This document shows, piece after piece, positions 1-64,000 of a stretch of 64,000 nt of DNA; the first letter of the stretch is position 1, and the number at the start of each line of letters is the position of its first letter. The position numbers were made by a program, and so were the translations under genes. Under the pieces are notes generated by a model. The model did not search any database. It had not been told where the DNA came from and saw only the letters and a program-made list of their open reading frames with translations. Source of the DNA: an uncultured Mucispirillum sp. (GTDB lineage Bacteria; Chrysiogenota; Deferribacteres; Deferribacterales; Mucispirillaceae); contig CALVEY010000002.1 in assembly GCA_944326705.1 (NCBI GenBank), positions 1 to 64,000 on the forward strand, given 5' to 3'.

Positions 1-184
1 TTTAAAAGCGGATATAATGCCATATTAATATATTATAATTTTTAAGCTTTATTTTTAACTCTAGTAAATATTTTATTTTAATTATTATATAGTTATTAGT
101 ATTATTATAAAAAAATGGGGGTGAAGCAGTTATTTTATACAAACATAATAGTTATTATATTTTTTACAAATAAAAAATATGAAA

Positions 185-215
185 TCCCTTATAACGCTTT
201 ATGCATTATAAGGGA
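185..215 (-). terminator. Terminator of the acn-icd-gltA operon
   Basis: A perfect 10-bp inverted repeat (TCCCTTATAA at 185-194, TTATAAGGGA at 206-215) with an 11-nt loop lies 14 nt beyond the citrate synthase stop codon. On the minus strand it is followed by a T-rich run, as expected for Rho-independent termination. The rest of 1-184 is AT-rich with no gene visible. Confidence 0.75.
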
Positions 216-228
216 ATAATATATTGCA

Positions 229-1608
229 TTAGCGATTTGCTATTTCTATATATGGTTTTTCAGGAGCTATACTGCTATACCCTGGACGAATAATTCTTTT
301 ACCTGCAAAAGTAATTTCTTCGTTTCTATGGGCACACCAGCCTACAATCCTTGCCATAGCAAAAAGTGGAGTAAATATTTCTTTTGGTATACCTATCATA
401 TCGTAAACAAAGCCAGAATAAAAATCTATATTACTGGATACTCGTTTTGTTGTTCCTTTTTTAAAGTTACCAAATGCTTCTATTGAGCGTGCTTCAATTA
501 ATTCTAAAAAGGCCATTTCTTCTGTTCTGCCTTTTTCTTTTGCTAAATCTCTGGCAAGCTCTTTTAAAAGCACAGCTCTAGGGTCAGAAATTGTATATAC
601 TGCATGGCCTATACCATAAATAAGACCAGTTCTATTATATACTTCTTTATTCAGAATTTTGTATAAATAAGCATCTATTTCGTCCTGGTCATCCCATTTC
701 TTAATGTTTTCTTTTAAATGTTCAAGCATATCTGCCACCATTAAGTTAGCACCACCATGAAGCGGGCCTTTTAATGAGCCAATACCTGCAGCAATAGACG
801 AATATGTATCTGTCATAGTAGAGCTTGTAACACGTACAGTAAAGGTAGAGTTATTACCACCGCCATGGTCTGCCTGTAATAATAAAAGTAAATCAAGAGT
901 GCGTGCATCTAGCTCTGTATATTCATCACCTTTAATCATAAATAAAAGATTTTCTGCAATAGATAAATCTTCTCTAGGGTGTCTTATGTGCATAGTTCTG
1001 CCATTATAAGCATGACGAAGAACATGGTATGCATAAGATATGATTGTAGGAAATTTTGATAAAAGATAAAGTGACTGTCTCATTAAGTTGCCTTGAGATA
1101 CATCATTTGGGTTTTTATCATATATATACATTTCAAGAACTGTTCTTGCAAGTATATTCATAATATCAGAGCCTTCTAAATCAATTAAATGCAGCCTTGT
1201 TTTTTTCTCTAACGGCATTTCCTGAGCTATTAAGCATTTAAATTCTTCTAACTGTTTTTTATTTGGAAGTTTGCCTGATAAAAGAAGGTATGATACTTCT
1301 TCAAATCCAAGCCTTTTTTCTCTTAAAAGAGCATGGACCATATCGTTTACATCAATTCCTCTGTAAAATAATTTACCAGGAATAGGGGTAAGTCCTGCTT
1401 CAGATTTTTCATAACCTACAACATTACCAATTCTTGTAAGACCAACTAATACACCTGTGCCGTCTTCATTTCTAAGTCCTCTTTTAACATTATATTTTTT
1501 AAAAAGACTTAAATCCATTGTAGTTGCTTCACGCATAGCGTCAGATAAATCATAAATCAAATGTTCTTTAATGGTAGCACATTCTTCAGAAAAACTATCA
1601 TAACTCAT
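229..1608 (-). CDS. gltA: Citrate synthase
   Basis: Condenses oxaloacetate with acetyl-CoA to citrate, the entry step of the TCA cycle, in the cytoplasm. The 459-residue protein has the citrate synthase active-site set: His284 in the HGGAN segment, His335 in GIGHAVY and Asp395 in NIDFYSG, with the GWCAHRNEE segment near residue 427. It is somewhat longer than the usual 380-430 residues because of an extended N-terminus and extra helical sequence around 140-180. It is the last gene of an operon with isocitrate dehydrogenase (12-bp gap) and aconitase, so three consecutive TCA enzymes are co-transcribed, and a terminator follows. 2-Methylcitrate synthase is the main alternative within the family; the aconitase/IDH context favours citrate synthase. 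Confidence 0.95.
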   Translation of the reverse strand: MSYDSFSEECATIKEHLIYDLSDAMREATTMDLSLFKKYNVKRGLRNEDGTGVLVGLTRIGNVVGYEKSEAGLTPIPGKLFYRGIDVNDMVHALLREKRLGFEEVSYLLLSGKLPNKKQLEEFKCLIAQEMPLEKKTRLHLIDLEGSDIMNILARTVLEMYIYDKNPNDVSQGNLMRQSLYLLSKFPTIISYAYHVLRHAYNGRTMHIRHPREDLSIAENLLFMIKGDEYTELDARTLDLLLLLQADHGGGNNSTFTVRVTSSTMTDTYSSIAAGIGSLKGPLHGGANLMVADMLEHLKENIKKWDDQDEIDAYLYKILNKEVYNRTGLIYGIGHAVYTISDPRAVLLKELARDLAKEKGRTEEMAFLELIEARSIEAFGNFKKGTTKRVSSNIDFYSGFVYDMIGIPKEIFTPLFAMARIVGWCAHRNEEITFAGKRIIRPGYSSIAPEKPYIEIANR

Positions 1609-1620
1609 TATTTATTTCAC

Positions 1621-2883
1621 CTATTTAATTAATTTTATAATATTATCAGCAAAATCTGTTGTGGAAAGACTTGTACCGTTATCCATAAATCTAGCTAAAT
1701 CATGGGTAGCATATCCTTTCCCAAAAGATTCTACAAGAGCATTTTTAATTTTATCGCTTACTTCCTGCCATGAAATATATTCAAAAAGCATAGCAAAAGA
1801 TAAAAGCATAGAGCAAGGGTTAACTATATTTTTACCTGCAATATCTGGTGCTGTGCCGTGAGTAGCTTCAAATATAGCATGGCCTGTATTATAGTTAATA
1901 TTTGCTCCAGGAGCGATACCAATACCACCAACCATAGCAGCAAGCTGGTCAGAAATATAGTCACCATTTAAGTTAAGTGTTGCTATTACAGAATAATCTT
2001 CTGGTTTTAATAATGTATTTTGCAGAAATGCATCTGCAATATTATCTTTTATAATTATTTTGCCACTTTCTACTGCATTTTTATAAGCATTATCTGCAGC
2101 TTCTGCACCTTTTTCTTTTTTTATGCTGTTATACTGGTTCATAGTAAAAGTAACATCTGCAAACTCTGTTTCAGCTACTTCATAACCCCATTTTTTAAAT
2201 CCGCCTTCTGTAAATTTCATAATATTGCCTTTATGAACTAATGTTACAGATGGTTTTTTATTACTGGCAGCATACTGCACTGCAGCTCTAACAAGCCTTG
2301 ATGAGCCTTCTTTAGATACTGGTTTTACGCCAAAAGATGAAGTTGCTGGAAAACGGACTTTTTTCACATTCATTTCATCATGTAAAAATTTATAAAACTT
2401 TTCAGCTTCAGGTGTGCCAGCTTCCCACTCAATACCTGCATAAATATCTTCAGTATTTTCTCTAAAAACAACCATATTTACTTTATTTGGCTCTTTTAAT
2501 GGAGAAGAAACACCTTTAAACCATTCAACAGGTCTAAGGCATACAAATAAATCAAGCTCCTGCCTTAATGCTACATTTAAAGACCTGATACCACCGCCAA
2601 CAGGTGTTGTTAATGGACCTTTTATTCCTATTAAATATTTTTTAAAAGTGTCCATTGTTTCTTCCGGCAGCCATTTGCCAGTTTTATTATAAGCTTTTTC
2701 GCCCCCTAAAACTTCAAGCCATTCTATTTTTTTTGCGCCTTTATAAACAGTATTAACTGTATGGTCTACTATTTTTTTACATACATTTGTTATTTCAGCA
2801 CCAACACCATCGCCTTCAATAAATGGCAGAGTAAGTGTATCTGGAACTATTAATTTATTATTTTCTTTAACAATTTTTGCCAT
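1621..2883 (-). CDS. icd: Isocitrate dehydrogenase, NADP type
   Basis: Oxidatively decarboxylates isocitrate to 2-oxoglutarate. The 420-residue length matches the bacterial homodimeric NADP-dependent family (E. coli 416). Visible signatures are the substrate-binding stretch with SLNVALRQELDL, the NTEDIYAGIEW segment, and the nucleotide/metal region GTAPDIAGKNIVNP near residue 340. It sits 9 bp after the aconitase gene and 12 bp before citrate synthase on the same strand, so it should be translated from the same mRNA. Cofactor preference is inferred from family resemblance only; NAD-linked activity cannot be excluded from motifs alone. Confidence 0.94.
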   Translation of the reverse strand: MAKIVKENNKLIVPDTLTLPFIEGDGVGAEITNVCKKIVDHTVNTVYKGAKKIEWLEVLGGEKAYNKTGKWLPEETMDTFKKYLIGIKGPLTTPVGGGIRSLNVALRQELDLFVCLRPVEWFKGVSSPLKEPNKVNMVVFRENTEDIYAGIEWEAGTPEAEKFYKFLHDEMNVKKVRFPATSSFGVKPVSKEGSSRLVRAAVQYAASNKKPSVTLVHKGNIMKFTEGGFKKWGYEVAETEFADVTFTMNQYNSIKKEKGAEAADNAYKNAVESGKIIIKDNIADAFLQNTLLKPEDYSVIATLNLNGDYISDQLAAMVGGIGIAPGANINYNTGHAIFEATHGTAPDIAGKNIVNPCSMLLSFAMLFEYISWQEVSDKIKNALVESFGKGYATHDLARFMDNGTSLSTTDFADNIIKLIK

Positions 2884-2892
2884 AAATCACCA

Positions 2893-5130
2893 TTATTTTT
2901 GTAAGTTGTTTAATGCAGAGCCTGCTTTAAACCATTCTATCTGCTGCATATTATATGTGTGGTTTACTTTAAAAGTATCTGTTTTGCCGTCAGTATGTTT
3001 TAAAGTAACTGTCAGCTCTTTATTAGGAGCAAAATCTTTTAATCCTGTAATAGATATTAAATCGCCTTCCTGCACAAGATTATAGTCATCTTTATTTTGG
3101 AAGGTAAGGGCAAGCATACCTTGTTTTTTCAAGTTAGTTTCATGTATCCTTGCAAAGCTTTTTGCAATAATAGCTTTAACACCTAAAAATCTTGGTTCCA
3201 TTGCAGCATGTTCTCTTGATGAGCCTTCGCCATAGTTTTCTTCTGCTACAACTACAGAGCCGTTTTTATTATCTCTATAATATTTTGCAGCAGCAGAAAC
3301 AGCAGTATATTCATGAGTATAGCTGTTTTTTACTTTATTTGTTTCATCATTAAAAGCATTTACTGCACCCATAAGCATATTATCAGATATATTTTCTAAA
3401 TGCCCTCTGAATTTTAACCATGGACCTGCCATAGATATATGGTCAGTAGTGCATTTTCCTTTTGTTTTAATTAAAAGGTCTGCATCTGTTATATCACTGC
3501 CGTCCCATTTTGCAAAAGGTTTTAATATTTGAAGCCTTGAAGATGAGGCATCTATTTTTACAGTTATATCATCGCCATTTTCTGGTGGAGTTATTAAACC
3601 TTTATCACATTTAACAAAACCTTCTTTTGGCAGAGCGTCCCATGATGGAGCAGTAAGCATAACATCATTTCCGTCTTTATCTTTAACAGTATCTTTTTCT
3701 GGATTAAAACTTAATCTGCCAGAGATTGCATAAGCTACAGCCATTTCTGGTGATACTATAAAAGCATAAGTATTAGGGTTGCCGTCTGCTCGTTTTGCAA
3801 AGTTCCTGTTGAATGTGGTTACTATAGTATTTTTTCTTTCATTATCATCAGTTATTCTTTTCCATTGACCAATACATGGACCGCAGGCATTAGTCATAAT
3901 AACTGCACCAGCATTTTTAAAAGTATCTATAATTTTATCTCTTTTAGCAGTTTCTAACACTAATATAGAGCCTGGATTAATAATTAATTCAGCTTTTAAA
4001 GGTATATTTTTAGCAACAGCCTGTTCTAATAAATTAGCTGCTCTGCCTAAATCCTGATATGATGAGTTAGTGCATGAGCCAATAAGAGCAACTTCTACTT
4101 TATCTGGATAGTTATTTTTAGCAACTTTTGCAGCCATTTCACTTACTTTTGATGCAGCATCTGGAGTAAATGGACCGTTAACATAAGGGGATAAGCTGTC
4201 TAAATCAATTTCTATAACTTTATCATAATATTTTTCTGGGTTATTTAAAACTTCATCATCTGCTTTTAAATACTCTTTATACTGCTCAGCAAGAGCTGCA
4301 ACATCTTTTCTGTTAGTTGCATTTAAATAATCAGCAGTGTGATTATCAAAAGGGAATATAGATGTTGTTGCACCAACTTCTGCACCCATATTGCATACTG
4401 TTGATTTGCCTGTTGCAGGAAGTGATAAAGTGCCTTCGCCAAAGTATTCTATAATAGAGTTTGTGCCGCCTTTAACTGTTAATATACCTGCAAGTTTTAA
4501 GATTATATCTTTTGGAGATGCAAAGCCTTTTAAACTGCCTGTAAGTTTAACTCCTAGAATTTTAGGCATTTTTAATTCCCATTCCATACCGCTCATAACA
4601 TCAGCAGCATCAGCACCGCCAACACCAATAGCTGCCATAGTTAAGCCGCCGGCATTTGGTGTGTGAGAATCAGTTCCTATCATCATACCACCAGGAAAAG
4701 CATAATTTTCAAGCACTACCTGATGTATAATACCAGCACCTGGTTTCCAGTAATCTATACCATATTTTGATGCAACACTTTGCAGAAATTCATATACTTC
4801 TTTATTTGTTTTTTCTGCTTCTGGTAAATCTGTTTCAGCACCTTTATAAGCTTGAATAAGGTGGTCGCAGTGAACAGAAGATTTAGCAGCAGCTTTCTTT
4901 TTACCTGCATTCATAAATTGTAATAAAGCCATTTGTGCTGTAGCGTCCTGCATAGCAACTCTGTCTGGCTTAAAGTTAACATAGTCTTCGCCGCGTTTAT
5001 AATCCTTTAATTCATTTTCATGAAAAAGGTGAGCATATAATATTTTTTCTGTTAGTGTAAGTGGTCTGCCGAATTTATTTTTTGCAGCATCTACTTTTTG
5101 GCTGAAAGATTTATAAAAAGTTTCAAACAT
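2893..5130 (-). CDS. acn: Aconitate hydratase (mitochondrial-type aconitase)
   Basis: Isomerises citrate to isocitrate through a [4Fe-4S] cluster. The 745-residue protein carries the cluster cysteines in SCTNSS (Cys353) and [11 protein letters not shown] (Cys416, Cys419), the substrate-binding [11 protein letters not shown] segment near 152, and the swivel-domain motif [13 protein letters not shown] near 640. The length and the GPCIGQW form fit the mitochondrial-like aconitases found in some bacteria rather than the ~890-residue AcnA or AcnB. It is the promoter-proximal gene of the TCA operon, preceded by a G-rich Shine-Dalgarno site and a 411-bp leader region that contains conspicuous hairpins. 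Confidence 0.94.
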
Positions 5131-5541
5131 ACCATTCCCCTTATTTTTGTATGATTAATATTATTTTTGCAAAAATTATAAAGTATTTTTACATAATAAA
5201 CAAGTGAAAAATAAGGATAATATAAAAAGAAAAAAATAAATCATATGAATTTTGTAGAAATTGTGGAGAATAAAATAAAAATACTTTTTATTTTTACATT
5301 TGTAATATATATTTCCTATATAGTAAGTAGGAAAACATATAGAACAGAGTATTTTCAGTATTTTTTTGCATAGTAATGCATTTAAATAAACTCCCTCCTT
5401 TTTGTAGAAAGTGGAACAGGTTTTTACCTGTTCCATTTTTTTGTATATAATCAAGGCAAAGTTTAAGTATTCATTATAAAGTATATTATAGTTTATATAT
5501 AAGTGCGTAGTATATCAAATAATTTTAAAATTATTATAAAA
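5131..5541 (-). promoter_or_regulatory. Long leader/promoter region of the TCA operon
   Basis: This 411-bp gap separates the antiporter gene (upstream on the minus strand) from acn. Read on the minus strand it holds TATAAT-like boxes around 5470-5500, a strong hairpin at 5412-5435, an AAGGAGGG sequence at 5400-5393, a nine-codon mini-ORF (ATG at 5381, stop at 5355), and a second inverted repeat, TTTCCTA at 5312-5318 pairing with TAGGAAA at 5328-5334. About 180 nt of very AT-rich sequence then leads to acn. Open frames here have no recognisable protein features. Whether the hairpins attenuate transcription or simply terminate a transcript is not decidable by eye. Confidence 0.45.
5412..5435. 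terminator. 10-bp stem-loop in the acn leader
   Basis: TGGAACAGGT (5412-5421) pairs perfectly with ACCTGTTCCA (5426-5435) around a TTTT loop. On the plus strand seven T follow, which is terminator-like. On the minus strand, the direction of both neighbouring genes, the T run is absent and an AAGGAGGG follows instead. It could end a plus-strand small RNA or act as a leader stem for acn. Confidence 0.5.
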
Positions 5542-7527
5542 TTAAGTTGCTGGTTCTATTTTTTCATTTAAAATAGATGCAAATACTGCAATATCACTAC
5601 TTTTGCCAGTAACTACAAGTTCATCTCTATCATTTATTTTATCATCAGAACCAGGCGATACTTTTACCTGCACCCCTGATTTAACAGCAATAATATTAAT
5701 GTTATATTTAAATCTTGCATCAAGAGCACGCAGTGAGCAGCCAGAATATTTTGAGCCTACAGGCACTGTGATTGTTTCTACTGAAAGTCCTTTTACTCCC
5801 AGGGTAGATATTTTTTTGTCCTGATGTTTTTTTGAAATAGCTGCAATATCTTCCTGACGAAGTTCTGCTTCTACTGCTGCAATATTTTCTTCTGGTATAT
5901 AGTAATGTTTAAATACAACAAAAAGCAGTGATACTGCAGATTCTACTTCTTCTGATATTACTTCAGATGCACCTAATTCTTTTAATGCAGCATTATATGC
6001 TTTAAAGCGTGTTCTAGCTATAATTATTAATGTTGGGTTTAATCTTCTTGCTGTTTCTACAATATTTTTAGTTGTATGAAAATCTGCCCCAGATATAACT
6101 ATGGAGCGCGCTCTTGTAATGGAAGCATGGTCTAATATTTCTTCCTGTGATGCATCCCCGTAAAAAATAGGAGTGCCTTTTTGTTTTTCAGTCTGCACAG
6201 TATTTGGGTTCATTTCTATTACTATATAATCAATGCCAGATTGAATTGCTGCTTTTGCAATCATTCTGCCTGAAAGTCCAAATCCAACTAATACAATATG
6301 GTCATTAAATATTTTTTTGTCTGATTTTTTTTCATGGAAATAGCCTTTTATAATATTTGCAGGCAGCGGCAGTTTTGAAAGCAGTTTTGCAATATGACTA
6401 GAATATATCATCATAAATGGTGTTGCAATCATTGAGATAACTGCAATAGTTATAAATAGTGAGTTTTGAAATTCATTAAATATGCCGTCCTGCAAACCAG
6501 TTGTTGCAAGAATGAAAGAAAATTCACCCACTTGAGCAAGAGCAAGACCAGTTTTTAAAGATGTTTCAAGAGAATATCCTAAAATACTTATAGACATTGT
6601 TGTTACTAATGCTTTTATTATTATAACAAGGAATGCTAAAAATAAAATAAGGGCAGGGTGAGCTAAAAATGTATTAACATTAATCATCATACCAATAGAT
6701 ATAAAGAAGAAGCCTGTAAATACATCTTTAAACGGCACAACATTACCAAGAGCCTGATAGCCATAACCTGTTTCGCTTACTATCATACCTGCTAAAAATG
6801 CACCAAGAGCTAAAGATAAGCCTGCTTTATTTGTAATAATAGCAACTATCATACATATTAATATGATAGAAAATAGAAAAACTTCTCTGCTTCTTGTTTT
6901 TGTAACTTTTGCTAAAAGTTTTGGAACAATAAACCTTGCTGCAGCAAATAAAAGAACTACTACAATAATTGCATATCCTAAAGTTTTAGCAATATCTGCA
7001 ATAGATGAATCATTTCCTGGTGCTAACATTCTAGCTATAAGCATCATTGGAATAACTGCAATATCCTGAAAAATAAGCACACTTGTAGTTATTCTGCCAT
7101 AAGGGGATTCCACTTCACCTCTTTCCATTAAAAGCTTTAATACAATAGCTGTTGATGAAGGTGCGATTATCATACCTATAAATATAGATAATTCTGTATT
7201 AATACCCATAATCATACAAAGAATTGTAATAAAAATAGATGTTAGAAATACCTGCAGCATACCGCCGCCAAGGGCAGAGCGTTTTAATGCAACAAGCTGC
7301 TGCAGAGAAAACTCTAAACCGATAGTAAAAAGAAGCAGAATAACACCAATTTCTGCCATGTGTGATACATTTTCTGTGTTAGAGATAAACCCAAGACCAT
7401 TAGGACCAATCAAAAGACCAGTAAGTAAATATCCTAAAATACCAGGAACTTTTATCTTTGCACATACTAAAAGAACTATTGTAGATACTGCAAAAATAAC
7501 AGTAATATCTCTTAAAATTATATCCAT
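5542..7527 (-). CDS. CPA2-family cation:proton antiporter with RCK domain (KefB/KefC-like)
   Basis: A 661-residue inner-membrane K+ or Na+/H+ antiporter. The first ~375 residues form about a dozen hydrophobic helices typical of the Na_H_exchanger fold, including the SSTAIVLKLL segment. Residues from ~395 form a TrkA-N/RCK nucleotide-binding domain (VGFGLSGRMI, then YGDAS), and a TrkA-C domain closes the protein around 570-650. RCK domains bind NAD(H) and gate ion flux in this family. It is the last gene of a four-gene operon, starting 27 bp after the activase gene, with an AGGG Shine-Dalgarno. The transported ion and any glutathione control are not evident from sequence; no KefF/KefG partner is nearby. 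Confidence 0.9.
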   Translation of the reverse strand: MDIILRDITVIFAVSTIVLLVCAKIKVPGILGYLLTGLLIGPNGLGFISNTENVSHMAEIGVILLLFTIGLEFSLQQLVALKRSALGGGMLQVFLTSIFITILCMIMGINTELSIFIGMIIAPSSTAIVLKLLMERGEVESPYGRITTSVLIFQDIAVIPMMLIARMLAPGNDSSIADIAKTLGYAIIVVVLLFAAARFIVPKLLAKVTKTRSREVFLFSIILICMIVAIITNKAGLSLALGAFLAGMIVSETGYGYQALGNVVPFKDVFTGFFFISIGMMINVNTFLAHPALILFLAFLVIIIKALVTTMSISILGYSLETSLKTGLALAQVGEFSFILATTGLQDGIFNEFQNSLFITIAVISMIATPFMMIYSSHIAKLLSKLPLPANIIKGYFHEKKSDKKIFNDHIVLVGFGLSGRMIAKAAIQSGIDYIVIEMNPNTVQTEKQKGTPIFYGDASQEEILDHASITRARSIVISGADFHTTKNIVETARRLNPTLIIIARTRFKAYNAALKELGASEVISEEVESAVSLLFVVFKHYYIPEENIAAVEAELRQEDIAAISKKHQDKKISTLGVKGLSVETITVPVGSKYSGCSLRALDARFKYNINIIAVKSGVQVKVSPGSDDKINDRDELVVTGKSSDIAVFASILNEKIEPAT

Positions 7528-7554
7528 ATAAATACCCTTATAATCAAAAATATT

Positions 7555-8301
7555 TTATAACGGCAGACAGCCTAATGCTCCATTAAACTGTGGATTATTA
7601 AGCGGTGTTACTTTTTTGCCTATAAGCTGAGAAATAAATAATATTAAGCTTTTATTATTTGCTACTCCACCAGAAGCATATATTGTATCAGCTTGAAATG
7701 ATTTTATCAATGGTAAAAGCCGTTTAGCAATAGATTTATTTATACCTGCAGCAATACTTTCTATTTCAACACCTGATGCCATAAGCCCTATAAGCTCACT
7801 TTCGCAGAAAACTGCACATGTGCTTGAAAGATTTGCAGGGTTATGCTCCATAGTTGAAAGCTCATCTATACTTATGCCTAAAACAGAGCAGGCATTTTCA
7901 GCAAACCTTCCTGTACTTGCTGCACATTTATCATTCATTATAAAATCTTCTATATATCCTTCTTTTCCAAGAATCACTTTACTATCCTGACCGCCAATAT
8001 CTATTAATATAAAGCTGTCATCTCCAGTCTGCCTTAATGCTCCCCTGAAATGGGCTTTAATTTCAGATATAATTTCAGCATTAGAAAATGACATTAAATT
8101 TCTGCCATATCCTGTAGCAACTATCTTATAGTCATCACTAAGACCTAGTTTTTTCGTATCTATATATGTATTTGTACCGTCTCTGGCAATAAACTGTTTA
8201 TAAAAACTGACTGTATCAAAAAGATTATATTCTATATTTCCATTATCTTCTTTAACCAGCTTTACATATCTTGAGCCTAAATCTATACCAATATTTTTCA
8301 T
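7555..8301 (-). CDS. 2-Hydroxyacyl-CoA dehydratase / double-cubane protein activase (BadF/BcrA-type ATPase)
   Basis: An ATP-dependent one-electron donor that uses ATP hydrolysis to drive low-potential electron transfer into a dehydratase or double-cubane partner. The 248-residue ASKHA-fold protein has the phosphate loop GIDLGS at residues 5-10, a second nucleotide loop DIGGQDSK at 101-108, and the two cysteines that in this family bind one [4Fe-4S] between the two subunits of a homodimer (Cys126 in NDKCAAS, Cys166 in VFCESE). It overlaps the partner gene by 4 nt (ATGA), implying translational coupling and matched stoichiometry. Confidence 0.9.
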   Translation of the reverse strand: MKNIGIDLGSRYVKLVKEDNGNIEYNLFDTVSFYKQFIARDGTNTYIDTKKLGLSDDYKIVATGYGRNLMSFSNAEIISEIKAHFRGALRQTGDDSFILIDIGGQDSKVILGKEGYIEDFIMNDKCAASTGRFAENACSVLGISIDELSTMEHNPANLSSTCAVFCESELIGLMASGVEIESIAAGINKSIAKRLLPLIKSFQADTIYASGGVANNKSLILFISQLIGKKVTPLNNPQFNGALGCLPL

Positions 8302-9302
8302 ATACTTCTCTTTCTTTTTTTCATTTCAAGCATTTCTATAAAGGAGTCAATGCGTATTTTTGTTCTGCCGTCAATATCACCAGGACTGTCGCCTTCAATA
8401 GTTAATACTGGAATATCTAGATGTTTTTTTATTAATATATCTTGAATCTGTCTGTAACAGAAAGACTGTACATAGTGAATTAAGCCATCAATTTTTCTTT
8501 CCTGTACCTGTTGTTTAATATCATTTATTCTATCCATTACACCATATGGATATGTATATTCTAAATATCTTTTAACATAATCAGGATTTTCTGATGGAAT
8601 ACTAAACTGACGCTGCACTTCATTAAAAACAATTTTACAGTTTTTGCTTTCTATAAAGTCATACATAGCAGGGTTAATTGTAGGCACGCCAATACATCCA
8701 AGCCTTACATATTTATTTTCAATATTTCTTTTAGATGCTTTTTCTATTAATTCATCAGCATCTTTTGAAAATTTCTCTACATCACTGTTAAAGTCAGTAG
8801 AAGATACAAGATATAAATGGTTTTCAAAGCCTGTTACATATCCCTGCACTGTCATTTCATCTATTTTTTTTAGCTTTTTACGGACTTTGTCTGTGATTTT
8901 ACAGCACTCATATACATCATCAAAAGTAACATTAAGAGCATTTCCTAAAGCAAGCATTTGATTTTTTAAAGCAGTATAAGGTTCTTTTTCTTCATAAGGG
9001 TAGGCAAATGGGTGAACTTTTATATTATTTGCAGAATAAAGCTCAGTTAAGGCATGGGTATTGCTGCAGTCACCATTTGTAACAGATATAATTTCATCAA
9101 CTGCCTTTTCTTTAACTGCCACAGAATAAAGACCTTTTATCCATGAACAGCAGTTTCTTGGCAGACCATCATTTTGTGCTTCATCAATTAAATGGTTTGG
9201 ATTAGGGCTGCATACAAAAATATTGTTTAAATCAACAGGAATATTGCCACCTGCAAGTATAAACTCTACAGGTATAGTTGTAGTAAATCCAATTCTTTTC
9301 AA
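8298..9302 (-). CDS. 2-Hydroxyacyl-CoA dehydratase family / double-cubane cluster protein
   Basis: A 334-residue member of the HgdB/BcrC-BcrB/YjiM family. Cysteines in conserved settings include Cys51-Cys52 (NCCSW), Cys79 (NGDCSN) and Cys282 (QSFCYRQ), fitting an Fe-S ligand set. True 2-hydroxyacyl-CoA dehydratases have two different subunits of this family, but only one is encoded here beside a single activase. That arrangement matches the double-cubane cluster proteins (YjiM/YjiL type), whose physiological substrate is not settled. I infer that subgroup rather than an amino-acid-fermentation dehydratase. The GNAT-like gene ends 9 bp upstream and the activase overlaps by 4 nt. Confidence 0.82.
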   Translation of the reverse strand: MKRIGFTTTIPVEFILAGGNIPVDLNNIFVCSPNPNHLIDEAQNDGLPRNCCSWIKGLYSVAVKEKAVDEIISVTNGDCSNTHALTELYSANNIKVHPFAYPYEEKEPYTALKNQMLALGNALNVTFDDVYECCKITDKVRKKLKKIDEMTVQGYVTGFENHLYLVSSTDFNSDVEKFSKDADELIEKASKRNIENKYVRLGCIGVPTINPAMYDFIESKNCKIVFNEVQRQFSIPSENPDYVKRYLEYTYPYGVMDRINDIKQQVQERKIDGLIHYVQSFCYRQIQDILIKKHLDIPVLTIEGDSPGDIDGRTKIRIDSFIEMLEMKKRKRSI

Positions 9303-9311
9303 TTATAACCT

Positions 9312-10085
9312 CTATAAAATCAGCAGAAGCATAATAACAAGAACAGCAATTGAACCTATCACAGTATATTTAATTAAATCACCTTTTGGCATACCGCCTA
9401 AAAGCTCTTCACCACGGGCAGCATATTCTATTTTTAACTCATTATATTCTTTTTCCAGTTTATTTCTTTCATTAAGCAGGTTAAAAAAGAATTTTTCAAT
9501 ATCTACTTCTTCTAGTTTTTCAGTATTAGTGTATGATTTTAAAAGAGAAGGCTTTTTAGCTTTCATTGTTCCATTTCTTTGTGTTACATCAGTAAACCCA
9601 AGAGTAAAGCCAAAATTTTCAAGAAATTTATTTCTTATTTCTCTTTCATCATCTTCCACATTATCGCCTGTAACAAAATCAAAAGGGGTAATAGAATATT
9701 CTTGAAAGTTTTCTCTAAGCCATACAATAAGTTCATTAAAAGCAAATGTGCCTATACCTTTATTTCTAAGGTTTTTATCAAGAAATAAACCTTGAGTTGG
9801 ACCAAATTCAATAGAATTGCTTCTGTGATTAACAAGTGCATACATTTTATTAATAGATAACTGGTCAGATGCATTACCAGAGGTGCTTTTTATAGGCCTT
9901 GCAGCATTACTTGAAACCGGTATTATTCTAACAAGCATCATTTCGCTGTCGCCTTCTTTATAATGTTTCATTGAAAAAACAATATTTCCAAATAATCTAG
10001 TATTTGAGCCTGCTGCTTCTTTAACTCTAACAAGTTTTAGTATTGCTGTGCCGTATTCCTCGGTACGCTGTTCAAAATCACTCAT
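9312..10085 (-). CDS. Tail-anchored GNAT-like N-acetyltransferase, function unknown
   Basis: A 257-residue protein if started at the ATG at 10085, which has GAGG at a 6-nt spacing; an upstream in-frame ATG at 10097 lacks a site. Residues ~15-165 resemble a GNAT fold: an acetyl-CoA loop RNKGIG at 107-112 after a beta strand (GLFLD), then NKFLENFGF at about 152-160, like motif B. Residues ~190-225 are charged and probably helical or coiled-coil. The last ~19 residues (239-257) are a single hydrophobic segment with nothing after it, so the enzyme would sit on the cytoplasmic face of the membrane as a tail-anchored protein. It is first in the operon with the double-cubane protein and its activase. 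The acyl acceptor is unknown. Confidence 0.7.
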   Translation of the reverse strand: MSDFEQRTEEYGTAILKLVRVKEAAGSNTRLFGNIVFSMKHYKEGDSEMMLVRIIPVSSNAARPIKSTSGNASDQLSINKMYALVNHRSNSIEFGPTQGLFLDKNLRNKGIGTFAFNELIVWLRENFQEYSITPFDFVTGDNVEDDEREIRNKFLENFGFTLGFTDVTQRNGTMKAKKPSLLKSYTNTEKLEEVDIEKFFFNLLNERNKLEKEYNELKIEYAARGEELLGGMPKGDLIKYTVIGSIAVLVIMLLLIL

Positions 10086-10213
10086 GCAATGCCTCATTTT
10101 AAAAATAATAAAAAAATATATACATTATACTATAAATCCTTGCAAACATTTTTTTTTAATAATATAATTTTTAATAAAAATATTAGTATTATGTTATAGC
10201 AGGAGTTATATAT

Positions 10214-11617
10214 ATGAAAAAATTTACTACACTTATTTTATTTATCTGCATATCGGCATTTGGTGCTTTAAACTTAAGCACAAAAAGTTTTGCAGCTGTA
10301 CCAAATAGTTATGAAACATTAGTAGAGAATAAGGAAATCAAAAAGATTACCTATTCCTGCGTATTTGATAATAAAAAATACGCTTATCCAACATGTAAAT
10401 TTGAAGAAAGGTGTGAAACAGGTTCTACATGTTTTAAAGTGAATGATTTAGACTATGTATCATTTTTTGTATCATATAATTTTCAGGCAGTAGAGCTTTT
10501 AGCAAGTGATTATATTATGAACCTTGCACGCTCTTATGAAAAAGATGAAAAAAATCTACAGTTAGGCTATCTTTCAGCACTTTTTAATCCTGTAAAACGC
10601 ACTTTTTATGATGATGAAACAAAAAATCTGCTTTTTCAAAAGATGGTGTTTACTAATATGCAGCCATCATCTTTTGTAACTAAAACAGATAACGATATAT
10701 CTATATTTTTATCAAAAAAAGATGTGTTTTTAAGAAGTACAATATATCCATCTTTAAAATTAAATGGTATAACTTATGATAAATCAAAACCTTTAGAATA
10801 CATTACTGAAAGCTCATTACAATATTCTGTATACCCACATGCTTATGAAGTAGAATATGTTACTGAATGGATGGCTCAGTATGTTGGCGCACCAGAACTT
10901 TATAAAAATGAAAAAAATATTAGTCAGGTTGTTGCTTATTTTGACTCATTAAAAAAAGGAAAAGATAAAATAGAAGACCATTCTGGCAGTGCTCTTTTAG
11001 AATCAGAAAAAGCACGCCCATTTGTATTTGAAAATAAAATTGCAAAATTTATAAAACAAAATAAAGATAAAAATTTACTTTTACCATCACTTCCAAAGCA
11101 GGATAACCATTTTCTAAATGAATATCTGCCAAAATATAATCTTGAAAAAATTGAAATTATTGAAAAAAATGGCAAAAATGAAAAAGTATTAAGAAAATAT
11201 GATAAAAACAATATAGCTGAGCTTTTAATAAGTAATGAAGAAATTGCTGGTTTTGCATACAGGGTAGATAATGTAACAAATGGCACATTATTAATCAGAT
11301 ATACTCATACAGCTGATGCACCAAGATATGAAAATCCAGGGTTATTAAAATTAAAAAATTCAGGACTGAATGGCATATATGGCAAGTTAAGAAATACGAT
11401 TGTTACAGATTTAGAAATAACTGTTCCTTATGAATTAACTTCACTTCCTTATGACTGTATAGAAAAAGCTGGAGTTGCTGACATATTATCTAAAAAAGGT
11501 GTAAGTAAAAAAGAAATATCCACATACTTATCATTATTTAAAGATAAAAGCACTCAGTGTATTGATTCTGAACTTTTTATGACAAAAGTTATATTTTTAA
11601 GAGATTTTAGAGAGTAA
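10214..11617 (+). CDS. Exported protein of unknown function
   Basis: I do not recognise this family. The 467-residue product starts with a clear Sec signal peptide (basic MKK, hydrophobic run to about residue 20, likely cleavage after SFA near 27), with AGGAG upstream of the ATG. The mature part is hydrophilic, Lys/Tyr rich and has no further membrane span. Early cysteine pairs (CVFDNKKYAYPTC, CETGSTC) suggest disulfides, and a later pair is around residues 416 and 445. It should be periplasmic or surface exposed. It lies 19 bp before ntrY on the same strand and may be co-transcribed with the NtrY-NtrX system, which would make it a candidate sensory or regulated partner. That is inference from position only. 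Confidence 0.6.
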   Translation: MKKFTTLILFICISAFGALNLSTKSFAAVPNSYETLVENKEIKKITYSCVFDNKKYAYPTCKFEERCETGSTCFKVNDLDYVSFFVSYNFQAVELLASDYIMNLARSYEKDEKNLQLGYLSALFNPVKRTFYDDETKNLLFQKMVFTNMQPSSFVTKTDNDISIFLSKKDVFLRSTIYPSLKLNGITYDKSKPLEYITESSLQYSVYPHAYEVEYVTEWMAQYVGAPELYKNEKNISQVVAYFDSLKKGKDKIEDHSGSALLESEKARPFVFENKIAKFIKQNKDKNLLLPSLPKQDNHFLNEYLPKYNLEKIEIIEKNGKNEKVLRKYDKNNIAELLISNEEIAGFAYRVDNVTNGTLLIRYTHTADAPRYENPGLLKLKNSGLNGIYGKLRNTIVTDLEITVPYELTSLPYDCIEKAGVADILSKKGVSKKEISTYLSLFKDKSTQCIDSELFMTKVIFLRDFRE

Positions 11618-11636
11618 TTTATATTAGTATTATTAT

Positions 11637-13811
11637 ATGACACTATTTAATAAATTTAAAACTAAACTTCTAAACTTTATTAAATTTTTAACATCACCAT
11701 CTTATGGTGATGTTAAAGTTAAATTAAGAAGATATTTAATCTATTTTCTTATTGTAGTAATTATTAATATTATAGCAGGCAAAAATATTACCCATTTAGG
11801 TTATCCTTTGTCTTCTAATATTTCTATGTTTTTACTGCTGAATATTAATATTATCTTAGTAATAGTGCTGCTTTTATTAATTTTTAGAAATCTGGTAAAG
11901 ATTTTATCTGAGAAGCGTGGCACATTAAAAATAAAACTGTTAATTTTTTCTCTTGTTGTAACAATTTTACCCGTAACTATTATATTTATTTATTCAAGTC
12001 AGCTTTTAAATGACAGTATTAATAAATGGTTTGCAAATCAGGTTGACGGCATAGCAAATAAATCAAGTGTTTTAGTAAATAATTTTAGACATTATGAGCA
12101 GCAGGAATTAAATAATTATCTTAATTACTTTCAGTCATTTTTAACAGAAAAAGAATTGTTTTCTTCTAGAAGAATAGAAGAATATTCCAATGATATATGC
12201 AGATATGTTTACAATAATGTATTTACAAGTATTATAGTTTTTGACAAAGATAATAATATTATTTTAAAGTGCAATAATTCTTATGATACATATCTTTTAG
12301 AAAAGCTGTTAACGCACAGGCAGGAATTAGAAAGAGATAAATATATATATGGATATCAAGACATTGCCCGTGGTATTCACTGGGCAGGAAGTTATACAGA
12401 TAATCAGTCAGAAGAGCAGGGCGGGATATTAATATTAAAATATACATCACCTGTATTATATGAAGATTTAGCAGCCATTCAAAAAGATGTTACTACATAT
12501 AATCAAAACCTGTATTTTGCTTATCCTATAAAAAATTCCAGCATTATGCAGCTTTTACAGATTTCATTACTGCTGCTTTTTTCATCTATCTGGGTAAGTA
12601 TGCTTTTTGCAAGAAGTATTACAAAACCTATTGAAGAACTGGCAAAAGCAAGCCAGAAAATATCAAGCGGTAATTTTGATGTTACAGTAAAAGAATATAC
12701 TGGTGGTGAAATTGGTGATTTAGTTACTGCATTTAACAGTATGACAGCTCAAATGAAAACATATACTACAGAACTTTATTCTAAAAATATAGTTTTATCA
12801 GAAATGTTTGAGCAAATATCAAGAGATAATATGTATATAGATGCAATATTTAAAAATGTTGATTCATCTATTATACTTGTATCAAATGATTTGCAGATAT
12901 TAAAATCAAATATAAAAGCTGATATTTTTATAAGCAATCATCGTGCTGCTTTTGATGATATTGTTTTAAACCGTGTCAAAGATTTTATGGTTAGTGAAAA
13001 TGACGAAATAATAGAAAATTTTGATTTATCAGATAAAAATGGTAATAGGATATTCTTTTTAAGCCTGTCTAAAATCGTTTTAGGTGAAGAAAATCAGGTA
13101 TTAATATTATTAAGTGATGTTACAGATGTAGTTGATGCTCAAAAAGTTGCCTTATGGAAAGATATTGCAACAAAAATTGCCCATGAAGTTAAAAACCCAC
13201 TTACGCCAATCAAACTTATGGCAGAAAGGGTTAAACGGAGAGCTTCAAAAATGGGAGATGTTGAAAGCAGAAATGTAATAAATGAATGTATGGATATAAT
13301 TATTACAGAATCAGAAAGCTTAAGAGAATTAATAGAAGAATTTAATATGTTTGCAAGGCTCCCAAAAGCTGATAAGCATTTAATAAACCTTTTATCTCTT
13401 TTAAATGATACAATATCGCTATATAAAGAAACATATAGAAATATTACTTTTAATATAAGCTGTGATAGTAAAATAGAAATAAATGTAGACAGGCTGCAGC
13501 TTAGAAGAGTATTTCAAAATATTATTTTAAATGCTGTGCATATTATTGGTGCAGAAAATGGAATAATAAGTATTGAAGTATTAGAAATAAATGATAATAT
13601 AGAAATATATATTAGAGATAATGGAACAGGTATAGATGAAAATGATATACCTAATTTATTTAAACCATATTTCAGCAAGCGTCAGGGGGGAACAGGGCTT
13701 GGCCTTGCAATAGTTAAAAAAATAGTAGAAGAACATTCTGGTACAATCACTGCAGGCAATAATGAAGCAGGTGGTGCATACTTTAAAATAATACTTCCGA
13801 GAGGATTATAA
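11637..13811 (+). CDS. ntrY: NtrY-like membrane sensor histidine kinase
   Basis: A 724-residue two-component kinase. Hydrophobic helices lie at about 32-50, 62-84 and 100-120, followed by an extracytoplasmic domain of ~180 residues and a last helix at ~303-325. Then come HAMP (327-378), a PAS-like domain (~400-495), HisKA with phospho-acceptor His516 in KIAHEVKNPLTPIKL, and an ATPase domain with its N-box around 630, DNGTGI and GGTGLGLAIVKK. The H-box wording and domain order are typical of NtrY. The stop overlaps the ntrX start by one base (TAATG), so the pair is translationally coupled. The signal sensed is not evident. Confidence 0.9.
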   Translation: MTLFNKFKTKLLNFIKFLTSPSYGDVKVKLRRYLIYFLIVVIINIIAGKNITHLGYPLSSNISMFLLLNINIILVIVLLLLIFRNLVKILSEKRGTLKIKLLIFSLVVTILPVTIIFIYSSQLLNDSINKWFANQVDGIANKSSVLVNNFRHYEQQELNNYLNYFQSFLTEKELFSSRRIEEYSNDICRYVYNNVFTSIIVFDKDNNIILKCNNSYDTYLLEKLLTHRQELERDKYIYGYQDIARGIHWAGSYTDNQSEEQGGILILKYTSPVLYEDLAAIQKDVTTYNQNLYFAYPIKNSSIMQLLQISLLLLFSSIWVSMLFARSITKPIEELAKASQKISSGNFDVTVKEYTGGEIGDLVTAFNSMTAQMKTYTTELYSKNIVLSEMFEQISRDNMYIDAIFKNVDSSIILVSNDLQILKSNIKADIFISNHRAAFDDIVLNRVKDFMVSENDEIIENFDLSDKNGNRIFFLSLSKIVLGEENQVLILLSDVTDVVDAQKVALWKDIATKIAHEVKNPLTPIKLMAERVKRRASKMGDVESRNVINECMDIIITESESLRELIEEFNMFARLPKADKHLINLLSLLNDTISLYKETYRNITFNISCDSKIEINVDRLQLRRVFQNIILNAVHIIGAENGIISIEVLEINDNIEIYIRDNGTGIDENDIPNLFKPYFSKRQGGTGLGLAIVKKIVEEHSGTITAGNNEAGGAYFKIILPRGL

Positions 13812-15175
13812 TGAAAATATTAATTATTGATGATGAAAAAAATATTTGTTCTGCAATTAAAGGCATATTAGAAGATGAAGGTTATGACTGTGATTACAGC
13901 TTAAACTATGCAGACGGATTTAGAAAATTACAGGAAAATAAATTTGATGTATTATTTTTAGATATATGGCTTCCAGATATTGACGGTATTGAAGGATTAA
14001 AGGAAATTAAACGCCATTTTCCAGAAATTGAAGTTATTATGATTAGCGGCCATGGCACTATTGAAACAGCAGTGGATACTATCCGCTATGGTGCTTATGA
14101 CTTTTTAGAAAAACCCCTTTCTCTTGAAAGAATTGTTATGATTATTAAACATCTTGATGATAAAGCAAGTTTAATGCAGGATTTACGAAGCACTAAATAT
14201 AAAAATGTTAAAAAGTATGACTTAATCGGTGTAAGTGAGCAAATAACAAGGCTTAAAGAGCGCATAGAAAAAATTGCATCAATGAATTCCTGGGTATTAA
14301 TTACTGGAGAAAATGGCACTGGTAAAGAGCATGTTGCAAGGCTTATACATATGCTTGGTAAACGCTCAGATAAACCATTTGTAGAAATAAACTGTTCAGC
14401 AGTACCTACTGAATTAATAGAAAGTGAGCTTTTTGGTTCAGAAAAAGGAGCATATACTGGCTCTGTAAAAAGAAAAATTGGTAAATTTGAGCTTGCAGAT
14501 ACAGGTGTATTATTTTTAGATGAAATAGGCGATATGGGGCTTATGATGCAGGCAAAACTTTTAAGAGTTTTAGAAACAGGCGAATTTTCAAGACTTGGCG
14601 GCAATGATATTATAAAATCAGATTTTCGTTTGATTTCAGCTACAAATAAAGATTTACAGCTTGAAATAGAATCTAACCGTTTCAGGTCTGATTTATTTTA
14701 CAGAATAAATGTTATACCTATAGAAGTGCCGCCACTTAGAAAAAGAAAAGATGATATACCATTACTTGTAAACCACTTTATTCAGGAAACTGTCAGCATA
14801 AATGGTCTGCAGGATAAACAGGTAACAGAAGAATTAATGAATATTTTTATTAATTATGAATGGCCAGGTAATGTTAGGCAGTTAAAAAATATTGTAGAAA
14901 GAATGGTTGTATTATCAGAAGATAATGTTTTAGATGTAAAAGACGCTCCAAATATACTGCTTTCTGGTGTTAGTGAAATGGAGCAGCATGTGGTAGATAC
15001 AAGCTACAGCCCATCTTTAAAAGAAGCTAGAGACGAGTTTGAAAAAACATTTATTTTAAAAGCATTACAGTCTACTAACTGGAATGTAACTCAAACAGCT
15101 AGAATATTAGATATGGAAAGAACATATTTATATAGAAAAATTAAAGCTTATGATTTAGAAAAGTATAAAAAATAG
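13811..15175 (+). CDS. ntrX: NtrX/NtrC-family response regulator, sigma-54 activator type
   Basis: A 454-residue regulator with a receiver domain (acidic pocket IIDDE, phospho-acceptor Asp51, conserved Lys101-Pro), a AAA+ sigma-54 interaction domain (Walker A GENGTGKE at 166-173, Walker B LFLDEIGD at 234-241), and a C-terminal Fis-type helix-turn-helix around 415-450. The loop that contacts sigma-54 reads GAYTGS at 213-218 instead of the canonical GAFTGA, so it is unclear whether it activates sigma-54 holoenzyme in the usual way. It pairs with the kinase encoded just upstream. Its stop codon abuts the lexA promoter. Confidence 0.9.
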   Translation: MKILIIDDEKNICSAIKGILEDEGYDCDYSLNYADGFRKLQENKFDVLFLDIWLPDIDGIEGLKEIKRHFPEIEVIMISGHGTIETAVDTIRYGAYDFLEKPLSLERIVMIIKHLDDKASLMQDLRSTKYKNVKKYDLIGVSEQITRLKERIEKIASMNSWVLITGENGTGKEHVARLIHMLGKRSDKPFVEINCSAVPTELIESELFGSEKGAYTGSVKRKIGKFELADTGVLFLDEIGDMGLMMQAKLLRVLETGEFSRLGGNDIIKSDFRLISATNKDLQLEIESNRFRSDLFYRINVIPIEVPPLRKRKDDIPLLVNHFIQETVSINGLQDKQVTEELMNIFINYEWPGNVRQLKNIVERMVVLSEDNVLDVKDAPNILLSGVSEMEQHVVDTSYSPSLKEARDEFEKTFILKALQSTNWNVTQTARILDMERTYLYRKIKAYDLEKYKK

Positions 15176-15204
15176 TTGCAATTAATCTAAATAAATAGTA
15201 TAAA
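15176..15204 (+). promoter_or_regulatory. lexA-dinB promoter
   Basis: TTGCAA (15176-15181) and TATAAA (15199-15204) are separated by exactly 17 bp, a good sigma-70 promoter. The -35 hexamer begins at the base after the ntrX stop codon TAG (15173-15175). A LexA-type palindrome follows the -10 directly. Confidence 0.75.
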
Positions 15205-15218
15205 TGTTCTAGTGAACA
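15205..15218. promoter_or_regulatory. LexA operator (SOS box)
   Basis: The 14-bp sequence TGTTC-TAGT-GAACA is an inverted repeat with 5-bp arms and a 4-bp centre. It begins at the base after the -10 box and covers the expected transcription start, so LexA bound here would block its own promoter. It has the GTTC/GAAC elements used by many LexA proteins, but in the order GTTC-N4-GAAC rather than the Gram-positive GAAC-N4-GTTC. Confidence 0.75.
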
Positions 15219-15235
15219 AATGTGCGAGGTGTTGC

Positions 15236-15850
15236 ATGACAGATAAGCAGGAGCGTTTATTAAACTTTATTTTAGATTTTCATAAAGAACACGGCTATTC
15301 ACCATCTATTAGAGAAATGGCTCAAGGTATGGGTGTCAGCTCTCCATCTACTATAAAAGCTATGCTTGACAGGCTTGAAGCAAAAGGTATGCTTACTAAA
15401 TCTTCAGGCAGAGCCCGTTCTCTTACCGCTGTTATGCAGGAAGAGGAAGATAAAGGTATACCTGTAATCGGTAGAATTGTTGCGGGTACTCCAGTTATGG
15501 CTGAAGAGAATATTGAAGGCTATATTCCTGTCAAAGAATTTCTTAGAAATTCTAATGGCGGCTTTTTCTTAATAGTAGATGGATACAGTATGCAGGATAA
15601 AGGTATACTTCCTGGAGATTATGTATTTATACAGCCTTGCAAAGAAATATCAAATGGTCAGATAGGTGCTTTTCGTCTTAATGGGGAAGTAACCCTTAAA
15701 ACTTTTAAAAGAAGTGAAGCTGGTATATTTTTACTTCCTGCAAATGAAGATTTTGAGCCTATTCCTGTTACAGAAGATGATACTTTTGAAGTGATAGGCA
15801 GATATGTTATGCTTTTAAGATTTAGAGAACAGGGTTATCATTTTTTATAG
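15236..15850 (+). CDS. lexA: LexA repressor
   Basis: The SOS response repressor, a self-cleaving dimer. The 204-residue protein begins at the ATG at 15236, with GAGG 6 nt upstream. A GTG at 15212 would extend the frame but lies inside the operator. The N-terminal winged HTH (~1-65) reads SIREMAQGMGVSSPSTI. The C-terminal protease half has the Ala83-Gly84 cleavage bond (VAGTP), nucleophile Ser118 (GYSMQ) and Lys155 (VTLK), closely matching E. coli numbering. It is followed after 7 bp by dinB, giving an autoregulated lexA-dinB operon. Confidence 0.95.
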   Translation: MTDKQERLLNFILDFHKEHGYSPSIREMAQGMGVSSPSTIKAMLDRLEAKGMLTKSSGRARSLTAVMQEEEDKGIPVIGRIVAGTPVMAEENIEGYIPVKEFLRNSNGGFFLIVDGYSMQDKGILPGDYVFIQPCKEISNGQIGAFRLNGEVTLKTFKRSEAGIFLLPANEDFEPIPVTEDDTFEVIGRYVMLLRFREQGYHFL

Positions 15851-15857
15851 GTAACTG

Positions 15858-16910
15858 ATGACACACCGTATAATGTGTATAGATATGGATGCATTTTATG
15901 TATCCTGTGAGCAGGCATTTAAACCATATTTAAAAAAAAAGCCGCTGGCAGTTGGCGGCACTCATGAAAGGGGAGTAGTATGCACATGCTCTTACGAAGC
16001 CCGCAGATACGGAGTTTCTTCTGGTATGAGTAGTGCTGCTGCAAAAAGCTTATGTCCTGATATAGTATTTCTGCCTGTTGATTTTAATAAGTATGGTAAA
16101 ATTTCATCTAATATTTTTAAATTAATATCTAAAATTATTCCTAAAATCACAATATCATCTATTGATGAAGCTTATGCAGATATTACACATATTAATATGG
16201 AAACAGAGCTTTTAATCAAAAAAATCAAGTATGTAATCAAAAAGTATTTTGATATTACATGCACAATAGGGGTAGGACCTAATAAACTTATGGCTAAAAT
16301 GGCAACTGGTGTTAATAAGCCTAATGGATATTATATAGTTGATGAAAATAGTGCCATATCATTTATTGATTCATTTCCATTATCAAAAGTATGGGGAATA
16401 GGGGCAAGTACAGAAGCAAAGCTCGCAGAATACGGTATATTTACAGTGCAGGAATTAAGACTTGCAGGAAAAGAAAAACTGGAAACATATCTTGGTCATC
16501 ATGGGCAGAAGTTATATAATGCAGTTCAGGGCATATATGAAGAAGATACAGAAACAAAGCTTGAAAATAAATCTATAAGCAAAGCAATAACTTTTCCTTA
16601 CGATATTTCTTCCAAACAGGAAATATATGATTATATGAAATCTTTATCAGAAAAAGTATCAGAAAAGCTTATTTATAAAAAATATGCTGCCAAAGTTATA
16701 ACTATTAACTGGAAAACATTTCGGTTTGAATCAAAATCGCTTCGTAAAACTTTATATATTCCTATTTATTCCAGCGATGATATATTTAATTATGCAAAAG
16801 CACTTTTTGATGAACATAATGCTGGTGCTGTGCCGCTGCGTCTTGTAGGGGTAGGGGTTGCTGGGCTTGTAGAAGTAGATGAAAGCTATTATAATAAACA
16901 GCATTATTGA
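15858..16910 (+). CDS. dinB: DNA polymerase IV (Y-family translesion polymerase)
   Basis: An error-prone polymerase that bypasses lesions. The 350-residue protein shows the catalytic CIDMDAFYVSCEQ segment (residues ~7-19) and SIDEAYADIT near 100-110, the CSYEARRYGV steric-gate region, and the IGVGPNKLMAKMA thumb helix-hairpin-helix. The little-finger domain ends in DESYYNKQHY and I see no clear QxxLF beta-clamp motif at the C-terminus. It is co-transcribed with lexA (7-bp gap), so it should be induced on DNA damage. Confidence 0.94.
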   Translation: MTHRIMCIDMDAFYVSCEQAFKPYLKKKPLAVGGTHERGVVCTCSYEARRYGVSSGMSSAAAKSLCPDIVFLPVDFNKYGKISSNIFKLISKIIPKITISSIDEAYADITHINMETELLIKKIKYVIKKYFDITCTIGVGPNKLMAKMATGVNKPNGYYIVDENSAISFIDSFPLSKVWGIGASTEAKLAEYGIFTVQELRLAGKEKLETYLGHHGQKLYNAVQGIYEEDTETKLENKSISKAITFPYDISSKQEIYDYMKSLSEKVSEKLIYKKYAAKVITINWKTFRFESKSLRKTLYIPIYSSDDIFNYAKALFDEHNAGAVPLRLVGVGVAGLVEVDESYYNKQHY

Positions 16911-16927
16911 TAAAATCTAATATAAAT

Positions 16928-16995
16928 AAAATAACAGAAAATTACTTACTGCACTTTGCGGCAGTGATATTGTAAGAAATGTAAAAATAAATATA
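16928..16995 (+). repeat. Solo copy of the terminal arm of the 18889-19282 element
   Basis: This stretch aligns with 19236-19307 in the same orientation, about 51 of 65 positions matching with one 3-nt gap. Shared blocks include AAAATAACAGAA, TTTGCGG and TGTAA. It begins 17 bp after the dinB stop codon. The remaining sequence up to 17206 is AT-rich, with no gene or clear regulatory site visible. Confidence 0.6.
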
Positions 16996-17206
16996 TTATT
17001 AATAGTTTTTATATATTATTATTTTATATCTTCTTATACTATCTTTCATCAATTGTTATTAAAATTATTCATAATGACAGTTTAGTTTGAATATAGAAAA
17101 TAATCTAATACAATTCACTTATTTTTTAAATATATTTACTTAAAATATTATAAATAATCCTTTTATTTTTCTTTTTTTTAAAATATAAAAAAATAGGTAA
17201 ATAAAC

Positions 17207-17235
17207 TTGACAAAACCACATAATTCATACATATT
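17207..17235 (+). promoter_or_regulatory. Promoter of the repeat lipoprotein gene
   Basis: A consensus TTGACA at 17207-17212 is followed at 17-bp spacing by CATATT (17230-17235), a moderate -10. Transcription would start ~40 nt before the ATG at 17275, which has a GGAGAG ribosome site. Confidence 0.5.
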
Positions 17236-17274
17236 TAAAGTAGCAGTATATAAATTAAGTATGGAGAGTACATT

Positions 17275-18711
17275 ATGAAAAAGTTAATTTTCTTAATCCC
17301 ATTCATGCTTGTTTTATCTTCCTGCGGTGATGACAATTCTTCAACTTCAAGTAATATTAATTCTGACCAGACATCAGGTCAAACAACAGCAGGCATCGGG
17401 GGAGGGGATATAACACCTAATCCAGATGGAGATAATTCAGGCAGCACAGGTGGCTCAACCACAAACCCAGCAGACACATCAGACACAGGTAATGATGAAA
17501 GCGGCACTACTACTGACCCAGTAAACCCAGGCAGTGATGAAGGCGGCACTACTACTGACCCAGTAAACCCAGGCAGTGATGAAAGCGGCACTACTACTGA
17601 CCCAGTAAATCCAGGTGGTGATGAAGGCGGCAGTGAAGTTGTAGATGTTGAAGTAGTACCATCTGACCCAGGTGGAACTATAGTAGTAGAGATAGTAAAA
17701 GAAGGTTATTTTAATAAAGATGCCAAAAGCTTTCTATTTCCTGCACAGAAGTATTATTACAGGAGCTTATTAAGCAGCAGTGAGCAGGAAGTTTATGACT
17801 TTTTAATGGAAAAATTCATTACATTTAATCAAACTAAACTAGGACCGTGTATAATTGATAATTATTTTTCATGCGAAGATAGTAATTATGGAAGACATAA
17901 TAGTTGTAAAAGTATACGTGTAGGAATAAAAACATATGAAATAGTTGAAAATATTTATGATGCATGTGCATACTTTGAAAAGATAACAAGATTTGAAGTA
18001 AATTTTCAGGATAGTAGTATAAAAGTAACTCCAGAAAATCTTGAGAAAATAGCAAAATATGTGCTTTTAGATGAACCGCGGACATTTTTTGTAGCATCTA
18101 ATGTGGCAGGCGGTCAGGCGTATGGTAATGTTACAGCTGTAGGAACAGACAGCAGTGGCTATGTAACAAAAGCATATTTTGAGTTTAAAGATTATGATGA
18201 CTATTCTACACTTCTATCTAACCTTGGCAGTGATTTAGATAACCTTCAATCTATGTTTAAATCAATGAAAAGCCAGTTGTCTGGTGGTTATTTTGGCACA
18301 GACATAAATAGATTAAAACACTATCTTGATGTGTTTAATAAAGAAGTAGTATTCAGCGAAACAGGTTCAGATACCTTGAAAGGTATTGCAGGAAATAAAG
18401 GATTAAATGCAAAAGGCTATGCAAAAGCATTTGCCTATTTATTAAACCTTTCAGATTATTTTTACAGTGTTATTTATATAGAAGGCACAGCAAACTATAC
18501 AACAGGAGCAGGCAGTAAAAATGGAGCATCATTTGACCATGCATGGCTTAAAGTAAGAGTTGATGGTAAATGGTATAATTTAGACCCAGCCCGCAATGCA
18601 AATGGATATGGCTCATTATACGGCTTTTTACAAAGTGATGAAGAATTTTACAAAAACTACACTCCTAATGATAAAGCATTGCTTCCAGAATCTTCATCAT
18701 CATATAATTAA
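17275..18711 (+). CDS. Lipoprotein with tandem repeats and a transglutaminase-like domain lacking the catalytic Cys
   Basis: A 478-residue envelope protein. The signal peptide ends in the lipobox LSSC with Cys17 as the lipidation site; the following Gly-Asp-Asp suggests inner-membrane retention under the E. coli +2 rule. Residues ~20-145 are a Ser/Thr/Gly/Pro/Asp-rich linker with 14-residue repeats (DESGTTTDPVNPGS type). The C-terminal ~330 residues end in a transglutaminase-like segment: GYAKAFAYLL, then FDHAWLKVRVDGKWYNLDP, which keeps the His and Asp of the papain-like triad. The position normally occupied by Cys (C-x-G-Y-A) is Ala (NAKGYA), so peptide cleavage or crosslinking is unlikely. 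A binding or scaffold role is more plausible. Four cysteines at ~195-222 may form disulfides. Confidence 0.75.
   Translation: MKKLIFLIPFMLVLSSCGDDNSSTSSNINSDQTSGQTTAGIGGGDITPNPDGDNSGSTGGSTTNPADTSDTGNDESGTTTDPVNPGSDEGGTTTDPVNPGSDESGTTTDPVNPGGDEGGSEVVDVEVVPSDPGGTIVVEIVKEGYFNKDAKSFLFPAQKYYYRSLLSSSEQEVYDFLMEKFITFNQTKLGPCIIDNYFSCEDSNYGRHNSCKSIRVGIKTYEIVENIYDACAYFEKITRFEVNFQDSSIKVTPENLEKIAKYVLLDEPRTFFVASNVAGGQAYGNVTAVGTDSSGYVTKAYFEFKDYDDYSTLLSNLGSDLDNLQSMFKSMKSQLSGGYFGTDINRLKHYLDVFNKEVVFSETGSDTLKGIAGNKGLNAKGYAKAFAYLLNLSDYFYSVIYIEGTANYTTGAGSKNGASFDHAWLKVRVDGKWYNLDPARNANGYGSLYGFLQSDEEFYKNYTPNDKALLPESSSSYN
17494..17619 (+). repeat. Three 42-bp in-frame tandem repeats
   Basis: Three consecutive 42-bp units (17494-17535, 17536-17577, 17578-17619) plus a partial fourth encode 14-residue repeats DE(S/G)GTTTDPVNPG(S/G). 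The units differ at only a few positions, so copy number is probably variable between strains. They lie in the linker between the lipid anchor and the globular domain. Confidence 0.9.
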
Positions 18712-18775
18712 GAATGTTGGTAAAAAATGTTTACAAAGTAAACAAAGAAAAGTAAATAGCAGTAATATAGTTTAG

Positions 18776-18793
18776 GCTCTGCAAATGCAGAGC
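18776..18793 (+). terminator. Probable terminator of the lipoprotein gene
   Basis: GCTCTGC (18776-18782) pairs perfectly with GCAGAGC (18787-18793) around an AAAT loop, 65 nt after the stop codon. A T-rich run (ATATTTTTA) follows after a few bases rather than immediately, so termination strength is uncertain. Confidence 0.5.
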
Positions 18794-18888
18794 TCAAATA
18801 TTTTTACAGTGTTTTATGTATTTAAAAATATATGTAATAAAAGTTTCTGGATATATCTGCAGGTTTTTATTAATTTATATTTTTTGTA

Positions 18889-19282
18889 ACTATCTTTCCG
18901 CCGCACAACTCAAAAATCAGGTTTTCGTTATTTTCCCCTATAAAACTCCAAAGTATAACTGCTCATTATTTTTATTCTATTGCCACTGCAACTCGCTTTG
19001 CTAAAGACTTGCAGCTGGCAAATCCTATTAAATTTTTTTATAAAAATTCTAAAGCTGCTTTTCTGATTCTTCCCTATTCGGTCAGGAACAGACAGCTCTC
19101 GCAAAAAACGCTCGTCCAGTGAATTTTTATAACCACGCATAGCCGAAGTAAATTCGTCTATGCTTACTAAAGAAAATACATCCTGTATTTTGTCATAAAA
19201 ATAATTCGCATACGGTTTGAAGAGTTTTATATGGCAAAATAACAGAAGATTATTTATTGAGATTTGCGGCGGCAGCGATAGT
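18889..19282 (-). repeat. 394-bp palindromic structured element (copy B)
   Basis: The element is bounded by imperfect inverted arms of about 85-95 bp: 18889-18980 read on the plus strand aligns with 19282-19195 read on the minus strand, sharing ACTATC, CCGCCGCA, CTCAA, GTTATTTT, TATAAAACTC and ATTATTTTTAT in order. Inside, reading the minus strand, lie a hairpin at 19163-19137 (GCATAG/CTATGC extended by CGAA/TTCG), the core at 19132-19038, and a hairpin at 19021-18980 (TTGCCA-CTGCAA against TTGCAGTGGCAA with one bulge). It sits between convergent genes. A 70-codon frame runs through it (19140-18928) but follows the repeat structure and looks incidental. It shares core motifs and stem order with 23698-24011. 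Confidence 0.65.
19038..19132 (-). ncRNA. Conserved core of element B (candidate structured RNA)
   Basis: The outer stem GAATTTTTATAA (19121-19132) pairs perfectly over 12 bp with TTATAAAAATTC (19038-19049). Reading the minus strand, 5 nt inside it is an 18-nt box (19115-19098; ACGAGCGTTTTTTGCGAG), then inner stem AGCTG/CAGCT (19097-19093 with 19057-19053), and an 18-nt conserved loop (19083-19066; starts GACCGAATAGGG). Both 18-nt motifs match 15 of 18 positions in element A, whose stems have different sequences. No similarity to a named RNA family is recognised. Confidence 0.45.
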
Positions 19283-19462
19283 GTAATAAGTAATAATATA
19301 AATAAATTTATAATTTATGTAACCATTTATCAAATAAGTTCCTTCATTTACTTTTTTATTTAGGAAGACATAGTGCTAGCTGTTATATCAGCAGTGTATA
19401 TCTTTCACTCTGTTATTATAAACACTGCAAATAAGCTTTATTATTATTAAAATATTGATAGT

Positions 19463-19493
19463 AAAAAAGGCAGGAAATATATTTATTCCTGCC
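19463..19493 (-). terminator. Terminator of the ihfA-merR transcript
   Basis: GGCAGGAA (19469-19476) pairs with TTCCTGCC (19486-19493). On the minus strand the stem is followed directly by six T (19468-19463), a standard Rho-independent terminator 36 nt after the merR stop. Confidence 0.85.
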
Positions 19494-19528
19494 AGAATAT
19501 AAATATTTAAGATGCTTGATTTAATATA

Positions 19529-19891
19529 TTATTGTAATAACATTAGTATTTCATTTAACTCTTTTTTTATATTTTCTCTGCTGTATGGTTGTGAAACAGC
19601 AGATTTTTCATCAGCACTAGATTTATCATCAGAGTGAATATCAATATTTTCTTTATTAGCAATAATTTCTTTTAAACGCTGTTTTGCACCCTCAATAGTA
19701 TAGCGTTCATTATGGAGCATATCTTTTAGCTGCTCCAGTAAATATATATGCTTACTTGTGTAAAATCTTTGCCCACCAGTAGACTTTACAGGTTTTAATT
19801 GTTTAAATTGATTTTCCCAATACCTTAATGTAGATGCCGGCAAATCCAGCATTTTAGATACTTCTCCAATCTTATAAAATTTATCAACCAT
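19529..19891 (-). CDS. MerR-family transcriptional regulator
   Basis: A 120-residue DNA-binding protein. The N-terminal winged HTH (residues ~4-72) has the MerR signature YKIGEVSKMLDLPASTLRYWE and GGQRFYT, followed by a short coiled-coil dimerisation helix to about residue 85 and a Ser/Asp/Lys-rich tail. No cysteine or other effector-binding domain is visible, so it may respond to a partner rather than a metal or drug. It overlaps ihfA by 8 bp; the ihfA-merR pair recurs in delta-proteobacteria and relatives, from general knowledge of those genomes. A target promoter cannot be assigned. Confidence 0.88.
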   Translation of the reverse strand: MVDKFYKIGEVSKMLDLPASTLRYWENQFKQLKPVKSTGGQRFYTSKHIYLLEQLKDMLHNERYTIEGAKQRLKEIIANKENIDIHSDDKSSADEKSAVSQPYSRENIKKELNEILMLLQ

Positions 19892-20159
19892 TTACTTCAT
19901 CTTTAAATATTTGGCTTGGTCTAAATACTACAACTGTTCTTGGTTCAATAACAGTTTCTTCACCAGTTTTAGGATTTCTGCCAATTCTTCTTCCTCTTGT
20001 TTTAACTTCAAAATTACCAAAGCCTGATATTTTAACATTTTCAGCTTTTAAAATATCTGTTTTTATCATTTCAAAAACTTCATCAACGACTTTGGCAATA
20101 TCTTTTTTAGTTAATCCAAGTTTACTGTGGATATTTTCAACCATATCTGCTTTTGTCAT
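19884..20159 (-). CDS. ihfA: Integration host factor alpha / HU-family DNA-bending protein
   Basis: A 91-residue nucleoid protein that bends DNA. It shows the whole HU/IHF fold: helical N-terminus (MTKADMVENI), the dimer saddle ISGFGNFEVKTRGRRIGRNPKTGEE, and the arm with RNPKTGE and the Pro-tipped loop (EPRTVVVFRPSQIFKDEV). The spacing and the SGFGNFE segment resemble IhfA; HU cannot be fully excluded. IHF often assists sigma-54 activators such as the NtrX encoded earlier in the window, but no direct link is shown. The merR start lies inside its end (8-bp overlap). Confidence 0.9.
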   Translation of the reverse strand: MTKADMVENIHSKLGLTKKDIAKVVDEVFEMIKTDILKAENVKISGFGNFEVKTRGRRIGRNPKTGEETVIEPRTVVVFRPSQIFKDEVNG

Positions 20160-20248
20160 TTTTTGCCCCCTTTGAAATATGATTTATAATATTTTATATT
20201 TGTAAGCATATTAATAATATCATTATATATATCATATCAAAAAAATTT

Positions 20249-21160
20249 TTATTCTGCACGAACTATTTTTATAATTTTATCTGTAATATTGCTATTTTTG
20301 GCAATTTTTTTTGCATTGTCAAGCTCAGAGCAGCATAATTTAACAGTATATGATTTTTCTGTTATGCCAACTTGTTTAATAAGTGCATCAAGATTTCTAC
20401 TTTTTGCATATTCTACAGCATCACTTTGAGTTAAAAAATCTTCAATATGGTTTACTTTATCAGTACCAAACATTTCATTTCCTGTATCTGATTTCTCATA
20501 AACTTTCCATATAGAATAAGTATTAGAGTAGGCATCTACAACTTCAAGTCTGGTATTATTTTTTTCGCTAAGTTTTTTTACTTTATTATACTGCTTTTCA
20601 TCAATATTTTCAAATAATATTGAATATTTTTTTATAACAGGCGCAGGTGGTGGTGCTTTTTTTTCTGTATTTTTCTGTTCTTTTTTTACAGCAGCACTTT
20701 TAGCAGCAGTCTGTTTTTCAATTTCTTTTGTTTTATCGGTATTTTTTTCAGCTTCTTTACTATTATTTACAGCAGGTTTTGCAATATTTTCTGCTTTGGC
20801 GGTTTGTATAACCTTGCCTGTATAATTATCATTTTGAGTTGCAGGCTCCGTTATTGTTTCAACAGGAGTATCTGCAAACTCAAAAATTTGTATTTGGACA
20901 TATCCTTGTTTTTCTTCTTCTGTTCTAGTATCTACTGGGGGAGGTGCTTCCACCACTTCCACAACTTTTTCAGAAAAAACACCTAAATAGTTAGCTATGA
21001 TTAATCCAGTTGCAAGAGTAATGGCAGCTGCTAACGCAACTTTTTTATTTAATTTACTCCTAGATACTCTTTTTGGCTTGTTTTTTAAAGATTCTAAATA
21101 TTCTCTATTAACATCCGCAAGAGATTTATCATAATAACTATAAAGGTTTAAGTTATGCAT
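20249..21160 (-). CDS. Single-pass membrane protein with SPOR-like C-terminal region
   Basis: A 303-residue protein. A short cytoplasmic basic N-terminus precedes one membrane helix at ~41-60, then a low-complexity Lys/Glu/Ala/Pro linker (~70-178), then a periplasmic region with two short beta-alpha-beta modules. The first (KKYSILFENI to DFLTQSDAVEYAKSRNLDALIKQV) and second (KSYTVKLCCSELDNAKKIAKN) resemble the SPOR fold that binds denuded septal peptidoglycan. This assignment rests on pattern, not a motif match. It lies between ihfA and the EF-G2 gene on the same strand, with an 89-bp gap before ihfA. Confidence 0.55.
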   Translation of the reverse strand: MHNLNLYSYYDKSLADVNREYLESLKNKPKRVSRSKLNKKVALAAAITLATGLIIANYLGVFSEKVVEVVEAPPPVDTRTEEEKQGYVQIQIFEFADTPVETITEPATQNDNYTGKVIQTAKAENIAKPAVNNSKEAEKNTDKTKEIEKQTAAKSAAVKKEQKNTEKKAPPPAPVIKKYSILFENIDEKQYNKVKKLSEKNNTRLEVVDAYSNTYSIWKVYEKSDTGNEMFGTDKVNHIEDFLTQSDAVEYAKSRNLDALIKQVGITEKSYTVKLCCSELDNAKKIAKNSNITDKIIKIVRAE

Positions 21161-21190
21161 AATATTTCATCTACTAAATTATTTTATATA

Positions 21191-23251
21191 CTAATCCTTT
21201 TTCTCATTAATAAGTTTTGTTGCCAAATGGGTTGGCAGTTCTTCATAATGGCTGAATTCCATAGTAAACATACCATGTCCACCAGTCATACTTCTTAAAT
21301 CAGGTGCATATTTAAGTATTTCTGCCATTGGAACAGATGCACTAATATGCTGTCCTGCAGTTTGCGGCTCTACATTTGTTACTCTGCCGCGTCTTGAGTT
21401 TAAGTCGCCAACTATAGCACCAACATATTGTTCTGGAGCATATACATCTATTATCATAATTGGTTCTAAAATAACAGGTTTTGCTTCTGCTGCTATTTTT
21501 TTGAATGCCATAGAAGCAGCTATTTTAAACGCCATTTCTGAGCTGTCTACTGAGTGATAAGAGCCGTCATATAAAGCAGCTTTAAAGTCTACCACAGGGT
21601 AGCCTGCTAAAATACCTTCATGTGCAGCTTCTACAATACCTTTTTCAACTGCAGGGATAAAGTTACGAGGAACAACACCACCAACAATTCTATCTTCAAA
21701 TTCAAAACCTGCGCCTCTTTCAAGAGGAGAAAGCTCAAGCCATACATCTCCATACTGGCCTTTACCACCAGATTGTTTTTTATATTTGCCTTGTCCATTT
21801 GATTTTATTTTAATAGTTTCCATATATGGAACTTTTGGTGTATTTAATTCTACATGTACATTAAATTTTTTCAGTAATTTTTCTGCAACTACTTCAATAT
21901 GCATTTGTCCCATACCAGAAAGCAGTAAATCACCAGTTTTATCATCTCTTCTAAGTTTTAAACCTTTATCTTCTTCCATAAGTTTTTGAAGGGCAGAAGA
22001 AACTTTATCTTCATCTTCTTTTGATTTAGGAGTTATAGAAAAAGATATAACAGGTTCCGGCAGTGTTACTACTGGGAATGTGATAGGGTCTGCATCTGAT
22101 GATAATGTATCAAATGTTTCTGTATATTTTAATTTTGTAGTCATACCTATCTGACCAGCAGTAAGCTCATCGCATTTAACAAAGTTTTTACCCTGCAGTA
22201 TATAAAGCTGTGTAATTTTTTCATACTCTTTTTTATTAACATTATATATTGATGTATCATTTTTAATAGAGCCTGAATATATTCTAAAGATTGTAAGTTT
22301 TCCTGCATAAGGGTCTGCAAAAGTTTTAAATACATAAGCAGAAAATTCTTTATCTTCAGCAGTTACATCAACTGGCTCACCAGAATTATCATCAATTGCA
22401 AAGGCAGCTTCTCTTTGCAGTGGTGATGGAAGATAATCAATAATGCCTTCTAAAAGCAGTTTAGAACCAATATTTTTAATAGCAGAGCCGCAGAATACTG
22501 GAACAAATCTTTTTGTAACAACACCTTCTCTAAGACCTTTTCTGATTTCTTCTTCAGTGAATTCTGCACCTTCAAGATATTTTTCTATTAAGTTATCATC
22601 AGTTTCAGATACTGCTTCTATCAGTTTTTGCCTGTGAAATTCTGCTTCACTAAGTAAATCTTCTGGAATATCTTCTATTGTATATTGAGCAGTAGGCTCA
22701 GCAGGGTACATTAATGCTTTCATTCTAACTAAATCGATAATCCCTTTAAATGAGCTTTCTTTTCCTATTGGTAAAAATATTGGAAGAGGTACAATACCAA
22801 ATGCTTTTTCAATATCACCAAGCGCGTTGTAAAAATCAGCTCTTTCTTTATCCATTTTATTAATAAAGATAAGTTTAGAAAGATTATATTCTTCAGCATA
22901 CTGCCATACTCTGATAGTTTCAGCTTTAACACCAGTAATAGCTGATGCAATAATTACTGCACCATCAACAGCAGATAAAGCACATTTTGTTTCATGCAGG
23001 AAGTTAGTATATCCTGGAGTATCTATAATATTAAGGAGGTTTTTATTCCAAGTAACTGAAGCAACTTTCGCATTAATAGAAAATTTTCTTTCTATTTCTA
23101 TCTGGTCAAAATCCATCATACTTGTTCCAGATTCTATATTGCCTATTTTTTGTGTAGCACCAGTATTATATAAGACAGCTTCTATAAGGCTTGTTTTCCC
23201 AGCACCACCGTGAGAAATAAAAGCCACATTTCTAATCATACTTGTTTCCAT
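21191..23251 (-). CDS. fusA2: Elongation factor G-like GTPase (EF-G2 type)
   Basis: A 686-residue translational GTPase starting at the ATG at 23251, which has GGAGG 6 nt upstream; the open frame extends 20 codons further without a start site. The G domain has P-loop GHGGAGKTS-like residues near 12, DTPGYTNF and NKMD. Domains II to V follow with the EF-G domain IV segment YKKQSGGKGQYGDVW. The switch I region reads MDFDQIEIERKFSINA rather than the canonical EF-G MDWMEQEQERGITI, which marks the second EF-G subfamily (like Thermus EF-G-2) rather than the main translocase. Canonical fusA is expected elsewhere in the genome. Its exact role is unknown. Confidence 0.88.
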   Translation of the reverse strand: METSMIRNVAFISHGGAGKTSLIEAVLYNTGATQKIGNIESGTSMMDFDQIEIERKFSINAKVASVTWNKNLLNIIDTPGYTNFLHETKCALSAVDGAVIIASAITGVKAETIRVWQYAEEYNLSKLIFINKMDKERADFYNALGDIEKAFGIVPLPIFLPIGKESSFKGIIDLVRMKALMYPAEPTAQYTIEDIPEDLLSEAEFHRQKLIEAVSETDDNLIEKYLEGAEFTEEEIRKGLREGVVTKRFVPVFCGSAIKNIGSKLLLEGIIDYLPSPLQREAAFAIDDNSGEPVDVTAEDKEFSAYVFKTFADPYAGKLTIFRIYSGSIKNDTSIYNVNKKEYEKITQLYILQGKNFVKCDELTAGQIGMTTKLKYTETFDTLSSDADPITFPVVTLPEPVISFSITPKSKEDEDKVSSALQKLMEEDKGLKLRRDDKTGDLLLSGMGQMHIEVVAEKLLKKFNVHVELNTPKVPYMETIKIKSNGQGKYKKQSGGKGQYGDVWLELSPLERGAGFEFEDRIVGGVVPRNFIPAVEKGIVEAAHEGILAGYPVVDFKAALYDGSYHSVDSSEMAFKIAASMAFKKIAAEAKPVILEPIMIIDVYAPEQYVGAIVGDLNSRRGRVTNVEPQTAGQHISASVPMAEILKYAPDLRSMTGGHGMFTMEFSHYEELPTHLATKLINEKKD

Positions 23252-23408
23252 ATAACGCCTCCAAAAAAACTTTCTTTTGTAAATACTTAATACTATCAGT
23301 AATATTTGCAATATACAAGTATTTTTTATGATTTATAATAAAAAAAGTTGTTTTTTTATGATTAATTATATAATATGCTTTTCTATTTATTTACTTTTAT
23401 GGTGAAAT

Positions 23409-23678
23409 ATGAAGCGTATTTATGTTGGTAATTTAGATTATGGCGTTACAGAAAACAGTATAAAAGAGTTATTTTCTAAATATGGGAAAGTAGAGTCTGT
23501 TGCTTTTATAAAAGATAAAGATACCGGAAGGTTTAGAGGATTTTGTTTTATAAATATGGAAGATGAAGACAGCAAAAGGGCAGTTGAAAAGTTAAATAAA
23601 ACTAAATTTGCCAGCAGGATAATAGAAGTTATGCCTGCAAATATGAAAAAAAGACGCAAAAAGAAATCAGAAGAATAA
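23409..23678 (+). CDS. RRM-domain RNA-binding protein
   Basis: An 89-residue protein that is almost entirely one RNA recognition motif. RNP2 is RIYVGNL (residues 3-9) and RNP1 is GRFRGFCFI (~39-47), each with the stacking aromatics. A lysine/arginine-rich tail (KKRRKKKSEE) adds nonspecific RNA affinity. Small single-RRM proteins of this kind occur in cyanobacteria and many anaerobes; targets are mostly unknown. It has a GGTG ribosome site and its own upstream region. A structured non-coding region begins 19 nt after the stop on the same strand, an obvious candidate partner RNA or autoregulatory 3' region. Confidence 0.92.
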   Translation: MKRIYVGNLDYGVTENSIKELFSKYGKVESVAFIKDKDTGRFRGFCFINMEDEDSKRAVEKLNKTKFASRIIEVMPANMKKRRKKKSEE

Positions 23679-23697
23679 TATATTTATTGGAGATAAA

Positions 23698-24011
23698 AAA
23701 CTGTCGCAAACTCTTTACGACAGTTTCATACTGTCAAAAATGTTATTTATTATTTTAAACTTATAATAAGAAATATTATCTACATTAAAAATTAATTTGT
23801 TTAACTAAACTTGGAGCGTGTATCCAAGTTTAGTTACCCTTATAGCCTAATAAATGCGGCGAGTGTTTTTTACGAGGACACTTTTTCCCGACTGAATAAG
23901 GATGAATATGAAAAAGTGGCTGGAGAACATTATTAGGCTGGCTTCGGACTGGCGAAAAAAAAGTATTTTTTCGACAATCTAAACCTGTCGGAAATCATTT
24001 CCCGACAGTTT
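23698..24011 (+). ncRNA. 314-nt multi-stem structured element (copy A), candidate ncRNA
   Basis: In order: hairpin H1 (AAACTGTCG 23698-23706 with CGACAGTTT 23718-23726); H2, a perfect 13-bp stem (23802-23814 with 23824-23836); outer stem AGCCTAATAA/TTATTAGGCT (23844-23853 with 23930-23939). Five nt inside the outer stem is an 18-nt box (23859-23876; GCGAGTGTTTTTTACGAG), then inner stem CACTTTTTC/GAAAAAGTG (23879-23887 with 23910-23918) and a conserved loop (23890-23907). H4 is CGAAAAAA/TTTTTTCG (23953-23973) and H5 is CTGTCGG/CCGACAG (23985-24008). Stem order and both 18-nt motifs match element B. H5 read on the minus strand could also terminate the PepSY gene. No named RNA family is recognised. 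Confidence 0.5.
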
Positions 24012-24027
24012 ATAAATCTTTTATACA

Positions 24028-24585
24028 TTATAGTGACAGCACTGCTAATATGATAGTTACAATAAACCCTGCAGCTATTACAACATAACTTTCAGTTTTT
24101 GGAACAAGTTTCCCGTTAACATTTTTCTTAAATACTGCAATAACAAGCCCTGAAATGTAAAATCCTATTAAAACAATACCATATAAAACCATCATTATTT
24201 TAAATAATAAACCGCCTTTTGCTTTATGCAGCATAATCATATCGCCAAGAATACTTCTATCTAGTGTGATAATTTCTGTTGCACCATCTTTTTCTTTTAA
24301 TGTAACAACATAGCCGGCACTGCCAACAGTTCTGTTTACTTTTGCTTTATCCATAGATACATTTGCTTTTGGCATTTTTACATTATTTTCTTTTGTCCAT
24401 TTTTCTAAAAATGCTACTTCTTCGCCTTTTGGAATAATCTGATTAACTGTATATGTTTTAATTTCAGCTCCAGTATCCTGGTCAGCACCTAAAACATATA
24501 CTGCACCTGTTAATGCTATCATAATACCAACAGGAATAGTAAAAAGTGCCATATAAAGGTGGATTTTCCTAAAAATTTTTTTCAT
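24028..24585 (-). CDS. PepSY-associated transmembrane protein
   Basis: A 185-residue inner-membrane protein. A first helix (~10-33) follows the RKIHLYMALFTIPVG segment typical of PepSY_TM proteins. A ~90-residue extracytoplasmic part has the strand ITLDRSILGDMIMLH, and two further helices lie at ~127-150 and 163-185. It is shorter than full PepSY_TM proteins (350+ residues), so it is a compact member with one extracytoplasmic domain. Such proteins often accompany iron-siderophore or ferric-reductase systems, and it is divergent from the feo operon across a 281-bp AT-rich gap. Function beyond membrane placement is not known. Confidence 0.78.
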   Translation of the reverse strand: MKKIFRKIHLYMALFTIPVGIMIALTGAVYVLGADQDTGAEIKTYTVNQIIPKGEEVAFLEKWTKENNVKMPKANVSMDKAKVNRTVGSAGYVVTLKEKDGATEIITLDRSILGDMIMLHKAKGGLLFKIMMVLYGIVLIGFYISGLVIAVFKKNVNGKLVPKTESYVVIAAGFIVTIILAVLSL

Positions 24586-24799
24586 TACATACCTCTCATA
24601 TTATTTTTACTTGTTTTTTTATGTTGTTTCTTTTTTTATTTTAGTTACAAACTTTATGACATAAAAAGATTATAAAAAGTTCATAATATATTTTTTTGAT
24701 AATAATTATTAATAAATTTGCTTTATTTATTATTTAAATAATTGATAATAAAGGGTTTTAATTTTATTATTAAATATTTTATCTCAATAAGATTTTATA

Positions 24800-24828
24800 T
24801 TGACTTGTCTAGTAAAATGGTATATTTA
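24800..24828 (+). promoter_or_regulatory. Promoter of the dtxR-feoA gene
   Basis: TTGACT (24800-24805) is followed by TATTTA (24823-24828) at 17 bp, or TATATT (24821-24826) at 15 bp. The rest of the 24586-24866 gap is extremely AT-rich. Fur-like GATAATAATTATT strings near 24698 are not distinguishable from background. Confidence 0.45.
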
Positions 24829-24866
24829 TAAATAAAATAATTTATTAGTGCAAATGGGATATTTAT

Positions 24867-25619
24867 TTGAGTGAAGAACTTACTTCCAGTTTAGAAGATT
24901 ATTTGGAAACGATTTACCTTATTATATCTGAAAAAGAAGCTGTCAGACCAAAAGATATTGCAAAACGGCTTAATGTTTCAAATGCATCTGTTACTGGTGC
25001 ATTAAAAACGCTTGCAGATAAAGGTATGATAAACTATGCGCCTTATGATGTGATTACTTTAACAAATGAAGGGCGTATGGCAGCAATGGATGTATTACGC
25101 CGCCATGAGCTTTTGAAAGATTTTTTTGTTAAGGTTTTAGGGGTTTCAGTGGAGGAGGCTGATAAAGCAGCCTGTGCTATGGAGCATGGTATATCTGTAG
25201 AAATTATTGATAAGCTTGCCAGGTTTGCTGAATTTATTGAGATATGCCCTAGGGGTGGCGAAGAATGGGCAAATGGTAAAATCAGTCATTGTGATAAAGC
25301 TATTTCTCTAGAAGTTTGCCAGGAATGTATATCTTCTATTTCAGATAAAGTGCATGAAAATCACAGCAAACAACTGCAAGGAGGTCGTATTGTGAAAAAA
25401 TTAAACGATGTTCGTCCTGGAGAACGCTGTAAGGTTGTGAAGATTACATCTAAGGGTAATCTTTTTAAACGAATTACAGAAATGGGGCTTACAACAGGAA
25501 CTATTATTGAAGTTGAGAGAGTTGCTCCACTTGGTGACCCTGTTGAAATGAAAGTGAAAGGTTATCATTTATCTTTAAGAAAAGATGAAGCTTCTAAAAT
25601 AGAAGTTGAAATGATATAA
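24867..25619 (+). CDS. DtxR-family metalloregulator fused to a FeoA domain
   Basis: A 250-residue iron-responsive repressor translated from a TTG start (GGGA 7 nt upstream); no in-frame ATG precedes the HTH. Residues ~8-65 are the winged HTH (VRPKDIAKRLNVSNASVTGALKTL), ~66-125 the metal/dimer domain with Cys103, Glu106 and His107 (CAMEH) and His80-Glu81. The Cys is the residue found in iron-selective DtxR/IdeR, where MntR has Glu. Residues ~172-250 are a FeoA/SH3-like domain (VRPGERCKVVKI, GLTTGTIIEVERVAPLGDP). Between them lie Cys127, Cys142, Cys151 and Cys154, a possible Zn or Fe-S site. It is followed by feoB, so the FeoA function and the regulator are one polypeptide. Confidence 0.88.
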   Translation: MSEELTSSLEDYLETIYLIISEKEAVRPKDIAKRLNVSNASVTGALKTLADKGMINYAPYDVITLTNEGRMAAMDVLRRHELLKDFFVKVLGVSVEEADKAACAMEHGISVEIIDKLARFAEFIEICPRGGEEWANGKISHCDKAISLEVCQECISSISDKVHENHSKQLQGGRIVKKLNDVRPGERCKVVKITSKGNLFKRITEMGLTTGTIIEVERVAPLGDPVEMKVKGYHLSLRKDEASKIEVEMI

Positions 25620-25641
25620 TTTTATTATTTTTTTTGCAATA

Positions 25642-25663
25642 TTTTTTAGGTTATCCTAAAAAA
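25642..25663. promoter_or_regulatory. Candidate DtxR-type operator upstream of feoB
   Basis: A perfect 22-bp palindrome, TTTTTTAGG-TTAT-CCTAAAAAA, lies 35 bp before the feoB start and 23 bp after the dtxR-feoA stop. The TTAGG/CCTAA arms match the half-sites of DtxR/IdeR boxes, and the upstream gene encodes a DtxR protein. It could alternatively form an RNA hairpin between the two genes. Confidence 0.5.
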
Positions 25664-25697
25664 GTACATTAATCTAAAATTATCTATGAGGATTGAT

Positions 25698-27938
25698 ATG
25701 AAAGAAAATTTAACAATAGCTCTTGCTGGTAATCCTAATTCTGGCAAGACTACCATATATAATGCGTTAACTGGGGCAAGGCAGCATATAGGTAACTATC
25801 CTGGAGTTACAGTAGAAAAAAAAGAAAGTGTAATTACATATAATAATCAACAGTTAAAAATTATAGACTTACCAGGTACTTACAGTTTAACAGCATATTC
25901 TGTTGAAGAAGTAGTAGCAAGAAATGTTATTATCAATGAAAAACCAGATGTAGTTGTTGATATTATAGATTCTTCAAATTTAGAAAGAAATCTTTATTTA
26001 GCTGTACAGCTTATGGAGCTTAGAATACCACTTGTTTTTGTGTTTAATATGAAAGATATGGCACAGGAAATGGGTATTAAAATAGATATTAAAAGCCTTT
26101 CTAATCTTTTTGGGGTGCCTATAGTAGAAACAGTGGGCAGTAAAGGTGACGGCGTTAAAAATATACTTGATGAAGCTATTAAAGCTGCACAAGTGCCTGA
26201 GATAAAATATCCAGTAATCACTTATGATAAAGTTATAGAAAAATATGTTAATTCTGTTGAAGAATTAATTAAACAGCATTCTACTAATATAGAAAATTAT
26301 AATACAAGGTGGCTTGCTGTTAAACTTTTAGAAAGTGATAAAGATGTTATGCAGGTTGTTCCTTCGCCAATTGTTGCAGAAGAAGTGAAAAGAGCAGAGA
26401 TAGATATTAATAAAATGCTTGGTGATTCACCAGAAACTGCAATAGCAAGTGCCAGATACGGCTTTATTTCTGGGGCATGTCAGGAATGTGTTACAACAAC
26501 AGTTGAAGCGCGCCATAATATGAGTGATGCTATAGATTCTGTTTTAGTAAACAGAGTTCTTGGTATACCTATATTTTTAGGTCTTATGTATTTAGTATTC
26601 CAGTTAACTTTCACTCTTGGTGACCCATTTATGGGCTGGATAGAGCAGTTTTTTGGATTTTTAGGAGATAAAGCAAGTGTTCTGATAACTCATGATTTGC
26701 TTAGGTCTTTAGTTGTAGATGGTATTATTGGCGGTGTTGGCGGTGTTATTGTATTTCTGCCAAATATTATCTTTCTGTTTATAGCAATAGCCATACTTGA
26801 AGCCAGTGGATATATGGCGCGTGTTGCTTTTATTATGGATAAAGTTATGCATAAAATCGGTTTGCATGGTAAAAGTTTTATCCCATTTTTAATTGGTTTT
26901 GGCTGCTCTGTTCCTGCAATTATGGCAACAAGAACTCTTGATAATCAAAGAGATAGAATATTAACTATGCTTGTAACTCCGTTTATGAGCTGCGGTGCAA
27001 GACTGCCAATATATTTACTTATTATTCCAGCATTTTTTGATAAAAATCAGGCTTTAGTTTTATGGGTTGTATACTTAATAGGTATTGTAATGGCAATAGT
27101 TATTGCAAAAATTTTAGGTATGACAGTATTAAAAGGCGAATCTGCACCATTTGTAATGGAGCTTCCGCCATACCGTATTCCTACATTAAAAGGTGTTTTA
27201 ATGCAGATGTGGGAACGCAGCTGGCTTTATCTTAAAAAAGCAGGTACAATCATATTATTTGTGTCTATTGTAATGTGGGCATTAACAGTATTCCCATTAT
27301 TCCCAGCAGAAAAAGCTGCAGAATTTGAACAAGGTCTGCCTGAGTTAGAGCAGGCTGCTGAAGAAAAAGCTGCGGAGCTTGCTGAAATTGGTTATGTAAT
27401 TATGACTGATGAAAATATGCAGGAAGCTGAAAGTATTAATTCAAAATTAACTGAAAGAGAGCTTGCAAAGGCAGAAAAAATTGCAGCAGAGCTTGATGAA
27501 GTTAATATGCAGATAGAAGATATTAATAATAAAGTGGCAGAAGCTGAGCTTGAATACAGTGCAGCAGGAAGAATTGGTAAATTTATTGAACCAGTGCTTG
27601 CACCTATCGGTTTTGACTGGAAAATTGGCACAGCATTAATCGGTGCTTTTGCTGCAAAAGAAGTGTTTGTTGCTCAAATGGGTATAGTTTATTCTCTTGG
27701 TGAAGCAGGGGAAGATTCTGAAGCATTAAGAGATAAACTTCGTGAAAACTATTCTCCACTTGTAGGGTTTGCTATTATGGTATTTGCTCTTTTAAGTGCA
27801 CCTTGTATGGCGACTTTTGCAATAGTTAAAAGAGAAAGCAACTCATGGAAATGGGCATTTTTCCAATTCTTTGGTATGACTGTTGTAGCATATATTGTAA
27901 CATTTATAATATATCAGGTGGGCAGACTTTTTATTTAA
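25698..27938 (+). CDS. feoB: Ferrous iron transporter FeoB
   Basis: A GTP-dependent Fe(II) importer of the inner membrane. The start is the ATG at 25698, with GAGG at 6 nt; the ATG at 25686 lacks a site. The product is 746 residues. The N-terminal G domain shows G1 GNPNSGKTT, the NYPGVTVEKK switch, G3 DLPGTYSL and the NMKDM base-recognition loop, followed by the GDI helices and two Gate-type membrane cores (VIFLPNIIFLF, GFGCSVPAIMATRT). A ~100-residue Glu/Ala/Lys-rich predicted coiled coil (about 545-640) interrupts the C-terminal membrane region. It is preceded by the DtxR-FeoA fusion and followed by a Cys-rich partner. Confidence 0.95.
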   Translation: MKENLTIALAGNPNSGKTTIYNALTGARQHIGNYPGVTVEKKESVITYNNQQLKIIDLPGTYSLTAYSVEEVVARNVIINEKPDVVVDIIDSSNLERNLYLAVQLMELRIPLVFVFNMKDMAQEMGIKIDIKSLSNLFGVPIVETVGSKGDGVKNILDEAIKAAQVPEIKYPVITYDKVIEKYVNSVEELIKQHSTNIENYNTRWLAVKLLESDKDVMQVVPSPIVAEEVKRAEIDINKMLGDSPETAIASARYGFISGACQECVTTTVEARHNMSDAIDSVLVNRVLGIPIFLGLMYLVFQLTFTLGDPFMGWIEQFFGFLGDKASVLITHDLLRSLVVDGIIGGVGGVIVFLPNIIFLFIAIAILEASGYMARVAFIMDKVMHKIGLHGKSFIPFLIGFGCSVPAIMATRTLDNQRDRILTMLVTPFMSCGARLPIYLLIIPAFFDKNQALVLWVVYLIGIVMAIVIAKILGMTVLKGESAPFVMELPPYRIPTLKGVLMQMWERSWLYLKKAGTIILFVSIVMWALTVFPLFPAEKAAEFEQGLPELEQAAEEKAAELAEIGYVIMTDENMQEAESINSKLTERELAKAEKIAAELDEVNMQIEDINNKVAEAELEYSAAGRIGKFIEPVLAPIGFDWKIGTALIGAFAAKEVFVAQMGIVYSLGEAGEDSEALRDKLRENYSPLVGFAIMVFALLSAPCMATFAIVKRESNSWKWAFFQFFGMTVVAYIVTFIIYQVGRLFI

Positions 27939-27954
27939 CATAAGGAGGTATTTT

Positions 27955-28125
27955 ATGTTAGGAAATATTATTGTAGTATTAATAGTTTTGCTGGCTGCTT
28001 TTATAAGCATCAGAAAAATATATAAAACATTAACAGGTAAAGCAGGATGTTCCTGTGCATGCGGCAGCTCAAATGGCAGTACACCTTCATGCTGCAGCAC
28101 TGCATGTCAATTAAAACACAAATAA
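27955..28125 (+). CDS. FeoB-associated Cys-rich membrane protein
   Basis: A 56-residue protein with a strong AAGGAGG ribosome site, starting 17 bp after feoB. An N-terminal hydrophobic helix (LGNIIVVLIVLLAAFI) is followed by a basic turn and a cysteine cluster: Cys32, 34, 36, 46, 47 and 51 (CSCAC, CCSTAC). This matches the small family that accompanies feoB in many anaerobes. The cysteines probably handle Fe(II) at the cytoplasmic or periplasmic face, a role assumed from association rather than proven. A terminator follows. Confidence 0.88.
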   Translation: MLGNIIVVLIVLLAAFISIRKIYKTLTGKAGCSCACGSSNGSTPSCCSTACQLKHK

Positions 28126-28137
28126 TTTATTAACTTC

Positions 28138-28173
28138 AAACCTGCTCTTAATATAAAAGGGCAGGTTTTTCTT
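28138..28173 (+). terminator. Terminator of the feo operon
   Basis: AAACCTGC (28138-28145) pairs with GCAGGTTT (28161-28168), followed by a T-rich run, 12 nt after the Cys-rich gene's stop. Confidence 0.85.
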
Positions 28174-28269
28174 TTTAAAAAATATTTAACTTTTTTTAAA
28201 TTCTTTATTGATTTTATTTTAAAAAAATATATATTAAATCTTTTACTACTATAAGGAGCTGAAATATTT

Positions 28270-29979
28270 ATGGCACGGTTTACCTCATCAATGCTTGAAC
28301 AGATTAGGTTAATAAATATTGCCTCTATTATAGAGCCTTATGTAGAATTACGCAGCAAAGGCAGAGATTTATGGGGGCTTTGTCCTTTCCATAATGAAAA
28401 ATCTGCTTCTTTTAAAGTAGACAGCGAAAAAGGTTTTTTTAAATGCTTTGGTTGTGATGCAAAAGGTGACGGCATCACATTTATAATGCGCAGGCTTGGT
28501 TTTTCCTATCAAGATGCGGTTATATTTCTGGCGGAAAAATATGGTATTAATGTGGAATATGATGGAGAAGAAAACAGTCATTCTAAAGATATAATATCTC
28601 TCCATGATGAAATACAGAAAATTTCACGGAAGCTTTTTTATACAAGTGCAGGGGAAGAAGCTAGAAAATATATATCAGACCGTAGTTTTAATGATGATGA
28701 TTTTAATGAGTTTGGTATAGGTTTTCTTTCTTCAGATGTGGATTATTCTGCAGTTTATAAAATGTTTCCAAAAGATATTCTTTATAATTCAGGATTTTTT
28801 AAAGAATCAAAATACGGCGCTCCATATGCTAGATTTTTTAACAGATTAATGCTGCCTATAAAAAATGTAACAGGCTCAATAGCAGCTTTTGCAGGCAGAA
28901 GTTTAGATGGCTCAAATCCAAAATATTTAAATTCAGCTGAAAGCTCTGTATTTCATAAAGGGTATACATTATTTAATATAGATAAAGCAAAAGACGCTAT
29001 GAAACAAAGTAGAAATGCCCTTATAGTAGAAGGTTATTTTGATGTGATGCGTCTTTATAAAAGTGGTTTTAAAAATGCAGTTGCACCTATGGGGACAGCT
29101 TTAACTCATGAGCAGATAGCTCTTTTAAAAAGGTATGCTGATGAAATCACTGTTATGTTTGATGGTGACAGTGCAGGAGAAAAAGCAGCATTTAGAAGCC
29201 TTGAAAGATTTGCAGAAAGCGGACTTTTCCCAAAGGTTGTTTTTTTACCACAGACTGATGACCCTGACAGCTATATATTAAATTATGGGATAGACAGTTT
29301 TAAATCATTATATGATAAAAGAGAAGATTTATTTATACATATGATTAAAAGACTGGCACTTTCTGCCAAAAATGATTTTAATATTAAGCTTGTAAGGTTT
29401 AAATCAGTAAAAGATATGCTTGCAAAAATAGAAAATCTGCACATGAGAGATTATTATATTGAAGCAGCAGCAGATATATTCGGTTTGAAAAAAGAAAATA
29501 TTCAAGAAGAATTAGCAGTGAACCGATATAAAAAAAATGCTGTCATCAATAAGTCAGTTAATAAGAACTTATACTTATGCGAGATGGATTTTGTGGCATG
29601 TTTATCTCATTTACCAGTAGATATTGTAGACGGACTGCTTGCAGATATGAATCTGGAAATGATAAATAATGATGAAATCAAAAGTATTTTAAAAAAAATA
29701 CTTGAATTTTTACCGAAAATTTCGGATATTAAAGACATTATGCATGAATTAGGCAGTCAATTTGTAGAGCTTGCAATGCGGGAAATTGCAGAAGATAATG
29801 CTTATGATGAAGCAGTGAAAAATAAACGGCAGATTGAGCTTAATTATCTAAAAAAGCGTCAGCGTGAGTTGATAGATTTAATGCGTACAACTACTGACAA
29901 AGCAGAACAAGTCAGAATTTTGCAGGAATTAAATAATCTTACAAAACTGATTGCAGGTAAAAATAAGGATGGTGAATAA
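28270..29979 (+). CDS. dnaG: DNA primase
   Basis: Makes RNA primers for replication. The 569-residue protein has the N-terminal zinc ribbon (Cys38, His41, Cys59, Cys62), the RNA polymerase core with the Toprim acidic motifs ([20 protein letters not shown]), and a helical C-terminal domain for DnaB interaction. It starts at the ATG at 28270 with AAGGAG upstream and is followed by rpoD after 5 bp, the conserved dnaG-rpoD half of the macromolecular synthesis operon (no rpsU is present). Confidence 0.96.
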
Positions 29980-29984
29980 ATTTT

Positions 29985-31814
29985 ATGTCAAAGAAGATCA
30001 AACTACCTGAAGTAAAACAATTAATAACCCTGGGTAAAGAAAAAGGGTTTCTTACTTTTGATGAGATTAATGATGCACTGCCAGAAGAAGCAGCAACAAG
30101 TGATTTTCTTGATGAAATAATAACATTACTTTCACAGCTTAAAATTGATGTTATAGATAATAAAAGTAAAAAAGGAAATATTTTTCCTACAAATGTTGTA
30201 ATAGATGATGAAGATGATGAAGATGATGAAGATGGTTTATCATCTTTTGATGGCGAATATCAGGAAGATGGGGAAAAAGTTTTAAGCACTGATGACCCTG
30301 TTCGTCTTTATTTAAAAGAAATGGGAAATATACCGCTTTTAAATAGAGAAGATGAAGTAAATGTTGCAAAAGAAATTAAAAAAGGTCAGAGAAAAGTGAT
30401 AAAAGCAATCCTTTCTTTTCCATCAACTGCAACTAAGTTTATGGAATTTTCAGAAGGTGTTAAAAATGATACAATGCGTCTTAAAGATATTATAGATATA
30501 GAAGAAGACGATATAGAAATGGAACAGCTTCAAGAAGATTTTGAAGAAATGGACGAAGAAGCAGTTAAAGAAATTAAAGATAATAAAGAAGCTCAGTTAA
30601 AAGCTCAGTTTTTTGATACTATTGATGAAATAGTTAATAAACTTCGTCAGGATATTACATTAGCTGAAGAATATAGAAAAAATGCTAAAAATATGCCTGC
30701 TGATGAACAGAAAAAGAAAAAAGCAGAGTTAGAAGCATCAATAGAAGAATTAACTGATAAACTTTTAGATATTAAAGTTAACTTTACTACTATCAATGAA
30801 ATATCTCAAGATATTAAAATCACTTATGATACTGTTCAAGACAGTATGTATGAGCTTAATAGGGTAGCTAAAATTTTAAAAGTTGAAACGCCTTATATGT
30901 TCAATATTACTCAAGAAGAAATAACTACTATTGCATCTAATCAGGGTATGCGTGAAAAAGAAATAAATACTATAATCAGTAAACATACTCAATCCCTTGA
31001 AAAAATAAATAATCACTATAATAATATTGGTATTGAAAAAGAAGAGTTTGAGCAGATTTATGAAAGCCTTTTAGAAGGTGAGCATGTAACTGATAGTGCA
31101 AAATCTAAACTTATTGAAGCTAACCTTAGACTTGTTGTTAGTATTGCTAAAAAATATACAAACAGGGGTTTACAGTTCCTTGATTTAATTCAGGAAGGTA
31201 ATATTGGTCTTATGAAAGCAGTTGAAAAATTTGATTATTCTAAAGGATACAAGTTTTCAACTTATGCTACATGGTGGATTAGGCAGGCTATTACAAGAGC
31301 TATTGCAGACCAGGCACGCACAATCCGTATACCTGTTCATATGATAGAAACTATCAATAAAATGATGAAAGTTACACGCAATCTCCAGCAGGATTTAGGC
31401 AGAGAGCCAACACCTGAAGAAATATCTGAAAAAATGGATATACCTGTTGAAAAAATTAAAAAGGTTATGAAAATAGCAAAAGAGCCTGTATCTCTTGAAA
31501 CACCTATTGGTGAAGATGAAGATTCAAGCCTTGGAGATTTTATTGAAGATAAATCTGCTAAAAATCCATCTGATGAAGTAACTTATTTAAAATTAAAAGA
31601 GCATACAAGAAATATACTTGATACTTTATCACCGAGAGAAGCGAGTGTATTAAGACTAAGATTTGGTATAGACTGTGACTCTGACCATACATTAGAAGAA
31701 GTTGGTAAAAAGTTTACAGTTACTAGAGAACGTATCAGACAGATAGAAGCAAAAGCTCTTCGTAAATTAAGGCACCCAACAAGAAGCCGTATTATGAGAA
31801 CTTTTACGGATTAA
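29985..31814 (+). CDS. rpoD: RNA polymerase primary sigma factor (sigma-70)
   Basis: The housekeeping sigma factor, 609 residues. It has region 1.1 (first ~70 residues), an acidic Asp/Glu run at ~72-82 encoded by a GAT/GAA microrepeat, region 1.2 ([16 protein letters not shown]), a charged non-conserved insert (~150-370), region 2 ([20 protein letters not shown], then [15 protein letters not shown]), region 3 and region 4 with the -35 HTH ([20 protein letters not shown]). The presence of region 1.1 marks it as the primary factor. It is co-transcribed with dnaG; ogt follows 3 bp later. Confidence 0.97.
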
Positions 31815-31817
31815 TGT

Positions 31818-32288
31818 ATGGAATTATACTATTATACATATAATACTATTATCGGCAGTTTAAATATTACTGTCGATGATTTTTATATAAGATATATTTC
31901 TATAGGAAAATATAAAAACGATAATCATATATTAAAAGAAACTGAAATTATAAATAATGCTTTTATACAGATAAATGAATATCTTAGTGGAAGTCGTAAA
32001 AATTTTAGTTTAAACATTAAATATGAAGGCACTTTATTTCAGCAGAAAGTGTGGCAGTCTTTATTAAATATTCCTTATGGTAACACAATATCTTATAAAG
32101 AGCTGGCAGAAAAGGTTTTATCCCCAAAAGCATACAGGGCAGCAGGCTCTGCATGCGGGCAAAATCCACTGCCAATAATTGTTCCATGCCATAGAGTAAT
32201 TCATTCTAATGGAAATATTTCAGGTTATGCACTTGGTGCAGAGATTAAAAGGTTTTTATTAAATTTAGAAAAAAATAGCCTGACATAA
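31818..32288 (+). CDS. ogt: Methylated-DNA-[protein]-cysteine S-methyltransferase
   Basis: A suicide DNA-repair protein that removes O6-alkyl groups from guanine. The 156-residue protein has the active-site IVPCHRV with acceptor Cys124, the recognition helix with the conserved Arg (KAYRAAGSACGQNP), and a short N-terminal domain, so it is the Ogt type without the Ada regulatory half. It starts 3 bp after the rpoD stop and is likely transcribed with it. Confidence 0.94.
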   Translation: MELYYYTYNTIIGSLNITVDDFYIRYISIGKYKNDNHILKETEIINNAFIQINEYLSGSRKNFSLNIKYEGTLFQQKVWQSLLNIPYGNTISYKELAEKVLSPKAYRAAGSACGQNPLPIIVPCHRVIHSNGNISGYALGAEIKRFLLNLEKNSLT

Positions 32289-32354
32289 GAAAATTATTGC
32301 AATTTAAAATTTATTATAGTAAACTTTTTTCGTAAAAATAAAAGGAGAGCTTTT

Positions 32355-32564
32355 ATGAAATTAAGTGCAAGAAATCAATTAAAAGGCACTATAAAAGAAA
32401 TTGAAAATGGTGCAGTTAATGCTATCGTTAAATTAGATATTGGTGGCGGCAATATTATTTCTGCTACTATTTCTATGGATGCTGTTAAATCATTAAATTT
32501 AGCAGTAGGCAAAGAAGCTTATGCAGTTATTAAATCTACATCTGTAATGGTTGGTGTAGAATAA
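32355..32564 (+). CDS. Molybdate-binding TOBE-domain protein (molbindin)
   Basis: A 69-residue protein consisting of a single TOBE/Mop domain (KLSARNQLKGTIKEIENGAVNAIVKLDI, then AYAVIKSTSVMVGV). Proteins of this size oligomerise and bind molybdate or tungstate in the cytoplasm as storage or buffering. A strong AAAGGAG lies before the ATG. No mod transporter or molybdopterin gene is adjacent, so its partner must be elsewhere. It is immediately followed by tRNA-Leu. Confidence 0.88.
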   Translation: MKLSARNQLKGTIKEIENGAVNAIVKLDIGGGNIISATISMDAVKSLNLAVGKEAYAVIKSTSVMVGVE

Positions 32565-32572
32565 TCATATAT

Positions 32573-32656
32573 GCCGAAATGGTGGAACTGGTAGACACGC
32601 AGGTTTCAGGTACCTGTGGGGTAAAACCTGTGGGGGTTCAAATCCCCCTTTCGGCA
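32573..32656 (+). tRNA. tRNA-Leu (CAG anticodon)
   Basis: The acceptor GCCGAAA (32573-32579) pairs with TTTCGGC (32649-32655). Anticodon stem CAGGT/ACCTG encloses loop TTCAGGT, giving anticodon CAG, which reads the leucine codon CUG. A class II long variable arm and T-arm GGGGG-TTCAAAT-CCCCC are present. The discriminator is A, as expected for leucine; CCA is not encoded. Length is 84 nt. Confidence 0.96.
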
Positions 32657-32749
32657 TTTTATACAATATATATAAGATAATTTATGTAATAGAGTATTTT
32701 ATATATAGTGTATAGTCTTAACAATAATAGTGTGTGAGGTACAGTAAGA

Positions 32750-33775
32750 ATGTCGATGAATTTTATGTACAATATGTTTTCCAGCGACTTAGCTGTGGAT
32801 TTAGGCACAGCTAATACTCTTATATATGTTAAAGGCAGAGGGGTTGTTTCCAGCGAACCTTCTGTTGTTGCCATAAATAGTAATACAAAAGAAATTTTAG
32901 CAATTGGTCAGGAAGCAAAAAATATGCTTGGTAGAACTCCAGCAAATATTAGTGCTGTCAGACCTATGAAAGATGGTGTTATTGCAGATTATGACACTAC
33001 TGAAAAAATGATTAGATATTTTATTCTTAAAGTCCATAACCGCAGAAGTCTTGTTCGTCCTAGAATGGTTATTTGTATTCCATCTGGTGTTACTCAGGTT
33101 GAAAAAAGAGCGGTTAAAGATTCTGCAATTCAAGCAGGGGCTAGAGAAGTTTATTTAATAGAAGAACCAATGGCAGCAGCTATTGGTGCAGGGCTTCCTA
33201 TTCAAGAGCCATCAGGTAATATGGTGGTAGATATAGGCGGTGGCACAACAGAAGTTGCTGTTATATCATTATCTGGTATAGTATATGCAAACTCTGTTAG
33301 AGTTGGCGGTGATGAAATGGATGATAATATTGTCAACTACATTAAACGCCAGTATAATCTTTTAATAGGTACAGCTACTGCCGAAGATTTAAAAATCAAA
33401 CTTGGTTCAGCTTTCCCATTAGAAAATGAAATTAAAACAGAAATCAAAGGCCGTGACTTAGTTACTGGTATTCCTAAAACAATAGAAATCTCTGATTCTG
33501 AAATTAGAGAAGCATTAAAAGATGCTATTGCTAAAATAGTTGATGCTGTTCGTATAGCATTAGAGCAGACTCCGCCAGAGCTTTCTGCAGATATTGTTGA
33601 TAGAGGTATCGTTTTAACTGGTGGCGGTGCATTACTGAAAAATCTTGATAAACGCTTATCTCACGAAACAGGTTTACCTATTATTGTATCTGATGACCCA
33701 CTTAAAGCTGTTGCTTTAGGTTCAGGCAAGGTACTTGATGATTTAGAACTGCTTAAAAAGGTTGCTGTAGAATAA
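32750..33775 (+). CDS. mreB: Rod-shape determining protein MreB
   Basis: A bacterial actin that organises lateral cell-wall synthesis. The 341-residue protein has an amphipathic membrane-binding N-terminus (MNFMYNMFS), the phosphate-1 loop DLGTANTL, the phosphate-2 motif [11 protein letters not shown] and the adenosine motif [15 protein letters not shown] lies 10 nt before the ATG. It opens the elongasome operon; mreC follows 3 bp later. Confidence 0.97.
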
Positions 33776-33778
33776 CAA

Positions 33779-34576
33779 ATGTTTAAGTGGAAAAGGCTGT
33801 TTCTTGTAATCATTATTATACTGCTAATTATAATAGTGCAGGCAAGAAATATTAATGTTGAAGGTCCATTTCGTGGTTTATTAGGTAATATTGTAAACCC
33901 AGCCATTTTTCTCACCAATAAAGTATTTTCAGGTATTGGTAATATTTGGAATTCTTACATTAATTTGGTAAATGTCCAAAAAGAGAATGAAGAATATAAA
34001 AAGTTAATTGATAATTTAACTCTTGAAAATACTTTATTATCTGAAAAACTTAGTCAAAGTGAAAGGCTGCAGACTCTTCTAAGATTATACAGAACTTATG
34101 ATTTTAAACAAATGCCTGCTAATGTTATTGGTGTAAGTGACGGCTATGTTAAAAATATAGTTATCGATGCGGGCACTATTGATGGTGTTGAAAAAAATGA
34201 CCCTGTTATAGGTTTTCAGGGATTAGTTGGCAGGGTTTCAAATACTTATGCAACAACAAGTGAAGTAGATGTTATATTAAACATATCATCAAATGTCAGC
34301 GTAATGAACAGCAGAACTCGTGTATCTGGTATTATGCGTGGTGACGGTAAAGGGCGTTTGTATGTTGATTATTATGACAGATTAGATGATGTACGTGTTG
34401 GTGATGTATTTGTTACATCAGGGCTTGGAATGTTATACCCAAAAGGTATAAGGATAGGTAAAGTATCGGAAATAGTTCGTGATAATACTGGTCTTTTTCA
34501 AAAAGTATTTATAGAACAGTCCGAAGATTTTTATAAATTGGAACATGTTTTCGTTGTTAAAAATAATTCAAAATAG
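33779..34576 (+). CDS. mreC: Rod-shape determining protein MreC
   Basis: A periplasmic scaffold that connects MreB, MreD, PBP2 and RodA. The 265-residue protein has a short cytoplasmic N-terminus, a membrane helix at ~6-21, a coiled coil (~55-95, VNVQKENEEYKKLIDNLTLENTLL) and the double beta-barrel domain beginning ANVIGVSDGYVKNIVIDAGTIDGV. Its end overlaps the mreD start by 32 nt. Confidence 0.93.
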   Translation: MFKWKRLFLVIIIILLIIIVQARNINVEGPFRGLLGNIVNPAIFLTNKVFSGIGNIWNSYINLVNVQKENEEYKKLIDNLTLENTLLSEKLSQSERLQTLLRLYRTYDFKQMPANVIGVSDGYVKNIVIDAGTIDGVEKNDPVIGFQGLVGRVSNTYATTSEVDVILNISSNVSVMNSRTRVSGIMRGDGKGRLYVDYYDRLDDVRVGDVFVTSGLGMLYPKGIRIGKVSEIVRDNTGLFQKVFIEQSEDFYKLEHVFVVKNNSK

Positions 34577-35033
34577 ATATGTGTCTGTTATTTTAATACT
34601 GATTTTATGTTATGTATTATCCCATACTACATTTCATTTTTTATCAAATGTTAATTTCTCTATTATTATATATATGCTTATTATTTCTAAAATAAGTGAA
34701 GAAACATACCTGCCTTATTCTATAATTTTTGGTTTATATTCAGATTATTCAGCTGGTTCATATATTGGATTAAATGTATTATTTTTCTTATTTATGTCTT
34801 TAATAAAAATGTTTACAGAGTATAAGTTTGATTTAAAAACATCTTTTTCACTAATTATTTTTAGTATTTTTGCAATATTATCATATAACATATTTTTTTC
34901 TATTATATTAGGTTATAATATTATTTTATCATCTATATATATATTAAAAATCAGTATAATTGATTTTATTATTTATCTTATTATTTATTACTTAATGGAG
35001 TTTAGAAGTGCTTTTCGCAGCATTAAAAGATGA
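34545..35033 (+). CDS. mreD: Rod-shape determining protein MreD
   Basis: A 162-residue, very hydrophobic inner-membrane protein with five or six predicted helices. The family has low sequence conservation, so the assignment rests on size, hydrophobicity and its place between mreC and mrdA. The ATG at 34545 is inside mreC; a GTG at 34581 is an alternative start. Its 3' end overlaps mrdA by 26 bp. Confidence 0.85.
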   Translation: MFSLLKIIQNRYVSVILILILCYVLSHTTFHFLSNVNFSIIIYMLIISKISEETYLPYSIIFGLYSDYSAGSYIGLNVLFFLFMSLIKMFTEYKFDLKTSFSLIIFSIFAILSYNIFFSIILGYNIILSSIYILKISIIDFIIYLIIYYLMEFRSAFRSIKR

Positions 35034-36849
35034 CCTTTTAGGTTATTATAGAAAAAGAATAATTTTGTTTTTTGCAATTTTTGTATTTATTTCCTGCATT
35101 TTATTTGCAAGATTATTTATTTTGCAGGTTATACAATACGAACAGCTTTCTGTTGATGCAAACAGAAACAGAATAAAAACAAGAGAAATCATTGCAGAAA
35201 GAGGCTTTATTTATGATTCTAAAATGAAACTGCTTGTCAGCAATACTCCATCTTATGACCTTGTGTTAAATAAAGATGATATTAGGCGTGGCGATGATGT
35301 TATAGGTATGCTTAAACGAGTGCAGGAAGTAGTTGATTTTGATATGGATAAAGTTATAAAAGACTTAAAAGACAGACGAATACCTTCTGTTTTAATAAGC
35401 AGAGGTTTAAATATATCAGATATTGCATATTTTGAAGAATATGCAGATAATTTTGCAGGCCTAAGTGTTGAGCTGCACTCTGTAAGAAAATATGCCGATG
35501 GTCTTTCTTTCAGCCATATTTTAGGATATGTCAGCGAAGCAACTCCTTATGATATAGAAAAAAATAAAGATATATATAAACGGGGCAGCTATATTGGAAC
35601 TATGGGGGTAGAGCTGCAGTATGAAGAAGAACTGCGTGGAAGCCCAGGTTCTATGGATATTGAAAGAGATGCAAGGGGTAGAATTGTAAACATATTAAAA
35701 GAAGACCCTGCAACGGCAGGTAATGATATTGTTTTAACAATTGATGCAGAATTACAGCAGTATGCAGCAGAAGCTATGGAAGATAAAAAAGGTGCTGTTG
35801 TTGTTTTAGATATTGCAGATAACTCTTTGCTTACTTTATATTCTGCACCAAGTTATGATTTAAATATGTTTACACCATATCTTAATGAAACAGAGTGGGA
35901 AAGGATACACAGAGATAAAAGAAGCCCATTAATAAACAGACCTATTGAGGGGCAGTATTCTCCAGGCTCTGTATATAAAGTTGCTATGGCACTAGCAGGG
36001 TATGAAGAAAAGGCAGTAACACCAGAAACTACTTATAAATGTTTAGGTATTTTCCATTTAAACTCATATTTTTCATACAGATGCTGGAAAAGAAGCGGCC
36101 ATGGAAAAGTTAATATGCAGGAAGCTTTAGCTCAGTCATGTGATATTTATTTTTATAATTTAGGTTTATCTCTTGATATTGATAAAATGGAATATTATTC
36201 AAAAATATTATCTCTTGGAGAGCTTACTGGTATAGATTTACCTAATGAAAAAACAGGTATTTATCCTTCAAGAAAATGGAAAAAATCAGCACGAGGCGAT
36301 ATATGGTATCCTGGGGATACAGTAAATACATCTATTGGTCAGGGTTATATGACTGCAACACCGCTGCAGATTGGTGTTATGATGAGTGGTGTATTTAACG
36401 GCGGTAAAATATATAAGCCTAGAATATTAAAAGGTATTATAGACCAGCAGACTGGGGAATATAATGAAAAAGAATCAGAGTTAAAGCACCAGATATATGT
36501 TCCAAAAGATATACAGGATAATATTATGGCTGGTTTAATAGATGCTGTATATAAAAGAGGCGGCACTTCAGGCAGAGCAAGAGTAAAAGAAATGAAAATA
36601 GGCGGTAAAACAGGAACTGCTCAAGTTGTAAGTGCAAAGATTACTGAAAAATATGAAAAAGATGAAATACCAGAAGAATATAGAGACCATGCATGGTTTA
36701 CAGGTGTTTTTCCTGCAAGGGACCCTAAATATGTTATAGTTGTTTTAGCAGAAAACAGCGGCGGTGGCGGTGCAAGTGCTGCTCCAATAGGTGGAAAGGT
36801 AATTAAAAAAATGCTTGATATGGGGTATGTTACTCCAGATGAAAACTAA
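35008..36849 (+). CDS. mrdA: Penicillin-binding protein 2 (elongation transpeptidase)
   Basis: Crosslinks peptidoglycan during rod elongation. The 613-residue protein starts at GTG 35008 with GGAG at 7 nt. It has a membrane anchor (~18-40), a dimerisation/pedestal domain, and the transpeptidase domain with SxxK (Ser321-Val-Tyr-Lys324), the SxN-equivalent Ser377-Cys-Asp and KTGTAQ near 534. It is the target of mecillinam-class beta-lactams in other bacteria. RodA follows 11 bp downstream, giving the usual SEDS-bPBP pair. Confidence 0.95.
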   Translation: MLFAALKDDLLGYYRKRIILFFAIFVFISCILFARLFILQVIQYEQLSVDANRNRIKTREIIAERGFIYDSKMKLLVSNTPSYDLVLNKDDIRRGDDVIGMLKRVQEVVDFDMDKVIKDLKDRRIPSVLISRGLNISDIAYFEEYADNFAGLSVELHSVRKYADGLSFSHILGYVSEATPYDIEKNKDIYKRGSYIGTMGVELQYEEELRGSPGSMDIERDARGRIVNILKEDPATAGNDIVLTIDAELQQYAAEAMEDKKGAVVVLDIADNSLLTLYSAPSYDLNMFTPYLNETEWERIHRDKRSPLINRPIEGQYSPGSVYKVAMALAGYEEKAVTPETTYKCLGIFHLNSYFSYRCWKRSGHGKVNMQEALAQSCDIYFYNLGLSLDIDKMEYYSKILSLGELTGIDLPNEKTGIYPSRKWKKSARGDIWYPGDTVNTSIGQGYMTATPLQIGVMMSGVFNGGKIYKPRILKGIIDQQTGEYNEKESELKHQIYVPKDIQDNIMAGLIDAVYKRGGTSGRARVKEMKIGGKTGTAQVVSAKITEKYEKDEIPEEYRDHAWFTGVFPARDPKYVIVVLAENSGGGGASAAPIGGKVIKKMLDMGYVTPDEN

Positions 36850-36860
36850 AAGGTTAATAT

Positions 36861-37970
36861 ATGTTTGCTAAATTTAAAAAATATTTACTAGAAACTGACT
36901 ATGTGCTTTTAGCAGCTGTTTTATGCCTTGCTGGCATTGGTATTGTATCAATATACAGTGCAGGTTATAACCCATATACTGGTGAAACAGATGCTTTTTA
37001 TAAAAGACAGCTTATGTGGCTTGTACTTGGTATTATTTCATTTTTTGTAATGAGTTATATAAATTATAGAAAAGTTGTAAGGTTTACACCTATTATATAT
37101 GGCGCAGGTATATTTCTGCTTTTAATAGTTTTGGTATTAGGACATATTAAAATGGGGGCACAAAGGTGGATAGGTATTGGTCCTTTAAGGCTGCAGCCTT
37201 CAGAAATATTTAAAATAATATGGGTAATATCTCTTGCGTGGCTTTTTATGGATTTTGATGGAAAAAGACTTAGTTTAATAAAAATCCTTCAAAAATCATG
37301 GATGTTAATACCTCCATTTTTATTAGTATTTTCCCAGCCTGATTTAGGAACAGCGTTAACTTATGTTGCAGTTTGGGGTATGCTTTTACTTATGCTTGGA
37401 GTGCAGCGTCATGTATTTGTTATAGCATTAATTGCAGTTGCAATCATTGTGCCTGTAGGCTGGCAGCATTTGCATGATTATCAGCAGACAAGGGTAAAAG
37501 TATTTCTTGGATTAGTGCAGGATAAACAGGGTGATGGATACCATGCAGAGCAGTCAAAAGTGGCTGTTGGCAGCGGCGGTATTAATGGTAAAGGTTTTCT
37601 TGGTGGAACTCAGGCCCATTTAAGTTTTTTACCAGAAAGCCATACAGACTTTATATATTCAGTTATTAATGAAGAGCAGGGGCTTATTGGTGGAACAGTT
37701 GTAATTTTGCTTTTCTTATTTTTGATATTTAAAATATTCAGTATTGCTATGAAAACTAATGAAGCCTCGGGTAAGCTTATTGCTATGGGTGTAGGCTGTT
37801 ATATATTTTTCCAGTTTATTATTAATGCAGGTATGACTGTTGGTATGGTGCCTATTGTAGGTATACCTATGCCTTTTGTCAGCTACGGCGGTACATCTCT
37901 GCTTTCTTTTTTTACAATGATAGGTATAGTTAACTCTATACACTTAAGAAGATATTCTTTAACAGATTAA
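36861..37970 (+). CDS. rodA: Rod-shape SEDS glycosyltransferase RodA
   Basis: Polymerises glycan strands from lipid II together with PBP2. A 369-residue integral membrane protein with ~10 helices and SEDS signatures: SIYSAGYNP, the catalytic-loop region with FLPESHTDFIYSVINEEQGLIGG, and the C-terminal VGIPMPFVSYGGTSLL. It belongs to the mreBCD-mrdA-rodA operon, with a radical SAM gene 10 bp downstream. Confidence 0.95.
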   Translation: MFAKFKKYLLETDYVLLAAVLCLAGIGIVSIYSAGYNPYTGETDAFYKRQLMWLVLGIISFFVMSYINYRKVVRFTPIIYGAGIFLLLIVLVLGHIKMGAQRWIGIGPLRLQPSEIFKIIWVISLAWLFMDFDGKRLSLIKILQKSWMLIPPFLLVFSQPDLGTALTYVAVWGMLLLMLGVQRHVFVIALIAVAIIVPVGWQHLHDYQQTRVKVFLGLVQDKQGDGYHAEQSKVAVGSGGINGKGFLGGTQAHLSFLPESHTDFIYSVINEEQGLIGGTVVILLFLFLIFKIFSIAMKTNEASGKLIAMGVGCYIFFQFIINAGMTVGMVPIVGIPMPFVSYGGTSLLSFFTMIGIVNSIHLRRYSLTD

Positions 37971-37980
37971 AGGGATAGAA

Positions 37981-40380
37981 ATGAATATAAAAGAACTTAT
38001 TAATGTTTCAAAACCTGCCAGATATATTGGCGGAGAGCTTAATTCTATTATTAAAAATGATAATGATTTATTAAACTTTTGTTTGATATTTCCAGATATT
38101 TATGAGATAGGTTCAAGCCATGTAGGCTATAAACTGCTTTATGAAAGAGTAAATAAATCAGATAAAGTCTACTGCCAGCGTTTTTTTGCTCCGTGGAAAG
38201 ATGCTCTTGATTATTTTGGAAAAGATATATTTAGAAGTCTTGAAAAATCAATGCTGCTTTCAGAATTTGATGTATTAGGGTTTTCTATACATTATGAAAT
38301 GAGCTATACTACTGTTCTATCCATATTAAAATATGCTGATATTCCATATAAAACAGCAGATAGAAATGAAAACCATCCTATTATTATGGCAGGGGGCTCT
38401 TGTACATACAACCCTGCACCACTGCTTCCGTTTATTGATGTTTTTTATATTGGTGAAGGTGATGTAAACCTTAGAAAAGTATTAGAGCATATAAAAGAAT
38501 TAAAAGATAAAAATACATCAAGAAAAGATATATTAACTGCATTAAATCAATATCCATTTTTGTATATTCCAAGTATAGAAAAAGATAAAAAAGTAATGCG
38601 CGATATATTTTTAGATTTTAATAAAAGCGACTTTAATTATGCACCTATTGTGCCGTTAATCCCTGCAATACAGGATAGAGTGTCTGTAGAGATTGCAAGG
38701 GGCTGCACTGCAGGCTGCAGATTTTGTCAGGCTGGTATGATATACAGACCTGTAAGAGAAAGAAATACTGATAATATAGTTGCTGATGTATTAAACCAGA
38801 TAGAAAAAACAGGTCATCAGGAAGCTTCGCTGCTTTCTCTTTCTACTGGTGATTTTTCTCAAATAGAGCCTTTAATATTAAATTTAAATAAAAAACTGTC
38901 ATCTGAAAATGTTTCATTATCAACACCGTCATTACGAGCAAGCAGTGTATCTGAAACATTATTTAAGGAAATATCAAAAGTTCGTAAATCTGGGTTTACA
39001 ATAGCTCCAGAAGCGGGCACTCAGAGAATGAGAGATATAATTAATAAAAATTTATCAGAAGAAGATATATTATCTGCTGTAAGGCTTGCTGCAGAAAATG
39101 GATATACAAGTGTGAAGCTTTATTTTATGATAGGGCTGCCTTATGAAACAGATGAAGATATTATAGGCATAGCAGATACTGCATCAAAAATCAAAAAAGC
39201 AGTGCAGGAAGTGAAAAAAGGCTCTTTTGATATTTCTGTATCAGTTTCTCACTTTGTACCAAAACCGCATACTCCATTTCAAAGATTTGGGCAGGTGGCA
39301 AAAAGCGAACTTGAACGCAGAATGTATATGCTTAAAGATGAACTTCGCAGAAGAAAATTTAAATTTAAGTTTCATGATACAAGAATGAGTCTTTTAGAAG
39401 CATTTTTATCACGCGGTAATGAAAATGTATCTAAAGCATTAGAGTATGTAGTGGAGCATGGTTTTTATCTTGATGCATGGGATGATTTTGTAGACTATAA
39501 TAAATGGACTGAATTGTGTAATGAAATAGGTATTGATATATCATTAGTAGCAGAAAAAGGATATCAGGAAAATGAAATTTTACCATGGTCTAATATATTA
39601 ACTGGTGTTAGTGACAGGTTTTATAAAAAGGAAATAGAAAAAGCAGAGCAGGCTCAGGCAACTATTGACTGCAGAAATGGAAAATGTTCTGCATGCGGCG
39701 TATGTGATTTTAAAATATTAGAGCCGCAAAAATCAGAAGATATTACAGATATATTACCAGAAATAAAAGAAAATAAAACAATCTGCCAGTATGAAGTTGT
39801 ATATGAAAAATACGGCACAGGTGTATTTTTCTCTGCTCTTGATTTAAATAGGATATTTATTCACAGTCTTCTTGTAAGCGGGGTAGATTTATCATACAGT
39901 CAAGGGTTTAATCCACATCCTAAAATAAATACATGGATTCCTCTGCCTGTTGGTATGGAAGGTGAAAATGAAATTATGAGTTTTGAATCTGCTGCTGTAA
40001 ATATGGATATTTTTATAGAAATTTTTAATAAAAATTTACCAGTTGGTTTAAAGGCAAAAAGCATTAGGCAGATAAATACCATGAAAACTGGAACAGAGTT
40101 TATATCTACTTATAAGTTAGCTGAAGAAACTAATAATGTATTTAAAGAAATAAAAAAAGAAAATAAACTATCTTACAGCAAAAAGGATAAAAAGGGCGGA
40201 ATGAAAGCTGTAAATATAGAAGATTATTTAGTTGAATATAATGAAGAAAAGAGTATTATAATATTAAAAGCAGGTAATGCCGGCGGGTTTAATTTAATTG
40301 AGCTTATGCGCCAGTATATGCCGCTGCATAATATTAATATTACACGGTTACAGGTAAAAAAAGATGACTCCTGCAGATAA
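37981..40380 (+). CDS. TIGR03960-type B12-binding radical SAM protein fused to DUF2344
   Basis: A 799-residue predicted radical SAM enzyme of unknown reaction. The N-terminal part resembles a B12-binding-like region (FPDIYEIGSSHVGYKLLYE). The radical SAM core has RGCTAGCRFCQAGM, giving the CxxxCxxC cluster ligands at ~242-249. A Cys-rich stretch near 563-573 (CRNGKCSACGVC) could bind another Fe-S cluster. The last ~200 residues match the DUF2344 pattern (YEVVYEKYGTGVFFSALDLNRIFIHSLLVSG). The same gene follows rodA in many delta-proteobacteria; in other lineages the two parts are separate genes beside rng/rpmA. An RNA or tRNA modification role is speculative. Confidence 0.88.
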   Translation: MNIKELINVSKPARYIGGELNSIIKNDNDLLNFCLIFPDIYEIGSSHVGYKLLYERVNKSDKVYCQRFFAPWKDALDYFGKDIFRSLEKSMLLSEFDVLGFSIHYEMSYTTVLSILKYADIPYKTADRNENHPIIMAGGSCTYNPAPLLPFIDVFYIGEGDVNLRKVLEHIKELKDKNTSRKDILTALNQYPFLYIPSIEKDKKVMRDIFLDFNKSDFNYAPIVPLIPAIQDRVSVEIARGCTAGCRFCQAGMIYRPVRERNTDNIVADVLNQIEKTGHQEASLLSLSTGDFSQIEPLILNLNKKLSSENVSLSTPSLRASSVSETLFKEISKVRKSGFTIAPEAGTQRMRDIINKNLSEEDILSAVRLAAENGYTSVKLYFMIGLPYETDEDIIGIADTASKIKKAVQEVKKGSFDISVSVSHFVPKPHTPFQRFGQVAKSELERRMYMLKDELRRRKFKFKFHDTRMSLLEAFLSRGNENVSKALEYVVEHGFYLDAWDDFVDYNKWTELCNEIGIDISLVAEKGYQENEILPWSNILTGVSDRFYKKEIEKAEQAQATIDCRNGKCSACGVCDFKILEPQKSEDITDILPEIKENKTICQYEVVYEKYGTGVFFSALDLNRIFIHSLLVSGVDLSYSQGFNPHPKINTWIPLPVGMEGENEIMSFESAAVNMDIFIEIFNKNLPVGLKAKSIRQINTMKTGTEFISTYKLAEETNNVFKEIKKENKLSYSKKDKKGGMKAVNIEDYLVEYNEEKSIIILKAGNAGGFNLIELMRQYMPLHNINITRLQVKKDDSCR

Positions 40381-41161
40381 AGATAAGGTTTATAGTTTTT
40401 TAGAGTATTTGTATAAATATTATAATAATAAAGAATTTATTTATTCTGACCCTATAAGATTTCCCCATGAAATAAAAGGAGATACTGAGTTTATAGCTTT
40501 TACTGCTGCATCTTTTGCTTATGGCAATATGAAAGCAATACAAGGGTTTTTATATAAATATTTTGAAATTGCAGGCAGTTCTATTGAAAGCTTAAATACA
40601 GAAATAAACAGCAGCCTTTATTATAGATTTCAAACTAAAGAAGATGTTGCAGCATATTCAAAATTAATGAAAAAAGTTTATGATAAATACGGCAGTATAT
40701 ACAATCTTTTTAAAGCAGCAGATGCTGTATCTGTAGAAAATATAGATAAAGGTATAATACTTCTTCGCTCACATTTAGATGAAATTACTCAAGGGCTTAA
40801 TTTTTTACTTCCAGTGCCAGGTAAATCTGCATCTAAGCGTTTATATATGTTTTTACGCTGGATGGTTAGAAAAGATGAAGTTGACTTTGGTTTTTGGAAT
40901 GAATTTAATAAAAAAAGCCTTTATATGCCTTCAGATACACATATACTTCGTTTAGCATGTAATTTAGGTATCATAGATAAAAATGAGAAAGGTAAGAAAG
41001 CAGTTATTAAGGTAACAGATTTTTTTAGAGATTTAAACCCAGAGGACCCAGCAAAATATGATTTTTCTTTGACTAGGTTAGGTATTATAAGTGGTTGTCA
41101 GTATTCAGAAACTGATATATGCGAAAAATGTTTTCATAAAAAAGTTTGTCTTTTCCATTGA
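40364..41161 (+). CDS. TIGR02757-family protein of unknown function
   Basis: A 265-residue soluble, largely helical protein matching the TIGR02757 (DUF2400) pattern: FIAFTAASFAYGNMKAIQGFL early, FLRWMVRKDEVDFGFW in the middle and DPAKYDFSLTRLGIISGC near the end, with a C-terminal cysteine group (GCQYSETDICEKCFHKKVC). The C-terminal Cys set resembles the [4Fe-4S] loop of HhH DNA glycosylases, so a nucleic-acid role is possible, but this is my inference. It overlaps the radical SAM gene by 17 bp. Confidence 0.82.
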   Translation: MTPADKDKVYSFLEYLYKYYNNKEFIYSDPIRFPHEIKGDTEFIAFTAASFAYGNMKAIQGFLYKYFEIAGSSIESLNTEINSSLYYRFQTKEDVAAYSKLMKKVYDKYGSIYNLFKAADAVSVENIDKGIILLRSHLDEITQGLNFLLPVPGKSASKRLYMFLRWMVRKDEVDFGFWNEFNKKSLYMPSDTHILRLACNLGIIDKNEKGKKAVIKVTDFFRDLNPEDPAKYDFSLTRLGIISGCQYSETDICEKCFHKKVCLFH

Positions 41162-41211
41162 CTTTTTTTGAAAAAAAGATAAATTTAGTATTAATTAAAA
41201 GGAGGCTAATT

Positions 41212-41529
41212 ATGGCACTAGAATTTAATGAAAACAATTTTAAAGAAGAGGTTTTAAACAGTGATAAACCTGTTCTTGTAGACTTTTGGGCAGTTTGGTG
41301 TGGACCTTGCAAATTACTTGGACCAACTATTGATGAATTACACAAAGAATTAGACGGCAAAGTAAAAGTTGGTAAAGTAAATGTTGATGAAAACCAAAAT
41401 TTAGCTGCACAGTTTGGTGTTATGAGTATTCCAACTGTTATTATCATGAAAGATGGTAAAATTGTTGAACAGTTTATTGGTATGCAGCCAAAAAATGTCT
41501 ATATTAATGCATTAAATAAACATATGTAA
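41212..41529 (+). CDS. trxA: Thioredoxin
   Basis: A general protein disulfide reductase. The 105-residue protein starts at the ATG at 41212 with AAAGGAGG upstream; the open frame extends 22 codons further without a site. It has the active site WCGPCK near 28-33, the buried Asp region (VLVDFWAVW) and the cis-Pro loop SIPTVI. A terminator follows. The 50-bp gap from the previous gene allows either read-through or its own promoter. Confidence 0.96.
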   Translation: MALEFNENNFKEEVLNSDKPVLVDFWAVWCGPCKLLGPTIDELHKELDGKVKVGKVNVDENQNLAAQFGVMSIPTVIIMKDGKIVEQFIGMQPKNVYINALNKHM

Positions 41530-41574
41530 TATTTATATATCAGCTTTAAATTTAAAATATTATATAAATTCTAT

Positions 41575-41610
41575 AAAAACCTAAGTTTATTATAAATTTA
41601 GGTTTTTTTT
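41575..41610 (+). terminator. Terminator of trxA
   Basis: AAAAACCTAA (41575-41584) pairs with TTAGGTTTTT (41598-41607), and the T run continues to 41610, 46 nt after the trxA stop. Confidence 0.85.
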
Positions 41611-41855
41611 ATGTTTATAGAAATTATGGATAAAAAAAACTAACTTACCTTTATTTTTTTAGAAAATATTTATAAATATATAATAATAAAGATAAAATAT
41701 TTAATGAACTTAAAAATATGGTTTTAAATATTAACAACTTTAATATCTGCTTTTAAAAGATATTTCTAAGTTATTTCATTATCTTTGCCACTAAATTTCT
41801 TATGAGCCTTTTTTTGGAACAGGCAGCAAGTTGTATTTGTTGTGGAGAAAAAACA

Positions 41856-41894
41856 GAAAAAAAAATACCTTGCTGTTTAAAATCAGCAAGGTAT
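41856..41894 (-). terminator. Terminator of the heat-shock operon
   Basis: ATACCTTGCTG (41865-41875) pairs perfectly over 11 bp with CAGCAAGGTAT (41884-41894). On the minus strand a long T run follows (41864-41856). It lies 13 nt past the clpB stop. Confidence 0.9.
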
Positions 41895-41906
41895 TATAAT
41901 AAATTT

Positions 41907-44504
41907 TTACTGGATTACTACTTTTCCATCTTTTGCTGTAAGATGAATAGTAGTATTTGGTTTAGTTTCGCCTTTAATGATACTTTCAGCTACTAAGTTT
42001 TCTATCATTCTTTGAACTGCACGTTTCATAGGTCTTGCACCAAATGTTACATCAAACCCACTTTGTACAATTAAATCTATTGCACTGTCATCTACTTCTA
42101 AGCCAACAGGCAGTTCAGCTAATCGTTTTGCTACACCCTTAATTAAAAGCCTTGCAATTTCAGCAATATTTTCTTTTGTTAATGGGTGGAATACTATAAT
42201 ATCATCAACCCTGTTTAAAAACTCAGGTTTAAAATACATAGAAAGTTCGTTCATAGCAATCTGGTTTATTTTTTCATATTTTTCTTCCATAGTGCCATCA
42301 TGAGAGAACTCTTCCATAATATTTTGCGAAGCAACATTTGATGTCATAATAACAACTGTGTTTTTAAAGTTTACAACTCTGCCTTTAGAATCAGTTAATC
42401 TTCCGTCATCTAAAAGCTGCAGCAGTATATTAAATACATCTGGGTGAGCTTTTTCTATTTCATCAAGCAGTATTACAGAATAAGGGCGTCTGCGAACTTT
42501 TTCAGTTAACTGGCCGCCTTCTTCATAACCTACATATCCTGGAGGCGCACCAATTAATTTAGCCACAGAGTGTTTTTCCATATATTCGCTCATATCTATA
42601 CGAATTAAGGCATCTTCTGTATCAAATAAAAATTCAGCAAGTGCTTTTGCAAGCTCAGTTTTACCAACACCAGTAGGGCCAAGGAAGATAAATGAGCCCA
42701 TAGGTCTTTTTGGGTCATTAAGTCCTGCACGGCTTCTTCTAACTGCTTCGCTTATTGCTTTAATAGCTACATCCTGTCCTATAACTCTTTTATGCAGGTA
42801 GCTTTCCATATTTAAAAGTTTATCTGCTTCTTCTTCTAAAAGTTTTGTTACAGGCACGCCAGTCCATCTTGATACTACTTCTGCAATATCTTCTTCATCA
42901 ACTTCTTCTTTAAGCATAGCTTTTCCATGCTGTATATCTTTAAGTTTTTCAGTAACTTCTTCTTGTTTTTTAGCAAGCTCAACAAGAGTGCCGTATTTTA
43001 ACTGGCTGGCTTTTTCTAAATCACCGCTTCTTTCAGCAAGTTCTGCCTGATGCTTTGTATTTTCTATTTCTTCTTTAATATCTCGTGACTGTTTAATAAT
43101 ATTTTTTTCATTATTCCATTGAGTAGAAAGAGTGCCTATTTTTTCTTTTAAGTCACTTAATTCTTTTTCAATGTTATCACATCTTGTTTTAGATGCTGCA
43201 TCAGTTTCTTTTTTCAGAGCCTGTCTTTCTATTTCAAGCTGTCTTGCACGCCTTTCAAGTTCATCAAGTTCTGCTGGCATACTGTCTATTTCCATTCTTA
43301 AACGGGCAGTTGCTTCATCTATTAAATCTATTGCTTTATCTGGCATAAACCTGTCTGCAATATATTTATTAGCTAAATGAGCAGCAGCAACTAAGGCACT
43401 GTCTTTTATTCTAACACCATGGTGTATTTCATATTTTTCTTTTAAACCACGCAGAATAGAAACAGTATCTTCTACAGATGGTTCTTTAACTATAACAGGC
43501 TGAAATCTTCTTTCAAGAGCTGCATCTTTTTCAATATATTTTTTATATTCATCAAGTGTGGTAGCACCAATGCAGTGCAGTTCGCCCCTTGCAAGCGATG
43601 GTTTTAAAATATTTGCAGCATCCATTGCTCCGTCAGTTGCTCCAGCCCCTACAAGAGTATGAATTTCATCTATAAATAATATAATTTCGCCATCAGACTC
43701 TTTTATTTCTTTTAAAATAGCTTTAAGTCTGTCTTCAAATTCACCTCTGTATTTAGTGCCTGCAATTAATCCGCCCATATCTAATACAGCAATAACTTTA
43801 TTTTTAAGGCTTTCTGGAATATCGCCGCTTACAATTCTTTGAGCAAGCCCTTCAGCAATAGCTGTTTTACCAACACCAGGTTCCCCAATTAATACTGGGT
43901 TATTTTTAGTTCTTCTTGATAATACATGTATTACTCGTCTTATTTCTTCATCTCTGCCTATAACTGGGTCCAGCTTGCCATTTCTTGCAGCTTCTGTTAA
44001 GTTAATAGTGTATTTTTCAAGAGTATTCATTTTCTCTTCTGGGTTTTGGTCAACTATTTTACTACTGCCTCTTATTTCTTTAATTGCTTTATTAATATTT
44101 TTTTCATCAATGCCGTTACTTGTAAATATTTTTCTTAAAGAATATCCTGCATTTTCAACAGCACCTAAAAGAAGATGTTCTGTTGATACATATTCATCAC
44201 CCATTTTTTTAGCTGTGTCAAAAGCATAATCTATTGCTTTTTGAGCATCAGGTGATAATGTTGGCTGCATAGAGCCTGATACTTTTGGCAGATAATCAAG
44301 TATTGATTTAATTTCTGCTGCAGTCATATCAGGATTTACACCAAGTTTTTGCAGAAGAGGGCGTATAAGTCCGTCCTGCTGAGTAAGTATTGCATAAGTT
44401 AAATGTTCCACTTGAAGCATCTGGTGGGATAAACTTTCTGCTAATTTCACAGTATCCTGCAAAGCTTCCTGTGCTTTGATTGTCATTTTGTTGTAGTTAA
44501 TCAT
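41907..44504 (-). CDS. clpB: ClpB disaggregase
   Basis: A hexameric AAA+ chaperone that rescues aggregated proteins with DnaK/DnaJ. The 865-residue protein has the Clp-N domain (1-~150), AAA-1 with Walker [10 protein letters not shown] near 205 and [12 protein letters not shown], the coiled-coil middle domain (~410-530, which distinguishes ClpB from ClpA/ClpC), and AAA-2 with GPTGVGKTE near 610 and [12 protein letters not shown]. It is the last gene of the hsp20-dnaJ-hspR-clpB operon, 14 bp after hspR. Confidence 0.96.
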
Positions 44505-44518
44505 AGTAAATACATCCT

Positions 44519-44884
44519 CTATTTTTCTCTTTCTATTTTTATGGTCTGGATATTATTTGTATTTCTATCCATAATGGATATATCCTCACCGTATTTTGAT
44601 TGAATACTTGTTTCAATCTGAAGTATTTTTTTATTTAATAATGTTATCTGCTCCCGCATATTTAATATTATTTCAACACCAGCTAAGTTTACTCCCTGCT
44701 GCTGTGTTAATGTTTTTATAAACTGTAATTTTTCTATATCATTTTCTGAATAAAGCCTGTTTTTACCATCAACCCTGCAAGGCACTACAAGACCTAATCG
44801 CTCATACTGCCTTAATGTCTGCGGGTGAAGTCCTAATATTTCAGAAGCAATGCTTATCATATATTTAGGCGAATTATTATCCAT
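44519..44884 (-). CDS. hspR: HspR heat-shock repressor (MerR family)
   Basis: A 121-residue regulator that represses chaperone operons, in known cases with DnaK as co-repressor. The MerR-type HTH covers ~10-80 (YMISIASEILGLHPQTLRQYERLGLV, then RLYSENDIEKL). The HPQTLRQYERLGL wording is characteristic of HspR, followed by a coiled coil. It sits between dnaJ (8 bp) and clpB (14 bp), and a matching HAIR operator lies upstream of hsp20, closing the feedback loop. Confidence 0.92.
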   Translation of the reverse strand: MDNNSPKYMISIASEILGLHPQTLRQYERLGLVVPCRVDGKNRLYSENDIEKLQFIKTLTQQQGVNLAGVEIILNMREQITLLNKKILQIETSIQSKYGEDISIMDRNTNNIQTIKIEREK

Positions 44885-44892
44885 GATATACC

Positions 44893-45993
44893 TTATATAG
44901 TTCCTTTTGCTACAATATCACTTCTATCAAGTTTTGGGCTTAAACCTTGTGCTTTTGCAAGTAAATCTTTTACATCTTCACTTAGTTTTTCTGGAGCTTT
45001 AATATTAATTACTACATATAAATCTCCATTAATATTTTTTCTTAAAACAGGCATACCTTTGCCTTTCAGTCTTAATTTCTGCCCACTTTTTACTCCTGCT
45101 GGAATATTTAAATTAACAGCACCATAAGGGGTAGGGACAGTTAATTTTGTTCCAAGAGCAGCTTCAAAAATATCTATATCCATATTTATAGTTAAGTCAC
45201 TGCCATTTCTTTCATATACTGGGCTGTCAATAACTGTAGTTTTAATATATAAGTCGCCTTCTGGTGCACCATTTTCACCAGCATTTCCTTTACCTGAAAC
45301 TCTTATTTTAGAGTCATTATCAATACCTGCTGGTATTTTTATTTTAATATGTTCATTAATATGCACATATCCTTTTGATTTACATTTTGCACATGGCTCT
45401 ATTACTTTTTCACCAGTTCCTGAGCATGCTCTGCAAGGGGAGGCAAAGAATGAGCCGTCACTAGCCATTCCTGTTCCATGACAGGCAGAACATGTTGTTT
45501 TTTTACCGCCTGTTCCGTGGCATGACGGACACTGTGCATCTCTATTAATATTTAATTCATAAGTTGTGCCTTTTACAGCATCAGCAAATGGAACTTTTAT
45601 AGAGTATACAATATCTGAGCCTTTTGCAGCTTTTGCTTTACTTCTTGATGTTCTAGAAGAAAAACCGCCAAAGAAGTCGCCAAATAAATCTTCAAAAGAA
45701 GTGCCGCCAAAATTAAAATTTCTCATATCTTCATAATTCATATTTTGGAAATTATATCCATGGCCGCTGCTTGTAAATGCTTCATGACCTATAGAATCAT
45801 ATTCTTTTCTTTTATCTGGGTCAGAAAGAACAGCATAAGCTTCTGAAAGCTCTTTAAATTTATTTTCTGCTTCTTTATCGCCAGGGTTTACATCTGGGTG
45901 GTATTTTCTAGCCAGTTTTCTATAACTTTTTTTAATTTCATCTTCTGTTGCTGTTTTACTGACTTCTAGTATGTCATAATAATTTTTAGCCAT
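44893..45993 (-). CDS. dnaJ: DnaJ co-chaperone
   Basis: Stimulates DnaK ATPase and delivers clients. The 366-residue protein has a J domain with His32-Pro-Asp34 in YHPDVN, a Gly/Phe-rich linker (~70-115), four zinc-finger repeats [24 protein letters not shown] and CAKCKSKG (~155-210), and the C-terminal substrate domains ([20 protein letters not shown]). The usual dnaK-grpE partners are not in this window. The gene is 15 bp after hsp20. Confidence 0.93.
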
Positions 45994-46008
45994 TTTAACC
46001 TCAATATA

Positions 46009-46440
46009 TTATTCAGATTTTATCTTTATATTTTTACTGTTTTGTTTATTAGTCTTAGTAAGCATTATTTTTAATACACCATCTTTAAGAGATGCTTTAA
46101 CAGCAGAAGTATCAATATTTGCAGGTATTGCAAAACTTCTACAGAATTTTCCGCTTACACTTTCTATTTTATAAAAGTAGTCATCACCTTCATATTTTTC
46201 TTCTAATGACTTTTTAACACCGCTTATAGAAAGTATGCCATCACTAATGCTTACTTCCATATCATTTTCATTAACACCAGCAAGCTCTGCAGATAAAATA
46301 ATAATATTATCATTTTCAATAATATCAACAACAGGGCTCCAGTTATTTGACTGCTCTTTAAAAGATTTAGCAATCAGCTTATCTATATGTTTTTCCATAT
46401 AAAATAAATCTTTTAAAGGGTCCCATTTCATTATACTCAT
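46009..46440 (-). CDS. Small heat shock protein (Hsp20/alpha-crystallin family)
   Basis: An ATP-independent holdase, 143 residues. The alpha-crystallin domain runs from ~42 to 132 (WSPVVDIIENDNIIILSAEL, then SVSGKFCRSFAIPANIDTSAVKASLKDGVLKI), with the A-x-x-x-n-GVL signature. The C-terminal I-x-I motif reads NIKIKSE. It is the promoter-proximal gene of the heat-shock operon, with AAGGTG 6 nt before its ATG. Confidence 0.93.
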   Translation of the reverse strand: MSIMKWDPLKDLFYMEKHIDKLIAKSFKEQSNNWSPVVDIIENDNIIILSAELAGVNENDMEVSISDGILSISGVKKSLEEKYEGDDYFYKIESVSGKFCRSFAIPANIDTSAVKASLKDGVLKIMLTKTNKQNSKNIKIKSE

Positions 46441-46477
46441 ACAGCACCTTTTATCTTAGTATGATTATAATATGTGA

Positions 46478-46498
46478 CTTGAGCCTGAATATGTCAAG
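46478..46498. promoter_or_regulatory. HAIR operator (HspR binding site) and -35 region
   Basis: CTTGAGC-N7-TGTCAAG matches the HAIR consensus CTTGAGT-N7-ACTCAAG in spacing and 11 of 14 arm bases, 38 bp upstream of hsp20. On the minus strand it contains TTGACA (46497-46492), with TATTAT at 19 bp, so bound HspR would cover the promoter. Confidence 0.85.
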
Positions 46499-46577
46499 TA
46501 ATTTTATAAAAAAAATAATTTTTATTTTTTTAAAACTAATGCTATAATAATTTGTTATATAGATTATGTTAGGTGAT

Positions 46578-47372
46578 ATGAAGTCTAATAAGTTATTGGC
46601 AGTTACATTATTTTTATCATTATTATTACATATATTGATAATATTTTTTGTAAAATTTACAAGTGAAGAACTAGAACAGGAAAATCATCCAAAAGGCGAG
46701 CCTGTAGAAATAGAGGTTATACCAAAAGAAGAAACAGGTAACCATCCTTATTCCACAGAGCCTGAAACAGATGATACAGAAACTACTCTTGACCACGATG
46801 TAAGTGGTGGCAAAAGTGACGGCACAAGTGACGGCAGCACAGAAGGTGGTGGAGCTGCAGCCAGTAAAGATGTGCCTAAAAAAGATATTATACCTCCAAA
46901 AGTGGAAAATAAACAGGAAGAAAGCACTTTAGAGCAGGAAACTACTTCTGAGCATAAATTAAATCTTTATGATAATAAGGATATTATTGATAGAATAGCT
47001 AATGCAAAAAAAGAGCAGCCTAAAGGCGAGGACAGCGCATCATATAATGTGTTTGAAGAAAGATATGCCTCATATTTTGCAAAATTCCGCAGGCGTATAT
47101 ATCAGTTATGGGAATATCCAACAGCCTCTATACAGAGAGGGGAAACTGGTGTTGTAAAATTATCCTTTTCAATTTTAAAAGACGGGTCTATAGTAAATAT
47201 AAGAATGTTAGAATCCAGCGGATATCCTAATCTTGACAGGGAAGTTATGCGGGTTATTAAAAATATGGGCAAAGTGCCGCTTCCAGAATCCTATGAATTA
47301 AATCAGCTTAATGTGGAAGAAGCATATTTTATATACTCTATAGGTGGCGGATACGGAAGATTTTTAGAGTAA
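46578..47372 (+). CDS. tonB: TonB-family energy transducer
   Basis: Couples the proton-motive force of ExbB/ExbD to outer-membrane transporters. The start is taken as ATG 46578 (264 residues), which has AGGTG just upstream and leaves a clean MKSNK basic tip before the membrane helix (LLAVTLFLSLLLHILIIFFV). The ATG at 46566 is the alternative. A Gly/Ser/Thr/Glu-rich periplasmic linker follows to ~150, and the C-terminal TonB domain has ERYASYFAKFRRRIYQLWEYP and GVVKLSFSILKDGSIVNIRMLESSGYPNLD. No exbBD lies beside it. Confidence 0.87.
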   Translation: MKSNKLLAVTLFLSLLLHILIIFFVKFTSEELEQENHPKGEPVEIEVIPKEETGNHPYSTEPETDDTETTLDHDVSGGKSDGTSDGSTEGGGAAASKDVPKKDIIPPKVENKQEESTLEQETTSEHKLNLYDNKDIIDRIANAKKEQPKGEDSASYNVFEERYASYFAKFRRRIYQLWEYPTASIQRGETGVVKLSFSILKDGSIVNIRMLESSGYPNLDREVMRVIKNMGKVPLPESYELNQLNVEEAYFIYSIGGGYGRFLE

Positions 47373-47488
47373 ATGTGTAAAAAATATAAAAAAAGTATTT
47401 TTTTGTGATAATCAAATGGACTTTTTTTATATAATAATATAAATTAGTTTAAATTATTTTTTATAGAATAAAATTTTAAGGTGCATAT

Positions 47489-48559
47489 ATGGAAGAAAAA
47501 AAATGGGATTTAAAATGGATGGCTTGGGAAATTACATCAGCATGTAATTTAAGATGTGTTCACTGTCGTTCTTCTTCAGAGGAATTTTCTCCTGTTGGTA
47601 AATTTACTTTAGATAAAGCTAAGAAATTAATAGATGATATATCTTCTTTTGCTTCACCTGTTGTTGTAATTTCAGGCGGCGAGCCTCTTACAAGACCAGA
47701 TGTTTTTGATATTGCTAAATACGGCACAGATGCAGGGCTTAAAATGGCTATGGCAACAAATGGTGTGCTTGTTACAGATGAAGTATGTGAAAAAATAAAA
47801 TTATCAGGTATAAGAATTGTATCTATGAGCTTAGACGGTCCAAATGCAGAAGTACATGATGATTTCAGAGGCGGTATTGCAGGAGCATTTGAAGGTGTTG
47901 AAAGAGCTGCTGCATTATTTAATAAACATGGTATTAAGTTTATTATCAATTCTTCTTTTACAAAAAGAAACCAGCCATATATTATGGAAACATTTAGAAA
48001 AGCAAAATCTCTTGGTGCTCATGCATGGTATATGTTTTTAATCGTGCCAACAGGCAGGGGCGAAGAAATATTTAAAGAGCTTGTTTCAAAAGAAGATTAT
48101 GAAGAAATTTTAGAATGGCACTATAATATGGAAAGGCAGGAAGATGAAATTTTAGTTCGTCCAACATGCGCGCCACAATATTATAGAATATGGCATGAAA
48201 AAAGCAAAGAAGAAGGCAAAGATACAGAGCGCCGCTCTCTTACATTTTCTACAGGCGGCGGCAAAGGCTGTATAGCAGGACAAACAATCTGTTTTGTTAA
48301 CTCTGAAGGTAATGTTCTTCCATGCTCATATTTTCCAGAATCAGCAGGTAATGTTTTTGAAAAATCACTTAAAGAAATATGGGAAACATCACCGCTTTTT
48401 GAAGATTTAAGAGATTTTAGACGCTATGAAGGAAAATGCGGCGTTTGTAAATATTTAAAAGTATGCGGCGGCTGCCGTGCAAGAGCATACGCTGTTACAG
48501 GCTCATATCTTTCAGAAGAGCCGTTTTGTAATTATATACCTGTAAACTATAAAGGATAA
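47489..48559 (+). CDS. Radical SAM/SPASM protein of the AhbC/AhbD/NirJ heme group
   Basis: A 356-residue radical SAM enzyme. The cluster motif is CNLRCVHC (Cys19, 23, 26), followed by the SAM-binding ISGGEPL. The [12 protein letters not shown] segment and the [22 protein letters not shown] stretch are typical of the siroheme-to-heme (Ahb) and heme d1 (NirJ) branch. A SPASM-type C-terminal Cys set ([13 protein letters not shown]) would hold a second [4Fe-4S]. I infer a step in siroheme-dependent heme synthesis, but deacetylase, decarboxylase and NirJ roles cannot be separated by eye. No other heme gene is nearby; the CoA-transferase gene follows after 31 bp. Confidence 0.8.
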
Positions 48560-48590
48560 TTATAATAAACATAAAAAAGGAGGACTCATT

Positions 48591-50153
48591 ATGTCTGAAT
48601 TAGAAAACAGAATACGGGATAAAAGCCTGCTTTCAAAAATTACTACACCAGAAAAACTTATCCCTTTATTTAAAGAGACAGAAAAAAGAATGTTAAATGT
48701 AGGTTTTTCAGGGTTTACACCAGTAGGTTATCCAAAAGTAATGCCGCTTGTTATTGCAGACTATGTAGAAAAAAATAATTTAAAAGGAAAATGGCGTTTT
48801 AATCTTTTTGTTGGTGCATCAATGGGTGCAGAAGTTGAAGACAGATGGGCAGAATTAGAATTAACTAATATGCGCTGGCCGTATCAAACAGCAAAAGTAT
48901 TAAATAAAAAAATTAATGACGGCTCAATAAAAATGGGCGACAAACATTTATCTATGTTTTCACAGGATTTCTTATACGGCTTTTATACAAAAGACAGTGG
49001 CGGCGGTTTAGATATTGCTGTTATTGAAGCTTCTGCAATAGATGAAAATGGTAATATTATTTTAGCAGGCTCAGTTGGTGCTGCTCCAGAATTTATTACT
49101 ATGGCAGATAAAATCATTGTAGAAATAAATACTCACAATCCATCTTTTGAAGGTATGCATGATATTTTTGTAAGTGATATACCACCTTATAAAAAAATTA
49201 TTCCTATCACAGATGTAAGACAAAGAATAGGTACTCCTTTTGTGCCAACAGACAAAAATAAAATTGTTGGTATTATAGAATCAACTAAGCCGGATAACGG
49301 CAGGGCAGTAAGGGGCAGTGATGAAGTATCTGAAACTATTGCTCAGCATATTATAGATTTCTTCCAGTCAGAAGTAAAAGCTGGCCGTATGCCAAAAAAT
49401 CTTCTTCCATTACAATCTGGCGTTGGCTCTATTGCAAATGCAGTTGTGCTTGGCTTAACTAACTCTCCATTTGAAAATTTAACAGTATACAGCGAAGTTT
49501 TACAAGATGGATTTTTACCATTCTTAGATTCTGGTAAATGTAAATTTATTAATGCAACATCTGTATCATTATCAAATGAAGGCTTTGAGCACTGGTGGAA
49601 AAACTATGATTCATACCGTGAAAAAGTTCTTTTAAGACCTATGCAGATATCAAATAACCCAGAAGTTGTTCGCCGTTTAGGTGTTATTTCTATGAATACT
49701 CCAGTTGAAGTGGATTTTTATGGCCATGCAAACTCTACACTTGTTGGCGGCACAAGAATGTTAAATGGTATAGGCGGTTCTGGTGACTTTGCTCGTGCTG
49801 CTTATGTATCTATAATGCACACTCCATCATGCAGACCAAGTAAAACAGATGAATTTGGTATATCAGCAGTTGTACCAAAAGTGCCTCATGTTGACCATAC
49901 AGAGCATGATTTAGATGTAATTGTTACAGAACAGGGACTTGCAGATTTACGCGGTCTTGACCCAAAAGACAGGGCAAAAGTAATGATAGAAAAATGTGCA
50001 CACCCTGCATATAAAGATTACTTAAAAGATTATTTTGAAAGAGCTGTTAAAGCAACTGGCAACCATCATGAACCTCAAATATTAAGAGAATGTTATGATA
50101 TGCATATAAGCCTTGCAGAAAATGGCACAATGCGTTTTTGGGAAAAAAAGTAA
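48591..50153 (+). CDS. Acetyl-CoA hydrolase/transferase family (succinyl-CoA:acetate CoA-transferase)
   Basis: A 520-residue class I CoA-transferase of the ScpC/YgfH/AarC group. It has the glycine-rich LAGSVGAAPEF segment (~165), the Glu-bearing TVYSEVLQDGF region (~300) expected to form the glutamyl-CoA intermediate, and the HANSTLVGGTRMLNGIGGSGDFARAA C-terminal region. It exchanges CoA between succinyl-CoA and acetate or another acid, which could replace succinyl-CoA synthetase in a TCA cycle or activate acetate. AAGGAGG precedes the ATG. yaaA follows 6 bp later. Confidence 0.9.
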   Translation: MSELENRIRDKSLLSKITTPEKLIPLFKETEKRMLNVGFSGFTPVGYPKVMPLVIADYVEKNNLKGKWRFNLFVGASMGAEVEDRWAELELTNMRWPYQTAKVLNKKINDGSIKMGDKHLSMFSQDFLYGFYTKDSGGGLDIAVIEASAIDENGNIILAGSVGAAPEFITMADKIIVEINTHNPSFEGMHDIFVSDIPPYKKIIPITDVRQRIGTPFVPTDKNKIVGIIESTKPDNGRAVRGSDEVSETIAQHIIDFFQSEVKAGRMPKNLLPLQSGVGSIANAVVLGLTNSPFENLTVYSEVLQDGFLPFLDSGKCKFINATSVSLSNEGFEHWWKNYDSYREKVLLRPMQISNNPEVVRRLGVISMNTPVEVDFYGHANSTLVGGTRMLNGIGGSGDFARAAYVSIMHTPSCRPSKTDEFGISAVVPKVPHVDHTEHDLDVIVTEQGLADLRGLDPKDRAKVMIEKCAHPAYKDYLKDYFERAVKATGNHHEPQILRECYDMHISLAENGTMRFWEKK

Positions 50154-50159
50154 AATAAT

Positions 50160-50900
50160 ATGATTATTTTCTTTTCACCAAGCGAAAGTAAAACTAAACT
50201 TGATGAATACGGCAGTATATGCAAAGAAAGCTTTATTTTTCAAGATAAATATGCAAAAAGAATAGAAGCTGTTAATGTATATAATGAATATATAAACAGC
50301 CACAGTGCTGATACGCTTTTAGATATTTTTGGCATAAAAAATATTGAAGAAATAAAAGAATATCAAAAAAATATTTTTGATGCTGCAACATGTACTGCTA
50401 TTAAAAGATACAGCGGGGTAAGTTATTCTTACCTCGCTTATGATACTTTAAATCAAAATGCAAAAGATTATATATTAAATAATGTTATAATCTTTTCTAA
50501 TCTATTTGGTCCAGTTTCAGCAGGCGATAAAATCCCCCATTACAAACTAAAACAGGGTGCAAAAATAGGCAGCTTTGCTTTTGAAAAGTTTTATAAAGAT
50601 AATTTTTCAAATGATTTAGATGAATTTGTATATAATAATGATATAGTTGATTTAAGAGCTGGTTTCTATGAAAAATTCTACCAGATAAAGCAAAAATATA
50701 CTACATTTAAGTTTATTAAGCAGGGCAGAGTGGTAAGCCATTTTGCAAAAGCATACAGGGGCATTATATTAAAAGTAATGGCAGAAAATAATATAGCTAA
50801 ATGTAAAGATATATTATCATATCTTCCAGAAAGCCTTGAAGTTACAGACAGCAGTATAAAAGGCTTTAAAGAAGAATATATTTTAAATGTATTAGATTAG
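50160..50900 (+). CDS. yaaA: YaaA-family peroxide-stress protein
   Basis: A 246-residue DUF328/UPF0246 protein. The signature MIIFFSPSESK opens it, with YSGVSYSYLAYDTL, FSNLFGPVSAGDKIPHYKLKQG and HFAKAYRGIILKVMAENNI following in family order. In E. coli YaaA lowers intracellular free iron under H2O2 stress; a DNA-binding fold is known. It follows the CoA-transferase closely, and its stop codon overlaps the zapE stop on the opposite strand by 4 bp. Confidence 0.9.
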   Translation: MIIFFSPSESKTKLDEYGSICKESFIFQDKYAKRIEAVNVYNEYINSHSADTLLDIFGIKNIEEIKEYQKNIFDAATCTAIKRYSGVSYSYLAYDTLNQNAKDYILNNVIIFSNLFGPVSAGDKIPHYKLKQGAKIGSFAFEKFYKDNFSNDLDEFVYNNDIVDLRAGFYEKFYQIKQKYTTFKFIKQGRVVSHFAKAYRGIILKVMAENNIAKCKDILSYLPESLEVTDSSIKGFKEEYILNVLD

Positions 50901-51925
50901 TTCTTAAAAAACAGCCCTAACTCATCAAGCCTTGAATTACACCTTAAAAACTGCCTTTCAAATGATGTTTCCATAAGCTCTTTTGGAAAAATATTTTCAT
51001 TCAGCTGAGTGTTAAAGAAAAGTTTTGTATCATGATAGTAGCAGTGGTCTATAAATATAGTAAACCTTAATGCATCATTTAATTTTGTAAACGGTTTAAA
51101 GTTATTAATAAATACAGCATCAAATGTTTTAGGAATTACAAAAAACTTAAAAGGGTGGTTATCCTGCAGTTTTATCATTAATTCATCAAAATCAACTAAT
51201 ATTTTATCTCTTTTAGGCTCATAGTTTTCTAATACTTCATTAAATGATTTATTAGAAAATACAGCCTGCCAGGCAGCAAGATTAATACGGAAACTTTTAC
51301 CTTCAACTGTAACTGTATCAAAAGTATCTGAAATAATACCTAGTTCCCTTGCAAACTGGGTTGTATCAAATTTGCCGCCGCCAAGCTCTTTTGGAAGCCT
51401 GTTTGATGTGGTAATGATTGTTGTATCATTATTAATACTGTCAATAAATCTGGCAGCCATTCTAGTAGTTGCAGGGTCATCTAAGTCAAATTCATCTATT
51501 AATAATAAATCAACAGGCTTAAAAAATTCTATTGTTTTTTCAAGCCCTGAAAAATTCATAAAATAAGTTAATTCTAAAAAGCTCATAAAAGCTTTACTGC
51601 CTTTAAAATTATGAAAACATGCAGAAAGCAGATGAGTTTTGCCTATGCCGTAAGTTCCGTCAATATAAATATTTTTTGCTATTTTATTTTCTTTTTGTTT
51701 TTTAGAAAAGAAAGAGCGTTTTTTCTTTGTTTTTTCTTTATTTGAAATACTGCGTAACAATTCTTTTAATGCAGCCTGTGATGGATATGCAGCATCATCA
51801 TGGTAGTTATCAAATGTGCAGTCTTTAAATTTTGGATGAGGTCTAAGTTCACTAAAACACTCATCTATTGAAACATTAAAATTAATTGTATTGATATCTT
51901 TGTAATTATAGTTTATCATAAACAA
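50897..51925 (-). CDS. zapE: ZapE/AFG1-family ATPase
   Basis: A 342-residue AFG1-like P-loop ATPase. Walker A is GTYGIGKTHL near 90, Walker B LLIDEFDLDDP near 160, and sensor region TTSNRLPKELGGGKFD near 185. In E. coli ZapE binds FtsZ and acts at constriction under oxygen limitation; its mitochondrial relatives handle membrane-protein turnover. A Lys-rich insert (KTKKKRSFFSKKQKEN) precedes the Walker A. It is transcribed divergently from suhB across 41 bp. Confidence 0.88.
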   Translation of the reverse strand: MFMINYNYKDINTINFNVSIDECFSELRPHPKFKDCTFDNYHDDAAYPSQAALKELLRSISNKEKTKKKRSFFSKKQKENKIAKNIYIDGTYGIGKTHLLSACFHNFKGSKAFMSFLELTYFMNFSGLEKTIEFFKPVDLLLIDEFDLDDPATTRMAARFIDSINNDTTIITTSNRLPKELGGGKFDTTQFARELGIISDTFDTVTVEGKSFRINLAAWQAVFSNKSFNEVLENYEPKRDKILVDFDELMIKLQDNHPFKFFVIPKTFDAVFINNFKPFTKLNDALRFTIFIDHCYYHDTKLFFNTQLNENIFPKELMETSFERQFLRCNSRLDELGLFFKN

Positions 51926-51966
51926 GTATATTATATATTTTTAAAAAATAATCAAGGAGTTTTATT

Positions 51967-52734
51967 ATGCTGAAACAAATATCAGATGTTGTTTTAGAGG
52001 CTGGTAATATAGTAAGTAGTGGATTTCATTCTGCTAAGACTATTAAACATAAAGGTGCAGTAGATTTAGTTACAGAATATGATGTTAAAACAGAAAATTT
52101 TTTGAAAGAAAAACTGCAGAAATTATTTCCAACATTTACTATTGTTGGAGAAGAAACCCATGCAGAAGGAAACTATCCTGCTGAAAATGTTATATTTATA
52201 GACCCAATTGACGGCACAACAAATTTTGTGCATGGAGTGCCTTTTGTGGCGGTATCTGTTGGGGTAATTACTGATACAGAAACTAAATATGGTGTTGTAT
52301 ATAATCCTATACTAGATGAACTTTATTCTGCAGAAACTGGCAAAGGTGCTTTTTGCAATGGTACACCAATAAAAGTATCTGAAACATCATTATTAATTAA
52401 TTCTTTAATAGCAACAGGTTTTCCTTATGTAAAAGATAATCTGCCATATTTAATGAAAGTATTAGAAGAAGTTTTAAAAGCTACAAGGGGTATAAGACGG
52501 GCAGGGGCAGCATCTCTTGATTTATGCTATACTGCCCGCGGTATATATGACTTATATTATGAAACAAGACTGCAGCCATGGGATATGGCAGGTGGATTAA
52601 TTATTGTTAGAGAAGCAGGCGGTATTGTTACAAAGCTTGACGGCAGATATCACGATATGGACAGCGACAGCTTAATTGCATCTAACGGGCTTTTACACAG
52701 AGAATTTTTAAACCTGTTAAATGAAATAAAATAA
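51967..52734 (+). CDS. suhB: Inositol-1-monophosphatase family protein
   Basis: A Mg2+-dependent phosphatase of the SuhB/IMPase family, 255 residues. Metal ligands are visible in GEETHAEG (near 66), DPIDGTTNFVHG (~82-93) and WDMAGG (near 202). Substrates may be inositol-1-phosphate or related sugar phosphates; in E. coli SuhB also joins rRNA antitermination complexes. AAGGAG precedes the ATG. Confidence 0.92.
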   Translation: MLKQISDVVLEAGNIVSSGFHSAKTIKHKGAVDLVTEYDVKTENFLKEKLQKLFPTFTIVGEETHAEGNYPAENVIFIDPIDGTTNFVHGVPFVAVSVGVITDTETKYGVVYNPILDELYSAETGKGAFCNGTPIKVSETSLLINSLIATGFPYVKDNLPYLMKVLEEVLKATRGIRRAGAASLDLCYTARGIYDLYYETRLQPWDMAGGLIIVREAGGIVTKLDGRYHDMDSDSLIASNGLLHREFLNLLNEIK

Positions 52735-52906
52735 CTTGGTATAATTTATTGATATTTATAGATAAATATAGTATAAAATACAATTGTTAATTTAAAATAA
52801 AGATATTAAAAATCTTTTTTGTTGACATATTTTTTATATATAGTAAAAACTGTGAATATAACTCTTAAATACATACATAAATTATTTATTTTATTAGGAG
52901 GAGAGT

Positions 52907-53404
52907 ATGGATTTTAAAGGATTGTTTTTTAGTGCTGAGGGCAGATTAAACAGACTTTCTTATTTTTTACTTTGGCTTTCTGTTATGGTTATATCAGTAA
53001 TTCTCAGTGTTATTTTTAGTACAATTTTACAAGGTAATCTTATAGTAAATTATGTTATTAATGGAGTAATAAATATTGCTACATTAGTAATTAATGTTTT
53101 TTTAGCAATTAAAAGATTTCATGATTTTGACAAAAGTGGATACTATTTACTTGGTTTTATAGTAGTTACAAATATTAGTGCTGCTGTATTAGCTGGTATC
53201 ATAATGATGATTGCTGGTGAAGGTGCTGGTTTAGCTGCGCTTTCACTTATGGCATTAGCTATTCTATTATATACGTTTCTTAAACCAGGCACTGATGGCG
53301 TTAACCAGTATGGTAATCAGCCAACAGCTCTTTTTGATTTAGGATTAAATGATAATGTAAAAAATATTAATCCTGTAATATCAGATAATTCAAATAATTT
53401 ATAA
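52907..53404 (+). CDS. DUF805 membrane protein
   Basis: A 165-residue inner-membrane protein with four predicted helices. The DUF805 opening DFKGLFFSAEGRLNRLSYFLLWL and the loop IKRFHDFDKSGYYLL are clear. Function is unknown; family members are common near phage or stress genes. It is a single gene with AGGAGG at its start and a strong terminator after it. Confidence 0.88.
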   Translation: MDFKGLFFSAEGRLNRLSYFLLWLSVMVISVILSVIFSTILQGNLIVNYVINGVINIATLVINVFLAIKRFHDFDKSGYYLLGFIVVTNISAAVLAGIIMMIAGEGAGLAALSLMALAILLYTFLKPGTDGVNQYGNQPTALFDLGLNDNVKNINPVISDNSNNL

Positions 53405-53411
53405 TCTATAT

Positions 53412-53439
53412 AAAGGGAAGTTTTTAACTTCCCTTTTTT
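53412..53439 (+). terminator. Terminator of the DUF805 gene
   Basis: AAAGGGAAGTT (53412-53422) pairs perfectly over 11 bp with AACTTCCCTTT (53426-53436) around a TTT loop, with T to 53439. Confidence 0.92.
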
Positions 53440-53551
53440 AATTCTTTTTATATTAAATCATAAGTAAAAGTATAAAATTATAAAATTTATCTTTATTTTC
53501 TTTCTATTTTATTATATAAATCTTATTTATTATTTAATATATGAGGTAAAA

Positions 53552-54226
53552 ATGGATAAAGCTATTGTTTTAGCAAGCGGCGGGCTTGACAGCTGCGTTA
53601 CTATTGCGTGTGCTGTAAATGATGGATATGATGTTTCTCTTTTACATATAAACTATGGTCAAAGAACTCAGAAAAGGGAAGATAAAGCTTTTGATGATAT
53701 AGCAGCTTATTATAACATAAAAAATAAAATGACTGTAGATATTGACTATTTAAACAGAATTGGCGGCTCTTCATTAACAGATTTATCTATGAAAGTGGAA
53801 GAAGATACTACTCCATCATCAACTATAAGCAGTCTGCCTTCTACTTATGTGCCCTTTAGAAATGCTAATATGATTTCTATTGCTGTTAGCTGGGCAGAAG
53901 TGATTGGGGCTAAAAAAATATATGTTGGTGCTGTTGAGGAAGATTCCAGCGGATACCCAGACTGCAGAGAAATATTTTATGAAAAATTTAATGATTTATT
54001 ATCAGTTGCTCTTGCACCAGAAAGTGATGTGCAGATAGTTACACCAGTTATACATTTAACTAAAAAAGATATTGTTAAAAAAGGCATAGAGCTTAAAGCT
54101 CCACTTCATCTTACATGGAGCTGCTATCAAAATGAAGATGCAGCATGTGGAGTATGCGAAAGCTGTAAATTAAGGTTAAAAGGTTTTGAGCTTGCAGGCG
54201 AAAAAGACCCAATACCATACAAATAA
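53552..54226 (+). CDS. queC: 7-Cyano-7-deazaguanine (preQ0) synthase QueC
   Basis: Converts 7-carboxy-7-deazaguanine to preQ0 with ATP and ammonia for queuosine in tRNA. The 224-residue protein has the PP-loop ASGGLDS (8-14) and the C-terminal zinc set C-x10-C-x2-C-x2-C (WSCYQNEDAACGVCESC). No other que gene is adjacent and I see no preQ1 riboswitch upstream. yqeY starts 19 bp later. Confidence 0.95.
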   Translation: MDKAIVLASGGLDSCVTIACAVNDGYDVSLLHINYGQRTQKREDKAFDDIAAYYNIKNKMTVDIDYLNRIGGSSLTDLSMKVEEDTTPSSTISSLPSTYVPFRNANMISIAVSWAEVIGAKKIYVGAVEEDSSGYPDCREIFYEKFNDLLSVALAPESDVQIVTPVIHLTKKDIVKKGIELKAPLHLTWSCYQNEDAACGVCESCKLRLKGFELAGEKDPIPYK

Positions 54227-54245
54227 ATAATTAAGGGAGATAGAT

Positions 54246-54686
54246 ATGACTTTAAAAGAACAAATTTTAGAAGACATTAAGCACTACATGAAAGAAAAAG
54301 ATAATGTAGCATTAAATGCTGTAAGAATGTTAAAATCTGATGTTAAAAATGCTGAAATTGCTGCAATTAAAGAACTTGATGATGAAGGCGTTATTAAAGT
54401 TGTTGCTTCAAGTATAAAAAAACGTAAAGATTCTGCTGAAATATATATAAAAAATGGCAGACAGGATTTAGCAGATAAAGAGCTTGCTGAAATAAAAGTG
54501 TTAGAAAAATATTTACCAGCTCAGCTTGATGATGAAGCAATTAAGGCTGTTATTACTGAAGTTATTGCTTCTCTTGATGACAATATGAAGAAAAACTTTG
54601 GTGCTGTTATGAAAAATGTAATGGCAAAAGTTGGTTCTTCTGCAGAAGGTAAAAGAGTAAGCGAGTTAATAAAAGGTATGTTATAG
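54246..54686 (+). CDS. GatB/YqeY domain protein
   Basis: A 146-residue helical protein matching YqeY: TLKEQILEDIKHYMKEKDNVALNAVRMLKSDVKNAEI at the N-terminus and the C-terminal helical domain (LEKYLPAQLDDEAIKAVI, NFGAVMKNVMAKVGSSAEGKRVSELIK) shared with the GatB tail, which binds tRNA. It has no amidase. It probably binds tRNA or RNA; the cellular role is uncertain. cvpA follows one base after its stop. Confidence 0.9.
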   Translation: MTLKEQILEDIKHYMKEKDNVALNAVRMLKSDVKNAEIAAIKELDDEGVIKVVASSIKKRKDSAEIYIKNGRQDLADKELAEIKVLEKYLPAQLDDEAIKAVITEVIASLDDNMKKNFGAVMKNVMAKVGSSAEGKRVSELIKGML

Positions 54687-54687
54687 T

Positions 54688-55194
54688 ATGGGCGTAGTAG
54701 ATATTATAATTATAGTATTTATACTTGTCTTTGCATTTAAAGGAACGATTAACGGCTTTATTACAGAAGCTATCAGTATATTAGGTATAATTTTAGCTTT
54801 ACTTTGTTCCTATATGCTTTATGAGCCGCTTTTTAAAGTAATGCAGGCAGTTGGTTTTGGCAAACAGGGCGCATCTATTGCTGCATATATTTTAGGCTTT
54901 TTAATCGTATATGTTATTGTTATAATATTAGGCAACCTGATACATAGAACATTACAGGCTATACATTTAGGCTGGGTAAATAAAGTTTTTGGTTTTTCAT
55001 TTGGTATATTAAAAGGAGCTTTTATTGCAAGTGTTATACTTTGGATAATAGTTTCTGTATTTCCAAATAAAATCAAATTTGTGCAGGATATTAAAAGCTC
55101 ACAAACTGCTCAGGCTACAATGAAAGTGCTGCCATACTGCTATGACAGACTTAACGCTGTTTCTAATATAGACAGATTTAATCCATTTAAATAA
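54688..55194 (+). CDS. cvpA: CvpA family membrane protein
   Basis: A 168-residue inner-membrane protein with four predicted helices and the CvpA signature GVVDIIIIVFILVFAFKGTINGF at the N-terminus. CvpA homologues affect envelope robustness and, in E. coli, colicin V export. It lies in the yqeY-cvpA-mutS2 string, an association seen in other bacteria where cvpA precedes mutS2. Confidence 0.88.
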   Translation: MGVVDIIIIVFILVFAFKGTINGFITEAISILGIILALLCSYMLYEPLFKVMQAVGFGKQGASIAAYILGFLIVYVIVIILGNLIHRTLQAIHLGWVNKVFGFSFGILKGAFIASVILWIIVSVFPNKIKFVQDIKSSQTAQATMKVLPYCYDRLNAVSNIDRFNPFK

Positions 55195-55211
55195 GTATTA
55201 TAAGGGATGAT

Positions 55212-57488
55212 ATGAAATTTGATATTGCAACATTAGAGTTTGAATCTTTTAAAGAATTTTTACTTGATAATTTTGTTTCATCATTTTCAAAATCATCCTT
55301 TAAAGTTATTGATATACTTCATGATATTGAAAGTATCTATAAAAGGCAGAATGAAATAAGGCAGGCTGCAGAATATAGAGAAAGCTTATCATTTATTGAA
55401 GATGATAATGATTTTTTCAGCCTGTTTTATTCTCTTACAGATAAAACAAAATCTTTTGACCCAATGGATTTTGTTATAATAAAAAACTTCCTTGTAAAAA
55501 TATCACAGATAAAAGAATCATTAGAAGAAAAGAAATACTCTTATTTAACAGTTTACAGTGAAAGTTTTGCATCATATCAATATCTAATAGATTTAATAAG
55601 CCAGTCTATAAATGATAAAGGCGCAGTAAAAGATGATGCAACACCAAAATTACAGGAAATAAGATATTCTTTAAATCAGTTTAAAAATAATATTCGCAAA
55701 CTTCTTTCTAATATTTTTAATTCTTCAAATGCTGATAAGTTTATACAGGATAAAGTTATCGTATTAAGAAACGGCAGATACACTATTCCATGCAAAACAA
55801 ATTTCAGCCAGTATATTCAAGGTATTATTCAAGATAAATCTGCAAGCGGGCAGACATTATATATAGAGCCTGCATCAATTGTATCTGAAAATAATGCTAT
55901 GCAGGAATTAATTATTGAAGAATCAGAAGAAATAGCAAAGATTATTTATACATTGATTACTTCTGTTAAATCTTCCTTAGTAGATTTAAATAAAACAGTA
56001 AAAAACTATTCATATTTAATAATGATTTTAGAAACAGGACTTTTCTATTCTAATAAACAGCATACTTTTGGTGAGCTTGGAAACAGTATGGTTTTTTCTC
56101 AGGTTCATCATCCGCTTTTATATTTAAGAAAAGGTGATAATTCTGTACCTATTGATTTTACAATAGATAATCAAGGCGACCATATAATTATTACAGGTCC
56201 AAATACTGGCGGTAAGACAGCAGCATTAAAATCTATAGGATTAAATCACTTAATATCATACTGCGGACTTCCTGTTTTTGGTAAATATTTTAAATTTATG
56301 GCTTTTGAAAGTATACTAGCTGATATTGGCGATAATCAGTCTATTATTATGGATTTAAGTACCTTTTCATCTCACATGGTAAATATTAACAATATAGTAG
56401 AAAAAGCAGACAGTAAAACATTAGTGCTTTTTGATGAATTAGGAACAGGAACAGAGCCAAGGGAAGGGGCATCTTTAGCAGTTGCAATACTTAAATATTT
56501 AAGAAAAAAGGGTGCAACTGTTATCCTTACAACTCACTTTACTGAAGTAAAAAATTATGCACTTAACAGCGATAAGGCATACTTTTATGCAGTAGATTTT
56601 GATTATGATACTTTAAGCCCTAGATATAAATTAATAAAAGATGTTATGGGTAAATCTGACCCTATAATGATTGCAGAAAGGCTTGGATTTAATAAAGAGA
56701 TTATACAAGATGCAGAAGAAGAATTAATGCGGTATAAGTCCTCTATAGAAGTGCAGGTAGAAGAATTAAATAGAATGCTTGCAGAAGCAGAACACACTAA
56801 AAAAATACTTGCAGCAAAAGAAAAAGAGCTGCAGGAAAAAGAAGAAGTGTTTAATGCTGCAAACCAGGAACTGCAGAAAAAACTTAATTCTAAAGAAATA
56901 GAGTTATTAGAAGAAGCATACTCTCTTTTACAAAAAAGCAAAAGACTTGCTAACCAGAAAGAAAAACTTACAAACGAAGAAATAGAAAATGTTATTAAAA
57001 AAACATCATCTAAAATAGAAGATATAAAATCAAAGCAGATAACTATTGAAGATATAAAAGTAAATGATGTTATTTTTCTTGATAAATATAATAGTCAGGT
57101 AAAAATTTTAGAGATTTCCGGCAATAATGTAACAGTAGATTTAAATGGCATGAAAATGAAAATGAAAAAAAATGATATTGTTGGCCATAAAGTAGAGCAG
57201 GTAAAACCTAAAACTGTTAAAATAACTAATAATACAAGCAAAAGCAGCTCTAAAAGAGAGATTGTGCTTGTAGGAAAGCGCGTTGAAGAAGCTCTTGATT
57301 TACTTGAAAAATTTATAGATGATTTACTGCTTACAAGTTATGATAAAGCATATATTGTTCATGGCAGAGGTTCAGGTCAGTTAAGAAAAGCAGTCCATGA
57401 ATATTTAAGAGTTCATCCAAAAGTTGCAAAATATTATTTAGCAGAAAATAATGAAGGCGGTAATGCTGTAACTATTATTGAGCTTTAA
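55212..57488 (+). CDS. mutS2: MutS2 (recombination/ribosome-rescue ATPase with Smr domain)
   Basis: A 758-residue MutS paralog lacking the mismatch-recognition domain. It has core and clamp helices (~1-300), the ATPase with Walker A GPNTGGKTA near 333 and LFDELGTGTEPREGA, a long coiled coil (~510-610), a KOW-like segment, and a C-terminal Smr nuclease domain (~680-758, with HGRGSGQLRKAVHEYL). Known members suppress homologous recombination or split collided ribosomes. Its stop overlaps the carbonic anhydrase stop on the other strand by 4 bp. Confidence 0.94.
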   Translation: MKFDIATLEFESFKEFLLDNFVSSFSKSSFKVIDILHDIESIYKRQNEIRQAAEYRESLSFIEDDNDFFSLFYSLTDKTKSFDPMDFVIIKNFLVKISQIKESLEEKKYSYLTVYSESFASYQYLIDLISQSINDKGAVKDDATPKLQEIRYSLNQFKNNIRKLLSNIFNSSNADKFIQDKVIVLRNGRYTIPCKTNFSQYIQGIIQDKSASGQTLYIEPASIVSENNAMQELIIEESEEIAKIIYTLITSVKSSLVDLNKTVKNYSYLIMILETGLFYSNKQHTFGELGNSMVFSQVHHPLLYLRKGDNSVPIDFTIDNQGDHIIITGPNTGGKTAALKSIGLNHLISYCGLPVFGKYFKFMAFESILADIGDNQSIIMDLSTFSSHMVNINNIVEKADSKTLVLFDELGTGTEPREGASLAVAILKYLRKKGATVILTTHFTEVKNYALNSDKAYFYAVDFDYDTLSPRYKLIKDVMGKSDPIMIAERLGFNKEIIQDAEEELMRYKSSIEVQVEELNRMLAEAEHTKKILAAKEKELQEKEEVFNAANQELQKKLNSKEIELLEEAYSLLQKSKRLANQKEKLTNEEIENVIKKTSSKIEDIKSKQITIEDIKVNDVIFLDKYNSQVKILEISGNNVTVDLNGMKMKMKKNDIVGHKVEQVKPKTVKITNNTSKSSSKREIVLVGKRVEEALDLLEKFIDDLLLTSYDKAYIVHGRGSGQLRKAVHEYLRVHPKVAKYYLAENNEGGNAVTIIEL

Positions 57489-58168
57489 GATTCTTTATTA
57501 TAGTTTACAGGGCATACTATTGTATCATCAAAAAATGTTACTTTGCCTGTAGCTATTCCATATTTTGCACCTACTACAATAAGTTTTCCTGATTCTATAT
57601 ATGGTTTTAATATTGAACTGCTTTTTATTTTATCTACAGTATGATATACATTTAAATCTTCTGCCCGCTCTAATAAATCAAATTTATTATCAGTTTCCTG
57701 TTCTGCTCTGTCTATTGAGGGCTGAACTTCATGAAGAATATCTTTTATATAGCCAAGCTCAGCACCATCATGGTCTTCAATACAGCTTTTAACTGCACCG
57801 CAGTTTTCATGTCCCATAACTATTACTATATCTACTCTGCTGTGAGTAACTGCATATTCTATGCTGCCCATTTCAAGAGCACCTACCACATGACCTGCTG
57901 TGCGGATAATAAAAAAGTCACCCATTTCAGCATTAAATATTCTTTCTGGAGAAATCCTTGCATCAGAACATGTAACTATAACAGCCTGTGGGTTTTGACC
58001 ATGTATAGCCATTTGACGCACTCTTTCTATATTACTAACAGGAGCAGAATGAAGAATATATGATGTAAACTGTTCATTTCCTTCCTTTAAAATATCAAGA
58101 GTTGTGGAATGGTCTTCTACGTGATAATTCCAAAATTCTATAAATGCTTTTAAAAATTTTTTAAACAT
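57485..58168 (-). CDS. Beta-class carbonic anhydrase
   Basis: Interconverts CO2 and bicarbonate using zinc. The 227-residue protein has the ligand motifs TCSDARISPE (Cys-x-Asp-x-Arg) and GHENCGAV (His-x2-Cys), with the usual beta-CA helical N-terminus. Bicarbonate supply would feed carboxylases and anaplerosis. It is a monocistronic gene convergent with mutS2. Confidence 0.94.
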   Translation of the reverse strand: MFKKFLKAFIEFWNYHVEDHSTTLDILKEGNEQFTSYILHSAPVSNIERVRQMAIHGQNPQAVIVTCSDARISPERIFNAEMGDFFIIRTAGHVVGALEMGSIEYAVTHSRVDIVIVMGHENCGAVKSCIEDHDGAELGYIKDILHEVQPSIDRAEQETDNKFDLLERAEDLNVYHTVDKIKSSSILKPYIESGKLIVVGAKYGIATGKVTFFDDTIVCPVNYNKES

Positions 58169-58376
58169 ATATCTCTCAGTGGCTTTATTTATATTATTTT
58201 ATAACATAAATAATAAATAATCAAATATTTATTAATCATTTTTATTGAAATTTTTTGGTTTAAGTCATTTTTTAGTAATTTTTTTAATTAAAATTATTGA
58301 CTATACAAAAGAATTTATATAACATAACAATTTAAATTAGATAATTACAGTTTAAATTTAGATTACAGGAGTTATT

Positions 58377-59690
58377 ATGAATAAAGTGGTAAATGTTGGA
58401 ATAATAGGCTACGGAGTTGTAGGCAAAGGAACTGTTGCCGCTTTAATGGATAATTTTGAGACTGTTAAGCGTAAAACAGGTATAGATATTATTGTTAAAG
58501 GCATTGCAGATACTAAAATTGATACTGTTAAAGATAACTATCTGCCTAAAGTAGATATTTTAACAAAAGATGCAATGGAGCTTATTACTAATAAAGATAT
58601 ACATATAATTGTGGAGCTTGTTGGTGGTTATACTTTTGCAAAAGATTTTGTAAAAGCAGCACTGCAGAATAAAAAACATGTTGTTACTGCAAATAAAGCA
58701 CTGCTTGCTGCTTATGGAAGTGAAATATTTCCACTGGCTTATGAAAATGGTGTAGATATTGGCTTTGAAGCATCTGTTGGCGGTGGTATTCCTATTATAA
58801 GAGTTATGAAGGAAGATTTAGCAGTTAATAATATTAATGAAATATACAGCATTATTAATGGCACAGCTAACTATATCTTAACTAGAATGACAGAAGAAGG
58901 TAAAGAATTCAGCGAAGTATTAAAAGATGCACAAAAGCAGGGATATGCAGAAGCTGACCCAACTTTTGATATAGAAGGAATAGATTCTGCTCATAAGTTA
59001 TCTATACTTTCATCTATTGCATTTTCTACTGTTGTGCATATGGATAAAATATTTGTAGAAGGTATATCAAATATTAAACCTATAGATATAGCTATTGCAA
59101 AAGAGTTTGGCTGTGTTATTAAACTTTTAGCTATTGCAAAAAGACATGGTAATGACATAGAAGTTAGAGTTCATCCTACAATGATACCTTTAACTAATAC
59201 TCTTGCTCAGGTTAATGGTGTATTTAATGCAGTGTATGTTAAATCTGACAAAACAGGTCCTACTCTCCATTATGGACGGGGAGCAGGCAGTGAAGCAACA
59301 GGTGCTGCAGTAGCTGGCGATATTATTAATATTGCAAGAAATATTGCTCAGGGAATAAATGTAAGAGTGCCTGTTTTAGGTTATGTAGAAAAAGAAGAAA
59401 ATATTAATATTATTGATATTAAAGATATTTGTTCAGCTTTTTATATGAGATTAATGGTAGAAGATACTCCTGGGGTATTAGCTCAAGTAGGGCTTATCCT
59501 TGCAAATAATGGCATAAGTGTATCTTCTGCACTGCAAAGAGAAGCAGGTGTTGACTGTGAAGGCTGCGTGCCTCTTGTATTTATGACTCACGAAGTAATT
59601 GGCAGCAGTATAATAAATGCAGTAAAAGAAATAGATTCTAAATCATTTGTTAAAGAAAAAACAGTGATAATCAGAGTGGAAGGCAATTAA
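58377..59690 (+). CDS. hom: Homoserine dehydrogenase
   Basis: Reduces aspartate semialdehyde to homoserine for threonine and methionine. The 437-residue protein has the Rossmann loop GIIGYGVVGKGT (7-18), the substrate region ANKALLA and NGTANYILTRM, EADPTFDIEG, and a C-terminal ACT domain (~352-430, VEDTPGVLAQVG) for threonine feedback. AGGAG precedes the ATG. A TTGACT near 58295 with TATAAC 15 bp on could be the operon promoter. Its stop overlaps the next start by one base (TAATG). Confidence 0.95.
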   Translation: MNKVVNVGIIGYGVVGKGTVAALMDNFETVKRKTGIDIIVKGIADTKIDTVKDNYLPKVDILTKDAMELITNKDIHIIVELVGGYTFAKDFVKAALQNKKHVVTANKALLAAYGSEIFPLAYENGVDIGFEASVGGGIPIIRVMKEDLAVNNINEIYSIINGTANYILTRMTEEGKEFSEVLKDAQKQGYAEADPTFDIEGIDSAHKLSILSSIAFSTVVHMDKIFVEGISNIKPIDIAIAKEFGCVIKLLAIAKRHGNDIEVRVHPTMIPLTNTLAQVNGVFNAVYVKSDKTGPTLHYGRGAGSEATGAAVAGDIINIARNIAQGINVRVPVLGYVEKEENINIIDIKDICSAFYMRLMVEDTPGVLAQVGLILANNGISVSSALQREAGVDCEGCVPLVFMTHEVIGSSIINAVKEIDSKSFVKEKTVIIRVEGN

Positions 59691-60853
59691 TGAAATATAT
59701 AGTATTACTTTGTGATGGTCTTGCTGACAGACCTATTAAGGAATTAGATAATAAAACTATCATAGAATATGCAAATATTCCACATATCCATAAAACTGCA
59801 GAGCAGGGAATATGTGGATATATCCAGACAACACCAGATGGTATGGCTCCAGGAAGCGATATATGCAACTTAAGCATATTTGGCTATAATCCAAAAAATT
59901 ATTATACTGGCAGAAGCCCACTTGAAGCATGCAGTATGGGTATAGAACTTGGTGAAAATGATATGGCTTTTCGCTGCAACACTGTAACCATTACTGATAA
60001 TATTATGGAAAGCTTTACAGCTCACCATATAGAAGAAAAATATGTGGAAAATATTATAAATGCTTTAAATCAGGAATTTCAAGGGGAAGGCATAGAGTTT
60101 TATAAAGGTGTAGGCTATAGAAATTTAATGGTAATCCGTAATGTATCTAATATGGAATTATCTACTACTCCACCACATGATATAAGTGATAAAGATACTA
60201 CTTCTTATGTTCCAAAAGGAAATGGTGCTGAAAAATTAATAGAAATAATGAACAGAGCAAAAAATAAAGTATTTAATGGAAGTATAGATACTGGTAAAGC
60301 TACAAATATTTGGCTGTGGGGGCAGGGTAAAAAACCAGCACTTCCAGCTTTTAAAGATGAATATAAAGTGAAAGGGGCAGTTATCTCAGCTGTAGATTTA
60401 ATTAGAGGAATTGGTGTATGTGCTGAGATGGATATTATTAAAGTTCCGGGTATTACAGGCTATACAGATACTAACTTTAAAGGCAAGGCAGAATATGCAG
60501 TAAATGCTTTAAAAGATTATGACTATGTTTTTATTCATGTGGAAGCACCAGATGAAGCAGGTCATTTAGGAAGTATTAGTGAAAAGATTAAAGCAGTAGA
60601 GCTTATAGACAGCCAGATGATGCCTGTTATTTTAGAAGGATTAAAACAGTATGGCGAATACAGGCTTTTAATTACCCCAGACCATGCAACACCTATTGAG
60701 TTAAAAACTCATTCATCTGAAAAAATACCTGCCATTATTTATGGTTCAGATATTAAGGCAGATGATAATAAAACATATAGTGAGCATATTAAATCGCCAT
60801 CTTTTGATTTAAAAGAAGGTTATAAAATAGCAGAATTATTTATAAAAAATTAA
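59690..60853 (+). CDS. apgM: ApgM-type cofactor-independent phosphoglycerate mutase / proposed homoserine kinase
   Basis: A 387-residue alkaline-phosphatase-superfamily enzyme with metal and catalytic segments LLCDGLADRP, GMAPGSDICNLS, EAPDEAGHLG and TPDHATP. Sequence alone reads as 2,3-bisphosphoglycerate-independent phosphoglycerate mutase of the archaeal type. Its position, overlapping hom by one base and followed by lysC, matches the group annotated as a proposed homoserine kinase (TIGR02535) in genomes lacking ThrB. I favour the homoserine kinase role from context, with mutase as the alternative. Confidence 0.85.
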   Translation: MKYIVLLCDGLADRPIKELDNKTIIEYANIPHIHKTAEQGICGYIQTTPDGMAPGSDICNLSIFGYNPKNYYTGRSPLEACSMGIELGENDMAFRCNTVTITDNIMESFTAHHIEEKYVENIINALNQEFQGEGIEFYKGVGYRNLMVIRNVSNMELSTTPPHDISDKDTTSYVPKGNGAEKLIEIMNRAKNKVFNGSIDTGKATNIWLWGQGKKPALPAFKDEYKVKGAVISAVDLIRGIGVCAEMDIIKVPGITGYTDTNFKGKAEYAVNALKDYDYVFIHVEAPDEAGHLGSISEKIKAVELIDSQMMPVILEGLKQYGEYRLLITPDHATPIELKTHSSEKIPAIIYGSDIKADDNKTYSEHIKSPSFDLKEGYKIAELFIKN

Positions 60854-60875
60854 GTAAAATAAATTGGAGGAATTT

Positions 60876-62108
60876 GTGAGTCTTGTTGTTATGAAATTTG
60901 GCGGCACAAGTGTAGGCAGTATAGAACGCATACGCAATGTGGCAAAAATAGTAGAAAAGAAAAAAGACGAAGGCCATGATGTAATTGTTGCAGTTTCTGC
61001 AATGTCTGGCGAAACTGACAGACTTATCGGTCTTTTAAAAGAAATCACACCTGATTACTCATTAAGAGAATATGACCAGCTTGTTTCAACAGGTGAAACT
61101 GCATGTATTCCACTTGTTACTCAGGCACTTTTAGTTGATGGATATGATGCAATATCATTAACAGGTTTACAAATAGGTATGGAAACAAATAATGCTCACT
61201 CAAAAGCGCGTATTCTTAATATTAAAGGCGATAGAATAAAAAAAGCAATTAGTGAAGGCAAAATAGTAGTTGTAGCAGGTTTTCAAGGCTATAATGTGGA
61301 AACTGGAGATGTTACAACTTTAGGCAGAGGGGGCTCAGATACTACTGCTGTTGCAATAGCTGCTGCTGTAAAAGCAGATGTATGCGAAATATATACAGAT
61401 GTGGACGGCGTATATACTGCTGACCCAAGAATTGTTAAAAATGCTAAAAAATTAGATACTATTTCCCATGAAGAAATGCTTGAACTTGCATCACTTGGTG
61501 CAAAAGTTCTGCAGTCAAGAAGTGTTGAACTTGGAATGAATTATAATGTAGACATTATGGTGCTTTCTTCTTTAGAAGATAAACCAGGCACTCTTGTAAC
61601 ATCAAAGGAGGATAAAAATATGGAGCGTATCGTTGTTTCAGGCGTTACTAGTGATAAAAATCAAGCAAAAATAACACTTTTAGGTGTAAAAGATGAGCCA
61701 GGAGTGGCTGCTCAAATATTTATAGGTTTAGCGGAAGCAAATATAAATGTGGATATGATTATCCAAAATGTTGCTAAAGAAGACGGTAAAACTGATATTT
61801 CTTTTACTGTTCCTAAAACTGATCTTATTAAAGCTAAAGCAGCATGCGAAAAATTAGGACAAGAAGCAGGCGTTACAGAAATATTATCTGATGAAAACAT
61901 ATCTAAAGTATCTATTGTAGGTATAGGTATGAAAAGCCATTCAGGTGTTGCTGCTACTATGTTTAAAGTATTATCAGATAATCAGATTAATATAAAAATG
62001 ATTTCAACAAGCGAAATAAAAGTTTCCTGTATAATTGAAGAAAAATTTACTGAGCTTGCAGTTCGTGTTCTTCATAGTGCATTTATAACTGAGAAACAAA
62101 ATGGATAG
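60876..62108 (+). CDS. lysC: Aspartate kinase
   Basis: Phosphorylates aspartate, the first step to lysine, threonine and methionine. The start is GTG 60876 (410 residues) with GGAGG 5 nt upstream; a TTG at 60864 is an alternative frame start without a site. It has KFGGTSVGS, the kinase loop [15 protein letters not shown] and [14 protein letters not shown], then two ACT domains (~265-400). An internal in-frame start at 61620 suggests alpha2beta2 subunits as in Bacillus. It overlaps cimA by 8 bp. Confidence 0.95.
61620..62108 (+). CDS. lysC: Internal in-frame product of lysC: aspartate kinase beta (ACT) subunit
   Basis: Inside lysC, AAAGGAGG (61604-61611) stands 8 nt before an in-frame ATG at 61620. 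This is stronger than the site for the full-length protein. Translation from it would give a 162-residue protein, MERIVVSG onward, that is just the two ACT domains. Bacillus and Corynebacterium LysC produce such a beta subunit from an internal start, so a separate regulatory subunit is likely here. Confidence 0.65.
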
Positions 62109-63690
62109 TTCTAATAAAAAAATATTTTTATATGATACTACATTAAGGGACGGCACACAGTCTGAAGATGTAAACTTTACTGTTATTGATAAGATTAGAA
62201 TAGCAGAACGTTTAATTGAGTTTGGTATAGACTGTATAGAAGGGGGCTGGCCAGGCTCAAACCCTAGAGATATGGAATTTTTTAATGCTTTAAAGAAAAA
62301 CCAAAGTATTAATATAAGTAAAATATCTGCTTTTGGCTCTACAAGGCGTGCTAAAAAAACATGTGAAAATGATGAAATCATACAGGCACTTCTTGAAGCA
62401 AATGTTCCTAATATTACTATTTTTGGTAAAACATGGGATTTACATGTGAGAGAAGCTTTAAAAATATCTCTTGATGAAAATATAGATATTATTTATGATA
62501 CTGTCCGCTATTTAAAAGGCAAAGTGGATAAAGTTTATTATGATGCAGAGCATTTTTTTGATGGATATAATGCTAACCCAGAATATGCACTGAAAACTCT
62601 GCTTGCTGCTCGTGATGCAGGTGCAGACTGTGTTGTGCTTTGTGAAACAAATGGGGGCGCTATGCCTGATAAAGTTGCAGAAATAGTTGCAGTTGTTAAA
62701 AATACACTTGGCGATTATCCTTTTGGAATACATGCTCATAATGACTGTGAAATGGCTGTTGCTAATAGTATTGTTGCAGTTAGAGGTGGAGCAAGCCATG
62801 TGCAGGGCACTATTAACGGTTATGGTGAAAGGTGCGGTAATGCTAACCTTTGCTCTATTATTCCAAACCTGCAGCTTAAATATGGCTATAACTGTGTTAC
62901 AAATGAAAGTTTAACTAAGTTAAAAAGCTTATCAGACTTTTTAGATGAAATAGGTAACTTAAAGCATAATACACACAGACCTTATGTTGGTAAATCTGCT
63001 TTTGCTCATAAAGGCGGAGTGCATGTTTCTGCAATCTTAAAAAACTCTAAAACTTATGAGCATATTGCTCCAGAGCTTGTTGGTAATACTCAAAGAGTGC
63101 TGTTATCAGATTTATCTGGTAAAAGTAACTTAATATATAAAGCAAAAGAGTTTGGTTTAGATATTGAAAGCCAGTCTGATACTATACAAAATGTTCTGCA
63201 GCAGCTTAAAGAGCTGGAAAACAGAGGTTTTCAATATGAAGGTGCAGAAGCATCTTTTGAGCTTTTAATTAGAAGGGCAATGAATACTCTGCCGGAATTT
63301 TTTGATATTTTAAGCTATAGAGTAATTGATGAAAAAAATAAATCTTTATCAGTAGCACCTATGGCAGAAGCAACTGTCAGGGTATCTGTTAATGGCGAAG
63401 TGGAGCATACAGCAGCAGGTGGAAATGGCCCTGTAAATGCACTTGATAAAGCAATAAGAAAAGCATTAATCCATTTCTATCCACAGCTGAAAGATATGGC
63501 ACTTGTTGACTATAAAGTGCGTATTTTATCAAGCCATAATGGCACTCAGGCTACAACTCGTGTTCTTGTAGTAAGTCAGGATTCTGTTTCTACATGGAGC
63601 ACTGTTGGTGTTGCAGAAAATATTATTGATGCCAGCTATCAGGCTCTGCTTGATTCCATTATTTATAAGCTTTTAAAAGATAATAAATAA
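62101..63690 (+). CDS. cimA: (R)-Citramalate synthase
   Basis: Condenses pyruvate with acetyl-CoA to citramalate, a threonine-independent route to 2-oxobutyrate and isoleucine. The 529-residue protein has the DRE-TIM metallolyase motifs [21 protein letters not shown] (metal His-x-His) and [11 protein letters not shown], and the C-terminal regulatory (LeuA dimer) domain from ~400. Its wording ([16 protein letters not shown]) fits the CimA branch rather than LeuA. It overlaps lysC by 8 bp and ends the operon before a terminator. Confidence 0.93.
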
Positions 63691-63695
63691 TATAC

Positions 63696-63723
63696 AACCT
63701 GCTGTTATTCAGCAGGTTTTTTT
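63696..63723 (+). terminator. Terminator of the hom-apgM-lysC-cimA operon
   Basis: AACCTGCTG (63696-63704) pairs with CAGCAGGTT (63710-63718), followed by T to 63723, 6 nt after the cimA stop. Confidence 0.93.
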
Positions 63724-64000
63724 ATGTAATTTGAATATAAAATATTAGACAGCAGATTTTAGAAATTTTGCAGAATTTTTTATAAGATATATATAAAATA
63801 ACTTAAAAACAATATAATTAATAAATTTATATAAATATACTTTATAATATTACAAATATAATATTATAAAATAAATCAATTTTAAAATAGTATATGCTAA
63901 AAAATCTTTAATATATACTAACTTACAGCTAACTTATAGATAAATATAATAAAAATAGTTTTAAGGTAAAATTTGTTTTAATAAGTTAAGTTAAATTTAA
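63724..64000. other. AT-rich intergenic sequence to the window end
   Basis: Very AT-rich, with no open frame of note, no hairpin with a T run and no recognisable operator. It may hold the promoter of a gene beyond the window. Confidence 0.5.

Follow-up and report, generated by a model that had tools for sequence, protein, structure and literature searches.

The common core of two regions in the window

The window is a stretch of 64,000 nucleotides (G000:C2:1-64000, with G000 denoting the genome of the window, which is Mucispirillum-like and belongs to the Deferribacterota). At the locus of element 1, which is flanked by a gene for an RRM protein and then by a gene with a PepSY-associated TM match, it carries a 255-bp insert and two terminator-like hairpins; a second region on the opposite strand holds element 2 (Table 1). 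In a preliminary description of this DNA, the two regions were said to contain a hairpin, an outer stem, a box, an inner stem, a loop motif and a further hairpin in the same order, and the coordinates and motifs given there for both regions are as we find them in the sequence. Box GCGAGTGTTTTTTACGAG (23859-23876) agrees with box ACGAGCGTTTTTTGCGAG (19115-19098) at 15 of 18 positions, the three differences being transitions, and loop motif GACTGAATAAGGATGAAT is identical to GACCGAATAGGGAAGAAT at 15 of 18, both as described. Of the proposed shared order, the box, the inner stem and the loop motif hold and constitute the core. The outer stems and flanking hairpins do not, and are parts of two different host repeats that also occur without a core.

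The core, which is the common part of the two regions, is 62-72 nt long and usually has the ends (G)GCGAG...GGCTGG. Its fold consists of hairpin H1 (CGA-nn-GTTTTTT-nn-GAG) and, after it, a variable stem with hairpin H2 (CCGA-nn-GARTA-nn-GAGG) at its tip. In H1, the C-G, G.A, A.G and G-C pairs are invariant over 15 aligned copies and the Y-R pair covaries, and H2 has a 2-bp covarying stem with a loop of GAATA or GAGTA. In each 18-nt motif, a T-A to C-G change of one base pair accounts for two of the three differences between the window's copies, and thus the boxes themselves covary. Subfamilies with differing inner stems, H1 variants and H2 variants are present. A protein conserved across both copies was ruled out, since an indel shifts the frame of one copy relative to the other; single core copies can still be open.

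Table 1. Positions of the two cores, their helices and the surrounding repeats in the window
Feature	Position	Strand	Remarks
Core, copy 1	23860..23921	+	CGAG...GGCT; covariance-model match 23855-23926, 90.9 bits, E 2e-18 (whole genome); among the 15 copies used to build the model
Core, copy 2	19053..19114	-	covariance-model match 19048-19119, 66.4 bits, E 1.4e-12 (whole genome); among the 15 copies used to build the model
Hairpin H1	23860..23876	+	CGAGT-GTTTTTT-ACGAG, tandem G.A/A.G step; alignment columns 6-24
Hairpin H2	23888..23904	+	CCGACT-GAATA-AGGATG, tandem G.A/A.G step; alignment columns 38-55
Variable inner stem CACTTTTTC / GAAAAAGTG	23879-23887 and 23910-23918 (arms)	+	compensatory changes, columns 27-37 with 61-72
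Host palindrome 1, left arm	23844..23857	+	AGCCTAATAA...TGC; core-free form AGCCTAATAAAATGC-loop-GCATTATTAGGCT in L004, L014, L019
Host palindrome 1, right arm	23927..23939	+	core-free forms in L004, L014, L019
Host palindrome 2, 5' arm	19121..19132	-	TTATAAAAATTC; core-free form TTATAAAAATTC-ACGGAT-GAATTTTTATAA in L009, with loop AAGGAT instead in L060
Host palindrome 2, 3' arm	19038..19049	-	GAATTTTTATAA; core-free in L009, L060
Composite host repeat of copy 2	18889..19282	-	imperfect inverted ends CTATC..CCGCCGCAAATCTCA / TGAGTTGTGCGGCGGAAAGATAG; MITE-like
Dispersed host repeat carrying copy 1	23727..23981	+	about 255 bp; 8 other Mucispirillum genomes lack it at this locus
Terminator-like hairpin, left duplicate	23698..23726	+	single in relatives, two here
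Terminator-like hairpin, right duplicate	23982..24012	+	single in relatives, two here

Host palindromes

The outer stem as a conserved part of the element was rejected: it belongs to two unrelated host palindromes, each also found core-free (Table 1), and strong flank pairing is missing from most copies. Palindromes of the TGTCATTC type host further cores. Strong flank pairing was found in 16 of 57 distinct contexts and was matched by 11 of 2000 permutations of flank pairs; hence, placement in loops is enriched but is not the rule, and the overall preference for loops is modest. The composite around copy 2 has an inverted self-match of 76% over 91 nt, and a degenerate relative (79% over 108 nt) occupies the orthologous position in G006 (L274:5338-5444).

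Distribution of the core

Further copies with intact stems, on which the preliminary description had made its proposal depend, were found by a covariance-model search of the genome and its relatives, and pairing is kept in them. About 35 copies are present in G000, and all 10 Mucispirillum genomes are core-positive with 2-39 copies each (39 in G003, 35 in the single-contig G006 and 22 in G005). The same model found no core in other Deferribacterota, in 0 of 30 and then 0 of 41 genomes. By their model scores (Table 1), the likeness of copies 1 and 2 goes far beyond chance. Because both copies helped to build the model, this spread over genomes is a stronger test than their bit scores.

Cores lie on either strand, as singles or as inverted tail-to-tail pairs, and are located between genes, in prophages, in loops of other palindromes, in other cores and occasionally in frame in genes. 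Phage contig L137 contains five cores and a sixth weak one within 6.2 kb, on both strands. The earlier remark that no named family is known to have these motifs agrees with Rfam 15, in which tRNA alone was matched in the window at gathering score and matches at both loci were weak and below it. In addition, the main text of the M. schaedleri genome paper (PMC5285517) does not mention such a repeat, and our literature searches returned no description of the core.

Covariation of the helices

The first alignment, made with MAFFT from 15 copies, gave a core with three paired regions. In this set, the tandem G.A columns were constant in H1 and almost constant in H2, and both sides had changed in 11 of 20 pairs. 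In a larger alignment of 113 matches (95 distinct), which leans towards structure because it was fitted to the covariance model, the paired fraction was 95.9%, and over the 95 distinct copies both sides were changed in 328 cells against 97 in shuffles, with a covariation score of 0.59 against 0.19 when shuffled and at most 0.07 with partners slid. The MAFFT alignment agrees in direction with the fitted one. Structural constraint on the core is strongly confirmed, pairing being kept while sequence changes. The inner stem, described from the two regions as pairing in spite of different sequences, indeed carries compensatory changes over 95 distinct copies.

Such constraint could reflect a functional structured RNA, either an sRNA or a 3'-end cis element, with copies kept for mRNA stabilisation, termination or regulation. 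The strength of the covariation and the occasional G-U pairs among the covarying helices would suit this role, and the G.A steps of H1 and H2 would be stable in RNA. Moreover, there are 29 sense but only 12 antisense copies between co-directional genes, and the 14 copies between convergent genes exceed the expectation from local gene order, although in these counts copies are not independent and genes were assigned by a simple longest-ORF rule. However, both orientations are found, including an antisense copy within a terminase gene, many copies are nested in one another or in other palindromes, and copy positions vary between species and between sister prophages. Neither an Rfam match nor a consistent neighbour gene was seen, and we consider an RNA function unlikely, with the sense bias speaking in its favour. 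Of the preliminary wording, 'a structured RNA family or a palindromic repeat under structural constraint', the constraint stands by covariation and a functional RNA is unproven. The evidence favours a mobile palindromic repeat: some orthologous sites are empty, cores are nested, lie in both orientations and occur in phages, and one insertion into a coding sequence is in frame.

Filled and empty sites

Sequence comparisons support mobility of the core at several sites. At the element-1 locus, all 8 other Mucispirillum genomes having the locus show one terminator-like hairpin and no insert. In phage contig L137, AGCAGGGG and GGGGAGTG flank a core, and the related prophage of G002 (67-76%) has GCCGGGGAAACTC at this place. 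Where the orthologous prophages of G003, G005 and G000 have near-identical flanks, some carry inverted core pairs and others do not. At one site, identical palindrome arms surround a core pair in one case and about 60 nt of unrelated sequence in another, and a core pair of about 200 bp, 97% identical, occupies two different prophage sites. At L206:15379-15514, a core is interrupted by a second core in opposite orientation. Cores also lie within coding sequences: the terminase gene of a G000 prophage (PHROG match) has a 114-nt in-frame insert with an antisense core that five homologues do not have, and in L286 two cores are read in frame within a phage ORF. Flanks of cores commonly have GG on both sides, with GGGG in L137 and A/A in some cases, and these are short and ambiguous as target duplications.

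The repeat of about 255 bp is flanked by two terminator-like hairpins of a neighbour gene at L004 and L014 too, and these hairpin pairs look as if insertion had duplicated the whole hairpin. Tail-to-tail pairs at L229:10156-10313, L229:10798-10947 and L234:4734-4882 have a short spacer, which is often palindromic itself (GGAACAACTGCCCC, GGGAAGCCGTTCCCC). In the sister prophages L229:10720-11060 and L305:2745-3306, the outer arms are identical and the loop contents wholly different, with sharp boundaries.

Dedicated mobility might not be needed if cores were moved by homologous recombination and gene conversion, in which hairpin arms provided the homology between dispersed host repeats and phages, and if structure persisted because the loops of palindromes exchange easily. 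The two arms at prophage site C are identical in G003 and G005 and their loop content differs completely; the same content recurs at a second site with similar arms, and core 1 travelled together with its 255-bp host repeat. However, cores are also found at sites without host-repeat arms, for example in the phage at L137:3553-3624 and in the inner hairpin of another core, and exchange alone leaves the compensatory changes of the inner stem unexplained. Homologous exchange between host repeats accounts for some moves, for instance at prophage site C, but it does not explain the cores found in unique sequence; as a complete explanation we regard it as unlikely.

Search for a mobilising enzyme

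A retroelement or group II intron derivative would need a reverse transcriptase, and no RVT_1 match was found in any of the 10 Mucispirillum genomes. The core could alternatively belong to a REP/BIME system moved by a REP-associated Y1 tyrosine transposase (RAYT), as its short palindromes, tail-to-tail pairs and interspersed copies resemble REPs and BIMEs (PMC3733652), and Y1_Tnp is present in 6 of the 10 genomes. However, Y1_Tnp had no match in the copy-rich G003 and G005 or in the single-contig G006, no cores lay beside the Y1 genes examined, and the element end has no GTAG tag, which makes a RAYT system quite unlikely. With the RVT_1 and Y1_Tnp profiles, no enzyme correlating with the core family was found in the 10 genomes. 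The gene pattern gives no support to spread by reverse transcriptase or Y1 transposase.

Proposed explanation and relation to known repeats

We propose that the core is a genus-specific, non-autonomous family of small mobile double hairpins in Mucispirillum and its phages, and on comparative sequence evidence we give this a probability of about 0.78. According to this proposal, the constraint would act on the nucleic acid as a single strand, since the conserved G.A steps are found on only one of the two strands and would be C.T mismatches on the opposite one. The single-stranded form may be recognised during spread, and the core is most likely the hairpin substrate of a putative enzyme of recombination or transposition that is provided in trans. 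The loops of palindromes already present would be tolerated or preferred as landing sites. A core inside a host repeat could then be carried by the transposition of that repeat, and homologous exchange between repeat copies may also carry the nested core.

The core is filed as a kind already known, the small mobile palindromic repeat, of which the genus-specific variant described here is new. Rickettsia palindromic elements (RPEs) are likewise small, palindromic and genus-specific, and can sit in frame in genes, adding a peptide (PMC10969869); the core is likened to them by description, its in-frame copies being those in the terminase gene and in the L286 phage ORF. It differs from RPEs in its length (about 70 nt versus about 150 bp), and in being mostly intergenic, having two tandem-G.A hairpins, and occurring in phages and inside other palindromes. 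REPs and BIMEs are interspersed intergenic palindromes with inverted pairs, occasional genic copies and alternative complementary stems (PMC3733652), all of which the core has too, but the core is larger with three helices, and several copy-rich genomes have no Y1 gene match. REPs of the GTAG type have GTAG at one end of a palindrome of 20-40 bp, and with RAYT a Y1 tyrosine transposase gene that is often flanked by repeats; the core has neither feature in the genomes searched. The CGTC type has a CGTC/TGTC tag, a stem of 8-9 bp and a loop of 4-5 nt, whereas such tags occur only in the host palindromes and not in the core.

Like bacterial MITEs (ERIC, RUP, Correia and others), the core is non-autonomous and dispersed, and the copy-2 composite has inverted ends. 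However, the two ends of the core, GGCGAG and GGCTGG, do not form an inverted repeat. The GG, GGGG or A/A flanks are ambiguous as a target duplication of fixed length. Mitochondrial double-hairpin elements of Allomyces are dispersed, their insertions differ among close species and their mode of movement is unknown (PMC2800124). The core resembles these and other repetitive hairpin-forming elements in being dispersed, forming hairpins and having insertions that differ between close species, but they reside in organelles whereas the core resides in bacteria and phages, and homology is not claimed.

A broader reading, which we hold only tentatively and think somewhat doubtful, is a class of mobile elements in bacteria and phages that has not been described before; they would move as a structured single strand, choose or tolerate hairpin loops including their own as targets, and need neither reverse transcriptase nor Y1 transposase, with nested palindromes growing layer by layer and contents being interchangeable.

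The family is a small set of natural sequences whose compensatory changes directly reveal selection for the hairpin structure of a mobile repeat. Filled and empty sites in sister prophages, together with loop contents swapped between identical arms, make the spread and nesting of enzyme-less palindromic repeats testable in a cultured gut bacterium.

Similar hairpins in other phyla

In a wide scan with the 17-nt box, the matches listed outside Mucispirillum were mostly chance or unrelated repeats. Among them, the hairpin CGAGCG-TTTTTT-GCGAG is enclosed by the arms of dispersed, unrelated palindromes from other phyla (L021-L120). Among the matches listed, it is flanked by arms CCAGGGGTG/CACCCCTGG in a Thermoanaerobaculia MAG and by arms GTCATTCTGAG/GAAGAATC in a KSB1 MAG, and repeats of Virgibacillus and Laceyella hold it as well. 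Single matches to this hairpin are near chance, and the repeated families are the point of interest.
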